NCBI GenBank assembly: GCA_903828675.1
Contig: CAIKND010000042.1
Location: forward strand, 1 to 64,000
Length of the DNA: 64,000 nt
Origin: an uncultured Acidobacteriaceae bacterium
Lineage (GTDB): Bacteria > Acidobacteriota > Terriglobia > Terriglobales > Acidobacteriaceae
Reading direction: 5' to 3'
Shown: positions 1-64,000 of the stretch, in pieces
How positions within the stretch are numbered: position 1 is the stretch's first letter
How the letters are laid out: the number at the start of each line of letters is the position of its first letter
Made by a program: the position numbers and the translations under genes
The notes under the pieces: generated by a model
Told to the model about the DNA's origin: nothing
Seen by the model: the letters and a program-made list of their open reading frames with translations, nothing else
Database searches by the model: none

Positions 1-2
1 CC

Positions 3-125
3 GTCCTGCGGCACATGGCCATCAATGCCATGCAAAAAGAGGGGTCCAAAGGTTCACTCCGAGGAAAACTCAAACGCGCCGGATGGAACGAGGACTTCCT
101 CAGCCGGCTATTGGAGATGTTTTGA
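3..125 (+). pseudogene. C-terminal fragment of an IS transposase (ISAs1/DDE-like), entering from the left edge
   Basis: Frame 3 reads VLRHMAINAMQKEGSKGSLRGKLKRAGWNEDFLSRLLEMF*, resembling ISAs1-type transposase C-termini; upstream part is outside the window. Confidence 0.55.
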
Positions 126-205
126 AATGCGTTTGCCCTGAGGTTAAAGGGGAGATGTCAGGAACTGATTGTGACTGAACTATCGGGATTGAGAACAGTC
201 ACACC

Positions 206-517
206 TCAGCCAAGGGAAGTGAATCTGATGAATTCACACATTTTCACAAGCTCGGCTAGAGAGCTTGCCTGCATCTTTTTCATAGCGTGACGGCGGTGTA
301 GCTTCAGTGAAACCTCACTCAGAACCAGTTCGGTGGCAACTTGCTTGTTCAGCATGACTAGCATCATGCCCACGCCCATCACCTTGCCTGCAAGCAGAGC
401 CGCTCCGTAGCGTCTCCACTCTGGATCGCGCAAGCGCGCCGATAGACGAGATATCTTCTGTGCAAGGGGTTGAGATGTCCCTCGCCGCTCAATGAGCTTC
501 ATCGGTAGCTGCGCCAT
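206..517 (-). pseudogene. Degenerate fragment of a FixJ/NarL-type response regulator (HTH part only)
   Basis: C-terminal NKQVATELVLSEVSLKLHRRHAMKKMQASSLAELVKM matches the FixJ/LuxR HTH pattern; N-terminal part shows no receiver domain. Confidence 0.45.
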
Positions 518-1080
518 TCAGAATTGGACTTCACCGAACGATTTGCAGATGTAGCCGCAGGATGCGCGGCCAATGCACAGAGAGCTTGAATCAAGAGCCA
601 GGTTAAGATGGAATGACACTCTAACTGCCTTGGTAGTTATTGAAGGGTGCCAGTGTTGGGCGATGGCTAACTATCGAGCTTGATCGACGGAAATGAGCCT
701 GTTATTTATAGGAAAACAACGATACCTTTGTATAGCTGGCCGATGGCCGCGCAGTGTGTTTTGAAGAGGGGAAACTATAGCCTAAGAGGCCCAAGTTCCT
801 GTCTGCGCTAGATCCATGAATCTCCGAAAGGTTCGTCGCTCTGAGGTGGTTGTGTGGGGATGCGAGATGCCCTGAAGAACTGCGGCGCTTTCAGCAAGAT
901 AGATTTGTACGGCAGTTGCAGCAAGGTTCAAACGACCTGCTCCTAACTATCCAGCAGAGTAGTTTTGAAGGGCAAGAAAGTTTTCTCGTCTCAGCTAACT
1001 AATCCATTAGGTGATCGTCCATCTGTTGTGAGAAGAAGCCGCATTGCAGGTGTTGAGCCAATGGAATCAAAAGGATAGAG

Positions 1081-1479
1081 ATGCCCCCAAAGAAATCCAA
1101 CACGTTGACCGAAGCTGAGCTGCGGCTCATGAAGATCCTCTGGCGGCGAGGGGACTCGGCGGTCAACGACCTGGTTGCCGACCTGCCGGAAGGCGAGGCG
1201 CTGGCCTACAACTCAGTACTGACGACGATTCGCATTCTTGAGCAGAAGGGCTATGTGGAGCACCGCCAGGAGGGCCGTGCGTTCGTCTATCACCCTTGCG
1301 TCGCTGAGCAGGACGCCGGCCGCTCCGAGGTTCGTCATCTGATGAGCCGCTTCTTCGGCAACTCGCGCGAGCGGCTACTGTTGTCACTATTGGGCGACGA
1401 TGAGCTTTCTGCCGACGAGTTGCAACGCCTTAAAGATGCCATCCGGAACGCTGCACCGGATGGAGAGGGGGAGGTGTAG
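1081..1479 (+). CDS. blaI: BlaI/MecI/CopY family transcriptional regulator
   Basis: 132 aa; TEAELRLMKILWRRGDSAVNDL...YNSVLTTIRILEQKGYVEH winged-helix signature; followed 4 nt later by an M56 peptidase gene. Confidence 0.9.
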   Translation: MPPKKSNTLTEAELRLMKILWRRGDSAVNDLVADLPEGEALAYNSVLTTIRILEQKGYVEHRQEGRAFVYHPCVAEQDAGRSEVRHLMSRFFGNSRERLLLSLLGDDELSADELQRLKDAIRNAAPDGEGEV

Positions 1480-1482
1480 AGG

Positions 1483-3078
1483 ATGCATCTGACCGCATAT
1501 TACGAAGCTATGTGGTGGGCAATTTCAGGTGTTGCAGGCCCGTTGCTGGCTGACTTGCGTGACTTCGCGCAGCAGGGAGGAGCGCTGGTTGTGACCGCTG
1601 TCTGGCAAGGCGCTATCGTCGTTTGCAGTCTCGCCATCTGTCTTCGGCTTGCACCACGCACCTCCGCCGCTCAGCGTTTCGTGGTTTGGGCCTCGGCCTT
1701 CATGGTGCTTGTGAGTCTGCCACTGTTTTCCCTTGTCCAGGGCTTCACATCAGGAGCCGCCCCTTCTACATCTGTCGCTTCACAGGTGGTCCTAACCCGG
1801 CCGTGGTTGCAGGTAGACAGTGGGTGGAGCCTGTTGATCGTCTTGCTGTGGGCGGCTGTTTCGCTATTCCGTTTTGTAGATCTTGCCATTCATTCGCTGC
1901 GACTGCGCAAGTTGTGGAAGGAGTCAGTTCCTGTTGAACTCCACTGCGGCCTAGGTCCCTTAGCCTCGCGTATGTGGGGCCGTGGGCCAGTTCGGATTTG
2001 CACTACTCTCGCTTTGCAACGCCCCAGCGTTATAGGCTTCTTCTGCCCGCGAATCCTCATACCTGATTGGCTTCTGACCCGCCTTACTGCGGGCGAACTC
2101 GAGCAGATCATTCTGCACGAAAGTGAACATCTGCGCCGCTGCGATGACTGGACAAATCTCTTCCAGAAGCTCTGCCTGGTTCTGTTTCCGCTCAACCCGG
2201 CACTCTTGTGGATTGAGCGACGGCTCTGCCGCGAGCGCGAGATGGCTTGCGATGACGGTGTTATTCAGATCACTCATGCTCCGCGCGCCTATGCGGCTTG
2301 CCTGGCGAATCTCGCGGAGCGCGGATTGGAGCGGCGCGCCGAAGCCCTTTCATTGGGAGCCTGGCAGGGCCGCTCCGAACTGGTGCATCGTGTCCACAGC
2401 GTTTTGCGTCGCAAGAATGCGCTCAATCCTCTGGCAACCAACGCCTTGCTCGGCTTGCTCAGTTGTGGCCTTCTGCTCGGATCAATAGCGCTTGCGCGGT
2501 GCCCACAGATAGTGGCATTCGTTCCATCCCAGAGTACCGCCGGGGTAAAGAGCAATATCCGGCCTCTGAGTGCCGCATCGATGCCGGCGCAAAATGCCGT
2601 GATCGAGAGAACGGCAACTGCGCTCAATGCTGGAGTTTCGTCAGCGCGCCCGGCCGGCCGACCGGCGAAGCGGTCCACGGACGAAATGGCCAGCACACGG
2701 GCGGTTCCTGAAAAGGACGGCGCGATTGGATGGGAAACCTCATTCTCCGCTTCCAACTCCAACTCGCCACGTCCCGTAAAACTGGAAGCAGCGGGACCCG
2801 GTCTTGAGCCTACGCTGGCGCAACAGTGGATCGTTTTCACAGCCTGGGAGCAAGTGCAAACTGCAAATCGAGATAAAGACTTGAGGGCAGATTATGACTT
2901 TGCGCCGAACGTTAATGCAAATCGTCCAGCAATAGAGGAAGACGGCCTGACAGGTGGATCGGTGTGGAAGCAAATCACTGTCACCCGTTTGATCTTCAGA
3001 GTTATTCCAGCAAGTTCCGTTTCTACACTGCCTGTCCTGGCGCCCATGCGCAGCGGCTGGCTCGTGATCCAACTGTAA
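1483..3078 (+). CDS. BlaR1-like M56 family zinc metallopeptidase
   Basis: 531 aa; N-terminal TM segments, HEXXH motif (ILHESEHLRRCDDW), REMACDD; adjacent to blaI. Confidence 0.85.
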   Translation: MHLTAYYEAMWWAISGVAGPLLADLRDFAQQGGALVVTAVWQGAIVVCSLAICLRLAPRTSAAQRFVVWASAFMVLVSLPLFSLVQGFTSGAAPSTSVASQVVLTRPWLQVDSGWSLLIVLLWAAVSLFRFVDLAIHSLRLRKLWKESVPVELHCGLGPLASRMWGRGPVRICTTLALQRPSVIGFFCPRILIPDWLLTRLTAGELEQIILHESEHLRRCDDWTNLFQKLCLVLFPLNPALLWIERRLCREREMACDDGVIQITHAPRAYAACLANLAERGLERRAEALSLGAWQGRSELVHRVHSVLRRKNALNPLATNALLGLLSCGLLLGSIALARCPQIVAFVPSQSTAGVKSNIRPLSAASMPAQNAVIERTATALNAGVSSARPAGRPAKRSTDEMASTRAVPEKDGAIGWETSFSASNSNSPRPVKLEAAGPGLEPTLAQQWIVFTAWEQVQTANRDKDLRADYDFAPNVNANRPAIEEDGLTGGSVWKQITVTRLIFRVIPASSVSTLPVLAPMRSGWLVIQL

Positions 3079-3110
3079 CCAACAACTTCAACTCCCTTGA
3101 GAGGTAAACC

Positions 3111-4667
3111 ATGTCAGTATCAACTAATTCATTAGTCGTAAGGATGAAGAGAATAGCTGTTCCTGCCGGAGCAGTTGCCGTTCTGCTCTTCGCCCTCGGG
3201 ATGGTGTTTAACCACAACGTTGCGCATGCGGCGGGGGGTGGGGCTGCTCCGATGGATGACAGCAGCGTCTCTTCCCTGGTGGCGCTGGACAATGCTGTCG
3301 AAGCGGTGGCGGCGCGGGTAACTCCGGCCGTAGTGAACGTGTCGGTGACGTCGCGCGGTCCGGCGATGGAGGAGGGTGGGCAGGGCCCGGGCATTCCGGA
3401 AGGCGCGCTTCCGCCTGGGTTCCAGCAGTTCTTCTTTGGCCCGCATGGCCGTGGGCAGGGCATGAAGCCGCCGGCGCAGGTGGAGCACGGTATCGGCAGC
3501 GGCATCATCGTCTCGCCGGATGGCTACATTGTTACCAACGCGCACGTTGTAGATGGGGCTACGCAGATTCGCGTGACGCTGAATGACCGGCGCGTGTTTA
3601 CAGCAAAGCTGGTGGGTACCGACAAACTCAACGACCTGGCGGTGATCCGGATCGATGCGAAAAACCTGGCCAGCATTGCATGGGGCGACTCGACGCGTCT
3701 GCATCCCGGCCAGACGGTGCTGGCCTTTGGCAGCCCCTTCGGTTACTTCCAGTTCTCGGTGACGCGGGGCATTATCAGCGCGCTCGACCGGCCCAACCCT
3801 TACTCGGATGACCTGCGCAAGCCCGGAGATTTTATCCAGACCGACGCCGCCATAAACCCAGGTAACTCCGGCGGGCCTTTGGTGGACGCTCATGGCGAGC
3901 TGGTAGGCATCAACACGTTCATCATCTCCGGCAACGGCTCGTTCGCGGGTGCGGGATTCGCAATTCCCTCGCAGATTGTGAAGGCCTCAGTGGACGCGCT
4001 AATCAAGGATGGCGCCGTGCATCACGGCTACCTGGGCATCAGCATGAACGATGTGACGCCTGACAACGCGATCTTCTTTAACCTGCCAGACGCTACGGGC
4101 GCGATCGTGAGCCAAGTTACGCCCGACTCGCCCGCAGGCCACGCCGGACTGAAGAGCGGCGACGTGCTGCGCGAGCTGGATGGCAAGAAGATCGTGAACG
4201 GCAGCGCGCTGCAGGTTGCCGTGAGCCAGATTGCCCCTGGCCGCAATATCAATCTTGGAATATTGCGCGACGGCAACCAGGAGACGGTGAAAATCACGGT
4301 TGGCGAATTTCATGCCAATACAGAAGTGGCGGAGAACGCGGGTTCTGAGCCACGGCAAGGCGGCAGGCTGGGCCTTGCTGTCGATGGGTTGACCCCGGAC
4401 CTTCGCGAGCAACTCAACATCCCGTCGCACGTGAAAGGCGTGGCGGTGGAGAGCGTGCGCCCGGCCAGCCCCGCGGACGATGCGGGTCTTGCGCCCGGCG
4501 ACGTGATTCTCGAAGTCAACCGGCACCCGGTGCAGAGTCCCGATACGTTTGTGAGCGAGGTTCACTCGGTTCCAGCGGGCAAGGACATTCTGCTGCTGGT
4601 GTGGTCGAGAGGCAGCGCGACCTACCGCGTTGTCCATGCGGAGCAAAAGAGCGACAGCGGCATGTAA
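3111..4667 (+). CDS. Do/HtrA family serine protease with two PDZ domains
   Basis: 518 aa; TNAHVVDGA (H), DLAVIRID (D), GNSGGPL (S) triad, followed by two PDZ regions. Confidence 0.93.
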   Translation: MSVSTNSLVVRMKRIAVPAGAVAVLLFALGMVFNHNVAHAAGGGAAPMDDSSVSSLVALDNAVEAVAARVTPAVVNVSVTSRGPAMEEGGQGPGIPEGALPPGFQQFFFGPHGRGQGMKPPAQVEHGIGSGIIVSPDGYIVTNAHVVDGATQIRVTLNDRRVFTAKLVGTDKLNDLAVIRIDAKNLASIAWGDSTRLHPGQTVLAFGSPFGYFQFSVTRGIISALDRPNPYSDDLRKPGDFIQTDAAINPGNSGGPLVDAHGELVGINTFIISGNGSFAGAGFAIPSQIVKASVDALIKDGAVHHGYLGISMNDVTPDNAIFFNLPDATGAIVSQVTPDSPAGHAGLKSGDVLRELDGKKIVNGSALQVAVSQIAPGRNINLGILRDGNQETVKITVGEFHANTEVAENAGSEPRQGGRLGLAVDGLTPDLREQLNIPSHVKGVAVESVRPASPADDAGLAPGDVILEVNRHPVQSPDTFVSEVHSVPAGKDILLLVWSRGSATYRVVHAEQKSDSGM

Positions 4668-4770
4668 GAGAAATGAGTATACGGGCCGCTGCAGGGATAG
4701 GGACGCAGCGGCCCGAACATCAGAGCGTTATCTGTTTAAGCGTTTATGGCGGAGATTTGAATTTATGTTC

Positions 4771-4812
4771 TCCCATCCTTGAATCAAAGAACGATTCAAG
4801 GATGGGGCACCC
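4771..4812 (+). repeat. Palindromic repeat family P1, copy 1
   Basis: CCCATCCTTGAATC-aaagaac-GATTCAAGGATGGGGCACCC; perfect 14-bp stem. Confidence 0.85.
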
Positions 4813-4924
4813 AAATGATTGTTCACACTCACATCGAAAACGCTAGTGACCCGAGTCTAAAGTTCATCGCATGACAAACGAAGGACAACCGCAGGTCTTT
4901 CGACCCTCTGCGCTACGCTTCGGT

Positions 4925-5082
4925 CGCTCCTAAAGAACGGGACGGTTGAGTGTTGTTCTGTCCCACCCATTCCGCAAAGGACGCGGAATGGATGGGGCAC
5001 GGTGTTTAGTTGCGGGGTAGACGGCGGCCGTTCATCCCTGGACGCAACGCGCTCCCGCCAGTAAAGCTGCTCAGGATGACAG
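4925..5082 (+). repeat. 158-bp composite repeat, copy 1 (contains P1 copy 2 at 4961-5000)
   Basis: Aligns without gaps to 28252-28409 (16 mismatches by eye, about 90% identity). Confidence 0.88.
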
Positions 5083-5106
5083 CCGATGTTCTGTTGGGAA
5101 CTTTGG

Positions 5107-6630
5107 CTAGAGGTGAATTTCAATTCGTTCGACGCGTTCAGCCGGATGGATCGCGGCTACACGCGCTCGTGCCTGAGTCACGAATGCTTCGGCCTGGGGC
5201 GAGCCGGGACTGAATGAATCAAGGTTGATGTGGACATTGGCGAGGGCTCCTTCAAGAGCGGCCTTTGCGAGGGCGAGGGCTGTGACCAAATCGGAATTCA
5301 TCCGAGGGTTAGTGATGGGCCTGAGAGCCGCAGCGATTTGTTGCAGCTCGAAGGCCTTTTCAGCTACTCCGAGAGGCACGCTGGTCGCCTGCTGGAGCGC
5401 GGCCGCGATGTTGCCGGCGCCGTCGGGTGATTCCTTTGCCGACTTGTAAGCCTTCATTACGAGATTGTAGGACTCGGCATCGGCGTCGATGGCGGCCTTG
5501 AGTTCTTCGCGCAGTTGGGTGAGTCTGGCGATGGCTTCGCTGAGTTCGGCTTCGAACTGCAGATAGGCTTTTTTGCCGCGCGACATGGACGCTACCATTG
5601 CGGCAAGGCCGGCGGCCATTGCGCCCGCAGCGGCGGCGGCGCTGCCTCCGCCGGGAGTGGCAGTGGGTGCGGCGAGTTGCTCAATAAATGGCTCGATACC
5701 TGCGCGGAGGCCGCCAACAGCCATTTTGCCGGTCATTACAGAGGCGAGACGGTTTTCAAGGATAAGCGAGGAGTCAAAGTTCTCGACCTGCAGGAACCAT
5801 TCGGCGGCTTGCTCGATGGCGAGCTTGGGAATGAGTCCGACAATCTCGCTTGAGACCGGCGTGACGCCGTAGCGCTGGGCCTCGCGCTTTACGAATTCGA
5901 AGACGCGGTGAATGGGAGTCTGCTCGAAGTCGGTGAGGTTCATGGAAACCTGAGCCAGGCCGCGCACCAGGAAACCCGCCCCCTTGACGAAGCGCAGACC
6001 GCCGGAAGAGAAGCGAACAGCTTTGGCGATCTTCTTTGCGATGCCGACGTCAGGCGTGTTGAGGAAGATGTTGTAGGCCACGAGAGACTTGCGCGCACCC
6101 ACTACGGTAGCTCCGGCTGTGGGATGCACGCGGGGCTCGCCGAAGTCGGGCTTGCGGGCAGGGTTGGTGGCGATTTCGTCACGGATGCCCTCGAACTGGC
6201 CGCGGCGAATGTTCTCAAGATTCTGCCGCTCGGGCGTGGTGGCCGCCGCCTCATATAGATAGACAGGAATCTGGAAGCGGCTGGCGATTTCTGCACCGAC
6301 GTGGCGGGCCATGGCGACGCAGTCTTCAAGTGTCACGCCTTGAATGGGAATGAAAGGGATGACGTCAGTGGCGCCCATGCGCGGGTGAGCGCCGTGGTGC
6401 TGGGTGAGATCAATGAGTTCGGCGGCCTTGCCTGCGCCGCGGATGGCGGCCTCCTGAATGGCCTCGCGCTCGCCGACCAAGGTGATGACGCAGCGGTTGT
6501 GATCGGCGTCCATCTCGCGGTCGAGGAGATAGACGCCTGGGATCTTCATCGCTTCGATGATGGCGTCGACCTTGACAGGGTCGCGGCCTTCGGAGAAATT
6601 GGGAACGCATTCAACGAGAGTGTTGGTCAC
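5107..6630 (-). CDS. ftcD: Bifunctional glutamate formimidoyltransferase / formimidoyltetrahydrofolate cyclodeaminase
   Basis: 507 aa; MTNTLVECVPNFSEGRD...HHGAHPRMGATDVIPF plus C-terminal cyclodeaminase (ATPGGGSAAA.AGAMAAGLAAMV). Confidence 0.92.
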   Translation of the reverse strand: MTNTLVECVPNFSEGRDPVKVDAIIEAMKIPGVYLLDREMDADHNRCVITLVGEREAIQEAAIRGAGKAAELIDLTQHHGAHPRMGATDVIPFIPIQGVTLEDCVAMARHVGAEIASRFQIPVYLYEAAATTPERQNLENIRRGQFEGIRDEIATNPARKPDFGEPRVHPTAGATVVGARKSLVAYNIFLNTPDVGIAKKIAKAVRFSSGGLRFVKGAGFLVRGLAQVSMNLTDFEQTPIHRVFEFVKREAQRYGVTPVSSEIVGLIPKLAIEQAAEWFLQVENFDSSLILENRLASVMTGKMAVGGLRAGIEPFIEQLAAPTATPGGGSAAAAAGAMAAGLAAMVASMSRGKKAYLQFEAELSEAIARLTQLREELKAAIDADAESYNLVMKAYKSAKESPDGAGNIAAALQQATSVPLGVAEKAFELQQIAAALRPITNPRMNSDLVTALALAKAALEGALANVHINLDSFSPGSPQAEAFVTQARARVAAIHPAERVERIEIHL

Positions 6631-6650
6631 GGGTAGAGGATAAAGAGCGA

Positions 6651-6682
6651 GTCAGCGGGTCAGCAAGTCAGGGCGTCAGCGG
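6651..6682. repeat. Short tandem array, period 8 (GTCAGCGG GTCAGCAA GTCAGGGC GTCAGCGG)
   Basis: Four consecutive 8-mers immediately upstream of ftcD. Confidence 0.8.
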
Positions 6683-6728
6683 ATTGGACGATCTTCCATG
6701 TTTCTTGAGGGAATTGCGAATAGCCCCT

Positions 6729-6744
6729 GGGGAGGGGGGTGGGG
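6729..6744. repeat. G-rich tract 1 (short)
   Basis: GGGGAGGGGGGTGGGG. Confidence 0.7.
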
Positions 6745-6843
6745 CAGGTTCTGGTGGTACGGACCGGGCAGATGCCTGACAGATTGAACCGGGGACATAG
6801 CTGACACTGCACAAGTTCATAGTCGTTTGATTACAACGTCGAG

Positions 6844-7986
6844 ATGGGCTGGAGAGCGAGCAGTGCGATGGATGAGAAGCTGCGCTTTGTGTTTGAGTAT
6901 GAGCGCGATGAGGCGTCGATGAAGGCTCTGTGTGAGCGTTTTGGCATCAGCCGGGAGACGGGCTACGTCTGGCTTCGTCGTTATCGGCAGAGCGGGCCGG
7001 AAGGATTGGTGGAAGTGAACCGGGCGCCGTTGCGTCATCCCAACCAGACGGCGGTTTCGATCGAGGAGTCGGTGCTGGTGCATCGCCAGGCGCACATGAC
7101 GTGGGGACCGCGCAAGCTGAAGCGGATTCTGGAGCGGGACCAGCCTGGGCGCGTATGGCCGGCCACCAGCACGCTGGGCGAGACTGTGAAGCGTGCCGGA
7201 TTGGTGGCGCCGCGCAGGAAGCGTCGCCGGACCGAGCCGTACACCGCGCCCCTGGCCCATGCGGTGGAGTCGAATCTTGTATGGTGCGCCGACTTCAAGG
7301 GCTGGTTCAAGAGCGGGGATGGGACGCGGATCGATCCGCTGACGATCACCAATGCGTGCAGCCGCTATCTTCTTCGCTGCCAGGCCGTGGAGAAGACGGA
7401 CACGGAGCGGGTGCGGGCCATCTTCGAGGCGGCGTTTCGCCAGTTCGGGCTGCCCTGGTGGATACGCATCGACAACGGGCCTCCGTTTGCCAGTTCGGCG
7501 GTGGGCGGGCTGTCGCGGCTGGCGGTGTGGTGGATCAAGCTAGGCATTGTGCCGGAGCGCATCGAGGCCGGGCATCCAGAGCAGAACGGCCGCCACGAGC
7601 GCATGCATCGCACGCTGAAGCTGGACCTGCGGCCAGCCGAGGACTGGCGCGGACAGCAGCGGGAGTTGGACCGCTTTCGCCACGATTACAACCAGGTGCG
7701 GCCGCACGAGTCCCTGGGCATGCATACACCGGCCTCGGTGTATGAGCCTTCGCCGCGGCCATACCCGGCCCAGGTGCCGGAGGTGGAGTTTCCCGACACC
7801 ATGCTGGTGCGCACGATCAAGAGCCACGGTCATTTTCGCTGGAAAAAGCATGACGTATTCCTCTCTGAGATGCGGTGGGGAGAACGGGTGGGCCTGCTGC
7901 CGGAGGGCTGCTTGATGAATCCGGGCTTGGGGGCTACTCTTCCAGCAGACGCACTACCACCTGAACGGGCGACATTCGGAGGACGA
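6844..7986 (+). pseudogene. IS481-like transposase, truncated at its 3' end
   Basis: Helix-turn-helix plus rve core (VWCADFKGWFKSGDG...WWIRIDNGPPFAS...EQNGRHERMHRTLK); the C-terminus departs from the family after ~GERVGLLPE (about 7905) and runs in frame into the integrase. Confidence 0.8.
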
Positions 7987-9201
7987 ATGACCCGTAAAAG
8001 GTGTTTTCAAAAGGGCTCACTGTTCAAACGTGGTACGCGCAAGAAAGTGTGGGTCGCTCGCTGGTGGGAGCCCGTGATTGGTCCCGATAACGTGCCTGGG
8101 CGGATTCGCCGCTCAGAGGTTCTCGGAGCGGTTGGGGACATCGCAACAAAACGCGAAGCAATGCAGATGCTTGACGATCTGCTGCGCAAGGTCAACAGCG
8201 GCGATTTTCGGCCTCAAGCAGACTGGACATTTCGCAGTTTCGTCGAAGACCGCTGGAAGCCGGATGTGTACCCCACGCTGAAGTTCTCAAGCAAGAAGTT
8301 TTACGACAACATGGTTGACGCTCATCTCATGCCGGTCTTCGGAGACACGCAGCTTCGGCTGCTCACGAAGGATCGCGTCCAGGTCTTTCTGACAGCGAAA
8401 GCATAGGGCGATTCGTCCTGGAAGACGGTCAAGCACATTCGCACCGTGTTCGGCTCGATTCTCGAAGCTGCAGTGAGAGATGAACTGTTGGCCTCCAACC
8501 CCGTCCGGAGAACACGATTGCCGCGACGTGGCCCGGTGGAAGAGAAAACCTCGATTGAAATGGAAACCGTAAAGGAGCTGATTGAAAAGCTCGCTGAACC
8601 ATCCCGCTCTATCGCTGCTCTGCTGGCGAGGACGGGGTTGCGGATTGGTGAACTTTTAGCCCTTCGCTGGCAGGATGTTGATTTGCAGCAGGGGCTTATA
8701 TCGGTCAATCAAACGGTCTATGAAGGTCACTTTGATGAACCGAAAAACAAGCGGAGCAAACGCCGCATTCCTCTCGGCCCGAAATGTGTCGAGATTCTTG
8801 CTGCGTTGAAGCGCACCGAAGCCACTCCATTGACTCTGGTGTTCTCCGCTCGAAACGGCTCCCCACTCAGTCGCCGCAATCTGCTCAACCGGCAACTCAA
8901 GCCAGCCGCTAAGGCGCTCAAATTGACCGGAGTGAATTGGCACTGGTTCCGGCACGCTCACGCAACCTTGCTCGACTCGACAGGCGCTCCCATTGGCACC
9001 ACCCAGGCGCTGCTCGGACACTCGTCTTCGGAAATCACCCGTGGGACGTATATTCACTCGGTCCCTGCGGACGGGCGTCGCGCAGTTGAAGCGGTGGAAG
9101 GGCTCCTGGAAAGCGAGGAAAAAACCAGTAGAAATCTAATTGGACCCAAATGGACCCAAGTTCCGGAATGGCCGGAACTTGGCAGTTTGCTAATTAACTG
9201 A
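7987..9201 (+). pseudogene. Tyrosine recombinase/integrase interrupted by an in-frame TAG (8404-8406)
   Basis: SD GGAGGA before ATG 7987; SAM-like N-domain; after TAG the same frame continues GDSSWKTVKHIRTVFGSIL... with R (TGLRIGELLALRW), HxxR (WHWFRHAHA), LLGHSS and Y (GTYIHS). Confidence 0.88.
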
Positions 9202-9216
9202 TATTGCGGGATTTAT

Positions 9217-9293
<77 letters not shown>

Positions 9294-9483
9294 AACATGG
9301 GTAGCAGAAGCGTATCGTTGGGGCGCTGCCTGGCGCGTTTTCCCCTTGAGTGCGCTTGAAACAGTGTAGCAGAATCCTCAGAGATACGGGGTGCCTATAC
9401 CGAGCATTGAGGTATCCATCGGAAGACTCACGAAGACGGTGAAAAAGTGGCTGTCCCACGTGGCCAGGAGCTACCTGCTGCGG

Positions 9484-10101
9484 TTAGTCGCTCTTTCCGG
9501 AATCGCCCTCTATGCCGGCGGGCAAATCCAAAGCTACCAGGGCGAAACGGGTCTTGCCTTCCTTGGGCTGCTCAAAACCTACGATGTGCTGGTGGCGCTT
9601 GGAGCCGGCCTTCAATTCGAAACTGCCTTTTGCGGTGCCGTAGTCCCCTTGATCGATCTGCACCTTGGTGTTCTTTTCTTCATCGCAGGTGAGTCCTTCC
9701 GATGTTCTGGTTGGCGTGCCTACAGGGGCATTGCCCTGGCAGGTGATTACGTCACCGTAGCGGACGAGTGCCTTTTTGTAGAACGCAGTCACTTGCTCCT
9801 TCGAATCCTGGGTTGCATAGGAGACCGCACGGACACGCAGCTGCCACTCGCCAAAGCCGAGGTGAACGTCGGCAGACTTGTGCTTGTCGTCGTCTTTGAC
9901 AGCCAGTGCGCCGGGATAGACCGGGAGTCCCAAATCCGAAGCCGTGGTCTGGTCGGTATTTACGTGCACGCCGCCGAACGGAGTGTCTACCTGGACGGTC
10001 TTCTCCTCACCGTTTGCGCCCTTGTCCACATGCACCCGGCATCCGGTGATCCAGGTAACCAACGCCAGGCCAACCAGCAAACTCGTCATTTTCCGCGTCA
10101 T
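9484..10101 (-). CDS. Putative lipoprotein of unknown function
   Basis: 205 aa; N-terminal signal with lipobox-like WITGC. Confidence 0.6.
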   Translation of the reverse strand: MTRKMTSLLVGLALVTWITGCRVHVDKGANGEEKTVQVDTPFGGVHVNTDQTTASDLGLPVYPGALAVKDDDKHKSADVHLGFGEWQLRVRAVSYATQDSKEQVTAFYKKALVRYGDVITCQGNAPVGTPTRTSEGLTCDEEKNTKVQIDQGDYGTAKGSFELKAGSKRHQHIVGFEQPKEGKTRFALVALDLPAGIEGDSGKSD

Positions 10102-10167
10102 GGCTATCGCCCTCTTGGACTGTTATACGGCGGCAACTGCTGAAAGGTTCCTGAAATCGGGCCCCGG

Positions 10168-10275
10168 TCAGTGAGTTGAGTGGCCGTCTTCCTTGGTACT
10201 GGTGGCGAACAGAATCGCCGCCACAAAGATGACAACGATGATTGAAACAACAAAATACGGGGAAGAAAAGTTCAT
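10168..10275 (-). CDS. 35-aa predicted single-TM small protein (not in ORF track)
   Basis: MNFSSPYFVVSIIVVIFVAAILFATSTKEDGHSTH*; SD AAGGAG 8 nt upstream of ATG. Confidence 0.65.
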   Translation of the reverse strand: MNFSSPYFVVSIIVVIFVAAILFATSTKEDGHSTH

Positions 10276-10304
10276 TGTTCAAGCTCCTTGGTAGTCTCAG
10301 AGTA

Positions 10305-10338
10305 GCAAAAAGGGCTCCGGATCCGGAGCCCTTTTTGC
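10305..10338 (-). terminator. Rho-independent terminator, perfect 34-bp palindrome
   Basis: GCAAAAAGGGCTCCGGATCCGGAGCCCTTTTTGC just downstream of the GH38 stop. Confidence 0.88.
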
Positions 10339-10355
10339 ATTGCCATGAGCCGGAT

Positions 10356-13300
10356 CTATTGCTTTGGTCCGGCGGCGGGGTAATCGACGCGAATGGTGAG
10401 AATTTCGTAAGGGTGGATGGGGACTTTGACTAGGTCTCCCTTGACTTTAAGCGGGCTGCCCTCGGGAGTTTCTATGAGGTTGGTGACGGTGGCGGAGGTT
10501 GCGCCCGAAGGGACGCGGAACTCGGCGGTCGCGCTCTTCCCTGCCCACTCGTAGACACGGAAGATGAGGCCGTTGGCGTCCTCCGCCTTTTTGACGGCGG
10601 TAAGGACGACGTTCTCGGGCGTGACGGAGGCGAAGGAGTGCTGGGCGGGCAGCGATCCGGCGTGAGCCGTGGTGACAACGGCAGTCAATGGATAGTTGTA
10701 CTCGTAGCCGTGGCGCACGGTAAGCGCGTCCTTCCACGTGCCGGCGTGCGGATAGAGCGCGTAGTGGAAGTGGTGATGACCCATGTCGGCATCGGGATCG
10801 GGCCACTTGGGCGAGCGGAGGAGCGTGAGGCGGAGCAGGTTGCCTACCGCGTCATATCCATACTTGGTGTTGTTGATGACGCTGAGGCCATGTTTGCCGT
10901 CGCCGAGATCGGCCCAGCGCATGGCGGGCACCTCAAACTGCGCCTGCTCCCAACTGTTGTTACGGGTGGTGGGGCGGTCGATGGCGCCGTAAGCAATTTC
11001 GTACGTGGCGAAGTTGCTGGTGGCGGCAAGCGGGAAGGCGGCCTTCAGCAGCACGTGCGACTCGTGCCAGTCGATGTCGTTTTCGATGTCGACCTGGTCG
11101 CCTTTTAGGCTGATGGTCTGGACGAATTTCGAGTTTTGCCAGGTGCTGGTGACTTGAATAGCGTCTTTGTCCGAGGTCCAATCGACCGATTCGGCTTCGG
11201 GAATTGTCGCTGGTGATTGGTCTAATGTGCCTGGGTCGATGTTCCAGGCATCATATTGCTTCGGTGTGTCTTTAAAGAACTGAAGCTGATTGCCACATGC
11301 GCCTGGGGCGAGGGTTTCGGAATTCGACCGTTTGTCAAAGAGACTTACAATACATCCTGTCTTGGCGTCGACACTCACACGAAGAATCTGGTTGCTAATT
11401 GAGAATGATCCCGTTCTCGTGTGCGGCCCCGGCAGGTCCTCCGTGGAAACGTGCCCTGCACCAAATTTCGAGCTTGACACGGGGACCTTTAGGACCATGT
11501 ATCCGAGAGCCGGGACATGGTTGACGGGGATTAGTATCTCCGCGATCTTCGATTTCGGATCGAGGGAGAGGATCTTTGCGACGATGATGTTGCCGCTCCC
11601 CTCTTCAAGGCCCAACACGCCTTCTTTGACGCCGAAATCTTGGATCGTGGCCTTAACTTCGCCATCGCGCTCCCAACCGAGCGGGTTGAAGATCACGATC
11701 GACTGAGACTCCGGTCCATTTTTTCCAGCATTAGTGTCGATCTGCTCGGCGACCTTCGCCAGCGCCCCGGCATCGATCTCGTTTGTCGACCAGCGCACCA
11801 CGTCGTAGTCCTTGGCGGCATCCTTGTAGATGACGCCGATGCCGGAGCCGGCGGCGGTGTCGTGGAACTGGTTGAACAGGACCTTCTTCCAGTCTTCGGT
11901 CAGTTCCGCCGTGGGATAGCTCTTGCCGTCCAGCCAAGCAAGCGACGCCCATTTTTCAGCGTTGAGCACTTGCTCTTCGGCTTCGCGCATTCCTTTTTTG
12001 TGGTTGGCCTGGGTGGTCATGACGCCGCGGTGATACTCGAAATACAGCTCAGCCTTCCAGGTGGGAATGTCCACCTTGCCGGCGACCGGCGGGGGCGCCG
12101 TGTATCCCTTGGCGATGGAGGCGTAATTCCACACCGGGCTATTGGGAGCGATCTTCTTTTCTAGGTCCGTGAAGTAAGACTGCGCGGAGCCGAACTCGAT
12201 CTTCGGCGTCACGTGTCCGGGCGCCGCCCAGTGGAAACCTTCGTCGAGAATGGCGCGGGTTGGTCCGCCGCCGTGGTCGCCGACGCCGTAGAGGTCCATG
12301 ATGCCGGGCAAGCCGGTGGCCTGCTTCTGGGCGATGGTGAAGTCGCGGGCCAGCCGGACGGGGTTCAGGTCGTTGTTGGCGTAGTCATGGGGGAAATAGG
12401 TGAGCACCTTCGACCCGTCGGGCGACTCCCACCAGAAGAACTTGAAGGGCAGTTGGTTGGTGTCGTTCCAGGCCATCTTCTGGGTGACAAAGTAGTCCAC
12501 GCCGCTCTTCTTCATGATCTGCGGCAACTGCCAGGTGTAGCCGAAGGAGTCGGGGTTCCAGCCAATGCGCACGTCGACGCCGTAGGCCTGCTTGTACCAG
12601 CGCTTGCCCACCAGGAACTGGCGGACCAGCGATTCGCCGTCGGGCATGTTGAGGTCGGGCTCGACCCACATGCCGCCGACGATCTCCCAGCGGCCTTCCT
12701 TGATGCGCCGGGCGATTTCGGCGTTCATGTCGGGATACTTGTCGGCGATCCACTCGTTGTACGCCGCGGCGGATTGCGTGTAGGTGTACTGCGGATACTC
12801 GTACATCAGTTGCAGAGCGGTGCCGAAGGTGCGCTTGACCACGTCCACGGTCTCGGTCCAGGGCCACAGCCAGGCTGCGTCGATGTGCGAGTTGCCGGTG
12901 AGGTGGAAGGTGGCCTGCTCGAGGAGAGGCTTGAGGACCTCAAGCCGGAAGTGGGCGATGGTCAGACTGGCGTCGAACTTGGTCTGGTCGTGCGCGTCAA
13001 GGGATGCGAGATCGACGGCGCGGATGGCGTTCTGGAGCGCTTCCATCTTTGACGCGTCACCGGGCGCAAGCGAAGGAACCAACTGCGCGGCGGAGAGAAA
13101 CTCGAGGCACATGTCGTCAGGATTGGGACGGCTCTCAGGAAAATCGATGCGCAAGGTAGTGCCGCGAATGGTCTTGGTGTCAACGGTGTGGAGAAGCTTG
13201 ACGGCCACGGTGACCTTGTCGCCGGGCTTGGCATTGTCAAAGAGGACGACCGGCTCGAGGTCTTCGCCGAGGGCGACGCGGCGGCCGTTGAAGTAGAGAA

Positions 13301-13703
13301 TCTCGGGCATTGGGCCGTTGCCGTTGGCGTGGAACTGGAACCAGATGCGCGCGCCGGTGAGGTCGTAGCCGTTGAGCGTTTCGGGAACCTGATAGGTCTG
13401 GCGGAACCATACGGCGTCATTGGGCGCTTTGAAGCCCACCTTGATTGGTTCCCAGGCGCTGTCGTCGAGGTTGACTTCTTCGCCGTGCGCCACATCGCCG
13501 GCGTGCATCTTCCAGGTGGCGCTGGGCAACTGGCTGAGACTGGAGAGCCGGTCGATTACCGCTCGCGCATCGGGCGGAAGGCTGGCGGCGGCCTGGGCAA
13601 ACTCGCTGCCGCGCTGCGCCTGAGCACGGCCGGAAAGCAGAAGCGCAATCGCAAGTAGAAGCAGGGACAAGGAGATACGGCGCAGTTTCAAGGCAGAGAT
13701 CAT
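10356..13703 (-). CDS. Alpha-mannosidase-like glycoside hydrolase, GH38 family, secreted
   Basis: 1115 aa; signal peptide; HIDAAWLWPWTETVDVVKRTF, WNPDSFGYTWQLPQIMKKSG. Confidence 0.88.
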   Translation of the reverse strand: MISALKLRRISLSLLLLAIALLLSGRAQAQRGSEFAQAAASLPPDARAVIDRLSSLSQLPSATWKMHAGDVAHGEEVNLDDSAWEPIKVGFKAPNDAVWFRQTYQVPETLNGYDLTGARIWFQFHANGNGPMPEILYFNGRRVALGEDLEPVVLFDNAKPGDKVTVAVKLLHTVDTKTIRGTTLRIDFPESRPNPDDMCLEFLSAAQLVPSLAPGDASKMEALQNAIRAVDLASLDAHDQTKFDASLTIAHFRLEVLKPLLEQATFHLTGNSHIDAAWLWPWTETVDVVKRTFGTALQLMYEYPQYTYTQSAAAYNEWIADKYPDMNAEIARRIKEGRWEIVGGMWVEPDLNMPDGESLVRQFLVGKRWYKQAYGVDVRIGWNPDSFGYTWQLPQIMKKSGVDYFVTQKMAWNDTNQLPFKFFWWESPDGSKVLTYFPHDYANNDLNPVRLARDFTIAQKQATGLPGIMDLYGVGDHGGGPTRAILDEGFHWAAPGHVTPKIEFGSAQSYFTDLEKKIAPNSPVWNYASIAKGYTAPPPVAGKVDIPTWKAELYFEYHRGVMTTQANHKKGMREAEEQVLNAEKWASLAWLDGKSYPTAELTEDWKKVLFNQFHDTAAGSGIGVIYKDAAKDYDVVRWSTNEIDAGALAKVAEQIDTNAGKNGPESQSIVIFNPLGWERDGEVKATIQDFGVKEGVLGLEEGSGNIIVAKILSLDPKSKIAEILIPVNHVPALGYMVLKVPVSSSKFGAGHVSTEDLPGPHTRTGSFSISNQILRVSVDAKTGCIVSLFDKRSNSETLAPGACGNQLQFFKDTPKQYDAWNIDPGTLDQSPATIPEAESVDWTSDKDAIQVTSTWQNSKFVQTISLKGDQVDIENDIDWHESHVLLKAAFPLAATSNFATYEIAYGAIDRPTTRNNSWEQAQFEVPAMRWADLGDGKHGLSVINNTKYGYDAVGNLLRLTLLRSPKWPDPDADMGHHHFHYALYPHAGTWKDALTVRHGYEYNYPLTAVVTTAHAGSLPAQHSFASVTPENVVLTAVKKAEDANGLIFRVYEWAGKSATAEFRVPSGATSATVTNLIETPEGSPLKVKGDLVKVPIHPYEILTIRVDYPAAGPKQ

Positions 13704-13795
13704 GGCAAAAGACCCTCCGCAGCATCTTAGGTCATTTGCTTTGCCTATCGCACGTGGAAAAGCAGAGCGGCGCAGCGATGCTTCATCGGAATTGT

Positions 13796-13848
13796 GGGAG
13801 GGGGGGTGGGTAGGGAGGGTAGGGAGGGAGGGGGGTGGGTGCCAGGGT
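13796..13848. repeat. G-rich tract 2, G-quadruplex-capable
   Basis: GGGAGGGGGGGTGGGTAGGGAGGGTAGGGAGGGAGGGGGGTGGGTGCCAGGG. Confidence 0.85.
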
Positions 13849-14162
13849 GGTCGTCCGTACCCGAGGTACCCCTTTTGGCGCTAGGGCGGTCATTTGAGTG
13901 GAGGAATCCCATATAAAGATTGTGCGCTTTTGAGGCGTAATTATCTGCAATTTTGATTGCGGCTAAGTTATTTCAATTCAGCAGCATGGAAATCAGACGC
14001 ATTTTTCCTTTCTGGGTGCAACGACATTCCATGAGTAACGGCAAAAGTTCGAGGCTGTTTGTGCGGAGAGGGAGCTCATGCTGTCCCACCCTTTTCTCCA
14101 GAATTCAAAGCGCAGGTTCTTCGACTCCGCTCCTCATGAACGGTCCGGATGAGTGGGCTCTG

Positions 14163-14202
14163 TCCCACCCGTTCCGCAAAGAACGCGGAATGGATGGGGC
14201 AC
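14163..14202 (+). repeat. P1 palindrome copy 3
   Basis: TCCCACCCGTTCCGC-aaagaac-GCGGAATGGATGGGGCAC; an isolated 5' arm precedes it near 14083. Confidence 0.85.
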
Positions 14203-14276
14203 GGAGCTTTTTTGCGGGGAATGGCGGCGGGGACGGAGACAATTCCGATTTGGCGGTTTCGTTTTCTGCGGCTCCG

Positions 14277-15911
14277 CTATAGGCCGAGTTTGTCCCAGAG
14301 GGCGTCGACTTTGTCCCTGGTGGCGCGGTCCATCTCGATCATGGCGGGCCATTGGCGCTCGAAGCCTTCTGCCTTCCATTTGCGGGTGGCGTCTATCCCC
14401 ATCTTGGAGCCGTAATTGGGCAGCCGCGAGGCGTGATCGAGCGAGTCGATGGGGCCGAGGGTGAACTGGATGTCGCGCTCGGGGTCAATGTTATTGGCCA
14501 CGCGCAGGACTACTTCCGCCACATCCTGCACATCGCAATCCTCATCGACGACGACGATGCACTTGGTAAACATGGTGCCGCCCAGCGACCAGATGGCGTT
14601 CATGACTTTACGTGCCTGGCCGGCGTAGCTCTTCCTGATGGACACCAGCATGAGGTTGTGAAAGACGGCCTCGACGGGAAGGTGCATGTCGACGAGTTCG
14701 GGAATCTGCATTTTCAACATGGGCAAGAAAATGCGCTCGACGGCCATGCCCATCCATGCGTCTTCCATGGGCGGCTTGCCGACGATGGTGGCGGCGTAGA
14801 TGGGGTCTTTGCGGTGGGTGATGCAGGTGAGATGGAAGACGGGGTAGTCGTCGGTGAGGGTATAGAAGCCGGTGTGGTCGCCGAAGGGGCCTTCTCCGCG
14901 CAGTTCGCCGAGCTCGACGTAACCCTCGAGGATGATTTCAGCGTAGGCCGGGACTTGAAGGTCGACGGTTTCGCACTGGACGATTTCAACGGGCTTGCCG
15001 CGCAGGAAGCCGGCGATGAGGAACTCTTCCACCTCAGGCGGGGCGGGGACGATGGCGGCAAAGGTGGTGGCGGGGTCAGTGCCGATGGCGACCGCAACTT
15101 CAAGGCGGGAGCCTTTGAGATTGCCCATGGCGACCTGGGGCAGGCCACCGACGGGGCCGTCTGGAATGGCGACCGAGCCGCCTGCCGACTCAGCCATGGC
15201 GGCGACGCGAGCGGTGAGCGGATCGGTGGAGGAAGCGGCAGCAGCGGCAGCGCGCAGGGCTTCGCGATAGTGCTCGGCGGCGACCTTTTGCCGTTGCCAG
15301 TGCATGCCGGTGGTCTGGCCGTCGTAGACCTGCATGCGATACATGCCGATGTTGCGCTTGCCGGTGCGGGGGTCGCGGGTGTGCACGCAGGGCAAGGTGA
15401 TGAATGGACCGCCGTCGTTGGGCCAGCACTTGAGGATGGGGAATGCGCTGAGGTCAAAATTCTCGCGGATTATGACTTCTTTGCAGGGGGCGTCTTTGGC
15501 GGGAACTGTCTTGGGAAAGGCGCTGGTGATGGCACCCAATTGCGGGAGCATCTTGAGCTTGTCGAGAAATCCCTCAGGAGCCTTCATGTTCATGAGGCCC
15601 TTGATGCGCTCGGCGATTTCGTCGAGGCGGTCAACGCCGAGGGCCATGGCCATGCGGCGCTCGCTGCCGAACTGGTTGATGAAGACCTTGTGTCCGGGAT
15701 GGCCCTTGATGTTCTCGAACAGGAGGGCAGGGCCGCCGGGAGCGTACTTCCCTGCCGTCTGGCCGGTGGCCTTGCCGCGCGCGCCGATTTTGGAGACCCG
15801 GTCAGTGATCTCGGTAATTTCCAACTCCGGCGAAACCTCTTCGCGGATGCGCTTCAGCTCGCCGTTTTTTTCGAGGGTCTTGATCCAGTCGCGCAAATCG
15901 TCGTAAGCCAA
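14277..15911 (-). CDS. UbiD family decarboxylase
   Basis: Similar to UbiD (FDLSAFPILKCWPNDGGPFITLP, GPFGDHTGFYT); likely TTG start at 15911 with AGGAG SD, giving LAYDDLRDWIKTLEKNGELKRI. Confidence 0.88.
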   Translation of the reverse strand: MAYDDLRDWIKTLEKNGELKRIREEVSPELEITEITDRVSKIGARGKATGQTAGKYAPGGPALLFENIKGHPGHKVFINQFGSERRMAMALGVDRLDEIAERIKGLMNMKAPEGFLDKLKMLPQLGAITSAFPKTVPAKDAPCKEVIIRENFDLSAFPILKCWPNDGGPFITLPCVHTRDPRTGKRNIGMYRMQVYDGQTTGMHWQRQKVAAEHYREALRAAAAAASSTDPLTARVAAMAESAGGSVAIPDGPVGGLPQVAMGNLKGSRLEVAVAIGTDPATTFAAIVPAPPEVEEFLIAGFLRGKPVEIVQCETVDLQVPAYAEIILEGYVELGELRGEGPFGDHTGFYTLTDDYPVFHLTCITHRKDPIYAATIVGKPPMEDAWMGMAVERIFLPMLKMQIPELVDMHLPVEAVFHNLMLVSIRKSYAGQARKVMNAIWSLGGTMFTKCIVVVDEDCDVQDVAEVVLRVANNIDPERDIQFTLGPIDSLDHASRLPNYGSKMGIDATRKWKAEGFERQWPAMIEMDRATRDKVDALWDKLGL

Positions 15912-16044
15912 GGGTGTGCTCCTGAAAATGCAGGTTCTTCCCCCTTCATAGTAAGGCTTGCGAGACAAGAACGGGCGTTGCCTGTCGAGGCAGGTGTATG
16001 GCAGAATTTTCTGCACGAAGCTCGTCTTGCGTAAAGGAGCCCAC

Positions 16045-17166
16045 GTGAGCTATTCCCCATCAAATTATTCGAGCACCTTCGGATCGGTCCCCTACTTTAA
16101 GCTGCGGAGGCCTGAGTCCGCAGGCGCAAGAGCCGCGGCAGCCGCAGCAGCCGGCCCATGGACGGTGCCCAACCTGTGCGCGGCCTACAAGTGGCCCACC
16201 GGCCTGACGGGCGGCGGAGTGATTGCGATTGTTGAACTGGGCGGCGGCTGGGTGCAGTCCGATATCGATTTGTTTTTCAAGTCTGTGGGTCAGCCCTCAC
16301 CGCAGATTACCGATGTATCAGTGGACGGAACGCAGAACAGCCCCAACCAGAGCGTCGGCTCGTCGGGCGATGCGGATTACGAGGTTGCGCTCGATATACA
16401 GGTTTCCGGGGCAGCCTATTACACCGCTACCGGGAAGGCGGCGAAGATTCGCGTTTACTGGTCGCAGGACATTGCCACGGCGGTTACGAAAGCGGCTGCC
16501 GATGGGTGCGATGTGTGCTCGATCTCCTGGGGCGCTGACGAGGCCAACTGGGGCAATACCGGGGCGGAACAGATGGAGGCGGCCGCCCATGCGGCCAGCA
16601 GCGGCGGCATGGCGGTGTTTGCGGCGTCGGGGGACAACGACTCCAGCGATGGCGGACAGACCCCGGCCAATGTGGATTGCCCATCGTCATGTCCGCACGT
16701 GGTGGCCTGCGGAGGGACGTACAAAACCACGACTTCAGAGACGGTTTGGAATGACAATCCCGGGCAGAGCAACGGAGAAGGAACCGGCGGCGGCTACTCG
16801 ACCATTTTCCCGGTGCAGTCGTTTCAGATAGGCGCGCCGCCCGCTCCGGCTGGGAGTACGGCGGGAAAGGGACGGATGGTGCCGGATGTGGCGGCTGACG
16901 CGGACCCCAACACGGGGTACGAGATTATTGTCCACGGCGCGCAGGCGGTGGTGGGCGGGACCAGCGCAGTGGCCCCGCTATTTGCAGGGCTGTTTGCATC
17001 GTTTGGAACCAAGCTGGGGTTTGTGACGCCGAAGCTATGGGCCAATCAGAAGGCGTTCAACGACATCACGGTTGGCGATAACGGCATGTACAAAGCGGGG
17101 CCGGGGCCGGACCCCTGCAGCGGCGTCGGAGCACCGATTGGAGCTAGTATCGCTGTGCTTTTCTGA
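16045..17166 (+). CDS. Sedolisin-type (S53) serine-carboxyl peptidase without evident pro-domain
   Basis: GTG start with AAAGGAG SD; E/D motif DADYEVALDIQVSG, SGDNDSSDGG, GGTSAVAP. Confidence 0.8.
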   Translation: MSYSPSNYSSTFGSVPYFKLRRPESAGARAAAAAAAGPWTVPNLCAAYKWPTGLTGGGVIAIVELGGGWVQSDIDLFFKSVGQPSPQITDVSVDGTQNSPNQSVGSSGDADYEVALDIQVSGAAYYTATGKAAKIRVYWSQDIATAVTKAAADGCDVCSISWGADEANWGNTGAEQMEAAAHAASSGGMAVFAASGDNDSSDGGQTPANVDCPSSCPHVVACGGTYKTTTSETVWNDNPGQSNGEGTGGGYSTIFPVQSFQIGAPPAPAGSTAGKGRMVPDVAADADPNTGYEIIVHGAQAVVGGTSAVAPLFAGLFASFGTKLGFVTPKLWANQKAFNDITVGDNGMYKAGPGPDPCSGVGAPIGASIAVLF

Positions 17167-17205
17167 GCTTTTTCGGAAATAAGGCGGGACCGAATGTGAT
17201 TGCTA

Positions 17206-17244
17206 TCCCACCCTTGCGACAGAAAAAAGTCGCAAGGATGGGGA
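17206..17244 (+). repeat. P1 palindrome copy 4
   Basis: TCCCACCCTTGCGAC-agaaaaaa-GTCGCAAGGATGGGGAC. Confidence 0.82.
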
Positions 17245-17285
17245 CGGGGCTGTATTTTTGTGTCCGGATCGATAGAGCTGACAGC

Positions 17286-18242
17286 TTATTCCACGCCGGG
17301 AAAGACGGGAGCGATTGCGTCCAAAGGAAAGCCCAGGCGCCTCCACTCGTCGAAGCCGCCGCGCAGGGGGCGTACGCGCTCGATGCCGAGCTTGTGCAGG
17401 GTCATGGCGGTTTTGGCGGCGGTGGCTTCACTGGGGCAGGTGCAGAAGAGGACGATGTCGCGGTCGCGGGGAATCTCCTGGTGGCGAGAGGCCAGGGCGT
17501 CTGGCGAGAAGTGGACCGCGCCGGGCAGCGTGAAAGGGTCAGGCAACAGCTCGAGTGGATGGCGCAGGTCGACGATGTAGACCGGCTCGCCGGCATCGAG
17601 TTGACGCTTCAGATCCTCAGGCTCGAGGCGTGCGGCTGCAAGTTCCTTGAGGATCATGCGGCGGCGAATGAGACGGGCGACGAAGAAGCCGACAATGCCC
17701 AGAATTAGGAGAGCACCGGAGAAACGGCTCGTCCAGTCGAGGAGGCTGGTGTCGTGGTTGAGCAGGTCGGCGAAGAAGCGGCCCAAGGCCAGCAGAGCTC
17801 CCACCCACAGGGCCGAGCCGATGCCATCAAAGAACAGGAAGCGGCCAAAGTTCATGCCGTTTTCGCCGGCTACGGGCGGGGCCAGAGTGGCCAGGCCGGG
17901 AACGAATTTGGCAATCATGAGGGTGACGCCGCGGCGGCGGCCAAACGAGTCCTGGGTGCGGCGGACGCAGGTGGTGGGCTCGAGCGAGAGCTTGCAGAGG
18001 ATGCGGAGGACGTGGTGGCCGTACCTGCGGCCGACGAGAAACCAGGCGCTGTCTGCCACCAGCGAGGCGGCGAGGCCGGCCAGCAAGGCGGCTGAAAAGC
18101 TGAGCTGGCCTTCGGCGGAGAGGGCTCCGGCAGCAAGCAGGACGGGCGCTGCCGGGAGGGGAATGCCGAGTTGCTCGACCATGACCCAGGCGAAGAGCAG
18201 CAGGTAGCCGTATACGAGCAGAATGTGAGTAGGTAAGGCCAT
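17286..18242 (-). CDS. DedA family membrane protein fused to a C-terminal rhodanese domain
   Basis: 318 aa; EQLGIPLPAAPVLLAAGAL (DedA) and C-terminal VYIVDLRHPLE...VLFCTCPSEATAAKTA (rhodanese-like). Confidence 0.85.
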   Translation of the reverse strand: MALPTHILLVYGYLLLFAWVMVEQLGIPLPAAPVLLAAGALSAEGQLSFSAALLAGLAASLVADSAWFLVGRRYGHHVLRILCKLSLEPTTCVRRTQDSFGRRRGVTLMIAKFVPGLATLAPPVAGENGMNFGRFLFFDGIGSALWVGALLALGRFFADLLNHDTSLLDWTSRFSGALLILGIVGFFVARLIRRRMILKELAAARLEPEDLKRQLDAGEPVYIVDLRHPLELLPDPFTLPGAVHFSPDALASRHQEIPRDRDIVLFCTCPSEATAAKTAMTLHKLGIERVRPLRGGFDEWRRLGFPLDAIAPVFPGVE

Positions 18243-18395
18243 CGGGGGAGCTTCCTGTCTTCGCTAGTTGAGAATGAGGCCGCCAGTTCCATATGCCCGG
18301 CTAGGCGAACTTGGGAACAGGCAAGCCTCTTTTTATCGGATGATTCATGGCGGGATTCGTTGCATACAAAGATGATCTGACACGGAATGCGCACG

Positions 18396-18423
18396 AAAAA
18401 GCCGCCGGTGGGCGGCCTTTTTG
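18396..18423 (-). terminator. Rho-independent terminator downstream of PBP gene
   Basis: AAAAAGCCGCCGGTGGGCGGCCTTTTT. Confidence 0.8.
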
Positions 18424-18451
18424 TGGACGAGGTAGAAGTGGCGCGCGGTTG

Positions 18452-19783
18452 CTACTGCGAAGCTGCCTGAGTGGCTTCCACTGGCAGCTCGGGAGCGGTG
18501 GGCTGGGCGGCGGAGGCTTCCTGCTGGCTTTTGTTCGCGAAGTAGTTGCGATCCCAGAGGTTCTTGTAGAACTCGCCGGTCAGTTCCGCGGCGCGGGGGC
18601 CGAAGGTGGGCCGTCCGCCTTCAAGGAAGAAGACCGTCACCAGGCTGCCCTGGGGCGAGTCGGAGTAGGAGGCGAACCAGCCGAAGCGGGTTCCCTTGTC
18701 GGAACAGGTGCCGGTTTTGCCGAAGACGGGCAGTTCGTTGAAGTTGGCGCGCAGGCGGCGGGCCGTTCCGTACTCGACCGCACCGGCCATGCCGTCCTGA
18801 AGGTCGGGGACGTACTTGGCTATGTCGAGAGTGCGTTTTACCTTTGGCTCCATAGCCGCAGCTTCAGCCTGGGTGGTGGGATGCTGCAGGTAGTAGAGGG
18901 TTCCGCCGTTGGCGATTGCGGCTACGTAGGCGCCCAATTGCAACGGGGTGAGGGAGACGCCCTGACCGAAGCTGCACATGCGGCCCACTCCGCCCTCGGA
19001 GGCAGGCAGTTCCTTGTCAGGATACTGACCGAGTTGCTCACCTTGGATGTGGTAGCCGGCAAGCTCGCCGAGTCCGAACTGGTTGGCGTAACGGCGCACA
19101 CGCTCGAAGCCCAGTTCACGGCCCAACTCCTCGAAATAGAGGTTATTGCTCTTGGCGAGCGCCTGGGTCATGTTCATGCGGAAGCCGGCAAGCTGAACCG
19201 GGGTGTCGCGGGTGACCAGCCCTTCAGACAAGGCCGCCATGGCGACTGTGATTTTGATGGTGGAGCAAGGCTCGGCACCGGGCGAGAGGGCCAGCTTCTG
19301 GTTGACCATGGCGAGGATGCGACCGTTGGAGGGATCGATGACCACGGCTGTGCCGTTCATGTCGCCGAGGGCGTCAATGGCTGCCTGGCGGACCAAGGGA
19401 TCTTCGCCGGCCGTAATATCACCGGCAAAAATGTCGCCCTGGGCAAAGGAACTGGCTGTAAAGCGCTCGGAAAAACGATGGCGGCGGGAGGTTAGAGCCA
19501 CTCGTCGCGCACTGGCTCTTCCTTTGCCTCTTGCAGTCAGTCTAGCTTCCTGCCTGGGCGACGCATCATTGGCAGCGACACGGGCTTTGGTGGACTTGGC
19601 CGCAGGCTGGGCGGCATGAGCCGCGGTGTGAGGCTTGGCGGCATGGCGGGACTGGGCCAGATGCTGTTCCGTTGACCGGCTATGGCGTAACGTGTGCGGA
19701 GCATTCAACGCCAGCACACCTCCAGAACCTGCGACAGTACCAACCAAGGCCAATCCAATTGCCCAAACGCGAGACATCTTCAT
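18452..19783 (-). CDS. Penicillin-binding protein, transpeptidase domain
   Basis: 443 aa; STIK, SNN and KTGT motifs (EPCSTIKI, AKSNNLYF, FGKTGTCSDKG). Confidence 0.85.
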   Translation of the reverse strand: MKMSRVWAIGLALVGTVAGSGGVLALNAPHTLRHSRSTEQHLAQSRHAAKPHTAAHAAQPAAKSTKARVAANDASPRQEARLTARGKGRASARRVALTSRRHRFSERFTASSFAQGDIFAGDITAGEDPLVRQAAIDALGDMNGTAVVIDPSNGRILAMVNQKLALSPGAEPCSTIKITVAMAALSEGLVTRDTPVQLAGFRMNMTQALAKSNNLYFEELGRELGFERVRRYANQFGLGELAGYHIQGEQLGQYPDKELPASEGGVGRMCSFGQGVSLTPLQLGAYVAAIANGGTLYYLQHPTTQAEAAAMEPKVKRTLDIAKYVPDLQDGMAGAVEYGTARRLRANFNELPVFGKTGTCSDKGTRFGWFASYSDSPQGSLVTVFFLEGGRPTFGPRAAELTGEFYKNLWDRNYFANKSQQEASAAQPTAPELPVEATQAASQ

Positions 19784-20084
19784 CCAGCCAACATCCTCTC
19801 AACGATGGATTATGTGTCGTACGTCTACCCTTGGGCGGCGCACTTCTTTCGTGGAACCCTTACCACTTTTCGGCCAATCTGCGGGTTGGCTTACTATTCC
19901 AGACGTTTTAGCTCGCCCGATGTGACTCTGATCACCGGCAAATCAAGACCTTGCAAACAAGCACATTACACAAAAAGACACCGCTACAGTTTTAAAAACC
20001 GCAAACAGGCCCGTTTTTCAAGAGCTATATTGCACTATACAGCCCCTGAAACCGAATGGAAATGCCCCCAAAGCCGCAGGGATT

Positions 20085-21572
20085 CTAAAACTGCAACCTG
20101 CGCATAAACGCGGGAACGTCCAAATCCCGATGCTCTGCCTCTTCCCCTTCAGTGAACAGGGATACCGCGTGCGAGGCTACCTGCTCCTCGGGTTCAACTT
20201 CAGCATTGTGGCTGACGGGAAAATCGCCGGCATAGTCCCTAGGCGGAAGGCTGTGGGCGTGCTCTTCAGACATTTCGGCGAACTGGGGAGCGGATCCCGT
20301 CTCCTGGTCTTCTTCCAATTCCGAGACCGTCTCGACGGCAGGTTTTGCGGGAGTGGGCGCCACGGTCACGGTGGTGGCCACGGCCGGCTGCGAGGAGGAG
20401 AAGTAGAAGGACTGGTCGGACTCTTCCTCTTCGTCCTGGCTCTGGAAGCGGGCTGGGCCGGGCGCGGACTCGGCAGCCGTCTCATGGAGCCAATTCTGAG
20501 GCGCTTCCAAGGGCACTGAGACGAGAGGGACAGAGACGAGCGGCGCTTCCTCGACGCTCAACATGCGGGCGCGCCGTTCGGGCATCTGATCTCGGAAGCC
20601 GGTAGCGATGACGGTGATCTTGACTTCTTCGCCCATTTTTTCGTCGAGCACTGCGCCGAAGATGATGTTGGCGTCTTCGTGCGCGGCGGACTGGATGAGC
20701 GACGAAGCCTCGTTCACTTCAGAGAGCTTGAGCGAGCTCGAGCCGGTGATGTTGATGAGGATGCCGCGGGCGCCGTCGATTGCGCCGGCCTCGAGCAGCG
20801 GAGAGGCCATGGCCGCCTGCGCCGCTTCAATGGCGCGATTCGAGCCCGAGCGCACCGCCGTGCCCATCACCGCGTGACCCATGCCGGCCATGGTGGTTTT
20901 TACGTCGGCAAAGTCGCGGTTGATGATGCCGGGGATGGTGATGATGTCGCTGATTCCCTGGACGCCCTGGCGGAGCACGTCGTCGGCGATGCGGAAACTC
21001 TCAAAGAAGCCGGCATCCTTGGCAACGGCGAGCAGCTTTTCGTTGGGAATCACGATCATGGTGTCGACGCTCTCGAGCAGCTCTTTCAAGCCTCGCTCGG
21101 CCTGCTGGAGGCGGCGCTTGCCCTCGAAGGCGAAGGGGCGGGTGATGACGGCGACGGTGAGGATGCCCATCTCGCTGGCCAGCGAAGCAATGACCGGGGC
21201 AGCTCCGGTGCCGGTGCCGCCGCCGAGACCGGCGGTGACGAAGACCATGTCGGCGCCTTCAAGCGCCTCGATGATTTTTTCAGAATCTTCAAGGGCGGCG
21301 CGACGGCCCACGTCAGGGTTGGCTCCGGCGCCAAGGCCGAGGGTAAGGCGGACGCCGAGTTGCAGCTTGACGGGAGCCTGGGAAAGCTTGAGGGCCTGCA
21401 CGTCGGTGTTGGCGGCGATAAACTCCACGCCTTCCATATGCGCCTGGATCATGCGGTTGACGGCATTGCCGCCGCCGCCGCCCACGCCAATTACCTTGAT
21501 GCGAGCTCCGCGCACGGGCTCGTCGTGATACTGGATGCGCATTTCTCCGGCTTCGTTTCTCTGCTCTTCCAT
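20085..21572 (-). CDS. ftsZ: Cell division protein FtsZ
   Basis: 495 aa; [10 protein letters not shown] tubulin signature; C-terminal tail [12 protein letters not shown]. Confidence 0.97.
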
Positions 21573-21614
21573 CTTGGTTCCGGCCTCCTGTTGATTTGCT
21601 CGACGTGCGAACGG

Positions 21615-22832
21615 TTAAAAGCTAGCTGCAAACATGGCGCGCAGCTTGGCGCGAAAACTATTGTTTTCCGCAGCCCTGGTCATGCGGGTGCGGTGTGCGT
21701 ACAAAACCATGCCGATGGTGGTGGCAAAAGCGGGGTGAACCAGTTCGCCGGGCATGTGGGATAGACGGACCGGCATACCGGTCCGCGCGGGAACGCGCAA
21801 CTGGCTCTCAGTCACGTCGAGCATTCCCGGGAGCATGGCCCCGCCTCCGGTGAGAACGCAACCAGCGCCCAGGGCATCGAGCACGCCGCCCTGGCGCAGG
21901 CTGTCCTTTACAAAGCACATGAGTTCGCGGGCGCGTGGCTCGAGGATTTCCGCGATCGTACGCAGGCGCAGAATCTGCGGCTGGGGATTGGCGATTTCGA
22001 TCTCAGCCTGCTGCGGCACGGCCGTAACGACGGCGTTTCCAAACTGGCGCTTCAACTCCTCAGCCTGGGCCACGGGCATTTGCAGGCCGATTGCGAGGTC
22101 GTTGGTGAAGTGCGCTCCGCCGATGGGAACCGACGCCGTATGGGCCACGGTGCCCTCGAAAAACACCACCATGTCGCTGGAATGAGCGCCGATGTCAAGC
22201 AGGCAAACGCCCAGTTCCCTCTCGTCGGGCGAGAGGGTGGCCTCGGCTGCTGCAATGGACTCGAGCACGGCCATCGAGACCTCAAGCCCGGCCCGATTGG
22301 CGCATGTGACGGTGCTTTGAAAAGCGCTGCCGGAGCAGGTGGCGATGTGGAGATCCACCTCAAGCTGCGCGCCCACCATGCCGACGGGGTCAAAGATGCC
22401 GGGCTGGTCATCAAGGATGAACTGACGCCGCAAAAGGTGGAGAATTTCGCGATCGGGCGGGAGCACTATGGAGCGGGCACGGCCCACGGCGGTGTGTACA
22501 TCCTCGGCGGTAATCTCGCGCATTCGATTGCCCAGCGTGAATCCGCCATTGGTATTGATTCCGCGAATATGCGGGCCGCCCGCGCCTACGACGCACTCAT
22601 CGATGTTGGCGCGCGCCATGCGTTCGGCCTGCTCGTTGGCGGCTTTGACCGCCTTGGCCGCCGGGGCCAGATCGGCGATGAGCCCCTTGCGCATGCCCGC
22701 CGACTCGACCACGCCGTGGCCGCGATAGCGAAGCGCGCCCTCATTGAGGTCCACGGCCAGGACGCGGGTGAACGCGCTTCCGATGTCGAGCGCCACGATC
22801 ATGCTGTCCTGCTTCTGGCTCATGATGCTCAC
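21615..22832 (-). CDS. ftsA: Cell division protein FtsA
   Basis: 405 aa; actin-like ATPase motifs (MIVALDIGSAFTRVLA, LLDIGAHSSDMVVF, VLTGGGAMLPG); overlaps ftsQ by 4 nt. Confidence 0.95.
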   Translation of the reverse strand: MSIMSQKQDSMIVALDIGSAFTRVLAVDLNEGALRYRGHGVVESAGMRKGLIADLAPAAKAVKAANEQAERMARANIDECVVGAGGPHIRGINTNGGFTLGNRMREITAEDVHTAVGRARSIVLPPDREILHLLRRQFILDDQPGIFDPVGMVGAQLEVDLHIATCSGSAFQSTVTCANRAGLEVSMAVLESIAAAEATLSPDERELGVCLLDIGAHSSDMVVFFEGTVAHTASVPIGGAHFTNDLAIGLQMPVAQAEELKRQFGNAVVTAVPQQAEIEIANPQPQILRLRTIAEILEPRARELMCFVKDSLRQGGVLDALGAGCVLTGGGAMLPGMLDVTESQLRVPARTGMPVRLSHMPGELVHPAFATTIGMVLYAHRTRMTRAAENNSFRAKLRAMFAASF

Positions 22833-24190
22833 TGGCCTTCTGTCGCGGCGACGGCCGGGCGTGGTGCGGGAGAAGGTTTCCGCCTGTTGACGTAGAGCGC
22901 GACGCGTTTTGCCTCCGCGCGTTTCCTGGCTTCTTTCGCTGCTTTGCTTTTTGCCGCCTTGCTCGGAGCGGCGATTGTCTTGACCTTAGCGGAGCTATTT
23001 CCGGCAGACTTTGGCCCCGGCTTTGCTGGCGGCGTCTTGCCCTTTGCGGCTCCGCCTGGGGTAATTTTGGACGGAACAGCCTTGGCCGCGGGCTTACCCG
23101 AGGCAGGTTTCGGCTTGGCCGGGGGATCATTTGCCAAATCCTTGACGGGCGGCTTGGCGGCACTGGTCTCCGCGCCCGTGGCCGGTTCTGCTTTGGTAAC
23201 TCCCGAGGCCATCTCGAGCACTACCTGCTGGTCGTAGCGCAGATCTACCGCCGCCAGCTTGGGATACTGCTGCCGCCACTCCGTAATGTGTGCTTTATAG
23301 CGCTGGTAACGTTCGAGGAAGCGGTCTTCGCCGAAGTGAGCGAGGATGTCTTCGCCCTGCTCGGGCATGAGCACACGCGCATCCTCGGGATCGGTGAGGT
23401 CGATCTCGGAGATCTGCTCAGAAAATTTCTGGTTATTGGCGTCCAGTTCCGCCATCAGCCGGGCGTACATCGCCATCCTCGCCTTGCGGGAGGCGGCTGG
23501 GTCGCCGGGATCGATTCCTGTGACCACCGGGAACGAATAATGACGCTCGGCCATGGTTCCGGCGGGCATGGTGAGCAGAACCCCATTGGCGTCAACGAGG
23601 CCAATCTGCTGGCCCTGGCGCGTAAACGCTACGGGCTGCCTCTCGACAACCTGAACCCGAATCTGGTCAGGGAGCACGCGCATGACGGTGGCCCGTTCCA
23701 CCCAGGGGATGGCCTCAAGCTGCTTGCGCCGCTCGGCCAGGGGAACGAAGAAGACGTTGCGCCCGATGTCCTCGCCGAAGACCGGGAGCATCTCGGCGCG
23801 AGTGACCTCGGCCAGCCCGGCGGCCTGGATGTTGCCAGCTCCGGTAATGCGGAAGCGCGCGTCGCGTTCGAGATAAGTCTTGAGCAGATAGCTGGCGGTA
23901 CCCAGGCAACCCAGAACCACGAGTGCGGCAAGGGCGAGAAAGACGCGACCCACGGTGCTTGAAGGCCTCCACCAGGGACGGGGAGGCGCGTCGAAGCGCG
24001 ATGTGCCGGAGTGGCCCCATTCTGAGCGCGCAGCGTCGTCCCCGTCGGGGTCCTGCATATCCAGCGGCATGCCGGGCAACGCGCGCCCCGACCGGGGCAC
24101 ACTTTGCTGCATGCGCCGAACGCGGGCCTCCGCGGGCGCTTCATCCTCCCAAATGGAAGGCCGAGTTGTTGTATTGCTTTGATTCATCAC
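22829..24190 (-). CDS. ftsQ: Cell division protein FtsQ with long Lys/Ala/Pro-rich C-terminal tail
   Basis: 453 aa; single TM, POTRA/FtsQ region (RVLPDQIRVQVVERQPVAFTRQGQQIGLVDANGVLL); low-complexity tail. Confidence 0.9.
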   Translation of the reverse strand: MMNQSNTTTRPSIWEDEAPAEARVRRMQQSVPRSGRALPGMPLDMQDPDGDDAARSEWGHSGTSRFDAPPRPWWRPSSTVGRVFLALAALVVLGCLGTASYLLKTYLERDARFRITGAGNIQAAGLAEVTRAEMLPVFGEDIGRNVFFVPLAERRKQLEAIPWVERATVMRVLPDQIRVQVVERQPVAFTRQGQQIGLVDANGVLLTMPAGTMAERHYSFPVVTGIDPGDPAASRKARMAMYARLMAELDANNQKFSEQISEIDLTDPEDARVLMPEQGEDILAHFGEDRFLERYQRYKAHITEWRQQYPKLAAVDLRYDQQVVLEMASGVTKAEPATGAETSAAKPPVKDLANDPPAKPKPASGKPAAKAVPSKITPGGAAKGKTPPAKPGPKSAGNSSAKVKTIAAPSKAAKSKAAKEARKRAEAKRVALYVNRRKPSPAPRPAVAATEGQ

Positions 24191-24359
24191 GCCCGAGCAA
24201 GGTCGTGAGAGTCGCCAGATTTCACTATATCCCGGGTGCGCACGGCAGATTTCCTAACAAGTGCAAGGGGGAATCCGTGGGGTTACGGGCGGTATTGCTT
24301 TCAAACAGTTTAGCGATGCCCAAGCCGGAAATCAGGTGATCATGAGTTTGGGAGGACAT

Positions 24360-24977
24360 TCATGCGGTGGCTTTGTTTCTTCGTTTTCTGAGGACCCAGG
24401 TGGTCATGCAGCGATGATCTTGCACAATGGTGGTCTTGAGCGGGTCGAGGAGGACGGCGTCCAGTTCCTCGGTCAAGTCGAGGAGCATTTCCTCATCGAC
24501 AAGGAACCAGTTGGAGCCGTCCGGAATTCTGAAGATGTTGCCGCGGATTCGTTCGAAGTCCATTCCGATGCGAGAGCCTAAGCGGCAGAAGAGCATGCCT
24601 CCGGGTTTCAAGACTCGCCAGAGTTCAGCCAGCATAGCTCGGAAGTGCTGTTCGTCCCGTGCAAAATGAAGCACTGCATTGCAGAGGACGACATCCGCGA
24701 GCCCGTCGGGGAAAGGCATTTGCTCGATCGGGCCTGCCTGGAAGTTCTGGGGCGGCAAGCCGGTCTGGAGCGATGCTGAGAGCTTGCGAACGTGGCCTAC
24801 GGCTTCGGCATCGGCGTCGAGGGCGAAGACCTGGCAGCCCTGACGCAACAGATGGACGAGGTTGCGGCCGTAACCGCATCCGGCGTCAAGCACGCACATG
24901 CCGGGCTCGATGTTCCCGCGCAGGATTTGATCGAATACGTAGATGTCGATCTGGCCGAATTGTTCTTGAATGTCCAA
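24360..24977 (-). CDS. Class I SAM-dependent methyltransferase
   Basis: 205 aa; CVLDAGCGYGRNLVHLL, ADVVLCNAVLHFARDEQHFRAMLAELWRVLKPGG. Confidence 0.87.
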   Translation of the reverse strand: MDIQEQFGQIDIYVFDQILRGNIEPGMCVLDAGCGYGRNLVHLLRQGCQVFALDADAEAVGHVRKLSASLQTGLPPQNFQAGPIEQMPFPDGLADVVLCNAVLHFARDEQHFRAMLAELWRVLKPGGMLFCRLGSRIGMDFERIRGNIFRIPDGSNWFLVDEEMLLDLTEELDAVLLDPLKTTIVQDHRCMTTWVLRKRRNKATA

Positions 24978-25010
24978 GGTGACTCCGCTTTCGAGCTTGT
25001 TCCGATTTAC

Positions 25011-26375
25011 TCAAGCTTCAAGCGCGGCCAGGATTTGCGGAGCCAATTGGCTGACGCTGCCTGCGCCGAGGGTGAGAATCAGGTCACCTTCGCGGACTGA
25101 AGCCGCAACCAACTGGACGGCGGCGCCAAACTCGGTGACAAAGTGCACGGTTGGCCCCTGTATGCCGCTTGCGAGACGCTCGGCGGTTACGCCGGGGATG
25201 GGTTCCTCACTGGCGGCGTAGATGGGGAGAACGATGACGCTGTCCGCATCCTTGAACGCGGTGCTGAACTGGTCCATGAGGTCGAGGGTGCGCGAGTAAC
25301 GGTGGGGCTGGAAGACGACGTGGATCTTGTGGTGTCCGCACTCGCGGGCGGCGGCGAGGGTGGCGCGAATTTCGGTGGGATGGTGGCCGTAGTCGTCCAC
25401 GACGGTGACGCCGCGGGCGATGCCGCGCTGCTGGAAGCGCCGGTCGACGCCGCGGAAGTGGCCGAGGCCCTCGGCGATTTTATCGGCGGGAACTTCAAGC
25501 TGGCGGGCGATGGCGACGGCGGCGGTGGCGTTGAGTACGTTGTGGCGTCCGGGGACGTGGAGCTCGAACGGGCCGAGCGGCCCCTCGGCGGTGTTGACCA
25601 GGAAGCGGGCGAAACGGCCGACTTCCGCCTCAAGGAACTCGAGGCGGAAGTCGGCCTCAGGAGATTCGCCGTAGGTGAAGATGCGGCGGCGGGCGCGGGG
25701 CAGAATGGCCTTGAGCAGAGGGTTATCGATGCAAGCGGTGACGGCGCCGTAGAACGGCACCTTGTCCATGAAGTCGAGATAGGCGCGCTCGACGTCGGCC
25801 ATGTCGTGGTAGCAGTCCATGTGCTCGCGGTCGAGGTTGGTGACCACGGCGAGGATGGGCGAGAGCTTGAGGAAGGAGCGGTCGCTCTCATCGGCTTCGG
25901 CAACCAGATATTGAGTGGTTCCGAGGCGGGCGTTGGAGCCGAGCGCATCGACGCGGCCTCCGACTACGACGGTGGGATCGAGGCCGCCGGCAGTGAGAAC
26001 CGAGGCGACCATGGAAGTGGTGGTGGTCTTGCCGTGCATGCCGGCGATGGCGATGCCGTACTTGAGGCGCATGAGTTCGGCCAGCATTTCGGCGCGCTGA
26101 ATGACGGGAATCTTGCGGGCGTGGGCCTCAACGACTTCAGGATTTGCGGAACCGACAGCGGAACTGGTGACGACGACCGTGGCTCCGGCGACGTGGCCGG
26201 CTTCGTGGCCCTGGTAGATGGTGGCGCCCAGTTGGGCGAGGCGGTCGGTGACGGGGCCGCGGCGGAGATCGGAGCCGGAGACCTTCATGCCCAGACTGAG
26301 CAGGATCTCGGCAATGCCGCTCATGCCGATGCCGCCGATACCGATGAAGTGCGCGTGCTGGGAGGTGGCAAACAT
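25011..26375 (-). CDS. murC: UDP-N-acetylmuramate--L-alanine ligase
   Basis: 454 aa; HFIGIGGIGMSGIAE, AGMHGKTTTTSM, VDDYGHHPTEI. Confidence 0.97.
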   Translation of the reverse strand: MFATSQHAHFIGIGGIGMSGIAEILLSLGMKVSGSDLRRGPVTDRLAQLGATIYQGHEAGHVAGATVVVTSSAVGSANPEVVEAHARKIPVIQRAEMLAELMRLKYGIAIAGMHGKTTTTSMVASVLTAGGLDPTVVVGGRVDALGSNARLGTTQYLVAEADESDRSFLKLSPILAVVTNLDREHMDCYHDMADVERAYLDFMDKVPFYGAVTACIDNPLLKAILPRARRRIFTYGESPEADFRLEFLEAEVGRFARFLVNTAEGPLGPFELHVPGRHNVLNATAAVAIARQLEVPADKIAEGLGHFRGVDRRFQQRGIARGVTVVDDYGHHPTEIRATLAAARECGHHKIHVVFQPHRYSRTLDLMDQFSTAFKDADSVIVLPIYAASEEPIPGVTAERLASGIQGPTVHFVTEFGAAVQLVAASVREGDLILTLGAGSVSQLAPQILAALEA

Positions 26376-26397
26376 GGGTGATGAAACTCAACTGTAA

Positions 26398-26432
26398 CAG
26401 TGGACAGTGGGCAGTGGACAGCGGACAGACGT
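26398..26432. repeat. Short tandem array, period 7 (CAGTGGA x5, degenerate)
   Basis: CAGTGGA CAGTGGG CAGTGGA CAGCGGA CAGACGT upstream of murC. Confidence 0.85.
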
Positions 26433-26445
26433 CAGAGAGCGGCGA

Positions 26446-26835
26446 TCAGTTGGGCAATGTGTACGCGAAGTCGTAGGAGTGCTGGCCGTTTTCGATCTTG
26501 ATGGTGAAGACGCCGGCGATGCCCTTGAGGTCGCCGGTTCCGGAGCCAGGCACAACGATGACGGACATCTTGAGGCCGCTCTGATCCATGGTTGCCGAGT
26601 GCTGGAGCGCGAAGCTGCCGCGCTTCCCTGCGAGCGTGCCGGAGACCACCTCGATGGCCACGTAGCCTGCGGCTCCCTGTTTGGGATCGCCGCCTGAGAA
26701 CATTTCGCCCTTGGTGGTGGCTTCAAGGTCGCCGCTGATCTGCTTGTCAATGGAGAAGCGGCTGAGACCTTCGGCGGGCGCGGGCGAGAGCGGCTGGACC
26801 TTTACGGTGAATGTGCCGTGGGCGTGATGAGACAT
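26446..26835 (-). CDS. DUF3224-like domain protein
   Basis: MSHHAHGTFTVKVQPLSPA...GSGTGDLKGIAGVFTIKIENGQHSYDFAYTLP; start at 26835 supported by AAAGGAG SD (ORF track gives 26913). Confidence 0.75.
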   Translation of the reverse strand: MSHHAHGTFTVKVQPLSPAPAEGLSRFSIDKQISGDLEATTKGEMFSGGDPKQGAAGYVAIEVVSGTLAGKRGSFALQHSATMDQSGLKMSVIVVPGSGTGDLKGIAGVFTIKIENGQHSYDFAYTLPN

Positions 26836-27033
26836 GGGAATCTCCTTTTGCTGGGCGAATGAAAGCGGAAAGAGCAATGGGAGGACAAGAACGACCGAGG
26901 CAAGAAGCGGCATAGAAGGAAGACTACGACAACTTGCGCAGAGAACAAAAGGCTTCGTGCGAACGCGGCGGTGAATCCGATTGCGGCTAAGGGAGATGCG
27001 CCGAGCGGAAGCGGTTTGGCCCTTCGGCTGGCA

Positions 27034-27081
27034 GGGAGGGGGGGTGGGTAGGGAGGGTGGGGTAGGGAGGGGGGTGGTGGG
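27034..27081. repeat. G-rich tract 3, G-quadruplex-capable
   Basis: GGGAGGGGGGGTGGGTAGGGAGGGTGGGGTAGGGAGGGGGGTGGTGGG. Confidence 0.85.
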
Positions 27082-27294
27082 CAGATCCCTGACAGATTGG
27101 ACCTGGATTGGGGTCTGTGCTCTTCATCTTCCGCCTCCTATCAACATTGTGCGCCGGGAGAGGGTAATTTTCTGCACTTAAATTTGCGGTTAAGTTATTT
27201 GAATCAATCACCTTGAAAATTGACCACCTTTTTGTTTCCAGGTGCCACACCAGCGCATGGCGGCAGATGGTCTCGCGGGATGGGGTTCATGCTT

Positions 27295-27334
27295 TCCCAC
27301 CCATTCGCCAGAAAAAGGGCGAATGGATGGGTCA
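27295..27334 (+). repeat. P1 palindrome copy 5
   Basis: TCCCACCCATTCGCC-agaaaaa-GGGCGAATGGATGGGTCAC. Confidence 0.83.
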
Positions 27335-27673
27335 CGGAGCCGCTTTGGAACATAGGGCCCGGTTCATCGCCGGCCGTAACTCGCTATGCGAGTCGCGCTA
27401 CTCGGGATGACAGGGATACGGGACTTTTTTGCGGGTAGTGGCGTTGGGGAGTGACTTTAATCAGGTTGAAAGATGTGCGGTAAACACGGATTTGAGAGAA
27501 AGTTGCGGGGGTATATTTTCAGGCGGCGGGCGCAACCTTTTGAGCAGACGGTGTTTGCATAGGACATAACCGGCGGAACGGAGAGGCAGCAAGATCCAAA
27601 CCTCAAACCGTAAAGAAGCCGGGCTGGCCACTAGAGCGGGGATCACCCTGGGGCCGGCTGGGACGGAGGCGTT

Positions 27674-28027
27674 ATGAGCAGCATGAGGAATTGGATGTTG
27701 GGAGCGATGGTGGTGGCTGGCGCGGCGGGCCTCGGAAGCGTCCCGGCGCAGGCAGCCGAATTTGGAATCTATGCGCGTGGACCGGTTGCCTATGTTCCGC
27801 CTTGCCCCGGACCGGGTTACGTATGGATGGACGGCTACATGGCCGATGGCTACTGGATTCCGGGACGGTGGGAGTTTGTGGGATATCGCGATCGGGATCG
27901 GGACCGCTTTGAACGGCGCGATTTTGGCCGGCATGATTTTGACCGCCGTGATTTTGACCGGCACGATCGTGACCGGCACGACTGGGGACGGGATTCCTAC
28001 CGGCACGACGATCGGGATCGCAGGTAG
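27674..28027 (+). CDS. Secreted small protein with Arg/Asp-rich low-complexity tail
   Basis: 117 aa; signal peptide; YVWMDGYMADGYWIPGRWEF followed by RDRDRDRFERRDFGRHDF repeats. Confidence 0.7.
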   Translation: MSSMRNWMLGAMVVAGAAGLGSVPAQAAEFGIYARGPVAYVPPCPGPGYVWMDGYMADGYWIPGRWEFVGYRDRDRDRFERRDFGRHDFDRRDFDRHDRDRHDWGRDSYRHDDRDRR

Positions 28028-28048
28028 CACGTCGAGGGAATACCTGCG

Positions 28049-28086
28049 AAAGGCAGCCTCTCCTTCATGGAGGGGCCGCCTTTTTT
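28049..28086 (+). terminator. Rho-independent terminator
   Basis: AAAGGCAGCCTCTCCTTCATGGAGGGGCCGCCTTTTTT. Confidence 0.75.
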
Positions 28087-28251
28087 GTGGCTTTGGGGAG
28101 TTATGGTGCTTTGAAAGGGTCAGGCGCCTGGTGTAGTGAGTTTGAAGTTCGTCGAAGAACAAAAGCAGATTCTTCGCTCACCACCCCCGCACTCCATCCC
28201 AAAGAGCAAAAACGCTCCCTGGGGACCCCGGAAAACGTTCGGCGCCCCGTT

Positions 28252-28409
28252 CGCTCCTAATGAACGGTCCAGTTGAGTGTTGTTCGGTCCCACCCATACC
28301 GCAAAGGACGCGGAATGGATGGGGCACGGTGCTTAGTTGCGAGGTAGACGGTGGCCGTTCATCCACGGACGTAACGCGCTGCCGCGAGTAAAGATGCTCA
28401 GAATGACAG
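28252..28409 (+). repeat. 158-bp composite repeat, copy 2 (contains P1 copy 6 at 28288-28327)
   Basis: Gap-free match to 4925-5082. Confidence 0.88.
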
Positions 28410-28443
28410 TTTCTGTTTTGCCGTGAATTCCAGAGACAGGACG

Positions 28444-28971
28444 CTAACATTTGGGATGCGGGTTTTTGAAGACGACCTCGATGGGCATCCAGTCTGACAT
28501 GCGCTTCGCTTCCACTTCAGAATCTGTGGCCTGGGGGTTAAGCGATGAGCGGGCAAGCGCGACGGATATCTTGATCTTCCCCTTGATGCAGTAGGCTCCG
28601 AGGAACCTCGACAGGTCCTTGTCCGCGGCATCCATATAGTCGGCGGGAAGAGCGCCCACGGCTCCGGGTAGATCGACCGGGGCCATGATCATCTGGTTCA
28701 TCAACGGTCCATTTTTGGTGACCACGGAAGCGTCGAATTTGACCACAAGGGTGGCTCTCTTCTCGACCGCTTCAGGGTTGGCCGTGTACTTGACGACCGG
28801 AATGGTGACGCCGGCCGCGTTCGGTTTTGCCGGCGGCGCGCCAAACTCGATATGGTAGGGAGCCCCTTGCCATTTGGGCTTGACGGGAATGTTGGAAGCC
28901 TTGTCCGGCTGGTTACCGCAACCTGCCAAAAGCGCCAATCCGCTGATTGCCAGTATGAATTTCTTTCTCAA
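28444..28971 (-). CDS. Putative lipoprotein of unknown function
   Basis: 175 aa; ISGLALLAGCGNQ lipobox. Confidence 0.6.
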   Translation of the reverse strand: MRKKFILAISGLALLAGCGNQPDKASNIPVKPKWQGAPYHIEFGAPPAKPNAAGVTIPVVKYTANPEAVEKRATLVVKFDASVVTKNGPLMNQMIMAPVDLPGAVGALPADYMDAADKDLSRFLGAYCIKGKIKISVALARSSLNPQATDSEVEAKRMSDWMPIEVVFKNPHPKC

Positions 28972-29252
28972 GTCATCCTCCTCGTCCTATCGGACGACGA
29001 GCCAGAATACCACCCCCGCGGCTGACTGGAATTCCAGATCCTGGAAAAGCAAGGAAGGCACAGCAAAATCGCATGATTTCAGGGTGCTGGTATGCACCAG
29101 GTCCGTGACCGAATGAAGATGGATCTGTGCGGATCTTGAGACCCGCATGACAGCCGCTCTGGAGAGCGGCGCTACAGTGGCGGTCAGCGAGCTAGAATTG
29201 TGGCGCTACTCAGCGATTCAATTGGGGCATTCTGAGGGGGTAACTTTCAGCG

Positions 29253-30854
29253 ATGAGAAACGCAAGGCTGCGGCTCACTCGACGGCAATTCAACCAGGCT
29301 GGCGCAACGGTGATTCTGGGGTCGATGGCCGGAGGGTTGAGGCTGTCGGCACTGGAATCGGGACCGGCGGTTGGGGCTGAGTTCACGACCGACTTCTCGG
29401 CGGCTTCGACGGCATACAACCGGATGCTGTTTGGGCAGTTTCTTGAGCACTTTCAACGGCAGGTGTACGGGGGCGTGTTTGCGCCCGGATCTCCACTGGC
29501 CGACGGGAAGGGGTTCCGGACGGATGTGATTGAGGCGCTGCGGGAGCTGAAGGTGCCGGTAGTCCGCTGGCCGGGCGGCTGTTTCGCCAGTGCCTATCAC
29601 TGGCGCAACGGGGTAGGCGACCCGCGCCAGCCAAGCCTGGACAAAGCTTGGGGAGTGGAGGACCCGAACACGTTTGGCACTGACGAGTTTGTCGCGTGGT
29701 GCCGGCTGATTGGCGCGGAGCCTTATATCTGCACCAATGCAGGTACGGGCACCGCGGAGGAGATGAGCGACTGGGTGGAGTACTGCAACCTGAAAGACCA
29801 GGGCCAGTTTGCCCGGATGCGCAAGGCGAACGGGAGCGCCGAGCCGCTCAACGTTCGCTATTGGAGCATCGGGAACGAAAACTACCTGGGCGGGGAGATT
29901 GGCGCGAAGACAGTTGAGGAGTGGGGTCCGCTGGTGCGGGAATCGGCCAAGATGATGCGCGCTGTGGACAGCAATCTGAAGATATTGGCGGCGGCGACGG
30001 TGAACGGCAATTGGACGCCGCCGATGCTGAAGGATGCCGGGAAATACCTGAACTACATTTCCATTCACGGCTACTGGGACGCGCTGTGGCAACACGGCAC
30101 GACACCGGCCGATTACCTGCATTGCATGGTTCGCTGCGAGAAGCCGGAGCAGGAGATTCAGCAGGCGATTGAACTGCTGAAGCAGTCGGGCTTTGGAGAC
30201 AAGATCAAGATTGCCTTCGACGAGTGGAATCTGCGCGGGTGGCACCATCCGGGATTTCCGGGCGGCGGCGCCAACGAGTTGGAGAAGATAAGCGAGCGGG
30301 ATGAGAGCGATCGCAATGAAACCTACACGATGGCGGATGCGGTGTTTTCGGCATCGTTTTTGAACGGGTGCCTGCGCAATGCGGAACACGTGCACATGGC
30401 CTGCATGGCGCCGGTGGTGAATGTGCGCGGGCCGCTGTTCGTGCATCCGAAAGGCATCGTAAAACGCACCACGTTCCACGTGCTGAAGATGTATTCGGAC
30501 CTGCTGGAGGCGAACGTTGTGCCGGGGCGGGTTGTATGTGAATCGCTGCGGGTGGATCAGGATTCAGTGCCGGCCGTGGATGCGCTGGCGACGTGCAGTG
30601 ACGACCGGAAAAAGGTTGCGATCGCATTTGTGAATCGTCATCCTGCGATGCCGGCTCGCTGGAAGCTGAACTTCGGCGGCGGAAGAGAGATGAGGAATGC
30701 GAAGGTCACGATTCTCAGTGGCGACGCGCCGGAAGCGTTCAACGATATCGCTCATCCAAACCGGGTTGTGCCGGAGACGCATGAATTGGCATTTGAGGAT
30801 GAGAATCTGCGGTTGGGGCCGCATTCAATCGCGATCTTGCAGGGGGCAATTTAG
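29253..30854 (+). CDS. Alpha-L-arabinofuranosidase (GH51-like), probable Tat substrate
   Basis: 533 aa; N-term RLTRRQFNQAGATVILGSMAGG (RR motif); VVRWPGGCFASAYHW, WSIGNENYLGGE, FDEWNLRGWHH. Confidence 0.88.
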   Translation: MRNARLRLTRRQFNQAGATVILGSMAGGLRLSALESGPAVGAEFTTDFSAASTAYNRMLFGQFLEHFQRQVYGGVFAPGSPLADGKGFRTDVIEALRELKVPVVRWPGGCFASAYHWRNGVGDPRQPSLDKAWGVEDPNTFGTDEFVAWCRLIGAEPYICTNAGTGTAEEMSDWVEYCNLKDQGQFARMRKANGSAEPLNVRYWSIGNENYLGGEIGAKTVEEWGPLVRESAKMMRAVDSNLKILAAATVNGNWTPPMLKDAGKYLNYISIHGYWDALWQHGTTPADYLHCMVRCEKPEQEIQQAIELLKQSGFGDKIKIAFDEWNLRGWHHPGFPGGGANELEKISERDESDRNETYTMADAVFSASFLNGCLRNAEHVHMACMAPVVNVRGPLFVHPKGIVKRTTFHVLKMYSDLLEANVVPGRVVCESLRVDQDSVPAVDALATCSDDRKKVAIAFVNRHPAMPARWKLNFGGGREMRNAKVTILSGDAPEAFNDIAHPNRVVPETHELAFEDENLRLGPHSIAILQGAI

Positions 30855-30887
30855 GGAGCCTCTGATCGAGTGCTATTCCACGCAGAG

Positions 30888-31003
30888 CATCCCCTCAGGG
30901 GCTTCTAAAGCCTGTTGATTTTGCTGACTTTATACCGGGGATAAATCCCCGGCCTACCACCCGGACGAGTTTTTCCCCAGGCTGCGAAGCCGCGCCCTTT
31001 CAA
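30888..31003 (+). repeat. Double-hairpin family D1, divergent copy
   Basis: GGGGCTTCTAAAGCC ... CCGGGGATAAATCCCCGG ... GGCTGCGAAGCCGCGCCCTTTCAAA. Confidence 0.6.
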
Positions 31004-31038
31004 AAACAGATAGATGTACCTCTGTGTGATGGACACCG

Positions 31039-33255
31039 CTAGTTCTTCTCGGGGGGGGATGGGGGCGGGGCCAGGACGCGGGATTCGGAACGAAACATGT
31101 GGAAGTCGTCGAACGTATACTCGTCCACCATGGTTACCCAGGGCCCATAGGTTCTGAAGCTTTCATTCCATGCGGTCGAGTTGTTGACGGAGCGGAATCG
31201 CATGATGGAGACGCTTCTGACCGGGCAGATATAAGTTTTGCCGCCGATTTGAACCGGGCCGTATGTGACCATGATGTCGGAGAGCAGAAGCGGAGTGAAC
31301 TCTTTGAGGTCGGATACCACGTCGAGGCGAAGGATGGCGCCGGTGGCGGGATCGATGGCGATCTCACCGTGAAAGGGAGCCAGTTTTGCGAACCCGCTGG
31401 TTCCATCGCCATCGGGAAGGCAACAGCCTCCAACGAGATAGCGTGACTTGCCGGCTGGAACGCGAAAGCTCAATACCGCGCTGGGGCGGTCCGCGACCTG
31501 TTCCCAACGGCTCCAGGTTAATTCTTCAGGAGCGGCGAGGACATCGCCAATGACGCTCAGGACGGGGCCAAAGGTTCCATAGGTGCTGAAGTCCGGGTCA
31601 CCCGGTTTTTGCTTTCTGCCCTTCTCGGCCTCAGAATCCAGGACCTCGCGGTCCCGGCGGTAGAGCACCGTGGCGGTTGCACTTTCAGTCAGGCGTAAGG
31701 GTTGAAACTCTATTCTTCTGTGCTCGGGGTCGAGTTTCAACGCTTCGAGATAACGGGCCGCCGTTCGGCGGGCGAAGAAGTTCGGCAGAAGAGGAATTGA
31801 ATTGCTGAGATAGTCGGCGGCCGCCGCGATGATCCGCTGCTGTTCAGGCGCGGAGGGGGGCGCATCAGCGGAGATCTCGGCCGCGGGAAGGGTGAGGAAC
31901 ACGGACATATCGGCGAGTCCGGCGAGCGCGCGGCGGGCCTTTTCGCCGTGCAGGCGCTCGGTCCAGGAGGAGAGTTTTGGGGCGCTCAAGCGCTCGGTGA
32001 GTTCCAGATCGGATAGCTCCCTGGCCAACTCTCCGTCGTTTTTGTCGCGGTTGGCCTGGAGCCACTGATCCAATTCGGCCACGGTGACTGGCTTTGTCCT
32101 GGGATCGGTTTGATAGGAGTAGTACGGCTGATCGTAATATCCGGTGCTGGTGCGGGCGGTGAGGCCGGGCTGGCTGACCTGCACGTGCAGATCGTGAAAC
32201 TCGTCGAGATGATCGGCGTGGGATGGATCGAACGATAGCGCATAGAAGGCGCTGGCCTCCCGGACGCAGTGATCGATTTGAGCGGCCAGGTCGTCGCCCG
32301 GCTCTGAGACGCTGCCGCCGCTCTCGACGGCAAGAACATCTCTGTAGAGTTTTTTGACGCTGGCGTCCTTTGGGGACTCCGCGGCTTTGAGGAAATCCGC
32401 ATCGAGGTGCTGCTGCGGATCGACTTTGCCGACGGAAGTGTTGTAGAGGGCGATGCGGGATTCGCGCAGCAGGGTGGAAAACCAGACGATCAGATTGAAG
32501 AGCTGGTCCTGGTCTTTGGCGGTATCGGAGTGCATGCCGCTGCCAATTCCCGAGCCGGGTCCGACCCAAATCAACAATTTTTTGCCAAGCTTGCGCCTTT
32601 CAATGGAAGCGATCATGCCGAGCGCGGTGAGGGTTTTCTCGGCAGGGAGATGCATGCCGCTGATGGCGTCGCGTACTTCAGGCAATCTTTGGACCGGGGC
32701 GGCTGGAGCGGGGCGAGGCAGGCGTGAATCCGGGCTCCAGGCGAGTTCCGCGGCAACCAGGTTTCCATCGATTGAAGGCCCGGCAGTCAACTGAATCCCG
32801 GTGTTGTCGAGGAGGAAAACCGATGCGGGCTGGGCCAAATGGCCGCCGTTCTGGCGCAGGTATTTTTCAATTTCTTCTTTGGCATGGTTGGCGAGATGGC
32901 CCGGAATGTTCAAGACGTCAATGAGCAGAATGACTTCAGAGGGCGGATCGGGCTTGGCGAGGACTCCATCGAATGCATGAAAGGAGAGAATTTGCCTGGG
33001 CTGACTTTTTTCGAGCAGAGTAAAGTCCTGGGGTGCGAGACCGGTGACAGGCTTACCCGATGCATCGGTCACCAGGACATCGAGTTTGATGAGTCCTTCG
33101 GCAGAGTTTGACGTTGAACCCGCATGTTGGGAGGGCGTTGGCGCGGATTGAGGCGGCTGGGCGGCTGGAGACGGAGGCGTAGGTTGGGCGCAGAGAAGTG
33201 CGCCAAAAAGGAGAATCCATGCCGGTAAGAAGTGATTTGAACTCAAATGGAGCAA
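31039..33255 (-). CDS. VWA (VWFA-related) domain protein, secreted
   Basis: 738 aa; signal peptide, LIKLDVLVTDASGKPVTGLAPQDFTLLE..., VILLIDVLNIPG. Confidence 0.75.
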   Translation of the reverse strand: MLHLSSNHFLPAWILLFGALLCAQPTPPSPAAQPPQSAPTPSQHAGSTSNSAEGLIKLDVLVTDASGKPVTGLAPQDFTLLEKSQPRQILSFHAFDGVLAKPDPPSEVILLIDVLNIPGHLANHAKEEIEKYLRQNGGHLAQPASVFLLDNTGIQLTAGPSIDGNLVAAELAWSPDSRLPRPAPAAPVQRLPEVRDAISGMHLPAEKTLTALGMIASIERRKLGKKLLIWVGPGSGIGSGMHSDTAKDQDQLFNLIVWFSTLLRESRIALYNTSVGKVDPQQHLDADFLKAAESPKDASVKKLYRDVLAVESGGSVSEPGDDLAAQIDHCVREASAFYALSFDPSHADHLDEFHDLHVQVSQPGLTARTSTGYYDQPYYSYQTDPRTKPVTVAELDQWLQANRDKNDGELARELSDLELTERLSAPKLSSWTERLHGEKARRALAGLADMSVFLTLPAAEISADAPPSAPEQQRIIAAAADYLSNSIPLLPNFFARRTAARYLEALKLDPEHRRIEFQPLRLTESATATVLYRRDREVLDSEAEKGRKQKPGDPDFSTYGTFGPVLSVIGDVLAAPEELTWSRWEQVADRPSAVLSFRVPAGKSRYLVGGCCLPDGDGTSGFAKLAPFHGEIAIDPATGAILRLDVVSDLKEFTPLLLSDIMVTYGPVQIGGKTYICPVRSVSIMRFRSVNNSTAWNESFRTYGPWVTMVDEYTFDDFHMFRSESRVLAPPPSPPEKN

Positions 33256-33442
33256 CGTCCTCCGCTGAACTTGATCCGCGCTTACTACACGATCAGATTC
33301 TATTCCTGGAGGGGCGGAAATGACTTGCCAGCGAGCAATCGGGGCGTTTGCAGTTGGTAATTTTCGAAGTGGCGTAGGGCGGGGATGCGTAGGCTGCGGA
33401 ACAAGGCGTGACTTCGAGCAAGGAGTTTGAGGAGCATCTTCA

Positions 33443-33484
33443 TCCCACCCATTCCCGCAAAATGCGCGGGAATGGGTGGGGCAC
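33443..33484 (+). repeat. P1 palindrome copy 7
   Basis: TCCCACCCATTCCCGC-aaaatgc-GCGGGAATGGGTGGGGCAC. Confidence 0.85.
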
Positions 33485-33515
33485 CCGAACAGTATTTAGT
33501 TGCTGGATCTAAATA

Positions 33516-35078
33516 TCAGCGTATGTATTGCTTGCCCAGCGGGATAACAAGGCGCTTTTCGCGGAATAGAGCCGCACAAACTCTAACGGCTTCAGCATCC
33601 AGCTTTGTACCGGCTTCCTCCTCCATGATCGCCAGCGTTTTTTCCAAATCGAATGCCCGCCGGTAGGGCCTGTCAGAAACCATTGCGTCGGCCATGTCCG
33701 CGACTGTGAGGATCCTGGTTTCAGGAAGGATCTGGTCCCCTTTCAGGCCATAAGGGTAGCCCGATCCATCGAGCTTTTCATGATGCTGGCGCACAATTTC
33801 GGCAACCGGCCAGAGAAAGGGAATCCCCTTGAGAATGGTGTGGCCGGTCTCAGAATGGGCGTCGATCATCATCCGCTCCACCCCTGTGAGCGGGCCGGAC
33901 TTGGTGAGGATCTCGACTGGAACCGATATCTTGCCGACATCGTGAACCGTTGCAGCCACCCGAAGTCCGCCGATTCTTTCCTCTTGCCAGCCCAATTCCC
34001 TGGCAATGGCTACGGCAATCTCAGCCACGCGGGCCTGGTGCCCCGATGTGAAGGGGTCTCGCATCTCCATGGCGGTGACAATGGGCAAGACCATAGCTGA
34101 GAGCGCCTCGGTGAGTTGGGACTGCAGTTTTGCAGTGTGCCCCTGTTCGTCAAGCAGATGTTGCTTTTGCTCAATTGCATGGATGGCCCGGCCAATCTGG
34201 TCGGCGAGATTTTGAAAGACTTCTACGGCGACCTGCCCAAATGCATGGGGATGCTCGGCATAGACGACGAGCGCGCCTCGCATTTGCCCCTGCGCAGAGA
34301 ATGGCACGGACATACAGGACTGAATACCAAATCGCCTGGCCTGTTCACGGAAAGGCTCGAAGGCGGGATGCTCGACGCAATTCTCAAGGAACTGGGCCTG
34401 GTTGCTGCGGATAGAAAGGCCTATTGGACCATTCTCATCGGGTCGATCCTCTGACCAGCTCAGGTTCTGTCCGTCCAGGAAGGAAACAGCGGCGCCTGTT
34501 GCGGCGGCAATGTCAACTCGTTTGTCCGGCCCGTTCTCGGCAATGCCGACGAATGCGAGGGTATAAATGGATTCACGCGTGATGGCCTCGCATATAGCTT
34601 TGAAAAGGCTGGCAGCGGAGTGCTCATGCGTAAGCGCCAGGGCAGCACCCGCGAAGGCCGACAGCGCCCAGGTCTTGGTGGTGAGGTGATGCTCACTCAG
34701 TTCCAGATCGGAGGTGTTGCGATAGACGCAAATCATGACCTGCCGATCGCCCAGAGTAATCGGATAGGATGATTTGATGTTTACAGGCGCGCATTGGCCG
34801 TCTTGATGCTGAATGTGAAAGCTGAGGTAAAACAAGGGTTTCAGCGTTCCATTGAGGAATTGAGCTTTGACTTGCTCCCGCTCAGCCTCTGGATGGAGCA
34901 TGGTGATGTGGAGCCCGATAAGCTGATCGCGGGAGTAGCCTGACATTTCTTCAGCGGCTGGGTTGGCGTCAATTATTTTCCCGGAGGCTTTTTCGAACGC
35001 AAACATCCCGCCCGGCGCAGAGGCCCAACCCAAGGCATACAAGGATTGTTTGGCAGCGGGAGTGATTTCATGCGACAT
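33516..35078 (-). CDS. PAS-GAF-HD-GYP domain signalling protein (probable c-di-GMP phosphodiesterase)
   Basis: 520 aa; ATVHDVGKISVP, HHEKLDGSGYPYGLKGDQI, ADMADAMVSDRPYR. Confidence 0.88.
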   Translation of the reverse strand: MSHEITPAAKQSLYALGWASAPGGMFAFEKASGKIIDANPAAEEMSGYSRDQLIGLHITMLHPEAEREQVKAQFLNGTLKPLFYLSFHIQHQDGQCAPVNIKSSYPITLGDRQVMICVYRNTSDLELSEHHLTTKTWALSAFAGAALALTHEHSAASLFKAICEAITRESIYTLAFVGIAENGPDKRVDIAAATGAAVSFLDGQNLSWSEDRPDENGPIGLSIRSNQAQFLENCVEHPAFEPFREQARRFGIQSCMSVPFSAQGQMRGALVVYAEHPHAFGQVAVEVFQNLADQIGRAIHAIEQKQHLLDEQGHTAKLQSQLTEALSAMVLPIVTAMEMRDPFTSGHQARVAEIAVAIARELGWQEERIGGLRVAATVHDVGKISVPVEILTKSGPLTGVERMMIDAHSETGHTILKGIPFLWPVAEIVRQHHEKLDGSGYPYGLKGDQILPETRILTVADMADAMVSDRPYRRAFDLEKTLAIMEEEAGTKLDAEAVRVCAALFREKRLVIPLGKQYIR

Positions 35079-35263
35079 ATCAACCCCCAGACTTTCTTTG
35101 GGCGAGTCGGAGTTGGAACCCCCAGTCGAGAGAATGTAGCACGGCGATGAGCGTAAATACTGAGCAATTTGGCTCCATTTTTTAATATTTATAGCTTTTG
35201 TGGGACAGGGTGAAATTGGTTCCGGTTCAGTTGGAATTTCCAGGCGGGGGAAGGGCTATGGAC

Positions 35264-35308
35264 TCCCACCCATCGGACAAGAACAAAGACGTCCGATGGA
35301 TGGGGCAC
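35264..35308 (+). repeat. P1 palindrome copy 8
   Basis: TCCCACCCATCGGAC-aagaacaaagac-GTCCGATGGATGGGGCAC. Confidence 0.85.
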
Positions 35309-35637
35309 AGATTCATTCCACGTGGGTGGGCAACGCCGGTGGAGGACTGTTACAAGGCTTGCCGGTGAACTTCGCACGAGGAGTTTTTGTGCGCATGCAA
35401 AGGCCGCGGCTTTTGTGGGCCACACATTTCCGCGTTGGGCGGAAAGATCTTGCTCTTTGCAAGTGCGGTAGACGATTCTTTTTGGGAGAGACCGCAACTA
35501 TATTGCGGGAATGTTGTTTGAGAGAACAGAAGCCGGTTGGGAAGAGAAGCCCAAAGGCCGGCAAGTGCTGAGAACGGAGGTCGCCTCCGGTTCCCAGGTC
35601 CGGGACGAGCAGGCCGGGGCAGCACGAGGAGGAAGTC

Positions 35638-36438
35638 ATGCGGAGTTACCGCTTGGTTCTGTTGGCAATGGCTCTGGCTCTGCCGTTCGCAGCTACGGCA
35701 AAGGCCCAGATTGGAGTGGGAATCGGAGTTGGCCCCGCAGTTGTTGCCGACCCCTACGATTATGGCTACGAGTACGCCGCCCCGGTTTGCGAGTGGGGCT
35801 ATTACTCCTATTACCCTTACGCCTGCGCCCCCTATGGCTTCTACGGACCTGAGTGGTTTATGGGCGGCTTCTTTATCGGCGCCGGCCCGTGGTATCACCG
35901 AGGCTGGGGCGGATATGGGTATGGACGCGGCGGTTATGGCTATGGCCGTGGCGGTTACGGTTACGGCGGGCGCGGTGGTTACGGTGGACGTGATGGTTAC
36001 GGCGGACGTGATGCGTATGGCGGCGGACGCGGGGGATATGGCAGCGGCGGCGGCTATGCAGGCGGTGGCTACGGCGGGCGCACACCCTATGCGGGCGGCG
36101 GAAATCGCGGCACCTATGGCGGTCCGGCTCGCTCCTTTAACGGTGGCGGTGGCCAGCGCGGTTACGGTGGTGGCGGCTATGCCGGTGGATACGGCGGCGG
36201 AGCCCGTCCGGGCGGCGGCTACAGCGGCGGTGGACGCAGCTTTAGCGGCGGCGGCTATAGTGGCGGCGGCCGCAGCGCAGGCGGCGGCGGTGGCTTCAGC
36301 GGTGGTGGACGTTCGTCTGGTGGATTCAGCGGCGGCGGCGGTGGACGCTCTGGTGGCGGCTTCAGCGGCGGTGGCGGTGGTGGCGGACACATGAGCGGTG
36401 GCGGTGGTGGCCACGGCGGCGGTGGTGGACGCAGATAA
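35638..36438 (+). CDS. Secreted Gly/Tyr/Ser-rich low-complexity protein
   Basis: 266 aa; signal peptide, then GGYGYGRGG and FSGGGGRS-type repeats. Confidence 0.8.
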   Translation: MRSYRLVLLAMALALPFAATAKAQIGVGIGVGPAVVADPYDYGYEYAAPVCEWGYYSYYPYACAPYGFYGPEWFMGGFFIGAGPWYHRGWGGYGYGRGGYGYGRGGYGYGGRGGYGGRDGYGGRDAYGGGRGGYGSGGGYAGGGYGGRTPYAGGGNRGTYGGPARSFNGGGGQRGYGGGGYAGGYGGGARPGGGYSGGGRSFSGGGYSGGGRSAGGGGGFSGGGRSSGGFSGGGGGRSGGGFSGGGGGGGHMSGGGGGHGGGGGRR

Positions 36439-36460
36439 TTCAACTGAATTTTGAACGAAG

Positions 36461-36489
36461 AGCCCGTCTGCTTCGGCAGGCGGGCTTTT
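36461..36489 (+). terminator. Rho-independent terminator with TTCG tetraloop
   Basis: AGCCCGTCTGC-TTCG-GCAGGCGGGCTTTT. Confidence 0.85.
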
Positions 36490-36530
36490 CGTTTGTGGCG
36501 GGAGTTTAGCGATGAGGATTTGAATCGAGG

Positions 36531-36560
36531 CCCATGTCTCAAGAGCGAGACATGGGGCAC
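36531..36560 (+). repeat. P1 palindrome copy 9 (short variant)
   Basis: CCCATGTCTC-aagagc-GAGACATGGGGCAC. Confidence 0.75.
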
Positions 36561-36579
36561 CGGCTTGATCCGCATGCTC

Positions 36580-36619
36580 TCCCACCCATTCCGCAAAAAG
36601 CGCGGAATGGATGGGGCAC
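36580..36619 (+). repeat. P1 palindrome copy 10
   Basis: TCCCACCCATTCCGC-aaaaagc-GCGGAATGGATGGGGCAC. Confidence 0.85.
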
Positions 36620-36672
36620 CCAATCCTGTATGAAGGCTTGAATCGAAAGCGGCTGGAGTTTCGATGATCCGT

Positions 36673-37764
36673 TTACGCGGTCTCGGCTGCGGCGAGGGAG
36701 GAGAGGCGGTTGGCGATGCGCTGGGCGGCGTCGGGGTGGGCCTGGGTGCGGGCGGCGGCGGACATGGCGGCGAGGCGATCCGGGGAGTCGAGCAGGCCGG
36801 TGAGCGCGGCGAGCAGTTTGCCGGGGATTTCAAGATCCGACTCGAGGAGCATTTCGGCGGCCCCTGCCTCAACCATGGCCTCGGCATTGCGGCGCTGATG
36901 GTCGTCAGCGGCGGCGGCAAAGGGCACGAGCAGGGCGGGCTTGCCGGCGGCAGCCAGTTCCGCTACGGAAGATGCGCCACTGCGCGCCATGACCAGGTGG
37001 GCGGCGGCGAAGCGTGCGGGCATGTCGTCGAGGTAGGGACGAACCTGCCAGCGATAGGGATCTGCACCGCAAGCTGCGTAGGCCGCCTCAGTCTCTTTTG
37101 CCTGACGCACTCCGCTCTGATGTAGCACGGTGAGACAGGGAATTGCGTCAAGGAGCGCGGGAATGATCCTGGGCAGATGGGTGTTGAAGATGCCCGCACC
37201 TTGGGAGCCGCCAAAGACCAATAGGTGGGGCGCGATGGTGGTGGGCGGCTTGATGGAGAAAAACTCTTGGCGGACGGGAATGCCGGTGACCTCCCAGTTG
37301 CGGAACCAGGCAGCCGCCTGGGGAAAGTTCACCGCCGCGGCCTGGGCTCTTTTGCCGACGAGCCGATTGGCCAGTCCCGGCATGGCGTTGGGTTCAAAGA
37401 CCATGGTGGGGATGTTGAGTTGCAGCGCCGCCGCCATGGCCGGACCGGAGGCGTAACCGCCTACTCCAAAGACAACGCCGGGCTGGAACTCGCGGATCAG
37501 ACTTTTGCAGTGGGAGATGCTCGAGGGCAGGCGCAGGAGGGTGCGCAACCGGGTGACGAGCGAGACGTTTTTGAGCGGACCTACATCGATGAGGCGGAGA
37601 TTGAAACCTGCCTCGGGCACCAGACGGGTTTCCATGCCGCGCGCTGTGCCTACGAAGAGCACCTCGGCGTTGTGGTGCGAGACCAGCTCATTGGCCACGG
37701 CCAAGGCTGGAATGATGTGGCCGCCGGTGCCTCCGCCGGCGATGAGAACACGGAGATTGGACAA
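36673..37764 (-). CDS. murG: UDP-N-acetylglucosamine--N-acetylmuramyl-(pentapeptide) pyrophosphoryl-undecaprenol N-acetylglucosamine transferase
   Basis: 363 aa; VLIAGGGTGGHIIPALAVA, GGSQGAG, MARSGASSVAELAAAGKPALLVPF. Confidence 0.96.
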   Translation of the reverse strand: MSNLRVLIAGGGTGGHIIPALAVANELVSHHNAEVLFVGTARGMETRLVPEAGFNLRLIDVGPLKNVSLVTRLRTLLRLPSSISHCKSLIREFQPGVVFGVGGYASGPAMAAALQLNIPTMVFEPNAMPGLANRLVGKRAQAAAVNFPQAAAWFRNWEVTGIPVRQEFFSIKPPTTIAPHLLVFGGSQGAGIFNTHLPRIIPALLDAIPCLTVLHQSGVRQAKETEAAYAACGADPYRWQVRPYLDDMPARFAAAHLVMARSGASSVAELAAAGKPALLVPFAAAADDHQRRNAEAMVEAGAAEMLLESDLEIPGKLLAALTGLLDSPDRLAAMSAAARTQAHPDAAQRIANRLSSLAAAETA

Positions 37765-37912
37765 GCTTTTGCCTTTCGCAATGAACTACAGGATAAACGG
37801 TGAGGGGATCTCAGGACCTGGCGCTTTGGCGGAACCTGCGTTGTGGAATGGGCTAATGTGGCGTCGGGAAAAGGCCTGGGTTTTTGCGAAAAAGCCCGAA
37901 GACATTTCCGCA

Positions 37913-37977
37913 GAGGCTAAAGCCCTCATTTATTTTCAACCACTTGCGGCACGACTGAAGTCGTGCCCTGACACAAA
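37913..37977 (+). repeat. Double-hairpin family D1, copy
   Basis: GAGGCTAAAGCCCTC ... GGCACGACTGAAGTCGTGCCCTGACACAAA. Confidence 0.75.
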
Positions 37978-38049
37978 GCTCGCCAGTTTCCCTCGAACAA
38001 TGGGTTTTTTCGCGGCCTGTAAAACCGATGTGGACTCTTCGGCGTTTGT

Positions 38050-39144
38050 TCAGGCGGCTTTTTTGCTGATATTGAGCAGGATGCCGATGCTGGCGAGGGT
38101 GAAGAAGAGCGAGGTGCCGCCGGAGGAGATGAGGGGTAGCGGAATGCCCTTGGTGGGGACCAGGGAAAGCACCACGCTGATGTTGAAAAAGGCTTGGAGC
38201 AGAATGGTGGTGGTGATGCCGAAGGCGACCAGACGGGCAAAGGGATCCTTGGAGCGAAAGGCGGTGCGCAGGCCGCGGACGCCAAACACGATGAAGAGGA
38301 TGACGATGGCCATGGCGCCCAGAAAGCCAAGCTCCTCGGCGATGTTGGCGAAGATGAAATCTGTGGAGGCCTCGGGCAGGTAGAAGAGCTTCTGCATTCC
38401 TTCCATGTATCCGCGGCCGGTGAGCCCGCCGGTGCCGACGGCGATGAGCGACTGGTTGATGTGGAAACCGGCTCCCTGGGGATCGGACTCGGGGTTGAGG
38501 AAGACGAGCATGCGCTGGCGACGCCAGGCGACCATGAAGAGCAGTGCGGCGAGAAAGGGGAGGGTGGCGCCAAAGCCGGCCAGCAGGTATTTCCACTCCA
38601 TGCCGGCCAGAACCAGCATCATGGCGGTGACACCAAGAAGAACCAGGGCCGTACCCAGGTCGGGCTGGCGAACGATGAGGACGATAAAGACTACCGGCAT
38701 AATGGCCGCGCGCAGCAGGGTGTTTTTCCAGTCCCGCATCTCGTCGAGGCGGGTGTGGAGGAACCAGGCGAGAAACAGTACGAGGACCGGTTTGGCGATC
38801 TCAGAGGGCTGAAAGGTAAACAGATCGCCGAAGCGAATCCAGCGATGGGTGTTGTGGGAGCCGGGGAAGAAAAACACCAGCACCAGCAGGACGGTGGTGA
38901 CGCAGAGGGCGGCGTAGATAAAGCGGGGCGAGTTGTAGCGGGTGTAGTCCACCTGCATGAGCGCGAGCAAGGCGACCACGCCGGCCAGGGCCCAGCCGCC
39001 TTGCCTGCCGACAAAAGCGAACTCGGAGTGGTAGCGCTCCTGAGCGACTACGGCCGAGGCTGAAAACACCATCGCCAGGCCCGCCAGGATCAGCAGAGAT
39101 GTGGTGAAAAACATCCATTTGTCGGCACCTACGCGTGCTGCCAT
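38050..39144 (-). CDS. ftsW: Lipid II polymerase/flippase FtsW (SEDS family)
   Basis: 364 aa; multi-TM, SEDS motifs (GGLTGRGYMEGMQKLFYLPEASTDFIFANIAEELGF, PLISSGGTSL). Confidence 0.94.
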   Translation of the reverse strand: MAARVGADKWMFFTTSLLILAGLAMVFSASAVVAQERYHSEFAFVGRQGGWALAGVVALLALMQVDYTRYNSPRFIYAALCVTTVLLVLVFFFPGSHNTHRWIRFGDLFTFQPSEIAKPVLVLFLAWFLHTRLDEMRDWKNTLLRAAIMPVVFIVLIVRQPDLGTALVLLGVTAMMLVLAGMEWKYLLAGFGATLPFLAALLFMVAWRRQRMLVFLNPESDPQGAGFHINQSLIAVGTGGLTGRGYMEGMQKLFYLPEASTDFIFANIAEELGFLGAMAIVILFIVFGVRGLRTAFRSKDPFARLVAFGITTTILLQAFFNISVVLSLVPTKGIPLPLISSGGTSLFFTLASIGILLNISKKAA

Positions 39145-40511
39145 TCCTTGAATCCCCGGCGTTCGCTAACGAGTTGCTTGAAGACGCGGCCGCGGTGCTC
39201 GTAGCTTTCAAACTGATCGAAGCTTGAGCAGGCCGGAGCCAGCAGAACCACTTCTCCGGGACGCGCGGCAGAGGCGGCGGCGCTGACGGCTTTTTCCAGC
39301 GTTTCGCAGGAGTGGATGGAGACGACGCCGCGCAGGTGGGACTCGATTTTGGCGGCGGCCGCGCCGATGGTGTAGATGGCGCTGACCCGCTCGCGCAGCA
39401 GCTGCGACAGCAGAGTGTAGTCGGAGCCCTTGTCTTTGCCGCCAAGGATGAGATGAATACCTCCGGAGAAGGAGGCGACGGCCTTGGCGGTGGCGTCCAC
39501 GTTGGTGGCCTTGGAATCGTTGTAGAACTCGACGCCGTTGACTGTGGCCACGTACTCGAGGCGATGCTCGACAGCGCGAAAGCCCTCGATGGCCTTGCGA
39601 ATCGTCTCGACAGTCGCGCCGGCCAGCCGGGCCGCCACTACGGCGGCGAGGACGTTTTCCACATTGTGGGTGCCCTTGAGGGGGATTCCACCGAGGGGCA
39701 TGACCTGCTCGATGGGCGCGTCTTTCGACGGGCGGTAGACGACGAATCCTTCTTCAAGCCAGGCGCCCTGTTCGACCGAATGTTCGACGGAAAAGAGGTA
39801 GACCGGGGCGGCCGAGCGACTGGCGGCTTCGGCTGAACGGTCATTGTCAGCGTTGAGGACAAGGCTGTCGTGCTGATTCTGCACGGCAAAGATCCGTTCC
39901 TTGGCGCGCGCGTAGTTCTCGAAACTGCCGTGGCGGTCGAGGTGGTCGGGGGTGATGTTGAGGATGACGGCGATGGCGGGATGGAACTCGACGGTGCTTT
40001 CAAGCTGGAAGCTGGATACCTCGAGAACCGACCAGGTGTCGGGGGTGCTTTCGCCGATGAGGCCCACGACGGGGACTCCGATATTGCCGCCGACCAGAGT
40101 GGGGAAACCGGCATCCTTGAGAATTTCGCCGAGCAGCGCGGTTGTTGTGGTCTTGCCGTTGGAGCCGGTGATGGCCAGCATCTTTCCCTGGAGAAAGCGG
40201 GCGGCGAGTTCGAGTTCGCCGATGACCGGCAGGCCGAAGCCGCGCGCCTGTACCAATTCAGGCGTATCCATGGGCACACCGGGGCTGACAACGATCAGGT
40301 CCTGACGGCGGAAAGTGAGCAGGCCGTGGCCGCCAGCCTCGACCATGATGCCTTCGTCAAGCAGAGCGGGTATGTCCTTGGCCAGCGCTTGAGCGCTGCG
40401 CACGTCGGAGACCGTCACCTGCGCTCCCTGGTGGCGGAGAAACAGGGCCGCCGCCAGGCCAGATTTTCCCAGTCCTACAACCAAGACTTTTTTGCCTTTG
40501 AGTTCCATCAT
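39129..40511 (-). CDS. murD: UDP-N-acetylmuramoylalanine--D-glutamate ligase
   Basis: 460 aa; VVGLGKSGLAAALFLR, TGSNGKTTTTALLGEIL, NDSKATNVDATAKAV. Confidence 0.96.
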   Translation of the reverse strand: MMELKGKKVLVVGLGKSGLAAALFLRHQGAQVTVSDVRSAQALAKDIPALLDEGIMVEAGGHGLLTFRRQDLIVVSPGVPMDTPELVQARGFGLPVIGELELAARFLQGKMLAITGSNGKTTTTALLGEILKDAGFPTLVGGNIGVPVVGLIGESTPDTWSVLEVSSFQLESTVEFHPAIAVILNITPDHLDRHGSFENYARAKERIFAVQNQHDSLVLNADNDRSAEAASRSAAPVYLFSVEHSVEQGAWLEEGFVVYRPSKDAPIEQVMPLGGIPLKGTHNVENVLAAVVAARLAGATVETIRKAIEGFRAVEHRLEYVATVNGVEFYNDSKATNVDATAKAVASFSGGIHLILGGKDKGSDYTLLSQLLRERVSAIYTIGAAAAKIESHLRGVVSIHSCETLEKAVSAAASAARPGEVVLLAPACSSFDQFESYEHRGRVFKQLVSERRGFKEWQHA

Positions 40512-40577
40512 TTGGTTTTTCCTCAGGCTTCCGCGGTCTCTCTATTGTGCACCGCATGGGGCGCGCGCGGGCCTTGT

Positions 40578-41717
40578 CTAACGCAGTTTGAGAGTGGTGA
40601 GTGCAAACAATGCAAACACCAAGGCACCGATCCAGAAACGGACAATGACCTTCGACTCGCTCCACCCCAGCTGCTCGAAGTGGTGATGCAGGGGGGCCAT
40701 CTTGAAGATACGCTTTCCATTACGCAGCTTGTAGCTGCCCACCTGGAGGATGACGGAGACGGCTTCGAGGATGAAAACACCGCCGATGAACGGCAGCAGA
40801 AGTTCCTGACGAATGAGCACGGCAACGGTTCCGATGGCCCCGCCGAGCGCCAGCGAGCCTACGTCGCCCATGAAAATCTCGGCTGGATGGGCGTTGTACC
40901 AGAGAAAACCGATAGAAGCGCCGACCATGGAACCGCAAAAGACGGTGAGCTCGCCCACCATGGGCATGCGCTGGAGTTCAAGATAGTCAGCAAAGACTAC
41001 GTGGCCGCTGACATAGGTAAGGACCGCCAGCGCGGCGGCGGCGATGATGGTGCAGCCTATGGCCAGGCCGTCGAGTCCATCGGTCAGATTGACGGCGTTG
41101 GATGAGCCCATCAGCACAAATACGACAAAAGCGATGAACGGCAGAAATGCGAGGAACCCAAGGTGAGGAACTGTGCTGGGCCACCAGTGCCACAGCAGGT
41201 CAGGGTGCCAGCTTTTGACGAATGGCACGGACAGCCGCGTGGAGAACATTTTGAACTGTTCGAGTACAACGAGAAATATTGCGACGAGCGCCCCGGCCAG
41301 CCCCTGCCACATCAGTTTGGCGCGCGCTGTAAGGCCGAGGCTGCGCCGCTGAACGACTTTGATGTAGTCGTCTGCAAAACCGATGGCTCCAAACGCCAAG
41401 GTGGAAAAAACCGTAATCCAGACAAACGGATTGGCCGGATCGGACCACAAGACCGTGGGAAGCAGAATGGCAATGCAGATCAAGACGCCGCCCATGGTGG
41501 GGGTGCCTGTCTTTTTCAGGTGCGACTGCGGGCCGTCTTCGCGTACGAACTGGCCGATCTGGAACTCGCGCAGCTTTTGGATCACGTAGGGGCCAATGAG
41601 CAGAGCAATGAGCAGCGCGGTGCCCGAGGCGAAGGCGGTGCGAAACGTGAGGTAGCGGAAAATCCGGAACGGGTGAAAAAACGGAAACAGCTTTTCGTAC
41701 AGCAGCCAGTAAAGCAA
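40578..41717 (-). CDS. mraY: Phospho-N-acetylmuramoyl-pentapeptide-transferase
   Basis: 379 aa; [43 protein letters not shown]. Confidence 0.97.
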
Positions 41718-41848
41718 GGGGCCTCCAAAGCCGGAGTGAGGCGGGTTTTAGCTTGATTTTACAGGGCCGGAGCCTGGGAGGCTGTGGAAGCACGGCCGAG
41801 ACTGAAACGTGGGGCGGCGCCGGCTGCTGCCAGCGCCGCCGATTCGCT

Positions 41849-43378
41849 TTACCTGGAGCTTACCCTGAGCAGGAGAACTCCGTGGGAAGGCACCGTGGCT
41901 GTGAACGCGCCACCTTTAAAATTCACGTCCTTATGCGCCCACAAATCGCGCGCCAACTTTACCGCGCCAGGTAGTTTCAGATTGCGAGCGGTGATGGTAG
42001 CCGGACCCGCTGCCGAGCCGAGATTGACGACACCCACTGCCACGCTTCCGTCCGCGAGCGGCTTGACCCATGTCTCAAAATCGCCATTTTTTACCGGTGA
42101 AGCCTGCTTGCCGAGCGGGTCCTGATCGATGGCGATCACTTCCCTGTTCAGGAGGATCGACTTGGTTGTGTCCGACATGGTGCGAATGTCGTTGCCGGCC
42201 AGCAACGGCGCGGCTACAAGCGCCCAGAGACTCATATGAGTGCGATATTCGTCGTCGCTCATGTGGCCGTTGCCAATCTCAAGCATGTCCGGATCATTCC
42301 AATGCCCGGGGCCGGCATAGGGCGCGGTGGGCACCTGCTTCTCGACATTGCCGATCATGCTTGCCCACTCGTCGCTGATGTCGCCAGTGGTGCGCCAAAG
42401 GTTGCCGCCGACTTCAGAGCCCCACTTTTCTACGCCGCCCATTCCGTACTCGCACAAACTGAACACAATGGGCCTGCCGGTAGCCTGAAGGGCATCTCCC
42501 ATTTTCTGATAGATGGGGTGGAGCACGTCGTTCGTGTAGATATTTCCCGCGCTGCACCAGTCGTACTTGAGATAGTCGATACCCCAGGCGGCAAACATAT
42601 TTGCATCCTGCGCTTCATGCCCATAACTCGCTTGATAACTCCCGCAGGTTCTCGGCCCAGGAGAAGAGTAGATTCCCAGCTTTAGGCCTTTGGAGTGGAC
42701 ATAGTCCGCAAGCGCCTTCATGTCTGGGAACTTGTGGTTTGCCGGAAGATTTCCCTGAGCGTCGCGCACACCTTCCCACGTGTCATCGATGTTGACATAG
42801 ATATAGCCCGCGTCGCGCATTCCGCTGGAGATCATGGCGTCTGCCATGGTGCGAACAGTCTGGTCATCGACCTTGTTCTGAAACAGATTCCAACTGTTCC
42901 AGCCCATCGGCGGCGTCTTGGCGAGTCCGTTGTACGGAACCTTATGGAGGGCGGGCGGCTCAATGTACTCGAGCTTTGGAATCTCATCAGCGGCTGTGAT
43001 CGGCTTTGCCACAAACGCACTGCCCCATTGTGTTCCGCGCAATTCGCCATTGGCAAAGTCGCCTACCACGAAGGGCTTCTTGTCTTCCCATCCGGAGATC
43101 TCGAAGTGGTTTCCTGTGAGAGTTCCTTTAACGTCCGTAGCGAATCCCATCGCTACTATTTTTCCTTTCAGCTCACTGCCCGTTTGAGTTACCTGAAGAA
43201 TCCATGTTTGAAACTCACCGCTATCCAGTTTGATGTTATTGACAGCTGCCCAACGTCCTGTTAAATCTTGCCCGGAAACCGGCTGAGCCAGGATAAGGCC
43301 GCACAACAATAAGAACACCGCACTCAACTTCATTCGCATTCTCTCTCTCCACTCCTCGAACGGACTTTTCCCGTTCAT
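41849..43378 (-). CDS. Alpha-galactosidase-like glycoside hydrolase, GH27 family
   Basis: 509 aa; PPMGWNSWNLF, YIYVNIDDTWEG, YLKYDWCSAG. Confidence 0.9.
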   Translation of the reverse strand: MNGKSPFEEWRERMRMKLSAVFLLLCGLILAQPVSGQDLTGRWAAVNNIKLDSGEFQTWILQVTQTGSELKGKIVAMGFATDVKGTLTGNHFEISGWEDKKPFVVGDFANGELRGTQWGSAFVAKPITAADEIPKLEYIEPPALHKVPYNGLAKTPPMGWNSWNLFQNKVDDQTVRTMADAMISSGMRDAGYIYVNIDDTWEGVRDAQGNLPANHKFPDMKALADYVHSKGLKLGIYSSPGPRTCGSYQASYGHEAQDANMFAAWGIDYLKYDWCSAGNIYTNDVLHPIYQKMGDALQATGRPIVFSLCEYGMGGVEKWGSEVGGNLWRTTGDISDEWASMIGNVEKQVPTAPYAGPGHWNDPDMLEIGNGHMSDDEYRTHMSLWALVAAPLLAGNDIRTMSDTTKSILLNREVIAIDQDPLGKQASPVKNGDFETWVKPLADGSVAVGVVNLGSAAGPATITARNLKLPGAVKLARDLWAHKDVNFKGGAFTATVPSHGVLLLRVSSR

Positions 43379-43439
43379 TTTGATGGTTGAATTCAGATAG
43401 CCGACTATCTTGCTCGGTCGCGGCAGCAGTATTGTTGCA

Positions 43440-45695
43440 TCAATGATTTACAACGGGATCACGCACCATAACATCACGGTGTGAGATTGTTGGATGTGCG
43501 CTCTCGTCGTCAGCTTCGGCTATCGCCTGCAAGGAGTATGAGCCTACAGCTTTTGGCGTCTTGAGCGTTACGGTGTATGACTGAGCGCCAAGCGGCGCGA
43601 GCATGAACGGCCTCTCCTCCGCAGCTAATTGCTTGCCCGCAGCGTCTGTAAACACAAGCCGCAGCTTGCCAGAGCGAGGCCGGTCCTGATCGTTGACCAT
43701 GGCAATAGTGTAGTCTTGCATCGCACCTGCATTCAGAGCCGCTTGCCAGAAGTTCAAGTACACACCGAGCGGATTGAAAGCCTGCTCCATCGCCTTCTCG
43801 AAATGCGGCTCGAGCTGCAGGTTCTTCAGATCGATAAAGTGATCCGAGGTAAATGCCTTGGGATCGCTGGCACTCAAATAGACAAAGTGCAGCACGCCCG
43901 CATAGCGCCGGTAGGCCCGCCAGAACTCCGTCTCGCCGCCCAGCAGATAAGCCTGCAACGCAAAACGATTTTCGGTCGTGTTCCGGTCGCCTAGGAGGCG
44001 CGAATACAGCTTATCAGTCAGCAGGGTTGGCGTGCCGTCGCGGTTCAGCCATAGCCAGCCATACTCGTTCAGAATCGTCGCATGCCCGTTCTTGCTTGTA
44101 GATCCGCTCGGTAATGGCCCCAGCATCGACTCTAGATCGGCGACCTGAAATGGATGATGCCCGCCCTGCGCATCTTCCATCGCCAATCCATAAAACAGAT
44201 ACTGATGATCTTCGACCGGATCGTCTGCGCCCGCAGGCGAGTTATAGCTGTTCTCCCACGGGCGATTTGATAAGTCCAGCGATCGCACTGCGGGAATAAT
44301 GGTATTGGTGAACTCCGGCAGCCAGCTCTCATTGGTTGCATCCCAGATGGCTACGCTGGGATGATTCCAGTTATCGCGCATCCACTCGCTGTACTCGCCG
44401 ATCATTTCCTTTGTGTCGTAGACAGCGCGGAAGCCGCCAGCCCAGCTTGGATGTCCAGTCCATACCATGTATTCGTACTGAATCAACAGGCCATTTTCAT
44501 CAGCGATTTCCAACCAGCGATCGGGGACCGGGCCGATGCAGAAGCGAAATGCGTTCCAGTGCATCTGCTTGGGAATATCGACCAGCAGGCGATGAAGCCA
44601 GGCCTCATCCCATGGCAGCGTTCCGCTGTCGGGATCCTCGAAGAAGCGATGCAAAGTGATATTCGATCCGCGCAGGAAATAGGGCCGCCCATTCAGATAA
44701 GCGCGCTGTGTCGCCGTGTCAAAGCGGAACTCGCGCATCCCGAAGCGCGTGGTGGCATCGTCACCGGCGGTTCCGGTAACCACCTGATAGAGAAACGGAT
44801 CTTCAGGAGTCCACAGGTGCGCTTTGGGAATCACAACCGTTTGCGTTACGGTCCTGTCGCCGCCCGCGGGCACGTCCACCTGCTCTTCAACTCTTTCAGA
44901 AGCTGGCGCATTGGACTTCCGCTCGAAGGCCTGCTGCGCAACTGTTGTTGTTGCAATGTGGTCCGAGTAGTTATGAAGCACGGTCTGCACAAGGATGCTG
45001 GATGCGGCTAACTGCGGCGCCACCTGTACAGTAGAGATGACCGGATTATTCATCGCCATCAGGCTCACATCGTCATAGATCCCCGGAGTCCAGCGGTTTT
45101 TTTCAAAATCTGTTCCATGCCATACATTAGCGGGCAGCACGCCCGGATGCGCTCCGATCCGTATGACCAGTTCATTTTTCGCGCTCCAGCGGATGAAGCG
45201 GGTCACGTCAAAATAGGCAGCGGTAAAACACGGATCGTGTTCGCCGATGCGAATGCCGTTTAAATAGACCACGGTTCCGAATTGCGCCTTGTTCACTTTG
45301 AGCAGGGCTACCGCAGACTGAGCGGGAGCGTCGAATATTTTGCGATACCAAAAGTAGTTTCGCTGCTGATGCGAAATGCCGCGCGCGTCGCCGAGCTTGT
45401 CGTAATCCGCCTGACTGTACCTGCCCTGCCGGACCAGATTCGAGAGAAGTTGCCGTGTCTGGTACTGATCCACATCGGCGAACGCGGGTGCGGCTGAATG
45501 CGTGAGCCCCGGCACAGGCACGGTGTGACGATAGGCCGCCGGCAAGGCATCGGCAGCCACACTGTCCTCCACATCCCACGTGCCGTCGAGCGACAGTGTT
45601 ACTCGATGTGCGGCTTGGCCACTCGCCGTAAGCGAGCAGAACGCCATGCAGCAACACATCCACCAAAATATTGCCCGTTGTGATTTCATCGCCAT
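43440..45695 (-). CDS. GH2-family glycoside hydrolase, secreted
   Basis: 751 aa; signal peptide; sugar-binding/Ig-like/TIM domains (MREFRFDTATQRAYLNGRPYFLRGSNITLHRFF, WDATNESW). Confidence 0.8.
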   Translation of the reverse strand: MAMKSQRAIFWWMCCCMAFCSLTASGQAAHRVTLSLDGTWDVEDSVAADALPAAYRHTVPVPGLTHSAAPAFADVDQYQTRQLLSNLVRQGRYSQADYDKLGDARGISHQQRNYFWYRKIFDAPAQSAVALLKVNKAQFGTVVYLNGIRIGEHDPCFTAAYFDVTRFIRWSAKNELVIRIGAHPGVLPANVWHGTDFEKNRWTPGIYDDVSLMAMNNPVISTVQVAPQLAASSILVQTVLHNYSDHIATTTVAQQAFERKSNAPASERVEEQVDVPAGGDRTVTQTVVIPKAHLWTPEDPFLYQVVTGTAGDDATTRFGMREFRFDTATQRAYLNGRPYFLRGSNITLHRFFEDPDSGTLPWDEAWLHRLLVDIPKQMHWNAFRFCIGPVPDRWLEIADENGLLIQYEYMVWTGHPSWAGGFRAVYDTKEMIGEYSEWMRDNWNHPSVAIWDATNESWLPEFTNTIIPAVRSLDLSNRPWENSYNSPAGADDPVEDHQYLFYGLAMEDAQGGHHPFQVADLESMLGPLPSGSTSKNGHATILNEYGWLWLNRDGTPTLLTDKLYSRLLGDRNTTENRFALQAYLLGGETEFWRAYRRYAGVLHFVYLSASDPKAFTSDHFIDLKNLQLEPHFEKAMEQAFNPLGVYLNFWQAALNAGAMQDYTIAMVNDQDRPRSGKLRLVFTDAAGKQLAAEERPFMLAPLGAQSYTVTLKTPKAVGSYSLQAIAEADDESAHPTISHRDVMVRDPVVNH

Positions 45696-45745
45696 ACTCC
45701 TCGTCGAATAGGTTGCCCGCGGACTATTCCCTTTTGCCTGGGTGT

Positions 45746-47593
45746 CTATCCCTCACTTCGTACAAATGCCTTGATGGTCGCCAATGGCTTGTCCACTTTG
45801 CTTGTTGGCGAAATTCTGTACCTGCCCACGCACGCAGGCACAATGAACGTCTCAGCATAATGGACCACAAAGGGCTCGAATGCACCCTCCGGGCTCTCGA
45901 CTACGGCCTCATCGCCCTCGACCAGATTGAGTACGTTCAGCGCGCCCCCGGTATCGTGCTCCACGGGGGCGGTGAACCAGTGACGGCGCGTCTCAAGAAA
46001 CTCAAGCTCGTGCAGCCCGGTTGCCTCTTCGCGCCAACCTTCGCCGCGCGCTATCTCGCGCACTGGACTTACCAGGTTACTGGCGACCCATTCGCGGTCG
46101 CGGTTCCACTGGATGTTAGCAAGCCCGTGTTTGAGATGAATGGGCCGCGGCAAACCGTTCATGCCGAGGCGCGCCCAGTCCCATAACTTGAAGGTGAAGA
46201 TATAGGGCGTGGCGCTTATCTCAAGCACCATGCTGTTCTTCCCCGAGCAGTGAATGGTTCCCGCCGGAATGGAGAAATGGTCGTGTTTTTTTGCCGGCCA
46301 CGCGTTTACATACTGCTCGGCAGGGAACGGCGGCCCATCCGCCTGTGCCGCTTCAAGATCACCGGCCATCTTCGCGGCATCAGTTCCGGGCCTCAATCCC
46401 AGATACACTACCGCGTCCGGTTCCGCATCCAGCAGATAGTAACTCTCATCCTGTGTGTACGGCATCCCAAAGTGCTCCGCGATGTAACTCTTTAGGGGAT
46501 GAACCTGAAGCGATAAGTTACCACCACCTACAGTATCGAGAAAGTCAAAGCGGATGGGAAATTCGGCGCCGAACCGACGAACAATTTCAGTTCCGAGTAA
46601 CTCCTGAGGATGTTCGTGCACTAATGCGAGCGCCGGCACCTCTATCGCTTGATCGCCAAAGGTGAAGCGCACACTGTTCTCTTCCGGCACGCAATCGAAA
46701 CACCACGCGAAGTTAGGCGGCCCCTGGGGCAGGTCAAAGTGCCGGCGCATCCACTCTCCGCCCCACGGGCCGGGATCGAAGAAAGGCACCACACGAAAGG
46801 GACGCCGCACCGCCTTGGCCAAGGATTCCCGATAGAGGCTGCCTGGGATCATCCCTGGGCGCTGGTCCAGATTTGTGTCGATATAGAAATCGATCGATTT
46901 ATGCAGGCGATGCTTTTCAGCGTCCGCGGCACGCCAGTCCACAAAGAAGGCCCGCTTATATAGCTCCGCCGCAGACGCCGACTCGTTGCCTGCACCGATG
47001 TTTCCGGTGCGATGTGCGCGCTGGCGCTGCTGAATTTCCCATCTGGTCACATCGCAGTAGACAAGCAAGTCCCACCGTTGTGCAACATACGCCGCACCGG
47101 TTCCATAGACCAGGACAACGCCGCAGGAGTTCGCTATCTCCGCACGTAATTTCTTGACCCTGTCGTTATCAAAGAACGAATTCAAGTCCACAGGGGTCGC
47201 CCAGCCAAATACCGGATCGTCGCCGAGAAGCGGTGCCAGGAGCTCCGTCAACTCCATTGGGGATTTGAGGGCGAGTTCGGCAAAGACCGGCGTCACTCCA
47301 GCGGATGCCGCAGTCTCCAGCCCGACTCGAACTTCCTCTGTGTCGACTCCCGGATAGCACTCTGCCACAACCACCGCGGGCCTGCCTCGGTCTAGGCGGT
47401 CTTTCAACTCCTGTGCGATAGCGGCCCAGCCTGAACGGCACGCGGCGCTGTCTTTGGAAACGCGAATGGCGGGTTGCTTGTCGTAATTCGAGGGCCGCCT
47501 TGGCGAGGTCCGTTCCGCCGACGGATCAACCTCCAAGCCGTTTGGCATCGGGTTCGGTGATAGTATGGCCCCTTCTTTCTCGTTTGTCTTCAT
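45746..47593 (-). CDS. Class I mannose-6-phosphate isomerase-like protein with N-terminal nucleotide-kinase-like region
   Basis: C-terminal half NLSLQVHPLKSYIAEHFG...KKHDHFSIPAGTIHCSG (PMI cupin); probable start MKTNEKEGAI at 47593 rather than 47710. Confidence 0.75.
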   Translation of the reverse strand: MKTNEKEGAILSPNPMPNGLEVDPSAERTSPRRPSNYDKQPAIRVSKDSAACRSGWAAIAQELKDRLDRGRPAVVVAECYPGVDTEEVRVGLETAASAGVTPVFAELALKSPMELTELLAPLLGDDPVFGWATPVDLNSFFDNDRVKKLRAEIANSCGVVLVYGTGAAYVAQRWDLLVYCDVTRWEIQQRQRAHRTGNIGAGNESASAAELYKRAFFVDWRAADAEKHRLHKSIDFYIDTNLDQRPGMIPGSLYRESLAKAVRRPFRVVPFFDPGPWGGEWMRRHFDLPQGPPNFAWCFDCVPEENSVRFTFGDQAIEVPALALVHEHPQELLGTEIVRRFGAEFPIRFDFLDTVGGGNLSLQVHPLKSYIAEHFGMPYTQDESYYLLDAEPDAVVYLGLRPGTDAAKMAGDLEAAQADGPPFPAEQYVNAWPAKKHDHFSIPAGTIHCSGKNSMVLEISATPYIFTFKLWDWARLGMNGLPRPIHLKHGLANIQWNRDREWVASNLVSPVREIARGEGWREEATGLHELEFLETRRHWFTAPVEHDTGGALNVLNLVEGDEAVVESPEGAFEPFVVHYAETFIVPACVGRYRISPTSKVDKPLATIKAFVRSEG

Positions 47594-47810
47594 CGCAACA
47601 AATGATAGCTGACGTGAAGGGCACCGGCAAAAGGAGCTGCAAGAATCGCTTCGAATCAAGAGCCAAATGGCCGATGAGAGAGGCGATTGACAGTGCATAG
47701 CGCGGGGCATTCAAATGATCCACGCTGCCCACAATCATCGAAGCCAGCCACTTTCGCGCGCAGGAGATTCCCACAACTTGTCTTCTCAATCAGCTCCTCG
47801 CACCGGCTCA

Positions 47811-49115
47811 ATGTACCGCATCGCTCTGACCGGCGCCATTTCCGGGCTGCTTTTCGGGTTCGATACGGCTGTGATTAACGGGGCTCTGCTCTCGCTACGC
47901 AGCCACTTTGCCCTAACGGAATTTCAGGTCGAAGTTGCCGCCAGCAGCCTTTTGTATGGTTGCCTGTTCGGCGCGATGGGGGCCGGCACACTGAGCGACC
48001 GCTATGGACGCCGCTCCATCCTGCGGCTGAGCGGCCTGCTGTTTCTTATGTCCGCGATTTTTGCCGCTGTGCCTCACACAATTGCGGAGTTTTTGGTTGC
48101 GCGATTCGTAGGCGGGTTGGGCATCGGCCTCGCTTCAACCATTGCGCCTCTTTATCTCGCTGAGGTTTCGCCGCGTGAAAAGCGCGGCAGCATTGTGACA
48201 CTCAATCAGACGGCTATCGTTTCCGGCATTCTGGTCGCCTACTGCACAAACTGGGCGCTGTCGTTTACAGGCGAAGTTGCCTGGCGCTGGATGTTCGGCT
48301 CTGCCGCTCTGCCGGCGGTGGCCTTCATCGTGTGCCTGCGCTTCGTTCCCGAGAGTCCGCGCTGGCTTCTCCAGCAACACCGCGGCCCTGAGGCCGATGC
48401 CGCACTGTATACGATCGGCGGCGATGCACACCGCGCAGAGACGCTGGCTGAGATCAGCGAGGCCATCGCACAGGAAGTGCCTGCTCCGGGATGGTTGCGG
48501 CGCATGAGACGGCCGCTGGTGCTGGCGATTGTTGTGGCCGCGCTGCAGCAGATGACCGGCATCAACACCGTGCTTTATTACGGCTCGATGCTGTTTGTCG
48601 CGCACGGCAACAGCGGCACCGATGAGCGCGCCTTCGCCGCAAATGTTCTTATCGGTGTGACAAATCTGGTGTTCACGCTGGTAGCGCTCGCAGTTATGGA
48701 TCGCATCGACCGGCGCTTTCTGCTGGGTGGTTCCGCCGCGGTTATGCTCGTAGCCCTGCTGCTGCTGGTGTTTGAATTTCAGCGCGCGCACGCGAGCTTT
48801 GTTCTGATCGTCGCCAGCACCATGCTGTATGTTGCCGCATTTGCAACGGGGCTAGGGCCGGGTGCCTGGGTTTACATCGCGGAGATTTTTCCGACCAACA
48901 TTCGCGGTCGCGCCATGTCGATTGGGACGACGGTGCTGTGGGGCAGTTGCATCCTGGTGTCGAATTCGTTTCTTACGTTGATTCGCGCACTGAGCGCTGC
49001 AGGCGCGTTTGCGGTGTACGCGGGGATATGCGCGGTGGCCGTGGTGTTTTTCTTCAGGCTGCCGGAGACGCGCGGGCGGTCGCTCGAAGAGATTGAGCGC
49101 TCGTGGGAGGTTTGA
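47811..49115 (+). CDS. Sugar porter family MFS transporter
   Basis: MYRIALTGAISGLLFGFDTAVINGAL, GTLSDRYGRRS, VPESPRWLL, PETRGRSLEEIE. Confidence 0.92.
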   Translation: MYRIALTGAISGLLFGFDTAVINGALLSLRSHFALTEFQVEVAASSLLYGCLFGAMGAGTLSDRYGRRSILRLSGLLFLMSAIFAAVPHTIAEFLVARFVGGLGIGLASTIAPLYLAEVSPREKRGSIVTLNQTAIVSGILVAYCTNWALSFTGEVAWRWMFGSAALPAVAFIVCLRFVPESPRWLLQQHRGPEADAALYTIGGDAHRAETLAEISEAIAQEVPAPGWLRRMRRPLVLAIVVAALQQMTGINTVLYYGSMLFVAHGNSGTDERAFAANVLIGVTNLVFTLVALAVMDRIDRRFLLGGSAAVMLVALLLLVFEFQRAHASFVLIVASTMLYVAAFATGLGPGAWVYIAEIFPTNIRGRAMSIGTTVLWGSCILVSNSFLTLIRALSAAGAFAVYAGICAVAVVFFFRLPETRGRSLEEIERSWEV

Positions 49116-49148
49116 TCGCTACTCCGATGAAGCAGGCTCAGCCTGCGC

Positions 49149-50714
49149 CTAATTTGTAGAGCGTTTGCCTGGAAGTACGCAGGTAAAGCTTGCGGCATTG
49201 TTCGTATCACCGTGTCCGTCATAGTGGACGGTTTGGGGATACGGGCATGCGGGCCGCGTCATCGCGGTCACGCTTTTGTTTATGCGCCTGGCGATCAGCT
49301 TACCCGGCGCAATTCCCTTTTCTACCCAGAGTTCGATTGAGTCCATGGCATCGATTTCGTTCAGGCCTGGGCCGCCGGCGCAATGCGCCATGCCGGGAAT
49401 CATGAAGAGCCGGTAGAAGGCCTGCGTCTCTTCAGACTTGCCGTGATGATGGCTGGCTGCGTCCTTCAACTGCGCGGTCTCAACGTTGCGGTAGTAGTTG
49501 ATCGATTCCAGCGAGGGAACCACCACGTCGGCCCAACCGTGATACACGATCAGCTTGCGGCCATGCGCCTTGAATGTGTGCAGGTCAGGATCGGTGGCGT
49601 TCAGCGCAGAGGCCAGCTTCGCGTCCACGGCGGTTACATCGTGATTGAAGTCGAAGGTCTTCCAGTTCCAATCTGCGCCGAATGTCCACTTGAACAGGGA
49701 GTTGTAGCGCGGCGGCGCTCCCTGCGGCGTCATGGAGTTCCAATCGAATTCGCTGCCGCGCGTGAGTCCCGGATAGATGGCCTCATGCGTAATGGGATTC
49801 CCCGGGCCGCCGTAGAGCTTGCGCGCCGTCGTTACTTGTTCTGCCGTCAGGCAATCGGGAGCGTCGGCGGATTTGCAGAGTAATACTTGCGGATCCCAAC
49901 GGCATTCTGAAGGATTCGAAAGAAACTTGTCCGATGCGACAGCCTTTTGCGCGACGCATGCTTTCAGCACCGCATCCGAGAGAAGAGGCAGCTTTGCCGA
50001 CGGAATATAACTACCTGGCTTTTCTTCAGCCGCGGCAAGATCCCAGATAAAACCCATGTGCAGCCGGGTGCGATTATTGGCAGGAGCTCCGGCAAGAATT
50101 CCGTCATAGTCGTCGGGATAGCGCTGGGCTTCAAGCAGCGCCTGCTGCCCACCGGTGGAGCAGCCAACAAAGTAGGAGAGGCGGGGTTGCGCGCCGTAGT
50201 AGGCGCGAACAATCTGCTTTGCGGCCATAGTCATTTCGTGTGTGGAACGCGAGCCCCAATCGCGCCATTTCTCTGGATGCCCGATGAGGACGTCGTCATT
50301 CTGGCCGGTGGTTGGAGATGTGCCCATGTCGGTGTTTGACCCTGCGTAACCGCGGCGGATGGCTGCGGCGAGGGCTCCATAGCTGATCGACCCGGCGTAG
50401 CCTCCGTTGCCGGTTCCTTCGTATTTTCCGTTCCAGCCGGAAGCGGGCATCCAGACTTCAATCCTGATATTCGAATCGATAGATGGCGTCAGCGTGGCGG
50501 CGACGCGGCAGAAGGGCGGCAGATCGGTGAGCGGCTTGGGAGTAAGACCGGTCAGCGAACCGCCAGGTTCTGCCGCAGCGACCGTGATCTTGCCGTGAGG
50601 GAGTGTCAACGTAGCAAGGCTCTCGCAGGTTGCACCAAAGGCGGGGAGGCAAGGGGAGAGGCTGAAGAGAACAACAAGAACTATTGATCCGGCAAAAAAA
50701 ATGTAATGTCGCAT
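49149..50714 (-). CDS. Tannase/feruloyl esterase family protein, secreted
   Basis: MRHYIFFAGSIVLVVLFSLSPCLPAFGATCESL signal; YFVGCSTGGQQALLEAQRYPDDYDGILAGAPANN; start at 50714 since the upstream ORF extension is the P1 repeat. Confidence 0.88.
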   Translation of the reverse strand: MRHYIFFAGSIVLVVLFSLSPCLPAFGATCESLATLTLPHGKITVAAAEPGGSLTGLTPKPLTDLPPFCRVAATLTPSIDSNIRIEVWMPASGWNGKYEGTGNGGYAGSISYGALAAAIRRGYAGSNTDMGTSPTTGQNDDVLIGHPEKWRDWGSRSTHEMTMAAKQIVRAYYGAQPRLSYFVGCSTGGQQALLEAQRYPDDYDGILAGAPANNRTRLHMGFIWDLAAAEEKPGSYIPSAKLPLLSDAVLKACVAQKAVASDKFLSNPSECRWDPQVLLCKSADAPDCLTAEQVTTARKLYGGPGNPITHEAIYPGLTRGSEFDWNSMTPQGAPPRYNSLFKWTFGADWNWKTFDFNHDVTAVDAKLASALNATDPDLHTFKAHGRKLIVYHGWADVVVPSLESINYYRNVETAQLKDAASHHHGKSEETQAFYRLFMIPGMAHCAGGPGLNEIDAMDSIELWVEKGIAPGKLIARRINKSVTAMTRPACPYPQTVHYDGHGDTNNAASFTCVLPGKRSTN

Positions 50715-50756
50715 TCCCACCCATTTCCGCAAAAAGCGCTGAAATGGATGGGGCAC
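50715..50756 (+). repeat. P1 palindrome copy 11, abutting the tannase start codon
   Basis: TCCCACCCATTTCCGC-aaaaa-GCGCTGAAATGGATGGGGCAC. Confidence 0.8.
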
Positions 50757-50885
50757 CCAAAGCTCAGTTAACACTTGAATCGAAAATGCCCTGATGGAAT
50801 TCATTGATCCACGCAGCAGATTTGCGGTTAGATTTCTTGGAACCCATTTTACTCACGCAGTGGAATGAATGTCGCGACGCAAAGA

Positions 50886-50930
50886 GAAAGCCTCCAGTCG
50901 ATCGCTTGAAACGAGCGGCTGGAGGCTTCT
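50886..50930 (-). terminator. Rho-independent terminator downstream of ilvC
   Basis: GAAAGCCTCCAG...CTGGAGGCTTCTTT hairpin. Confidence 0.8.
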
Positions 50931-50945
50931 TTCGAGGATTGTTTA

Positions 50946-52007
<1,062 letters not shown>

Positions 52008-52046
52008 TCATTCGAATCGGTTAGGGCGGCCGGCAGCCAGACGGAG

Positions 52047-52646
52047 TTATTCCGGCTCGCTGGCCACGCGGTCATCTAGTGTTTCCAGGGGCTGGCCGTC
52101 AGGATTATCAAGCCCGGCGGGATCGTCTTCGCCGGTGCCCATGGCGCGCAGCACGCTGCTGGTGTGATGGCCGCGGCGCATGGTCATTTTGCCGCTGCGG
52201 CAGATTTCAAGAATGGGGCTTTCGCTTTCGTTGAGCACCTGGATGAGCCCCTCGATTTTGCTTTCGACGCCAGTCATTTCAATCATCAACGACTCCGCCG
52301 TGAGGTCAACAATGCGGGCGCGAAAGACCTCGACCAGTTCAAAGATGGCGGAGCGGGTGGTGCGGTTTGCTCCCACTTTGATAAGCGCCAACTCGCGGGT
52401 AACCGAGGGCGCCTGGGCGATGTCGTCCACATCCACTACATTTTCCAGTTTAAACAGGCTGGCCCGGATGCGATGGCCGGCCTCGGCGGAGGCTTCGCAA
52501 ACCAGTGTGAGCCGTGACAGGCCGGCACGCTCGCTGCGCCCGACGGTAAGCGAGTTGATGTTGATGTTGAGACGGCGGAAGAGCGACGCCACGCGCGTGA
52601 GCACGCCGGGCAGATCCTCAACGTAAGCAACGAATGTATGCAACAT
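52047..52646 (-). CDS. ilvN: Acetolactate synthase small subunit
   Basis: Start MLHTFVAYVEDLPGVLTRVASLFRRLNININSLTVG at 52646 (ORF track extension to 52730 is the tandem-repeat spacer). Confidence 0.93.
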   Translation of the reverse strand: MLHTFVAYVEDLPGVLTRVASLFRRLNININSLTVGRSERAGLSRLTLVCEASAEAGHRIRASLFKLENVVDVDDIAQAPSVTRELALIKVGANRTTRSAIFELVEVFRARIVDLTAESLMIEMTGVESKIEGLIQVLNESESPILEICRSGKMTMRRGHHTSSVLRAMGTGEDDPAGLDNPDGQPLETLDDRVASEPE

Positions 52647-52664
52647 AAAGGCCTTTCCAGAGAA

Positions 52665-52767
52665 CAGGGACAGTTGACAGTGATCAGTGGACAATGGTGA
52701 GTGATCGGTGGTCGGTGGCTGCCGGTGCATGATCGCGACTGTTCACTGGCCACTGACCACTGTTTAC
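52665..52767. repeat. Facing period-7 tandem arrays between ilvB and ilvN
   Basis: CAGTTGA CAGTGAT CAGTGGA CAATGGT GAGTGAT CGGTGGT CGGTGGC ... TGTTCAC TGGCCAC TGACCAC TGTTTAC. Confidence 0.88.
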
Positions 52768-52774
52768 TGCTTTG

Positions 52775-54541
52775 CTACTTATCGTCCGGCGACTCGAGCA
52801 GCGGGTCGTTGCCGGGGCGGCGAATCATCTCGTGGAGTGCGGCACCGACAGGAATCATCGGGTATACCGACTCTTCCTTTTCGACCATGAAGTTGAGCAG
52901 GAATGCGCCGGGAGTGGAGCGCGCCTGGTTGACGGCGGACTCGACTTCAGCGCGGGTACGGACGGTGAGGCCGGCGATGCCATGCGCATCGGCCAGCTTG
53001 ACGAAGTCAGGGCTGACGAGCGGCGTGGACTCGTAATTACGCTCGTAGAAGAACTCCTGCCACTGACGAACCATGCCGAGGTAACCGTTGTTGATGATGG
53101 CGATGTTGATCTTGATTTTTTCCTGGGCGATGGTGGACAGTTCTGACGAGGTCATCTGGAAACCGCCGTCGCCAACGATGACCCAGACTTCCTTGTCGGG
53201 GCAGGCGAATTTTGCGCCGATGGCTGCGGGCAGCGCGAACCCCATGGTCCCGAGGCCGCCGGAGGTGATGAGCGTGCGCGGCTGCTCGTGGTGGTAGTAC
53301 TGCGCCTCCCACATCTGGTGCTGACCGACGTCGGTGACCACTATGGCGTTGCCGCCGGTGATGCGCCAGATGTCGTGAATGACGTGAGCTGCGTAGAGAT
53401 GCCCGAGGTCGGGCAGGTTCTTGATGTCGCGGACAGCCGAGGCGCCTTTGAGGGTGTCGATGGTCTTGAGCCAAGCGACGCCGTCACGGCCGGAGATGCG
53501 GGGCAGTAGTTCCTCAAGCACTTCGCGGAGATCGCCGATGAGCGGTTGATCGACCTTGATGTTCTTGTTGATCTCAGACGGGTCAACGTCGATGTGGATC
53601 TTTTTCGCCTTGGTGGCATAGGTGGCGGTGGTGCCGGTGACACGATCGTCGAACCTCATGCCACAGGCGATGAGCAGGTCCGCCTCCTGAATGGCGTGAT
53701 TGACCCAGGACTCGCCGTGCATGCCCATCATGCCCAGATTGAGAGGGTGGGAGGCAGGAACCGCACCCAAGCCCAGGAGGGTAAGAGCGATGGGAATTTG
53801 CGCGCGCTCGGCAAGGGTACGCACCTGCTCCATGGCGCCGGATTCGATGATGCCGTGGCCGGCGAGGATGACGGGGCGCTTGGAGTTACGAATCATCTCG
53901 GCGGCATGGTCGAGGCCGGAGACTTCAATCTTCCGCATGGGGTGAGGGCGAACCGGGCGCGGCTTGGCGGCGGCAAAGTCAAAGATGGCCGTGCCTTGTT
54001 GCGCATCCTTGGTGATATCCACAAGAACCGGGCCGGGACGGGCCGACTTGGCGATCTGAAAGGCATAGCGAATTGCGGGCGCAATATCCTCGGTGCGGTT
54101 GATGAGGAAGTTGTGCTTGGTGACCGGGAGCGTAATGCCGGTGATGTCCACTTCCTGAAAAGCGTCCGTGCCCAGGATCTTGCTGGAGACGTTGCCGGTG
54201 ATGCAGACGATGGGAATGGAGTCGAGCATAGCTGTGGCGATGCCGGTGACGAGGTTGGTGGCGCCGGGACCGCTGGTGGCGATGCAGACGCCCACCTTGC
54301 CCGAGGCGCGCGAGTAGCCGTCGGCCATGTGCGATGCGCCCTGTTCGTGACGGACCAGGGTGTGGTGGATGGGAAATTTGCGCAGCGCGTCATAGACCGG
54401 CAGAATGGCTCCGCCGGGATAGCCGAAGACGTCCGTAACGCCCTCGCCTACCAGCGTAGCCCATACGATTTCAGCGCCGGTGAGGCGGGTGGGCGTGGTG
54501 AGGTGGGCGTTGGATGCTTGCGTGTTTGCGTTGGTTCCCAT
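52775..54541 (-). CDS. ilvB: Acetolactate synthase large subunit
   Basis: 588 aa; ThDP-enzyme motifs (GYPGGAILPVYDAL, VRHEQGASHMADGYSRASGKVG, GDGGFQMTSSEL); AAAGGAG SD. Confidence 0.96.
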   Translation of the reverse strand: MGTNANTQASNAHLTTPTRLTGAEIVWATLVGEGVTDVFGYPGGAILPVYDALRKFPIHHTLVRHEQGASHMADGYSRASGKVGVCIATSGPGATNLVTGIATAMLDSIPIVCITGNVSSKILGTDAFQEVDITGITLPVTKHNFLINRTEDIAPAIRYAFQIAKSARPGPVLVDITKDAQQGTAIFDFAAAKPRPVRPHPMRKIEVSGLDHAAEMIRNSKRPVILAGHGIIESGAMEQVRTLAERAQIPIALTLLGLGAVPASHPLNLGMMGMHGESWVNHAIQEADLLIACGMRFDDRVTGTTATYATKAKKIHIDVDPSEINKNIKVDQPLIGDLREVLEELLPRISGRDGVAWLKTIDTLKGASAVRDIKNLPDLGHLYAAHVIHDIWRITGGNAIVVTDVGQHQMWEAQYYHHEQPRTLITSGGLGTMGFALPAAIGAKFACPDKEVWVIVGDGGFQMTSSELSTIAQEKIKINIAIINNGYLGMVRQWQEFFYERNYESTPLVSPDFVKLADAHGIAGLTVRTRAEVESAVNQARSTPGAFLLNFMVEKEESVYPMIPVGAALHEMIRRPGNDPLLESPDDK

Positions 54542-54556
54542 GGGGCGACTCCTTTG

Positions 54557-54701
54557 TTAGTGACCAGTGGTCAGTGATCAGTTGTCACTTAAAGTACAGC
54601 GTATCCAGTCATCCGTGCGGCGCAATCTGGGCCGCTCCATTTCAGATCATTATGTTCACGCCGCGTAACTGACAACTGACCGCTGCCAACTGACAACTGC
54701 C
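54557..54701. repeat. Facing period-7 tandem arrays between ilvD and ilvB
   Basis: TTAGTGA CCAGTGG TCAGTGA TCAGTTG TCACTTA ... AACTGAC AACTGAC CGCTGCC AACTGAC AACTGCC. Confidence 0.88.
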
Positions 54702-54702
54702 T

Positions 54703-56376
54703 TTACGTTGTTGCTCCTTCAGATGCGGAGGTGACGCGATCGACATATTTGCGGAAGACGCCCTTGGGCCAGCGCAGTGCCGGAGGCGTGAAGCCCTTGA
54801 GGCGAGCGGCTATTTCTTCGTCGCTGATTTCGACATTGAGCTTGCGATTGACGATGTCGAAGTGGATGATGTCCCCCTCGCGCACGGCGGCGATGGGTCC
54901 GCCGACAAATGCTTCGGGAGCCACGTGCCCGGCGGTAAAGCCGCGGGTTGCGCCACTGAAGCGTCCGTCTGTCAACAGGGCGACAGTCGGGCTGAGTTCG
55001 GGATTGCCGCTGACGGCGGCGGTGACCTGCAGCATTTCTCTCATGCCGGGGCCGCCCTTGGGGCCTTCATAACGGATGACGAGGACATCGTTGGGTTTGA
55101 TCTTGCCGGTCTGCACGGCCTCAAAGCAATCTTCTTCGCAATCGAAGACGCGCGCGGGGCCGCGATGTTCGTAACGATTGGCCGCGGCGATCTTCATCAC
55201 GCAGCCTTCGGGAGCGAGGTTGCCTTTGAGAATGACCAGGCCGCCGTTGGGCTTGATGGGATTCTCAAAGGTGCCGATGACAACCTGGCCCGGTGTCTCT
55301 TCGGCCAGTGCGGCTTCTTCAGCCAGCGTCTTGCCGCTGACGGTGAGTGTGGAGCCGTCGGCAAAACCTGCGTCGATCAGGCGCTTGGCAAGGAGCCGCG
55401 AACCGCCCGCGGCCTGGTAATCCGAAGCGACAAACTTGCCGGCCGGCGTGAGGTCGCAGATGAAAGGGGTGCGCTTGGAGATGACATCGAAATCGTCGAT
55501 GGACAGGGGAATGCCCATTTCGCGCGCGATGGCAATCAGGTGCAGCACCGCGTTGGTTGAACCGCCGCTGGCAGCGACGCTGGCGATGGTGTTTTCAATC
55601 GACTTGCGGGTGATGATCTGCGAGGGGCGGCGATTGGCGCGGACGGCATCCATGAGAATGCGCCCGGCTTCGCGCGTAGCGGCGTGCTTGTCCACAGAAG
55701 TGGCGGGAACGCCGGAGAGTTGAATGGGAGAGATGCCGAGAATTTCGCCGCTCATGGCCATGGTGTTGGCGGTGAACTGGCCGCCACAGGCACCGGCGCC
55801 GGGACAGGCATTGGCTTCAAGAGCCTCGAGGCCTGCGTCGTCGATCTTTCCCGCAGCGTAAGAACCGATGCCCTCGAAGACATTCTGAATGGTGATGTCA
55901 ACACCGTTGAGCTTGCCGGGAGCAATGGAACCGCCATAGAGCATGATGCCGGGAATGTCGAGGCGGCAGAGCGCCATGATGATGCCGGGCATGTTCTTGT
56001 CGCAACCGCCGATGCCGACCAGGCCGTCGAAGAGATTGCCGCGTGCGACCAGTTCGATGGAGTCGGCGATGACTTCGCGCGAAACCAGCGAAGCCTTCAT
56101 CCCCTGGGTGCCCATGGTGATGCCGTCGGAGATGGTGATGGTGTTGAACTCCATGGGCGTGCCGCCCGCCTCGCGAATGCCCTCTTTCAGGGCCTCGGCC
56201 ACCTCGCGCAGATGCACGTTGCAGGTGCCGATCTCAGTCCACGTATTGGCGATGCCGATGATGGGCTTGTGCAGATCTTCTTTGCTATAACCGGAGCCGC
56301 GGAGATAGGAACGCGCGGCTGCGCGGCTGGGGCCTTCAGTCAACGAAATACTCTGGCGCTTGCCTTCGATGGTCAT
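54703..56376 (-). CDS. ilvD: Dihydroxy-acid dehydratase
   Basis: CDKNMPGIIMAL, CPGAGACGGQFTANTMAM; likely start MTIEGKRQSI at 56376 with AAGGAAAG SD. Confidence 0.96.
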   Translation of the reverse strand: MTIEGKRQSISLTEGPSRAAARSYLRGSGYSKEDLHKPIIGIANTWTEIGTCNVHLREVAEALKEGIREAGGTPMEFNTITISDGITMGTQGMKASLVSREVIADSIELVARGNLFDGLVGIGGCDKNMPGIIMALCRLDIPGIMLYGGSIAPGKLNGVDITIQNVFEGIGSYAAGKIDDAGLEALEANACPGAGACGGQFTANTMAMSGEILGISPIQLSGVPATSVDKHAATREAGRILMDAVRANRRPSQIITRKSIENTIASVAASGGSTNAVLHLIAIAREMGIPLSIDDFDVISKRTPFICDLTPAGKFVASDYQAAGGSRLLAKRLIDAGFADGSTLTVSGKTLAEEAALAEETPGQVVIGTFENPIKPNGGLVILKGNLAPEGCVMKIAAANRYEHRGPARVFDCEEDCFEAVQTGKIKPNDVLVIRYEGPKGGPGMREMLQVTAAVSGNPELSPTVALLTDGRFSGATRGFTAGHVAPEAFVGGPIAAVREGDIIHFDIVNRKLNVEISDEEIAARLKGFTPPALRWPKGVFRKYVDRVTSASEGATT

Positions 56377-56384
56377 TACTTTCC

Positions 56385-56483
56385 TTAGTGCGGTGTTAGC
56401 GCGGTTAGCGGAGTTAGCGGTGTTAGCTTTGGTTGGCAAGGAGGCGTCTAACTCCGCTAGCTCCGCTTACTGCCAACTCCGCT
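56385..56483. repeat. Facing period-9 tandem arrays between leuD and ilvD
   Basis: TTAGCGCGG TTAGCGGAG TTAGCGGTG TTAGCTTTG ... TAACTCCGC TAGCTCCGC TTACTGCCA ACTCCGCTG. Confidence 0.87.
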
Positions 56484-56484
56484 G

Positions 56485-57096
56485 TCACTTCGCCTTCAGC
56501 CAGCTTGCCTCGTCGTGCTTTGCTTCAAATGTGTCGAGCGCTGCCGCATGGCGAAGGGTGAGGCCTATGTCGTCAAGACCTTCAATGAGGCAGAACTTGC
56601 GGAACGGATCAACGTCAAAAGTCGCGCTGAATCCGCGGTTGTCAGTAACTGTCTGGGCCTCAAGAGAAACCGTCAATTGATAGCCGGGTATGGTCTTCGC
56701 GTTCTCGAGTAGCTGGGCCACCTGTTCCTCGCTCAGCCTTGCCAGCACGATGCCGTTTTTGCCGGCGTTGGAGAAGAAGATGTCGGCGAAGGTGGGCGCG
56801 ATGACGACGCGGAATCCGTAATCGGAGAGCGCCCATGCGGCATGTTCGCGACTGGAGCCACAGGCGAAGTTCTTGCCGGCGATGAGAATTTGCGCGCCCT
56901 TGTAACGCGGATCGTTGAGCACGAAAGCTGGGTCAGGTCCTCCGCTGGGCAGGTTGCGCCAGTCGAAGAACAGGAAGTCGCCATAGCCGGTGCGCTCGAT
57001 GCGCTTGAGGAACTGCTTGGGAATGATCTGGTCAGTATCGACGTTGGTCCGGTCCAGAGGAGCGGCCAGTGAGGTCATTGTGCGAAAGGGTTCCAT
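56485..57096 (-). CDS. leuD: 3-isopropylmalate dehydratase small subunit
   Basis: 203 aa; TSLAAPLDRTNVDTDQIIPKQFLK, GKNFACGSSREHAAWAL. Confidence 0.96.
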   Translation of the reverse strand: MEPFRTMTSLAAPLDRTNVDTDQIIPKQFLKRIERTGYGDFLFFDWRNLPSGGPDPAFVLNDPRYKGAQILIAGKNFACGSSREHAAWALSDYGFRVVIAPTFADIFFSNAGKNGIVLARLSEEQVAQLLENAKTIPGYQLTVSLEAQTVTDNRGFSATFDVDPFRKFCLIEGLDDIGLTLRHAAALDTFEAKHDEASWLKAK

Positions 57097-58529
57097 CAGG
57101 CCTTTACCTCCTTGCGAATGGTCCAGTTGCGAATGTCAACGAAATGCCCAGCGATTGCGGCTGCCGCGGCCATCTCCGGGGATACGAGGTGGGTGCGTCC
57201 GCCGCGTCCCTGGCGGCCTTCAAAGTTGCGATTGCTGGTGGAAGCGCAACGCTCGCCGGGAGAGAGAATGTCAGGGTTCATGGCCAGGCACATGGAACAG
57301 CCCGGCTCACGCCAATCGAATCCCGCTTCGCGGAAGATGAGGTCAAGACCCTCGGCCTCGGCTTGCGCCTTTACTGCCTGCGAGCCAGGTACGACCATGG
57401 CGCCTACCTTTGTGGAGACCTTGTAGCCTGCGGCGATGCGAGCGGCGGCGCGCAGATCTTCGATGCGGCCGTTGGTGCAGGAACCGATGAAGACGCGGTC
57501 GATGAGGACTTCCTGCATCGGCGTTCCCGCCTTCAGGTCCATGTATTCGAGAGCGCGCTCGAGGCCCTTGCGCTCCTGCTCGTTCGAGACTGCGGCCGGA
57601 TCGGGAACGTTGGAGGTGATGGGCGCAACCATGCCGGGGCTTGTGCCCCAACTTACATGTGGGGCCAGCGTTGCTGCGTCGATCACCAACTCGCGATCGA
57701 ACGTTGCGCCGGGTTCGGTGGGCAGCTTGCTCCACTCGCTGACCGCCTTGTCCCATGCTGCGCCTTGAGGCGAGAAACGGCGGCCCTTGAGATAGGCGAA
57801 GGTCTTTTCATCGGGGGCGATCATGCCGGCGCGCGCCCCGGCTTCGATGCTCATATTGCAGACCGTCATGCGGCCTTCGATGGACAGGGCGCGGATGGCA
57901 GAGCCGGCGTATTCAACCACGCAGCCGGTTGCGCCATCGGTGCCGATTTTGCCGATGATGGCGAGAATGATGTCCTTGGCGGTGACGCCCTGGGGAAGCT
58001 CGCCCTCGACGGAGATGCGGAATGTCTGAGGCTTGGACTGCGGCAGGGTTTGCGTGGCGAGCACATGCTCCACTTCGCTGGTGCCGATGCCGAAAGCCAG
58101 CGCGCCAAACGCGCCGTGGGTGGAGGTGTGCGAATCGCCGCAGACGATGGTCATGCCGGGCTTGGTAATGCCCAGCTCGGGGCCGATGACGTGAACGATG
58201 CCCTGGTCGCGCGAATCCACATCGTAAAGCTCGATGCCGAAGTCGGCGCAATTCTTGCGCAGCGTGGCGATCTGCGTGGCCGCGATCTGGTCCACAATGT
58301 TTAGCCGTCCGGCGATGGTGGTGGGGATGTTGTGATCCACCGTGGCGATGCAACGGTCAGGACAGCGAACGGTGCGCCCGGCGAGCCGCAATCCCTCGAA
58401 GGCCTGCGGCGAGGTGACTTCGTGCAGCAACTGCAGGTCGATGTAGAGCAGCGTGGGCTCGCCCTCGGGCGCGACCACTACATGCTGCTCCCAGACCTTC
58501 TCGAATAACGTCTTTGGCTCGGTACTCAT
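57096..58529 (-). CDS. leuC: 3-isopropylmalate dehydratase large subunit
   Basis: 477 aa; [55 protein letters not shown]. Confidence 0.96.
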
Positions 58530-58574
58530 TTGGTTGATTCACCATTCCAGCGGCAAAACCGCGGGTTGCATTCC

Positions 58575-58640
58575 CTCGGCGGCTAAAGCCGAGTTCGTTT
58601 GGATATTGTGGCTGCACGGCTCAAGCCGTGCCCTTTCAAA
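58575..58640 (+). repeat. Double-hairpin family D1, copy
   Basis: CTCGGCggctaaaGCCGAG ... GCACGGCTCAAGCCGTGCCCTTTCAAA. Confidence 0.8.
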
Positions 58641-58648
58641 TCAGCGTC

Positions 58649-59740
58649 TCACGCGTTGACGAGCAATGTTTTCAAGGTTTCGCGGACCTTTGCGCCCATC
58701 TCGGTGGTCGAGAGAACGGGCAGTCCCTGCGGGTTGTCGCGCGCCAGATCCGGTGTGCGGAAGCCCTGCTCGAGCACCTTGCGCACTGCCTTTTCAACGG
58801 CCACAGCCTCTGCTTCGAGCCCGGCGGAGTGGCGCAGAATCAAGGCCGCCGTGAGAATTGCGCCGAGCGGATTGGCGAGCCCCTTGCCCGCGATGTCAGG
58901 CGCGGAGCCGTGCACCGGCTCAAACAGGTTGACCTTGCCGCCGATGGTGGCCGAGGGCAACATGCCAAGCGATCCGGTAATGACGCCGGCTTCGTCGCTG
59001 AGAATATCGCCGAAGAGGTTCTCGGTGACTACTACATCGAAGGTGCGGGGACGGTTCATGAGGTGCATGGACATGGCGTCCACATACTGATGTTCGAGTT
59101 CCACGTCGGGAAAATCCGCGGCAACTTCGATCACCGTGGCGCGCCAGAGTTGCGAGACTTCGAGCACATTGGCCTTGTCGACACTCGTCACTTTTTTGCG
59201 GCGCTTGCGGGCCAGTTCAAAGGCCACACGGGCTACGCGGACCACTTCGCCCTTGGTGTAACGCATGGTGTTCCAGGCTTCGCCGGCTTCGCGATTCCAA
59301 TCGCGGGGCTGGCCGAAGTAGAGGCCGCCGAGCAGTTCGCGCACAAAGAGAATATCCGCGCCGTCAATAACCTCAGGCCGTAGCGGGCTGTTGACCGCGA
59401 GTTCCTTGAAAGCGAAGGCGGGACGCAGATTGGCGAAGCCACCCAGCGCTGAGCGAATCTGCAGCAGGCCAGCCTCGGGCCGCTTGTCAGTAGGCATGGA
59501 GTTGAACTCGTTGCCGCCCACCGCGCCCAAAAGCACGGCGTCTGAATCGAGGGCAGCGGCGAGGGTGTCGGCAGGCAGCGGAGTGCCGTCGGCAACAATC
59601 GCCACGCCGCCGATTCGCTTCGAATCGAACTCGAACGTGTAACCGCCCAGCGCAGCAACTTCGTTCAGGACCGCCACCGCTTCGTTGGTGACTTCGGGGC
59701 CGATGCCGTCGCCGGCCGTAACTAGAATCTTCAGCTTCAT
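58649..59740 (-). CDS. leuB: 3-isopropylmalate dehydrogenase
   Basis: 363 aa; [56 protein letters not shown]. Confidence 0.96.
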
Positions 59741-59778
59741 TTTTCTCCAGAGATCAGTTTGTGGCTTGCATGGCCTCG

Positions 59779-59840
59779 TGGGCTAGAGCCCTGGGCGATG
59801 CGATTTATTTGCGGCGCGGCTAATGCCGCACCCTTTCAAA
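59779..59840 (+). repeat. Double-hairpin family D1, copy
   Basis: TGGGCTAGAGCCCTGGG ... GCGGCGCGGCTAATGCCGCACCCTTTCAAA. Confidence 0.72.
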
Positions 59841-59862
59841 GCACCGGTGAGCCGAAAAGCGC

Positions 59863-61065
59863 TCAGTCGAGTTCGGAAACTGTTTCGTGGCGGTGTTCGC
59901 GAATCTGGTCAGGCAACAGGCCAACCAGGTCCTGGTCATAGATGTTCTTTTTGCGGTCGGCAAGCGCCACAAAACGGTAGTAGGTGTGCTGCAACTCGTC
60001 GCGGTTGAGGGTAAAGCCCAACTGCTCCAGACGATGGCGCAGAGCCGCGCGTCCGGAGTGCTTGCCGAGGACCAGATGCGTCTTGGCGACGCCGACCAGG
60101 GCGGGGGTCATGATCTCGTAGCAGAGCGGGTTGGCGAGCATGCCGTGCTGGTGAATGCCGGACTCGTGCGCAAAGGCGTTGTCGCCCACCACGGCCTTGT
60201 TGGGCGAGGGCTTGAAGGTGATGATCTGGCCCAGGACCTGGCTGGTGGGGTAAAGCTGTTCCAGCTTGATGGAGGTCCTCATGCCGAAGTGGTCGCCGCG
60301 CACATAGAGCGCCGCGGCAATCTCTTCGAGCGCGGCGTTGCCGGCCCGTTCGCCTATGCCGTTGATGGTGCACTCGACCTGGCGCGCGCCGTTCTGAATG
60401 GCGGCCAGCGAGTTAGCCACGGCCAAGCCGAGGTCGTCGTGACAATGCGAGGAAAGAACAATTCCCTGCGCATCGATGGCGGGAATGCGCTCGCGCACTT
60501 CGCGGAACATCTGGCCGTATTCTTCAGGGGTGCTGTAGCCGACCGTGTCGGGCATGTTGATGGTGGTGGCTCCGGCTTCGACAGCGATGCGCACCATCTC
60601 AATCATGAAATCGCGGTCAGAGCGGGTCGCGTCCTCGGGGGAAAACTCGACGTCGTCGGCCAGCGAGCGCGCCAGGCGCACCGACTCGCCAGTTAGCTCG
60701 AGGGCTTCTGCGCGGCCAAGTTTCAGCTTGTATTCAAGGTGCAGATCGCTGGAGGCTAGGAAGACATGAATGCGGGCGCGGTCAGCAAACTGGAGGGCGC
60801 GCGCGGCCATCTCGATATCTTCAGTGCGGGCGCGGGCCAGAGAGGCGATGCGCGGCTTGCGCACGGCCTGGGTGATGGTAGCGATGGCCGCAAAGTCGCC
60901 CTCCGAGGCCATGGCGAAACCGGCCTCGATGATGTCCACGCCCAGATCTTCAAGGGCATGGGCCATGGTCAGCTTTTCCTGCGTGGTCATGCTACATCCC
61001 GGCGACTGTTCGCCGTCGCGAAGTGTGGTGTCGAAAAAGACTACATGATCTGAACTCATGGACAT
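59863..61065 (-). CDS. leuA: 2-isopropylmalate synthase, short form
   Basis: 400 aa; FFDTTLRDGEQSPGCSMTTQEKL, SSHCHDDLGLAVANSLAAI, HESGIHQHGML; lacks the region expected to hold a C-terminal allosteric domain. Confidence 0.9.
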   Translation of the reverse strand: MSMSSDHVVFFDTTLRDGEQSPGCSMTTQEKLTMAHALEDLGVDIIEAGFAMASEGDFAAIATITQAVRKPRIASLARARTEDIEMAARALQFADRARIHVFLASSDLHLEYKLKLGRAEALELTGESVRLARSLADDVEFSPEDATRSDRDFMIEMVRIAVEAGATTINMPDTVGYSTPEEYGQMFREVRERIPAIDAQGIVLSSHCHDDLGLAVANSLAAIQNGARQVECTINGIGERAGNAALEEIAAALYVRGDHFGMRTSIKLEQLYPTSQVLGQIITFKPSPNKAVVGDNAFAHESGIHQHGMLANPLCYEIMTPALVGVAKTHLVLGKHSGRAALRHRLEQLGFTLNRDELQHTYYRFVALADRKKNIYDQDLVGLLPDQIREHRHETVSELD

Positions 61066-61106
61066 CGCCTGCCGTAAAAAGTCTTTTGCTAACCCTTCAA
61101 GTGTCT

Positions 61107-61125
61107 CTTATCGAAGCCATATAAG
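61107..61125. promoter_or_regulatory. Candidate LysR-type operator (T-N11-A dyad)
   Basis: CTTAT-CGAAGCCAT-ATAAG in the leuA/lysR divergent spacer. Confidence 0.5.
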
Positions 61126-61183
61126 GCAAAGTTATTATTTTTGTAGAGTCGATTAGAATTGCTTATACTGCAGTTATCGGCGG

Positions 61184-61304
61184 TCAGTTTTCAGTTGTCA
61201 GTATTCGATCAGTCCCCAGGTTTCTTCTTCTGACCTTGGACTAGCTTGTCAACCGAAGCGCACCGCAATCCCTCCGATAACTGAACACTGTGACCTGATA
61301 ACTG
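61184..61304. repeat. Facing period-7 arrays upstream of the LysR gene
   Basis: TCAGTTT TCAGTTG TCAGTAT ... ATAACTG AACACTG TGACCTG ATAACTG. Confidence 0.75.
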
Positions 61305-61306
61305 AT

Positions 61307-62230
61307 ATGGAATTGAATCAGCTTGAGACGTTTCTGGCGGTTGCAGAAGAGCGCAGTTTTTCTCGCGCTGCGGTACGGCTGCATCGAACCCAGCCCGCGG
61401 TAAGCCAGGTAATCCGCAAGCTGGAGGAGTCGGTCGGCGAGACTCTGTTTGACCGGGCCGCGCGTGACGGATCCCTTACAGCCGCCGGGGTGCTGCTGCG
61501 GGACTATGCACAGCGCCTGCTGGCTCTGCGCCGCGAGGCGTCGAGCGCACTGGGGGAGCTGAAGAACCTGGAGCGCGGCCACCTGCAACTGGCCGCCAAC
61601 GAGTACACCTGCATGTACCTGCTGCCGGCCATCGACGCCTTTCGCCGCGAGCTTCCCCATGTGAACGTGACTGTGAACCGCATGCTGGCGTCGCGCATTC
61701 CCGAGGAGTTGAATCTGCGCACTTTCGAGCTGGGGGTGATCTCCTTCCGTCCAGATCCGGCGCAGTTCCGCTCGATCGCCGTGTATGCAGACAGCCTGGC
61801 GTTTATCGTGGGGCCGCGGCACCCGCTGGCCAGTGCCGACCGTGTCTCGATCAACGATCTGGGTAAGGAGCTTTTTATCGCCCACAATGTGACCTCGCCG
61901 CTACGGCGCAAGGTGATTGAGACCTTCCAGCGCTACCGGACGCCGCTGAACATGGGCATCGAACTGCCAACGATAGAAGCCATCAAGCGTTTTGTGGCGA
62001 TGGGGAATGGCGTGGCCCTGGTGCCGAACCTGGCAGTGGCCCGCGAACTGGAAACAGGCGACCTGGTACGGGTCCCGGTGGACGAGTTGGAGATGCGCCG
62101 GGTGCTGCGGCTGGTGCATCGCCGCCAGGCCACGCTTTCCTATGCGGCCAAGGCCTTTTTGCTGACTCTGCGGACCCTGGCAAAGAGACGGGGGCCACCT
62201 TTTTATTTCCATGTAGAACGGGCGGGGTAA
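61307..62230 (+). CDS. LysR family transcriptional regulator
   Basis: 307 aa; MELNQLETFLAVAEERSFSRAAVRLHRTQPAVSQVIRKLEESVGETLFDR. Confidence 0.94.
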   Translation: MELNQLETFLAVAEERSFSRAAVRLHRTQPAVSQVIRKLEESVGETLFDRAARDGSLTAAGVLLRDYAQRLLALRREASSALGELKNLERGHLQLAANEYTCMYLLPAIDAFRRELPHVNVTVNRMLASRIPEELNLRTFELGVISFRPDPAQFRSIAVYADSLAFIVGPRHPLASADRVSINDLGKELFIAHNVTSPLRRKVIETFQRYRTPLNMGIELPTIEAIKRFVAMGNGVALVPNLAVARELETGDLVRVPVDELEMRRVLRLVHRRQATLSYAAKAFLLTLRTLAKRRGPPFYFHVERAG

Positions 62231-62450
62231 GGGTATTTTGGCCATTTCCACCCGGCTCGGGCACCCCTTTGCCTGGAACTGCGTCTATAGATTCAGATCA
62301 TTCCAGTGCAAGGGCTCGAGAGCGGTACCCGACACGACCCACCCCGGCCAGTTACAATGCTGAAAGCGGGGCCCGGCTCGAACCGGTGCGCCGGAATCGA
62401 CAAGCTCGATGCCAACCGGACGGTTGTGCAGTCGTGAGGTTCAGGACCGA

Positions 62451-63056
62451 ATGAAGAAGATCGCCTTAATAGCATTCCTGCTGGCAGTATGTGTAGCCGC
62501 AGGCCGCGCTCAAGAGAGCCGCCAAGACGTCAGCCTCAGCGGAACGGGGCTAATTGAGCCGTTCATCGCCTCGTCCACCGATGTTCAGGTGAGCGCGAAC
62601 CGCGCCTTTGGCGCGTTGGCCAGCTACCGATTCATGCTTACGCCCTCGAGCGCCCTCGAGGTCAACTATTCGATCACCTATGCGAACTCGCTTCACTATG
62701 TGATCAGCAATACCAACCACTACGACGTAAATACGCGGACCCAGGAAGTCTCGGCTGCCTACGTACGTTCCTTTGTTTTCAAGAACTTCAATCCGTTTGT
62801 TGAGGCAGGCCCAGGAGCTTTCGTATTCCTGCCGATCCGCAACTCCGGCACCACTTCTCTGGACGTGAAGCAGCAGATTGAAATCGGCGGCATCTACGGC
62901 GCCGGCATCGCGTACGAGATCACGCCGAGCTTCGACATACGCGCGGAGTATAGAGGTTGGGTAACCAAGGTGCCCAGTTTTGGAGACTCCCAGTTGTCCA
63001 CCAACAAGTGGTACAACATCTACAACCCAGTCGTTGGCGTGGCCTATCACTTCTAA
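62451..63056 (+). CDS. Outer-membrane beta-barrel family protein
   Basis: 201 aa from ATG 62451; signal peptide MKKIALIAFLLAVCVAAGRAQ; alternating strands ending in terminal F (VGVAYHF). Confidence 0.7.
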   Translation: MKKIALIAFLLAVCVAAGRAQESRQDVSLSGTGLIEPFIASSTDVQVSANRAFGALASYRFMLTPSSALEVNYSITYANSLHYVISNTNHYDVNTRTQEVSAAYVRSFVFKNFNPFVEAGPGAFVFLPIRNSGTTSLDVKQQIEIGGIYGAGIAYEITPSFDIRAEYRGWVTKVPSFGDSQLSTNKWYNIYNPVVGVAYHF

Positions 63057-63077
63057 AGTTGCCTAACGCCGGAACGT

Positions 63078-63111
63078 AAAAAGGGGACGGGCTGGCGCCT
63101 GTCCCCTTTTT
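63078..63111 (+). terminator. Rho-independent terminator
   Basis: AAAAAGGGGACGGGCTGGCGCCTGTCCCCTTTTT. Confidence 0.85.
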
Positions 63112-63148
63112 CATTGCTCGAATCCGGCCAATATCGCCAGATCTCGCT

Positions 63149-63964
63149 TTACGTGGCATCCTTGTAGCGCCCGAGTTCCTTCACCATTGCGCAATGCCCT
63201 TTCAGCGCCTGGATGGCGCGGGTACCTTCATCGCTGGACCGAATCTGGCAATCCACGTAGAAAATGTACTCCCACGGCTTGCCATGCACGGGCCGCGACT
63301 CGATTTTGGTCAGGTTTGTTCCGAGCGCCGCAAGCTCGCTGAGGGCCGCCACCAGAGAGCCTGGACGGTTCTCCACGGAAAAGCCGAGGCTGATCTTATT
63401 CGAGTCCGGATCGGCCACCGCTTCGGCCCTTCGCCGCACGAGGAAGAAGCGCGTGAAATTTTCCGGATTGTCCTCGATGCCGGCTTCGAGGATCTGGGCT
63501 CCGTAGTATTCAGCAGCAGCCTCGCTGGCAATCGCGGCGGCATGCCGGTCGCGCAGCTCGACCAGTTGCTTCACGCTACCCGCAGTGTCGTAGAAGGCGA
63601 ACGCGTCCATTCTGGGATGCTCGGCAAGGAACCGCCTGCACTGCGCGAGCGCCACCGGATGCGAAAATACCCGGTCAATCTCCTCGGTGGCGGCACCGGA
63701 GATCGCGATCAGGTTGTGATGAATGCGCAGGAGTGTCTCCCGTTCCACCTTGACGTCGTTTTCCAGCAACAGGTCAAAGTGCTCCGACACCGAGCCGGCG
63801 AGGCTGTTCTCGATGGGAATGACGGCGGCGTCTACCCTGCCTCCGGTGAGTGCCGCAAACACCTCCGCCGATAGCGCACAGGGAACAATGGTCGCCCCAG
63901 GAACAAGCTTAATCGCCGCCTCATGACTAAACGATCCGGGTTCACCTTGAATTGCAATTCTCAT
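63149..63964 (-). CDS. pheA: Prephenate dehydratase
   Basis: 271 aa; MRIAIQGEPGSFSHEAA, VIPIENSLAGSV, C-terminal ACT domain (RPGSLVAALSELAALGTNLTKIESRP). Confidence 0.95.
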   Translation of the reverse strand: MRIAIQGEPGSFSHEAAIKLVPGATIVPCALSAEVFAALTGGRVDAAVIPIENSLAGSVSEHFDLLLENDVKVERETLLRIHHNLIAISGAATEEIDRVFSHPVALAQCRRFLAEHPRMDAFAFYDTAGSVKQLVELRDRHAAAIASEAAAEYYGAQILEAGIEDNPENFTRFFLVRRRAEAVADPDSNKISLGFSVENRPGSLVAALSELAALGTNLTKIESRPVHGKPWEYIFYVDCQIRSSDEGTRAIQALKGHCAMVKELGRYKDAT

Positions 63965-64000
63965 ACAAACTCCGATTGCTGCAGTCTGGTCATTGACGTT

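Follow-up and report, generated by a model that had tools for sequence, protein, structure and literature searches.

We found that two similar blocks in the analysed stretch of DNA (64 kb, hereafter the window) are members of a repeat family, with about 100 short copies scattered through the genome of a soil acidobacterium. The units at both sites are read on the minus strand of the window, here called the T-strand, and consist of an optional AT-rich module (M2), a 31-bp head (M1), a leader of ~80 nt and a C-tract; on the plus strand, the C-tract appears as the G4-capable tract. In related genomes, the same head and tract also flank a small gene. We propose, with a probability of roughly 0.6, that each composite is a gene-less derivative of such a unit (M1, gene, C-tract) that has multiplied like non-autonomous repeats.

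Structure, polarity and copy number of the unit

On the plus strand, both sites contain a G-rich tract, which a spacer separates from ATTGTGCGC...GTAATTWTCTGCA; an AT-rich stretch and the CCCACCC arm of a palindrome come next (Table 1), so that the preliminary description was right to report the same modules in the same order. The 21-mer TTGCGGYTAAGTTATTTSAAT is found at two places in the 64 kb, which are these two sites, where shuffled sequences lead to an expectation of zero. The functional orientation of the unit is that of the minus strand, which corrects the earlier plus-strand reading. In this orientation, M1 reads TGCA[G/T]ATAATTAC-N8-GGCGCACAAT. The nhmmer match at site A covers 13906-14026. 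The block that begins at 14078 at this site is only a truncated copy of the hairpin P1, which is found in full at 14161-14202.

Table 1. Positions of the repeat modules at sites A and B and of the P1 hairpins in the window.
Feature	Position	Strand	Description
Site A terminal tract	13796..13839	-	C-rich on minus, G4-capable on plus; G4Hunter 2.65
Site A leader, M1 to tract	13840..13918	-	subclass with TATATGGGATTCCTCCACTCAAAT; frame not conserved
Site A head M1	13919..13949	-	TGCAGATAATTACGCCTCAAAAGCGCACAAT; -10-like GATAAT; from exact pattern and information content
Site A M2 (optional, AT-rich)	13950..14044	-	directly upstream of the -10-like box; from an alignment of 56 M2 copies
Site A P1 hairpin	14161..14202	-	downstream of UbiD gene (14277-16016, minus); separate from the unit; stem covariation
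Site B terminal tract	27034..27081	-	C-rich on minus, G4-capable on plus; G4Hunter 2.73
Site B leader, M1 to tract	27082..27145	-	contains AGGAGG and ATGAAG
Site B head M1	27146..27176	-	TGCAGAAAATTACCCTCTCCCGGCGCACAAT
Site B M2 (optional, AT-rich)	27177..27264	-	from nhmmer and M2 alignment
Site B P1 hairpin	27293..27335	-	separate 3'-end palindrome
P1 hairpins in the window	5000, 14202, 17245, 28327, 33484, 35308, 36619, 50756	-	form GTGCCCCATCC-stem-GGGTGGGACA

Copies were counted by pattern searches in the genome (6.39 Mb, 241 contigs). With the pattern ATTGTGCGCN{6,12}AATNNTNTGCA, we detected 88 exact M1 heads, all of them 31 bp long, compared to none with the reversed pattern that served as a control. 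A C-tract follows downstream on the T-strand in 86 of these 88 heads, at a median distance of 78 nt. Searching instead for the tracts with a G-tract pattern of their own resulted in 61 tracts. An exact M1 accompanies 46 of them on the same strand and side; 45 of these pairs are separated by 78-139 bp and one by 269 bp. None of the 61 tracts in the genome was found with M1 in any other arrangement, and several of the other 15 either lie at the end of a contig or are paired with an imperfect M1. Both searches combined yield about 103 composite loci. The ordered modules therefore co-occur at dozens of sites beyond the window, and the earlier suggestion that conserved modules are held at near-fixed spacing, and are not random spacer, agrees with these counts. 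We observed composites or P1 repeats within a few hundred bases of the ends of contigs C37, C97, C163, C178, C182, C218, C228 and C239. The assembly probably breaks at these repeats, which would make the copy number a lower bound. An Rfam scan of the window returned one tRNA, and the repeat modules remained below the gathering threshold.

The unit has two defined borders. Its left border is sharp: in copies lacking M2, the information content is near zero before TTTGCA. On the other side, the sequence past the tract is almost never common to different copies, and we thus consider the tract to be the right border. An AT-rich motif similar to AAGTCATTGATAATAAA or ATTGATAATAAA follows the C-tract within 220 nt in 12 of 78 composites, compared to 1 of 78 further away, and at least one gene-bearing unit (L386) has a motif akin to AAGTCATTGATAATAAA after its tract as well. 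We rejected the ATTGATAATAAA-like motif as a part of the unit, as 12 of 78 copies are too few.

The AT-rich 60-mer that had been described as one conserved module is indeed conserved but comprises two modules, M1 and M2, of which M2 is optional. M2 is ~95 bp long, precedes M1 and has TTTCTGGGTGCAAC at its far end. It is present in 56 of the 88 heads and absent in 32, where M1 starts directly at TTTGCA; a locus contains zero, one or two copies, and there is one tandem locus. The -10-like box of M1 is TATAAT in 19 of the 32 copies without M2 and GATAAT in 36 of the 56 copies with M2. Both forms fit a -10 element, which is not a proof of one, and the -35 region of M1 is not canonical. We infer that M1 may be an active promoter. 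Two further ideas about the modules were discarded: M2 as a coding segment, since its best frame is open in only 21 of 49 copies, and M1 as a XerC/D-like site with a variable centre and fixed arms, since by eye the arms are not inverted.

The leaders between head and tract fall into subclasses, several of which have an ATG at a fixed place, and many copies contain a ribosome-binding site together with an ATG. Among the open copies, the frame relative to the tract is distributed 26:19:12, and we thus rejected a proline-rich leader peptide that is read through the tract. Ten copies have an early stop and five have no ATG. As the frame is not conserved, we treated the leader at site A as non-coding. 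No consensus fold was found in the leader or in M2; the control with shuffled columns gave zero as well, which leaves this comparison with little power.

The P1 hairpin and the genomic context

According to the preliminary description, P1 belonged to the composite; we find instead that it is an independent 3'-end palindrome outside the unit that extends from M1 to the tract. The window contains eight P1-like hairpins, all on the minus strand, compared to two composites. They are located 32-190 nt after the stop codons of minus-strand genes and always in the direction of the gene. Over the genome, 28 of 74 composites have P1 upstream of M1, and in none of them does it lie on the opposite side. 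The stem covaries, with several Watson-Crick types at positions 1, 3, 5 and 6, and the family is found across the genus. P1 may be a 3'-end element that is specific to this lineage and lacks a U-tract.

As a covarying palindrome after genes, P1 resembles the REP palindromes that are associated with RAYT/TIRYT (PMC3733652), and this genome, like Acidobacteria, contains IS200-like transposases. However, we noticed neither a GTAG nor a CGTC tag on P1, and at none of the five loci with Y1_Tnp genes does P1 match the flanking sequence (~1.5 kb). A spread of P1 by RAYT was rejected on account of this absence.

The units are mostly located downstream of genes of the same direction, and a P1 hairpin often precedes them. 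In 58 of 79 cases (58:21), the preceding gene is co-directional with the unit, whereas the gene after the unit is co-directional in 42 of 77 (42:35). As the downstream orientation is unbiased, the unit reads as independent and not as the leader of the next gene. The neighbouring genes are functionally unrelated and include GH38, UbiD, DUF3224, FtsH, GroEL-like and AcrB genes, among others. Three loci were compared with up to 80 relatives to look for empty sites and target duplications, and no syntenic neighbour pairs around the units were found.

A gene-bearing form with the same ends

A single gene-bearing copy was found in this genome (L184, also L361; C198:29398-29694, minus strand). Its M1 head is the same as in the gene-less copies; a ribosome-binding site and then a 118-codon ORF come next, and a C-tract is absent. 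Similar ORFs follow M1 in two relatives. We collected gene-bearing loci by a search for the protein family in which M1 was not used, and homologues of the ~115-codon gene were detected in 24 of 61 genomes, all within the genus. Of the 24 gene loci, 14 have an M1 with at most four mismatches at the expected distance, where the best match by chance has 8-12 mismatches. A C-tract begins at most 45 nt past the stop codon, often with no gap, in 16 of the 24 loci, compared to 2 of 272 control genes, for which we took long ORFs at loci of related genomes. At 10 of the 24 loci, M1 and the C-tract occur together.

The leaders provide a further connection between the two forms. Gene-less leaders of subclass d align nearly ungapped with the leader of the gene, its ribosome-binding site and its first codons; for instance, the gene-less copy L158 is 71% identical to the gene over 94 nt. 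Clear homology to the leader of the gene is found for subclass d only, and leaders outside this subclass, among them the two in the window, may be of different origin. The window composites are most simply explained as this unit minus its gene.

The gene encodes an unannotated protein family of ~115 aa with the core ENIRDFIACVAHGILIGAI...LLYAAQVA, which has up to seven copies per genome in the genus (loci L360-L387). The AlphaFold2 model consists of four helices with a mean pLDDT of 85.5. We found no matches to the protein in Pfam, NCBIfam, PHROGs, PDB sequences, phages or plasmids, no significant fold match of the model in the PDB or among viral models, and no recognisable transposase features. 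A role in autoregulation by binding DNA or RNA is a guess. The number of gene copies does not follow that of the heads, as genome G022 has 67 heads and the gene was not found in this 65%-complete genome.

M1 itself is present in 20 of 36 genomes of the same genus, with up to 67 copies, and in none of 24 genomes outside it. Among the genomes compared, the exact long G-tract occurs in this genome only, and relatives that retain the unit have much shorter tracts. The M1 matches listed from public genomes are mainly from Acidobacteriaceae, many of them from peat and soil. At 54 such loci, a C-tract lies downstream of M1 in 17 and a G-tract in 14, and a tract lies upstream in two. Across related Acidobacteriaceae, the tail is thus C- or G-rich and may lie on either strand. 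At L268, L275, L283, L298, L304, L311, L316, L337 and other loci, a G-rich tail on the M1 strand at ~170-340 nt replaces the C-tract, and G-tailed units are conspicuous in Terracidiphilus MAG_BO34. In genome G034 (L236-L239), the C-tract is followed by TTAAATATTTTTCTTTTCCACAGAAAG and then by a second partial start of M1 (TTTGCAGAnnATT), which resembles direct-repeat flanking.

The ancestral unit would have consisted of an M1 head with a promoter-like -10 box and a fixed GGCGCACAAT 5' region, a leader with a ribosome-binding site, the orphan gene of ~115 codons, its stop codon and the C-tract. The copies in the window would have retained both ends and lost the gene, and such gene-less copies would have multiplied in this genome to ~100 interspersed repeats that are short and non-autonomous, with M2 as a putative lineage-specific AT-rich insert upstream of the -10 box. 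In our interpretation of the common ends, the gene would have been lost and not gained, and the gene-less copies would derive from the gene-bearing unit and have spread since. Rho uses C-rich, G-poor RNA after a stop codon. M1 would start a short RNA that ends in the C-tract, and the tract would then be the terminator of the unit, C-rich and G-poor as Rho binds; Rho-type termination is suggested here by base composition and position. The G4 on the opposite strand would be a by-product. A G-rich tract on the T-strand, as seen at the 14 loci of relatives, is not predicted by a purely RNA-level explanation through Rho.

Known systems and alternative explanations

The nearest known kinds of elements are MITEs and modular repeats such as BOX. 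Similar to MITEs and other non-autonomous deletion derivatives, the units are short, intergenic and of high copy number, and they have the same ends as a gene-bearing longer relative whose coding interior they lack. However, terminal inverted repeats are absent, as the two ends (TTTGCA...M1 and the C-tract) are unrelated, and the longer relative encodes a four-helix protein without a known fold instead of a recognised transposase. As these two defining features fail, we do not file the unit as a MITE, although it is MITE-like in architecture. The BOX elements of Streptococcus pneumoniae are likewise modular repeats of fixed polarity in which one module is optional and may occur in tandem, but they have inverted repeats and a predicted fold (PMC3049150), whereas our unit has no consensus fold that we could find and does have a gene-bearing form; no sequence relation between the two is known. 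Rho-dependent terminators (rut sites) also have a C-rich, G-poor tract, which is comparable to the tract directly after the stop codon of the gene. In contrast to rut sites, the tract of the unit is unusually regular, nearly C-only and conserved at the sequence level, and its role in termination is putative. No matching description of the unit was found in a limited literature search.

The units could instead form a family of small regulatory RNAs, in which ~100 similar promoters each produce a short RNA whose C-rich end pairs with G-rich Shine-Dalgarno sequences or titrates Rho, so that the ends are kept by RNA function and not by mobility. This is possible but rather unlikely. Head and tract are nearly invariant around a variable leader, the tract is C-rich and G-poor, and the gene context suggests independent units, all of which would be expected of such a family. 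However, a consensus fold is missing in leader and M2 (in the low-power comparison above), the tract also follows the stop codon of a coding gene, and it is G-rich on the M1 strand in several relatives. A second alternative is that the block acts at the DNA level, as a G-quadruplex that promotes recombination or stalls replication, similar to the proposal in the preliminary description. In its favour, the two tracts are the top G4Hunter windows of the 64 kb (the next one has 1.95), and many related units have a G- or C-rich tract on either strand. A comparable case is the pilE G4 of Neisseria with its sRNA, where a G4-capable tract is likewise located near a promoter (here predicted) for a short transcript and where, in the model put forward, the RNA hybridises to the C-rich strand (PMC3547852). 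In our units, however, M1 points such that, if it is a promoter, the transcript would be C-rich and the G-rich strand the template, which is opposite to pilE; furthermore, there are ~100 copies compared to one, and a system of silent gene copies was not seen. As gene-bearing units have the tract at their 3' end, after the stop codon, and the unit is kept in relatives with much shorter tracts, we consider a G4-driven element very unlikely.

If the unit were a cis-regulatory promoter with a leader that controls the following gene, perhaps by way of a proline-rich leader peptide, this would explain why the genes that follow the unit, GH38 at site A and DUF3224 at site B, are both co-directional with it, and why many copies have a ribosome-binding site and an ATG. 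Over all copies, however, the orientation of the downstream gene is close to even, the frame through the tract is not conserved and the neighbouring genes are functionally unrelated, which leaves this explanation scarcely probable. We thus favour gene-less derivatives of a gene-bearing unit. A more far-reaching version is that the gene-bearing form is a new kind of small mobile unit, with a promoter head, a single 115-aa four-helix protein unlike known folds and a C- or G-rich tail, that moves with the need for its ends only and yields ~100 gene-less copies in one genome; we consider this improbable.

With these results, an odd G4 block becomes a defined repeat family with a candidate gene-bearing ancestor. 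They also reveal an undescribed small protein family of soil Acidobacteriaceae that has its promoter region and tail in common with the repeats. Should the units be mobile, they would represent a system of short repeats that lacks a recognisable transposase; should they be transcribed, about 100 similar promoters would produce C-tailed transcripts across one genome.
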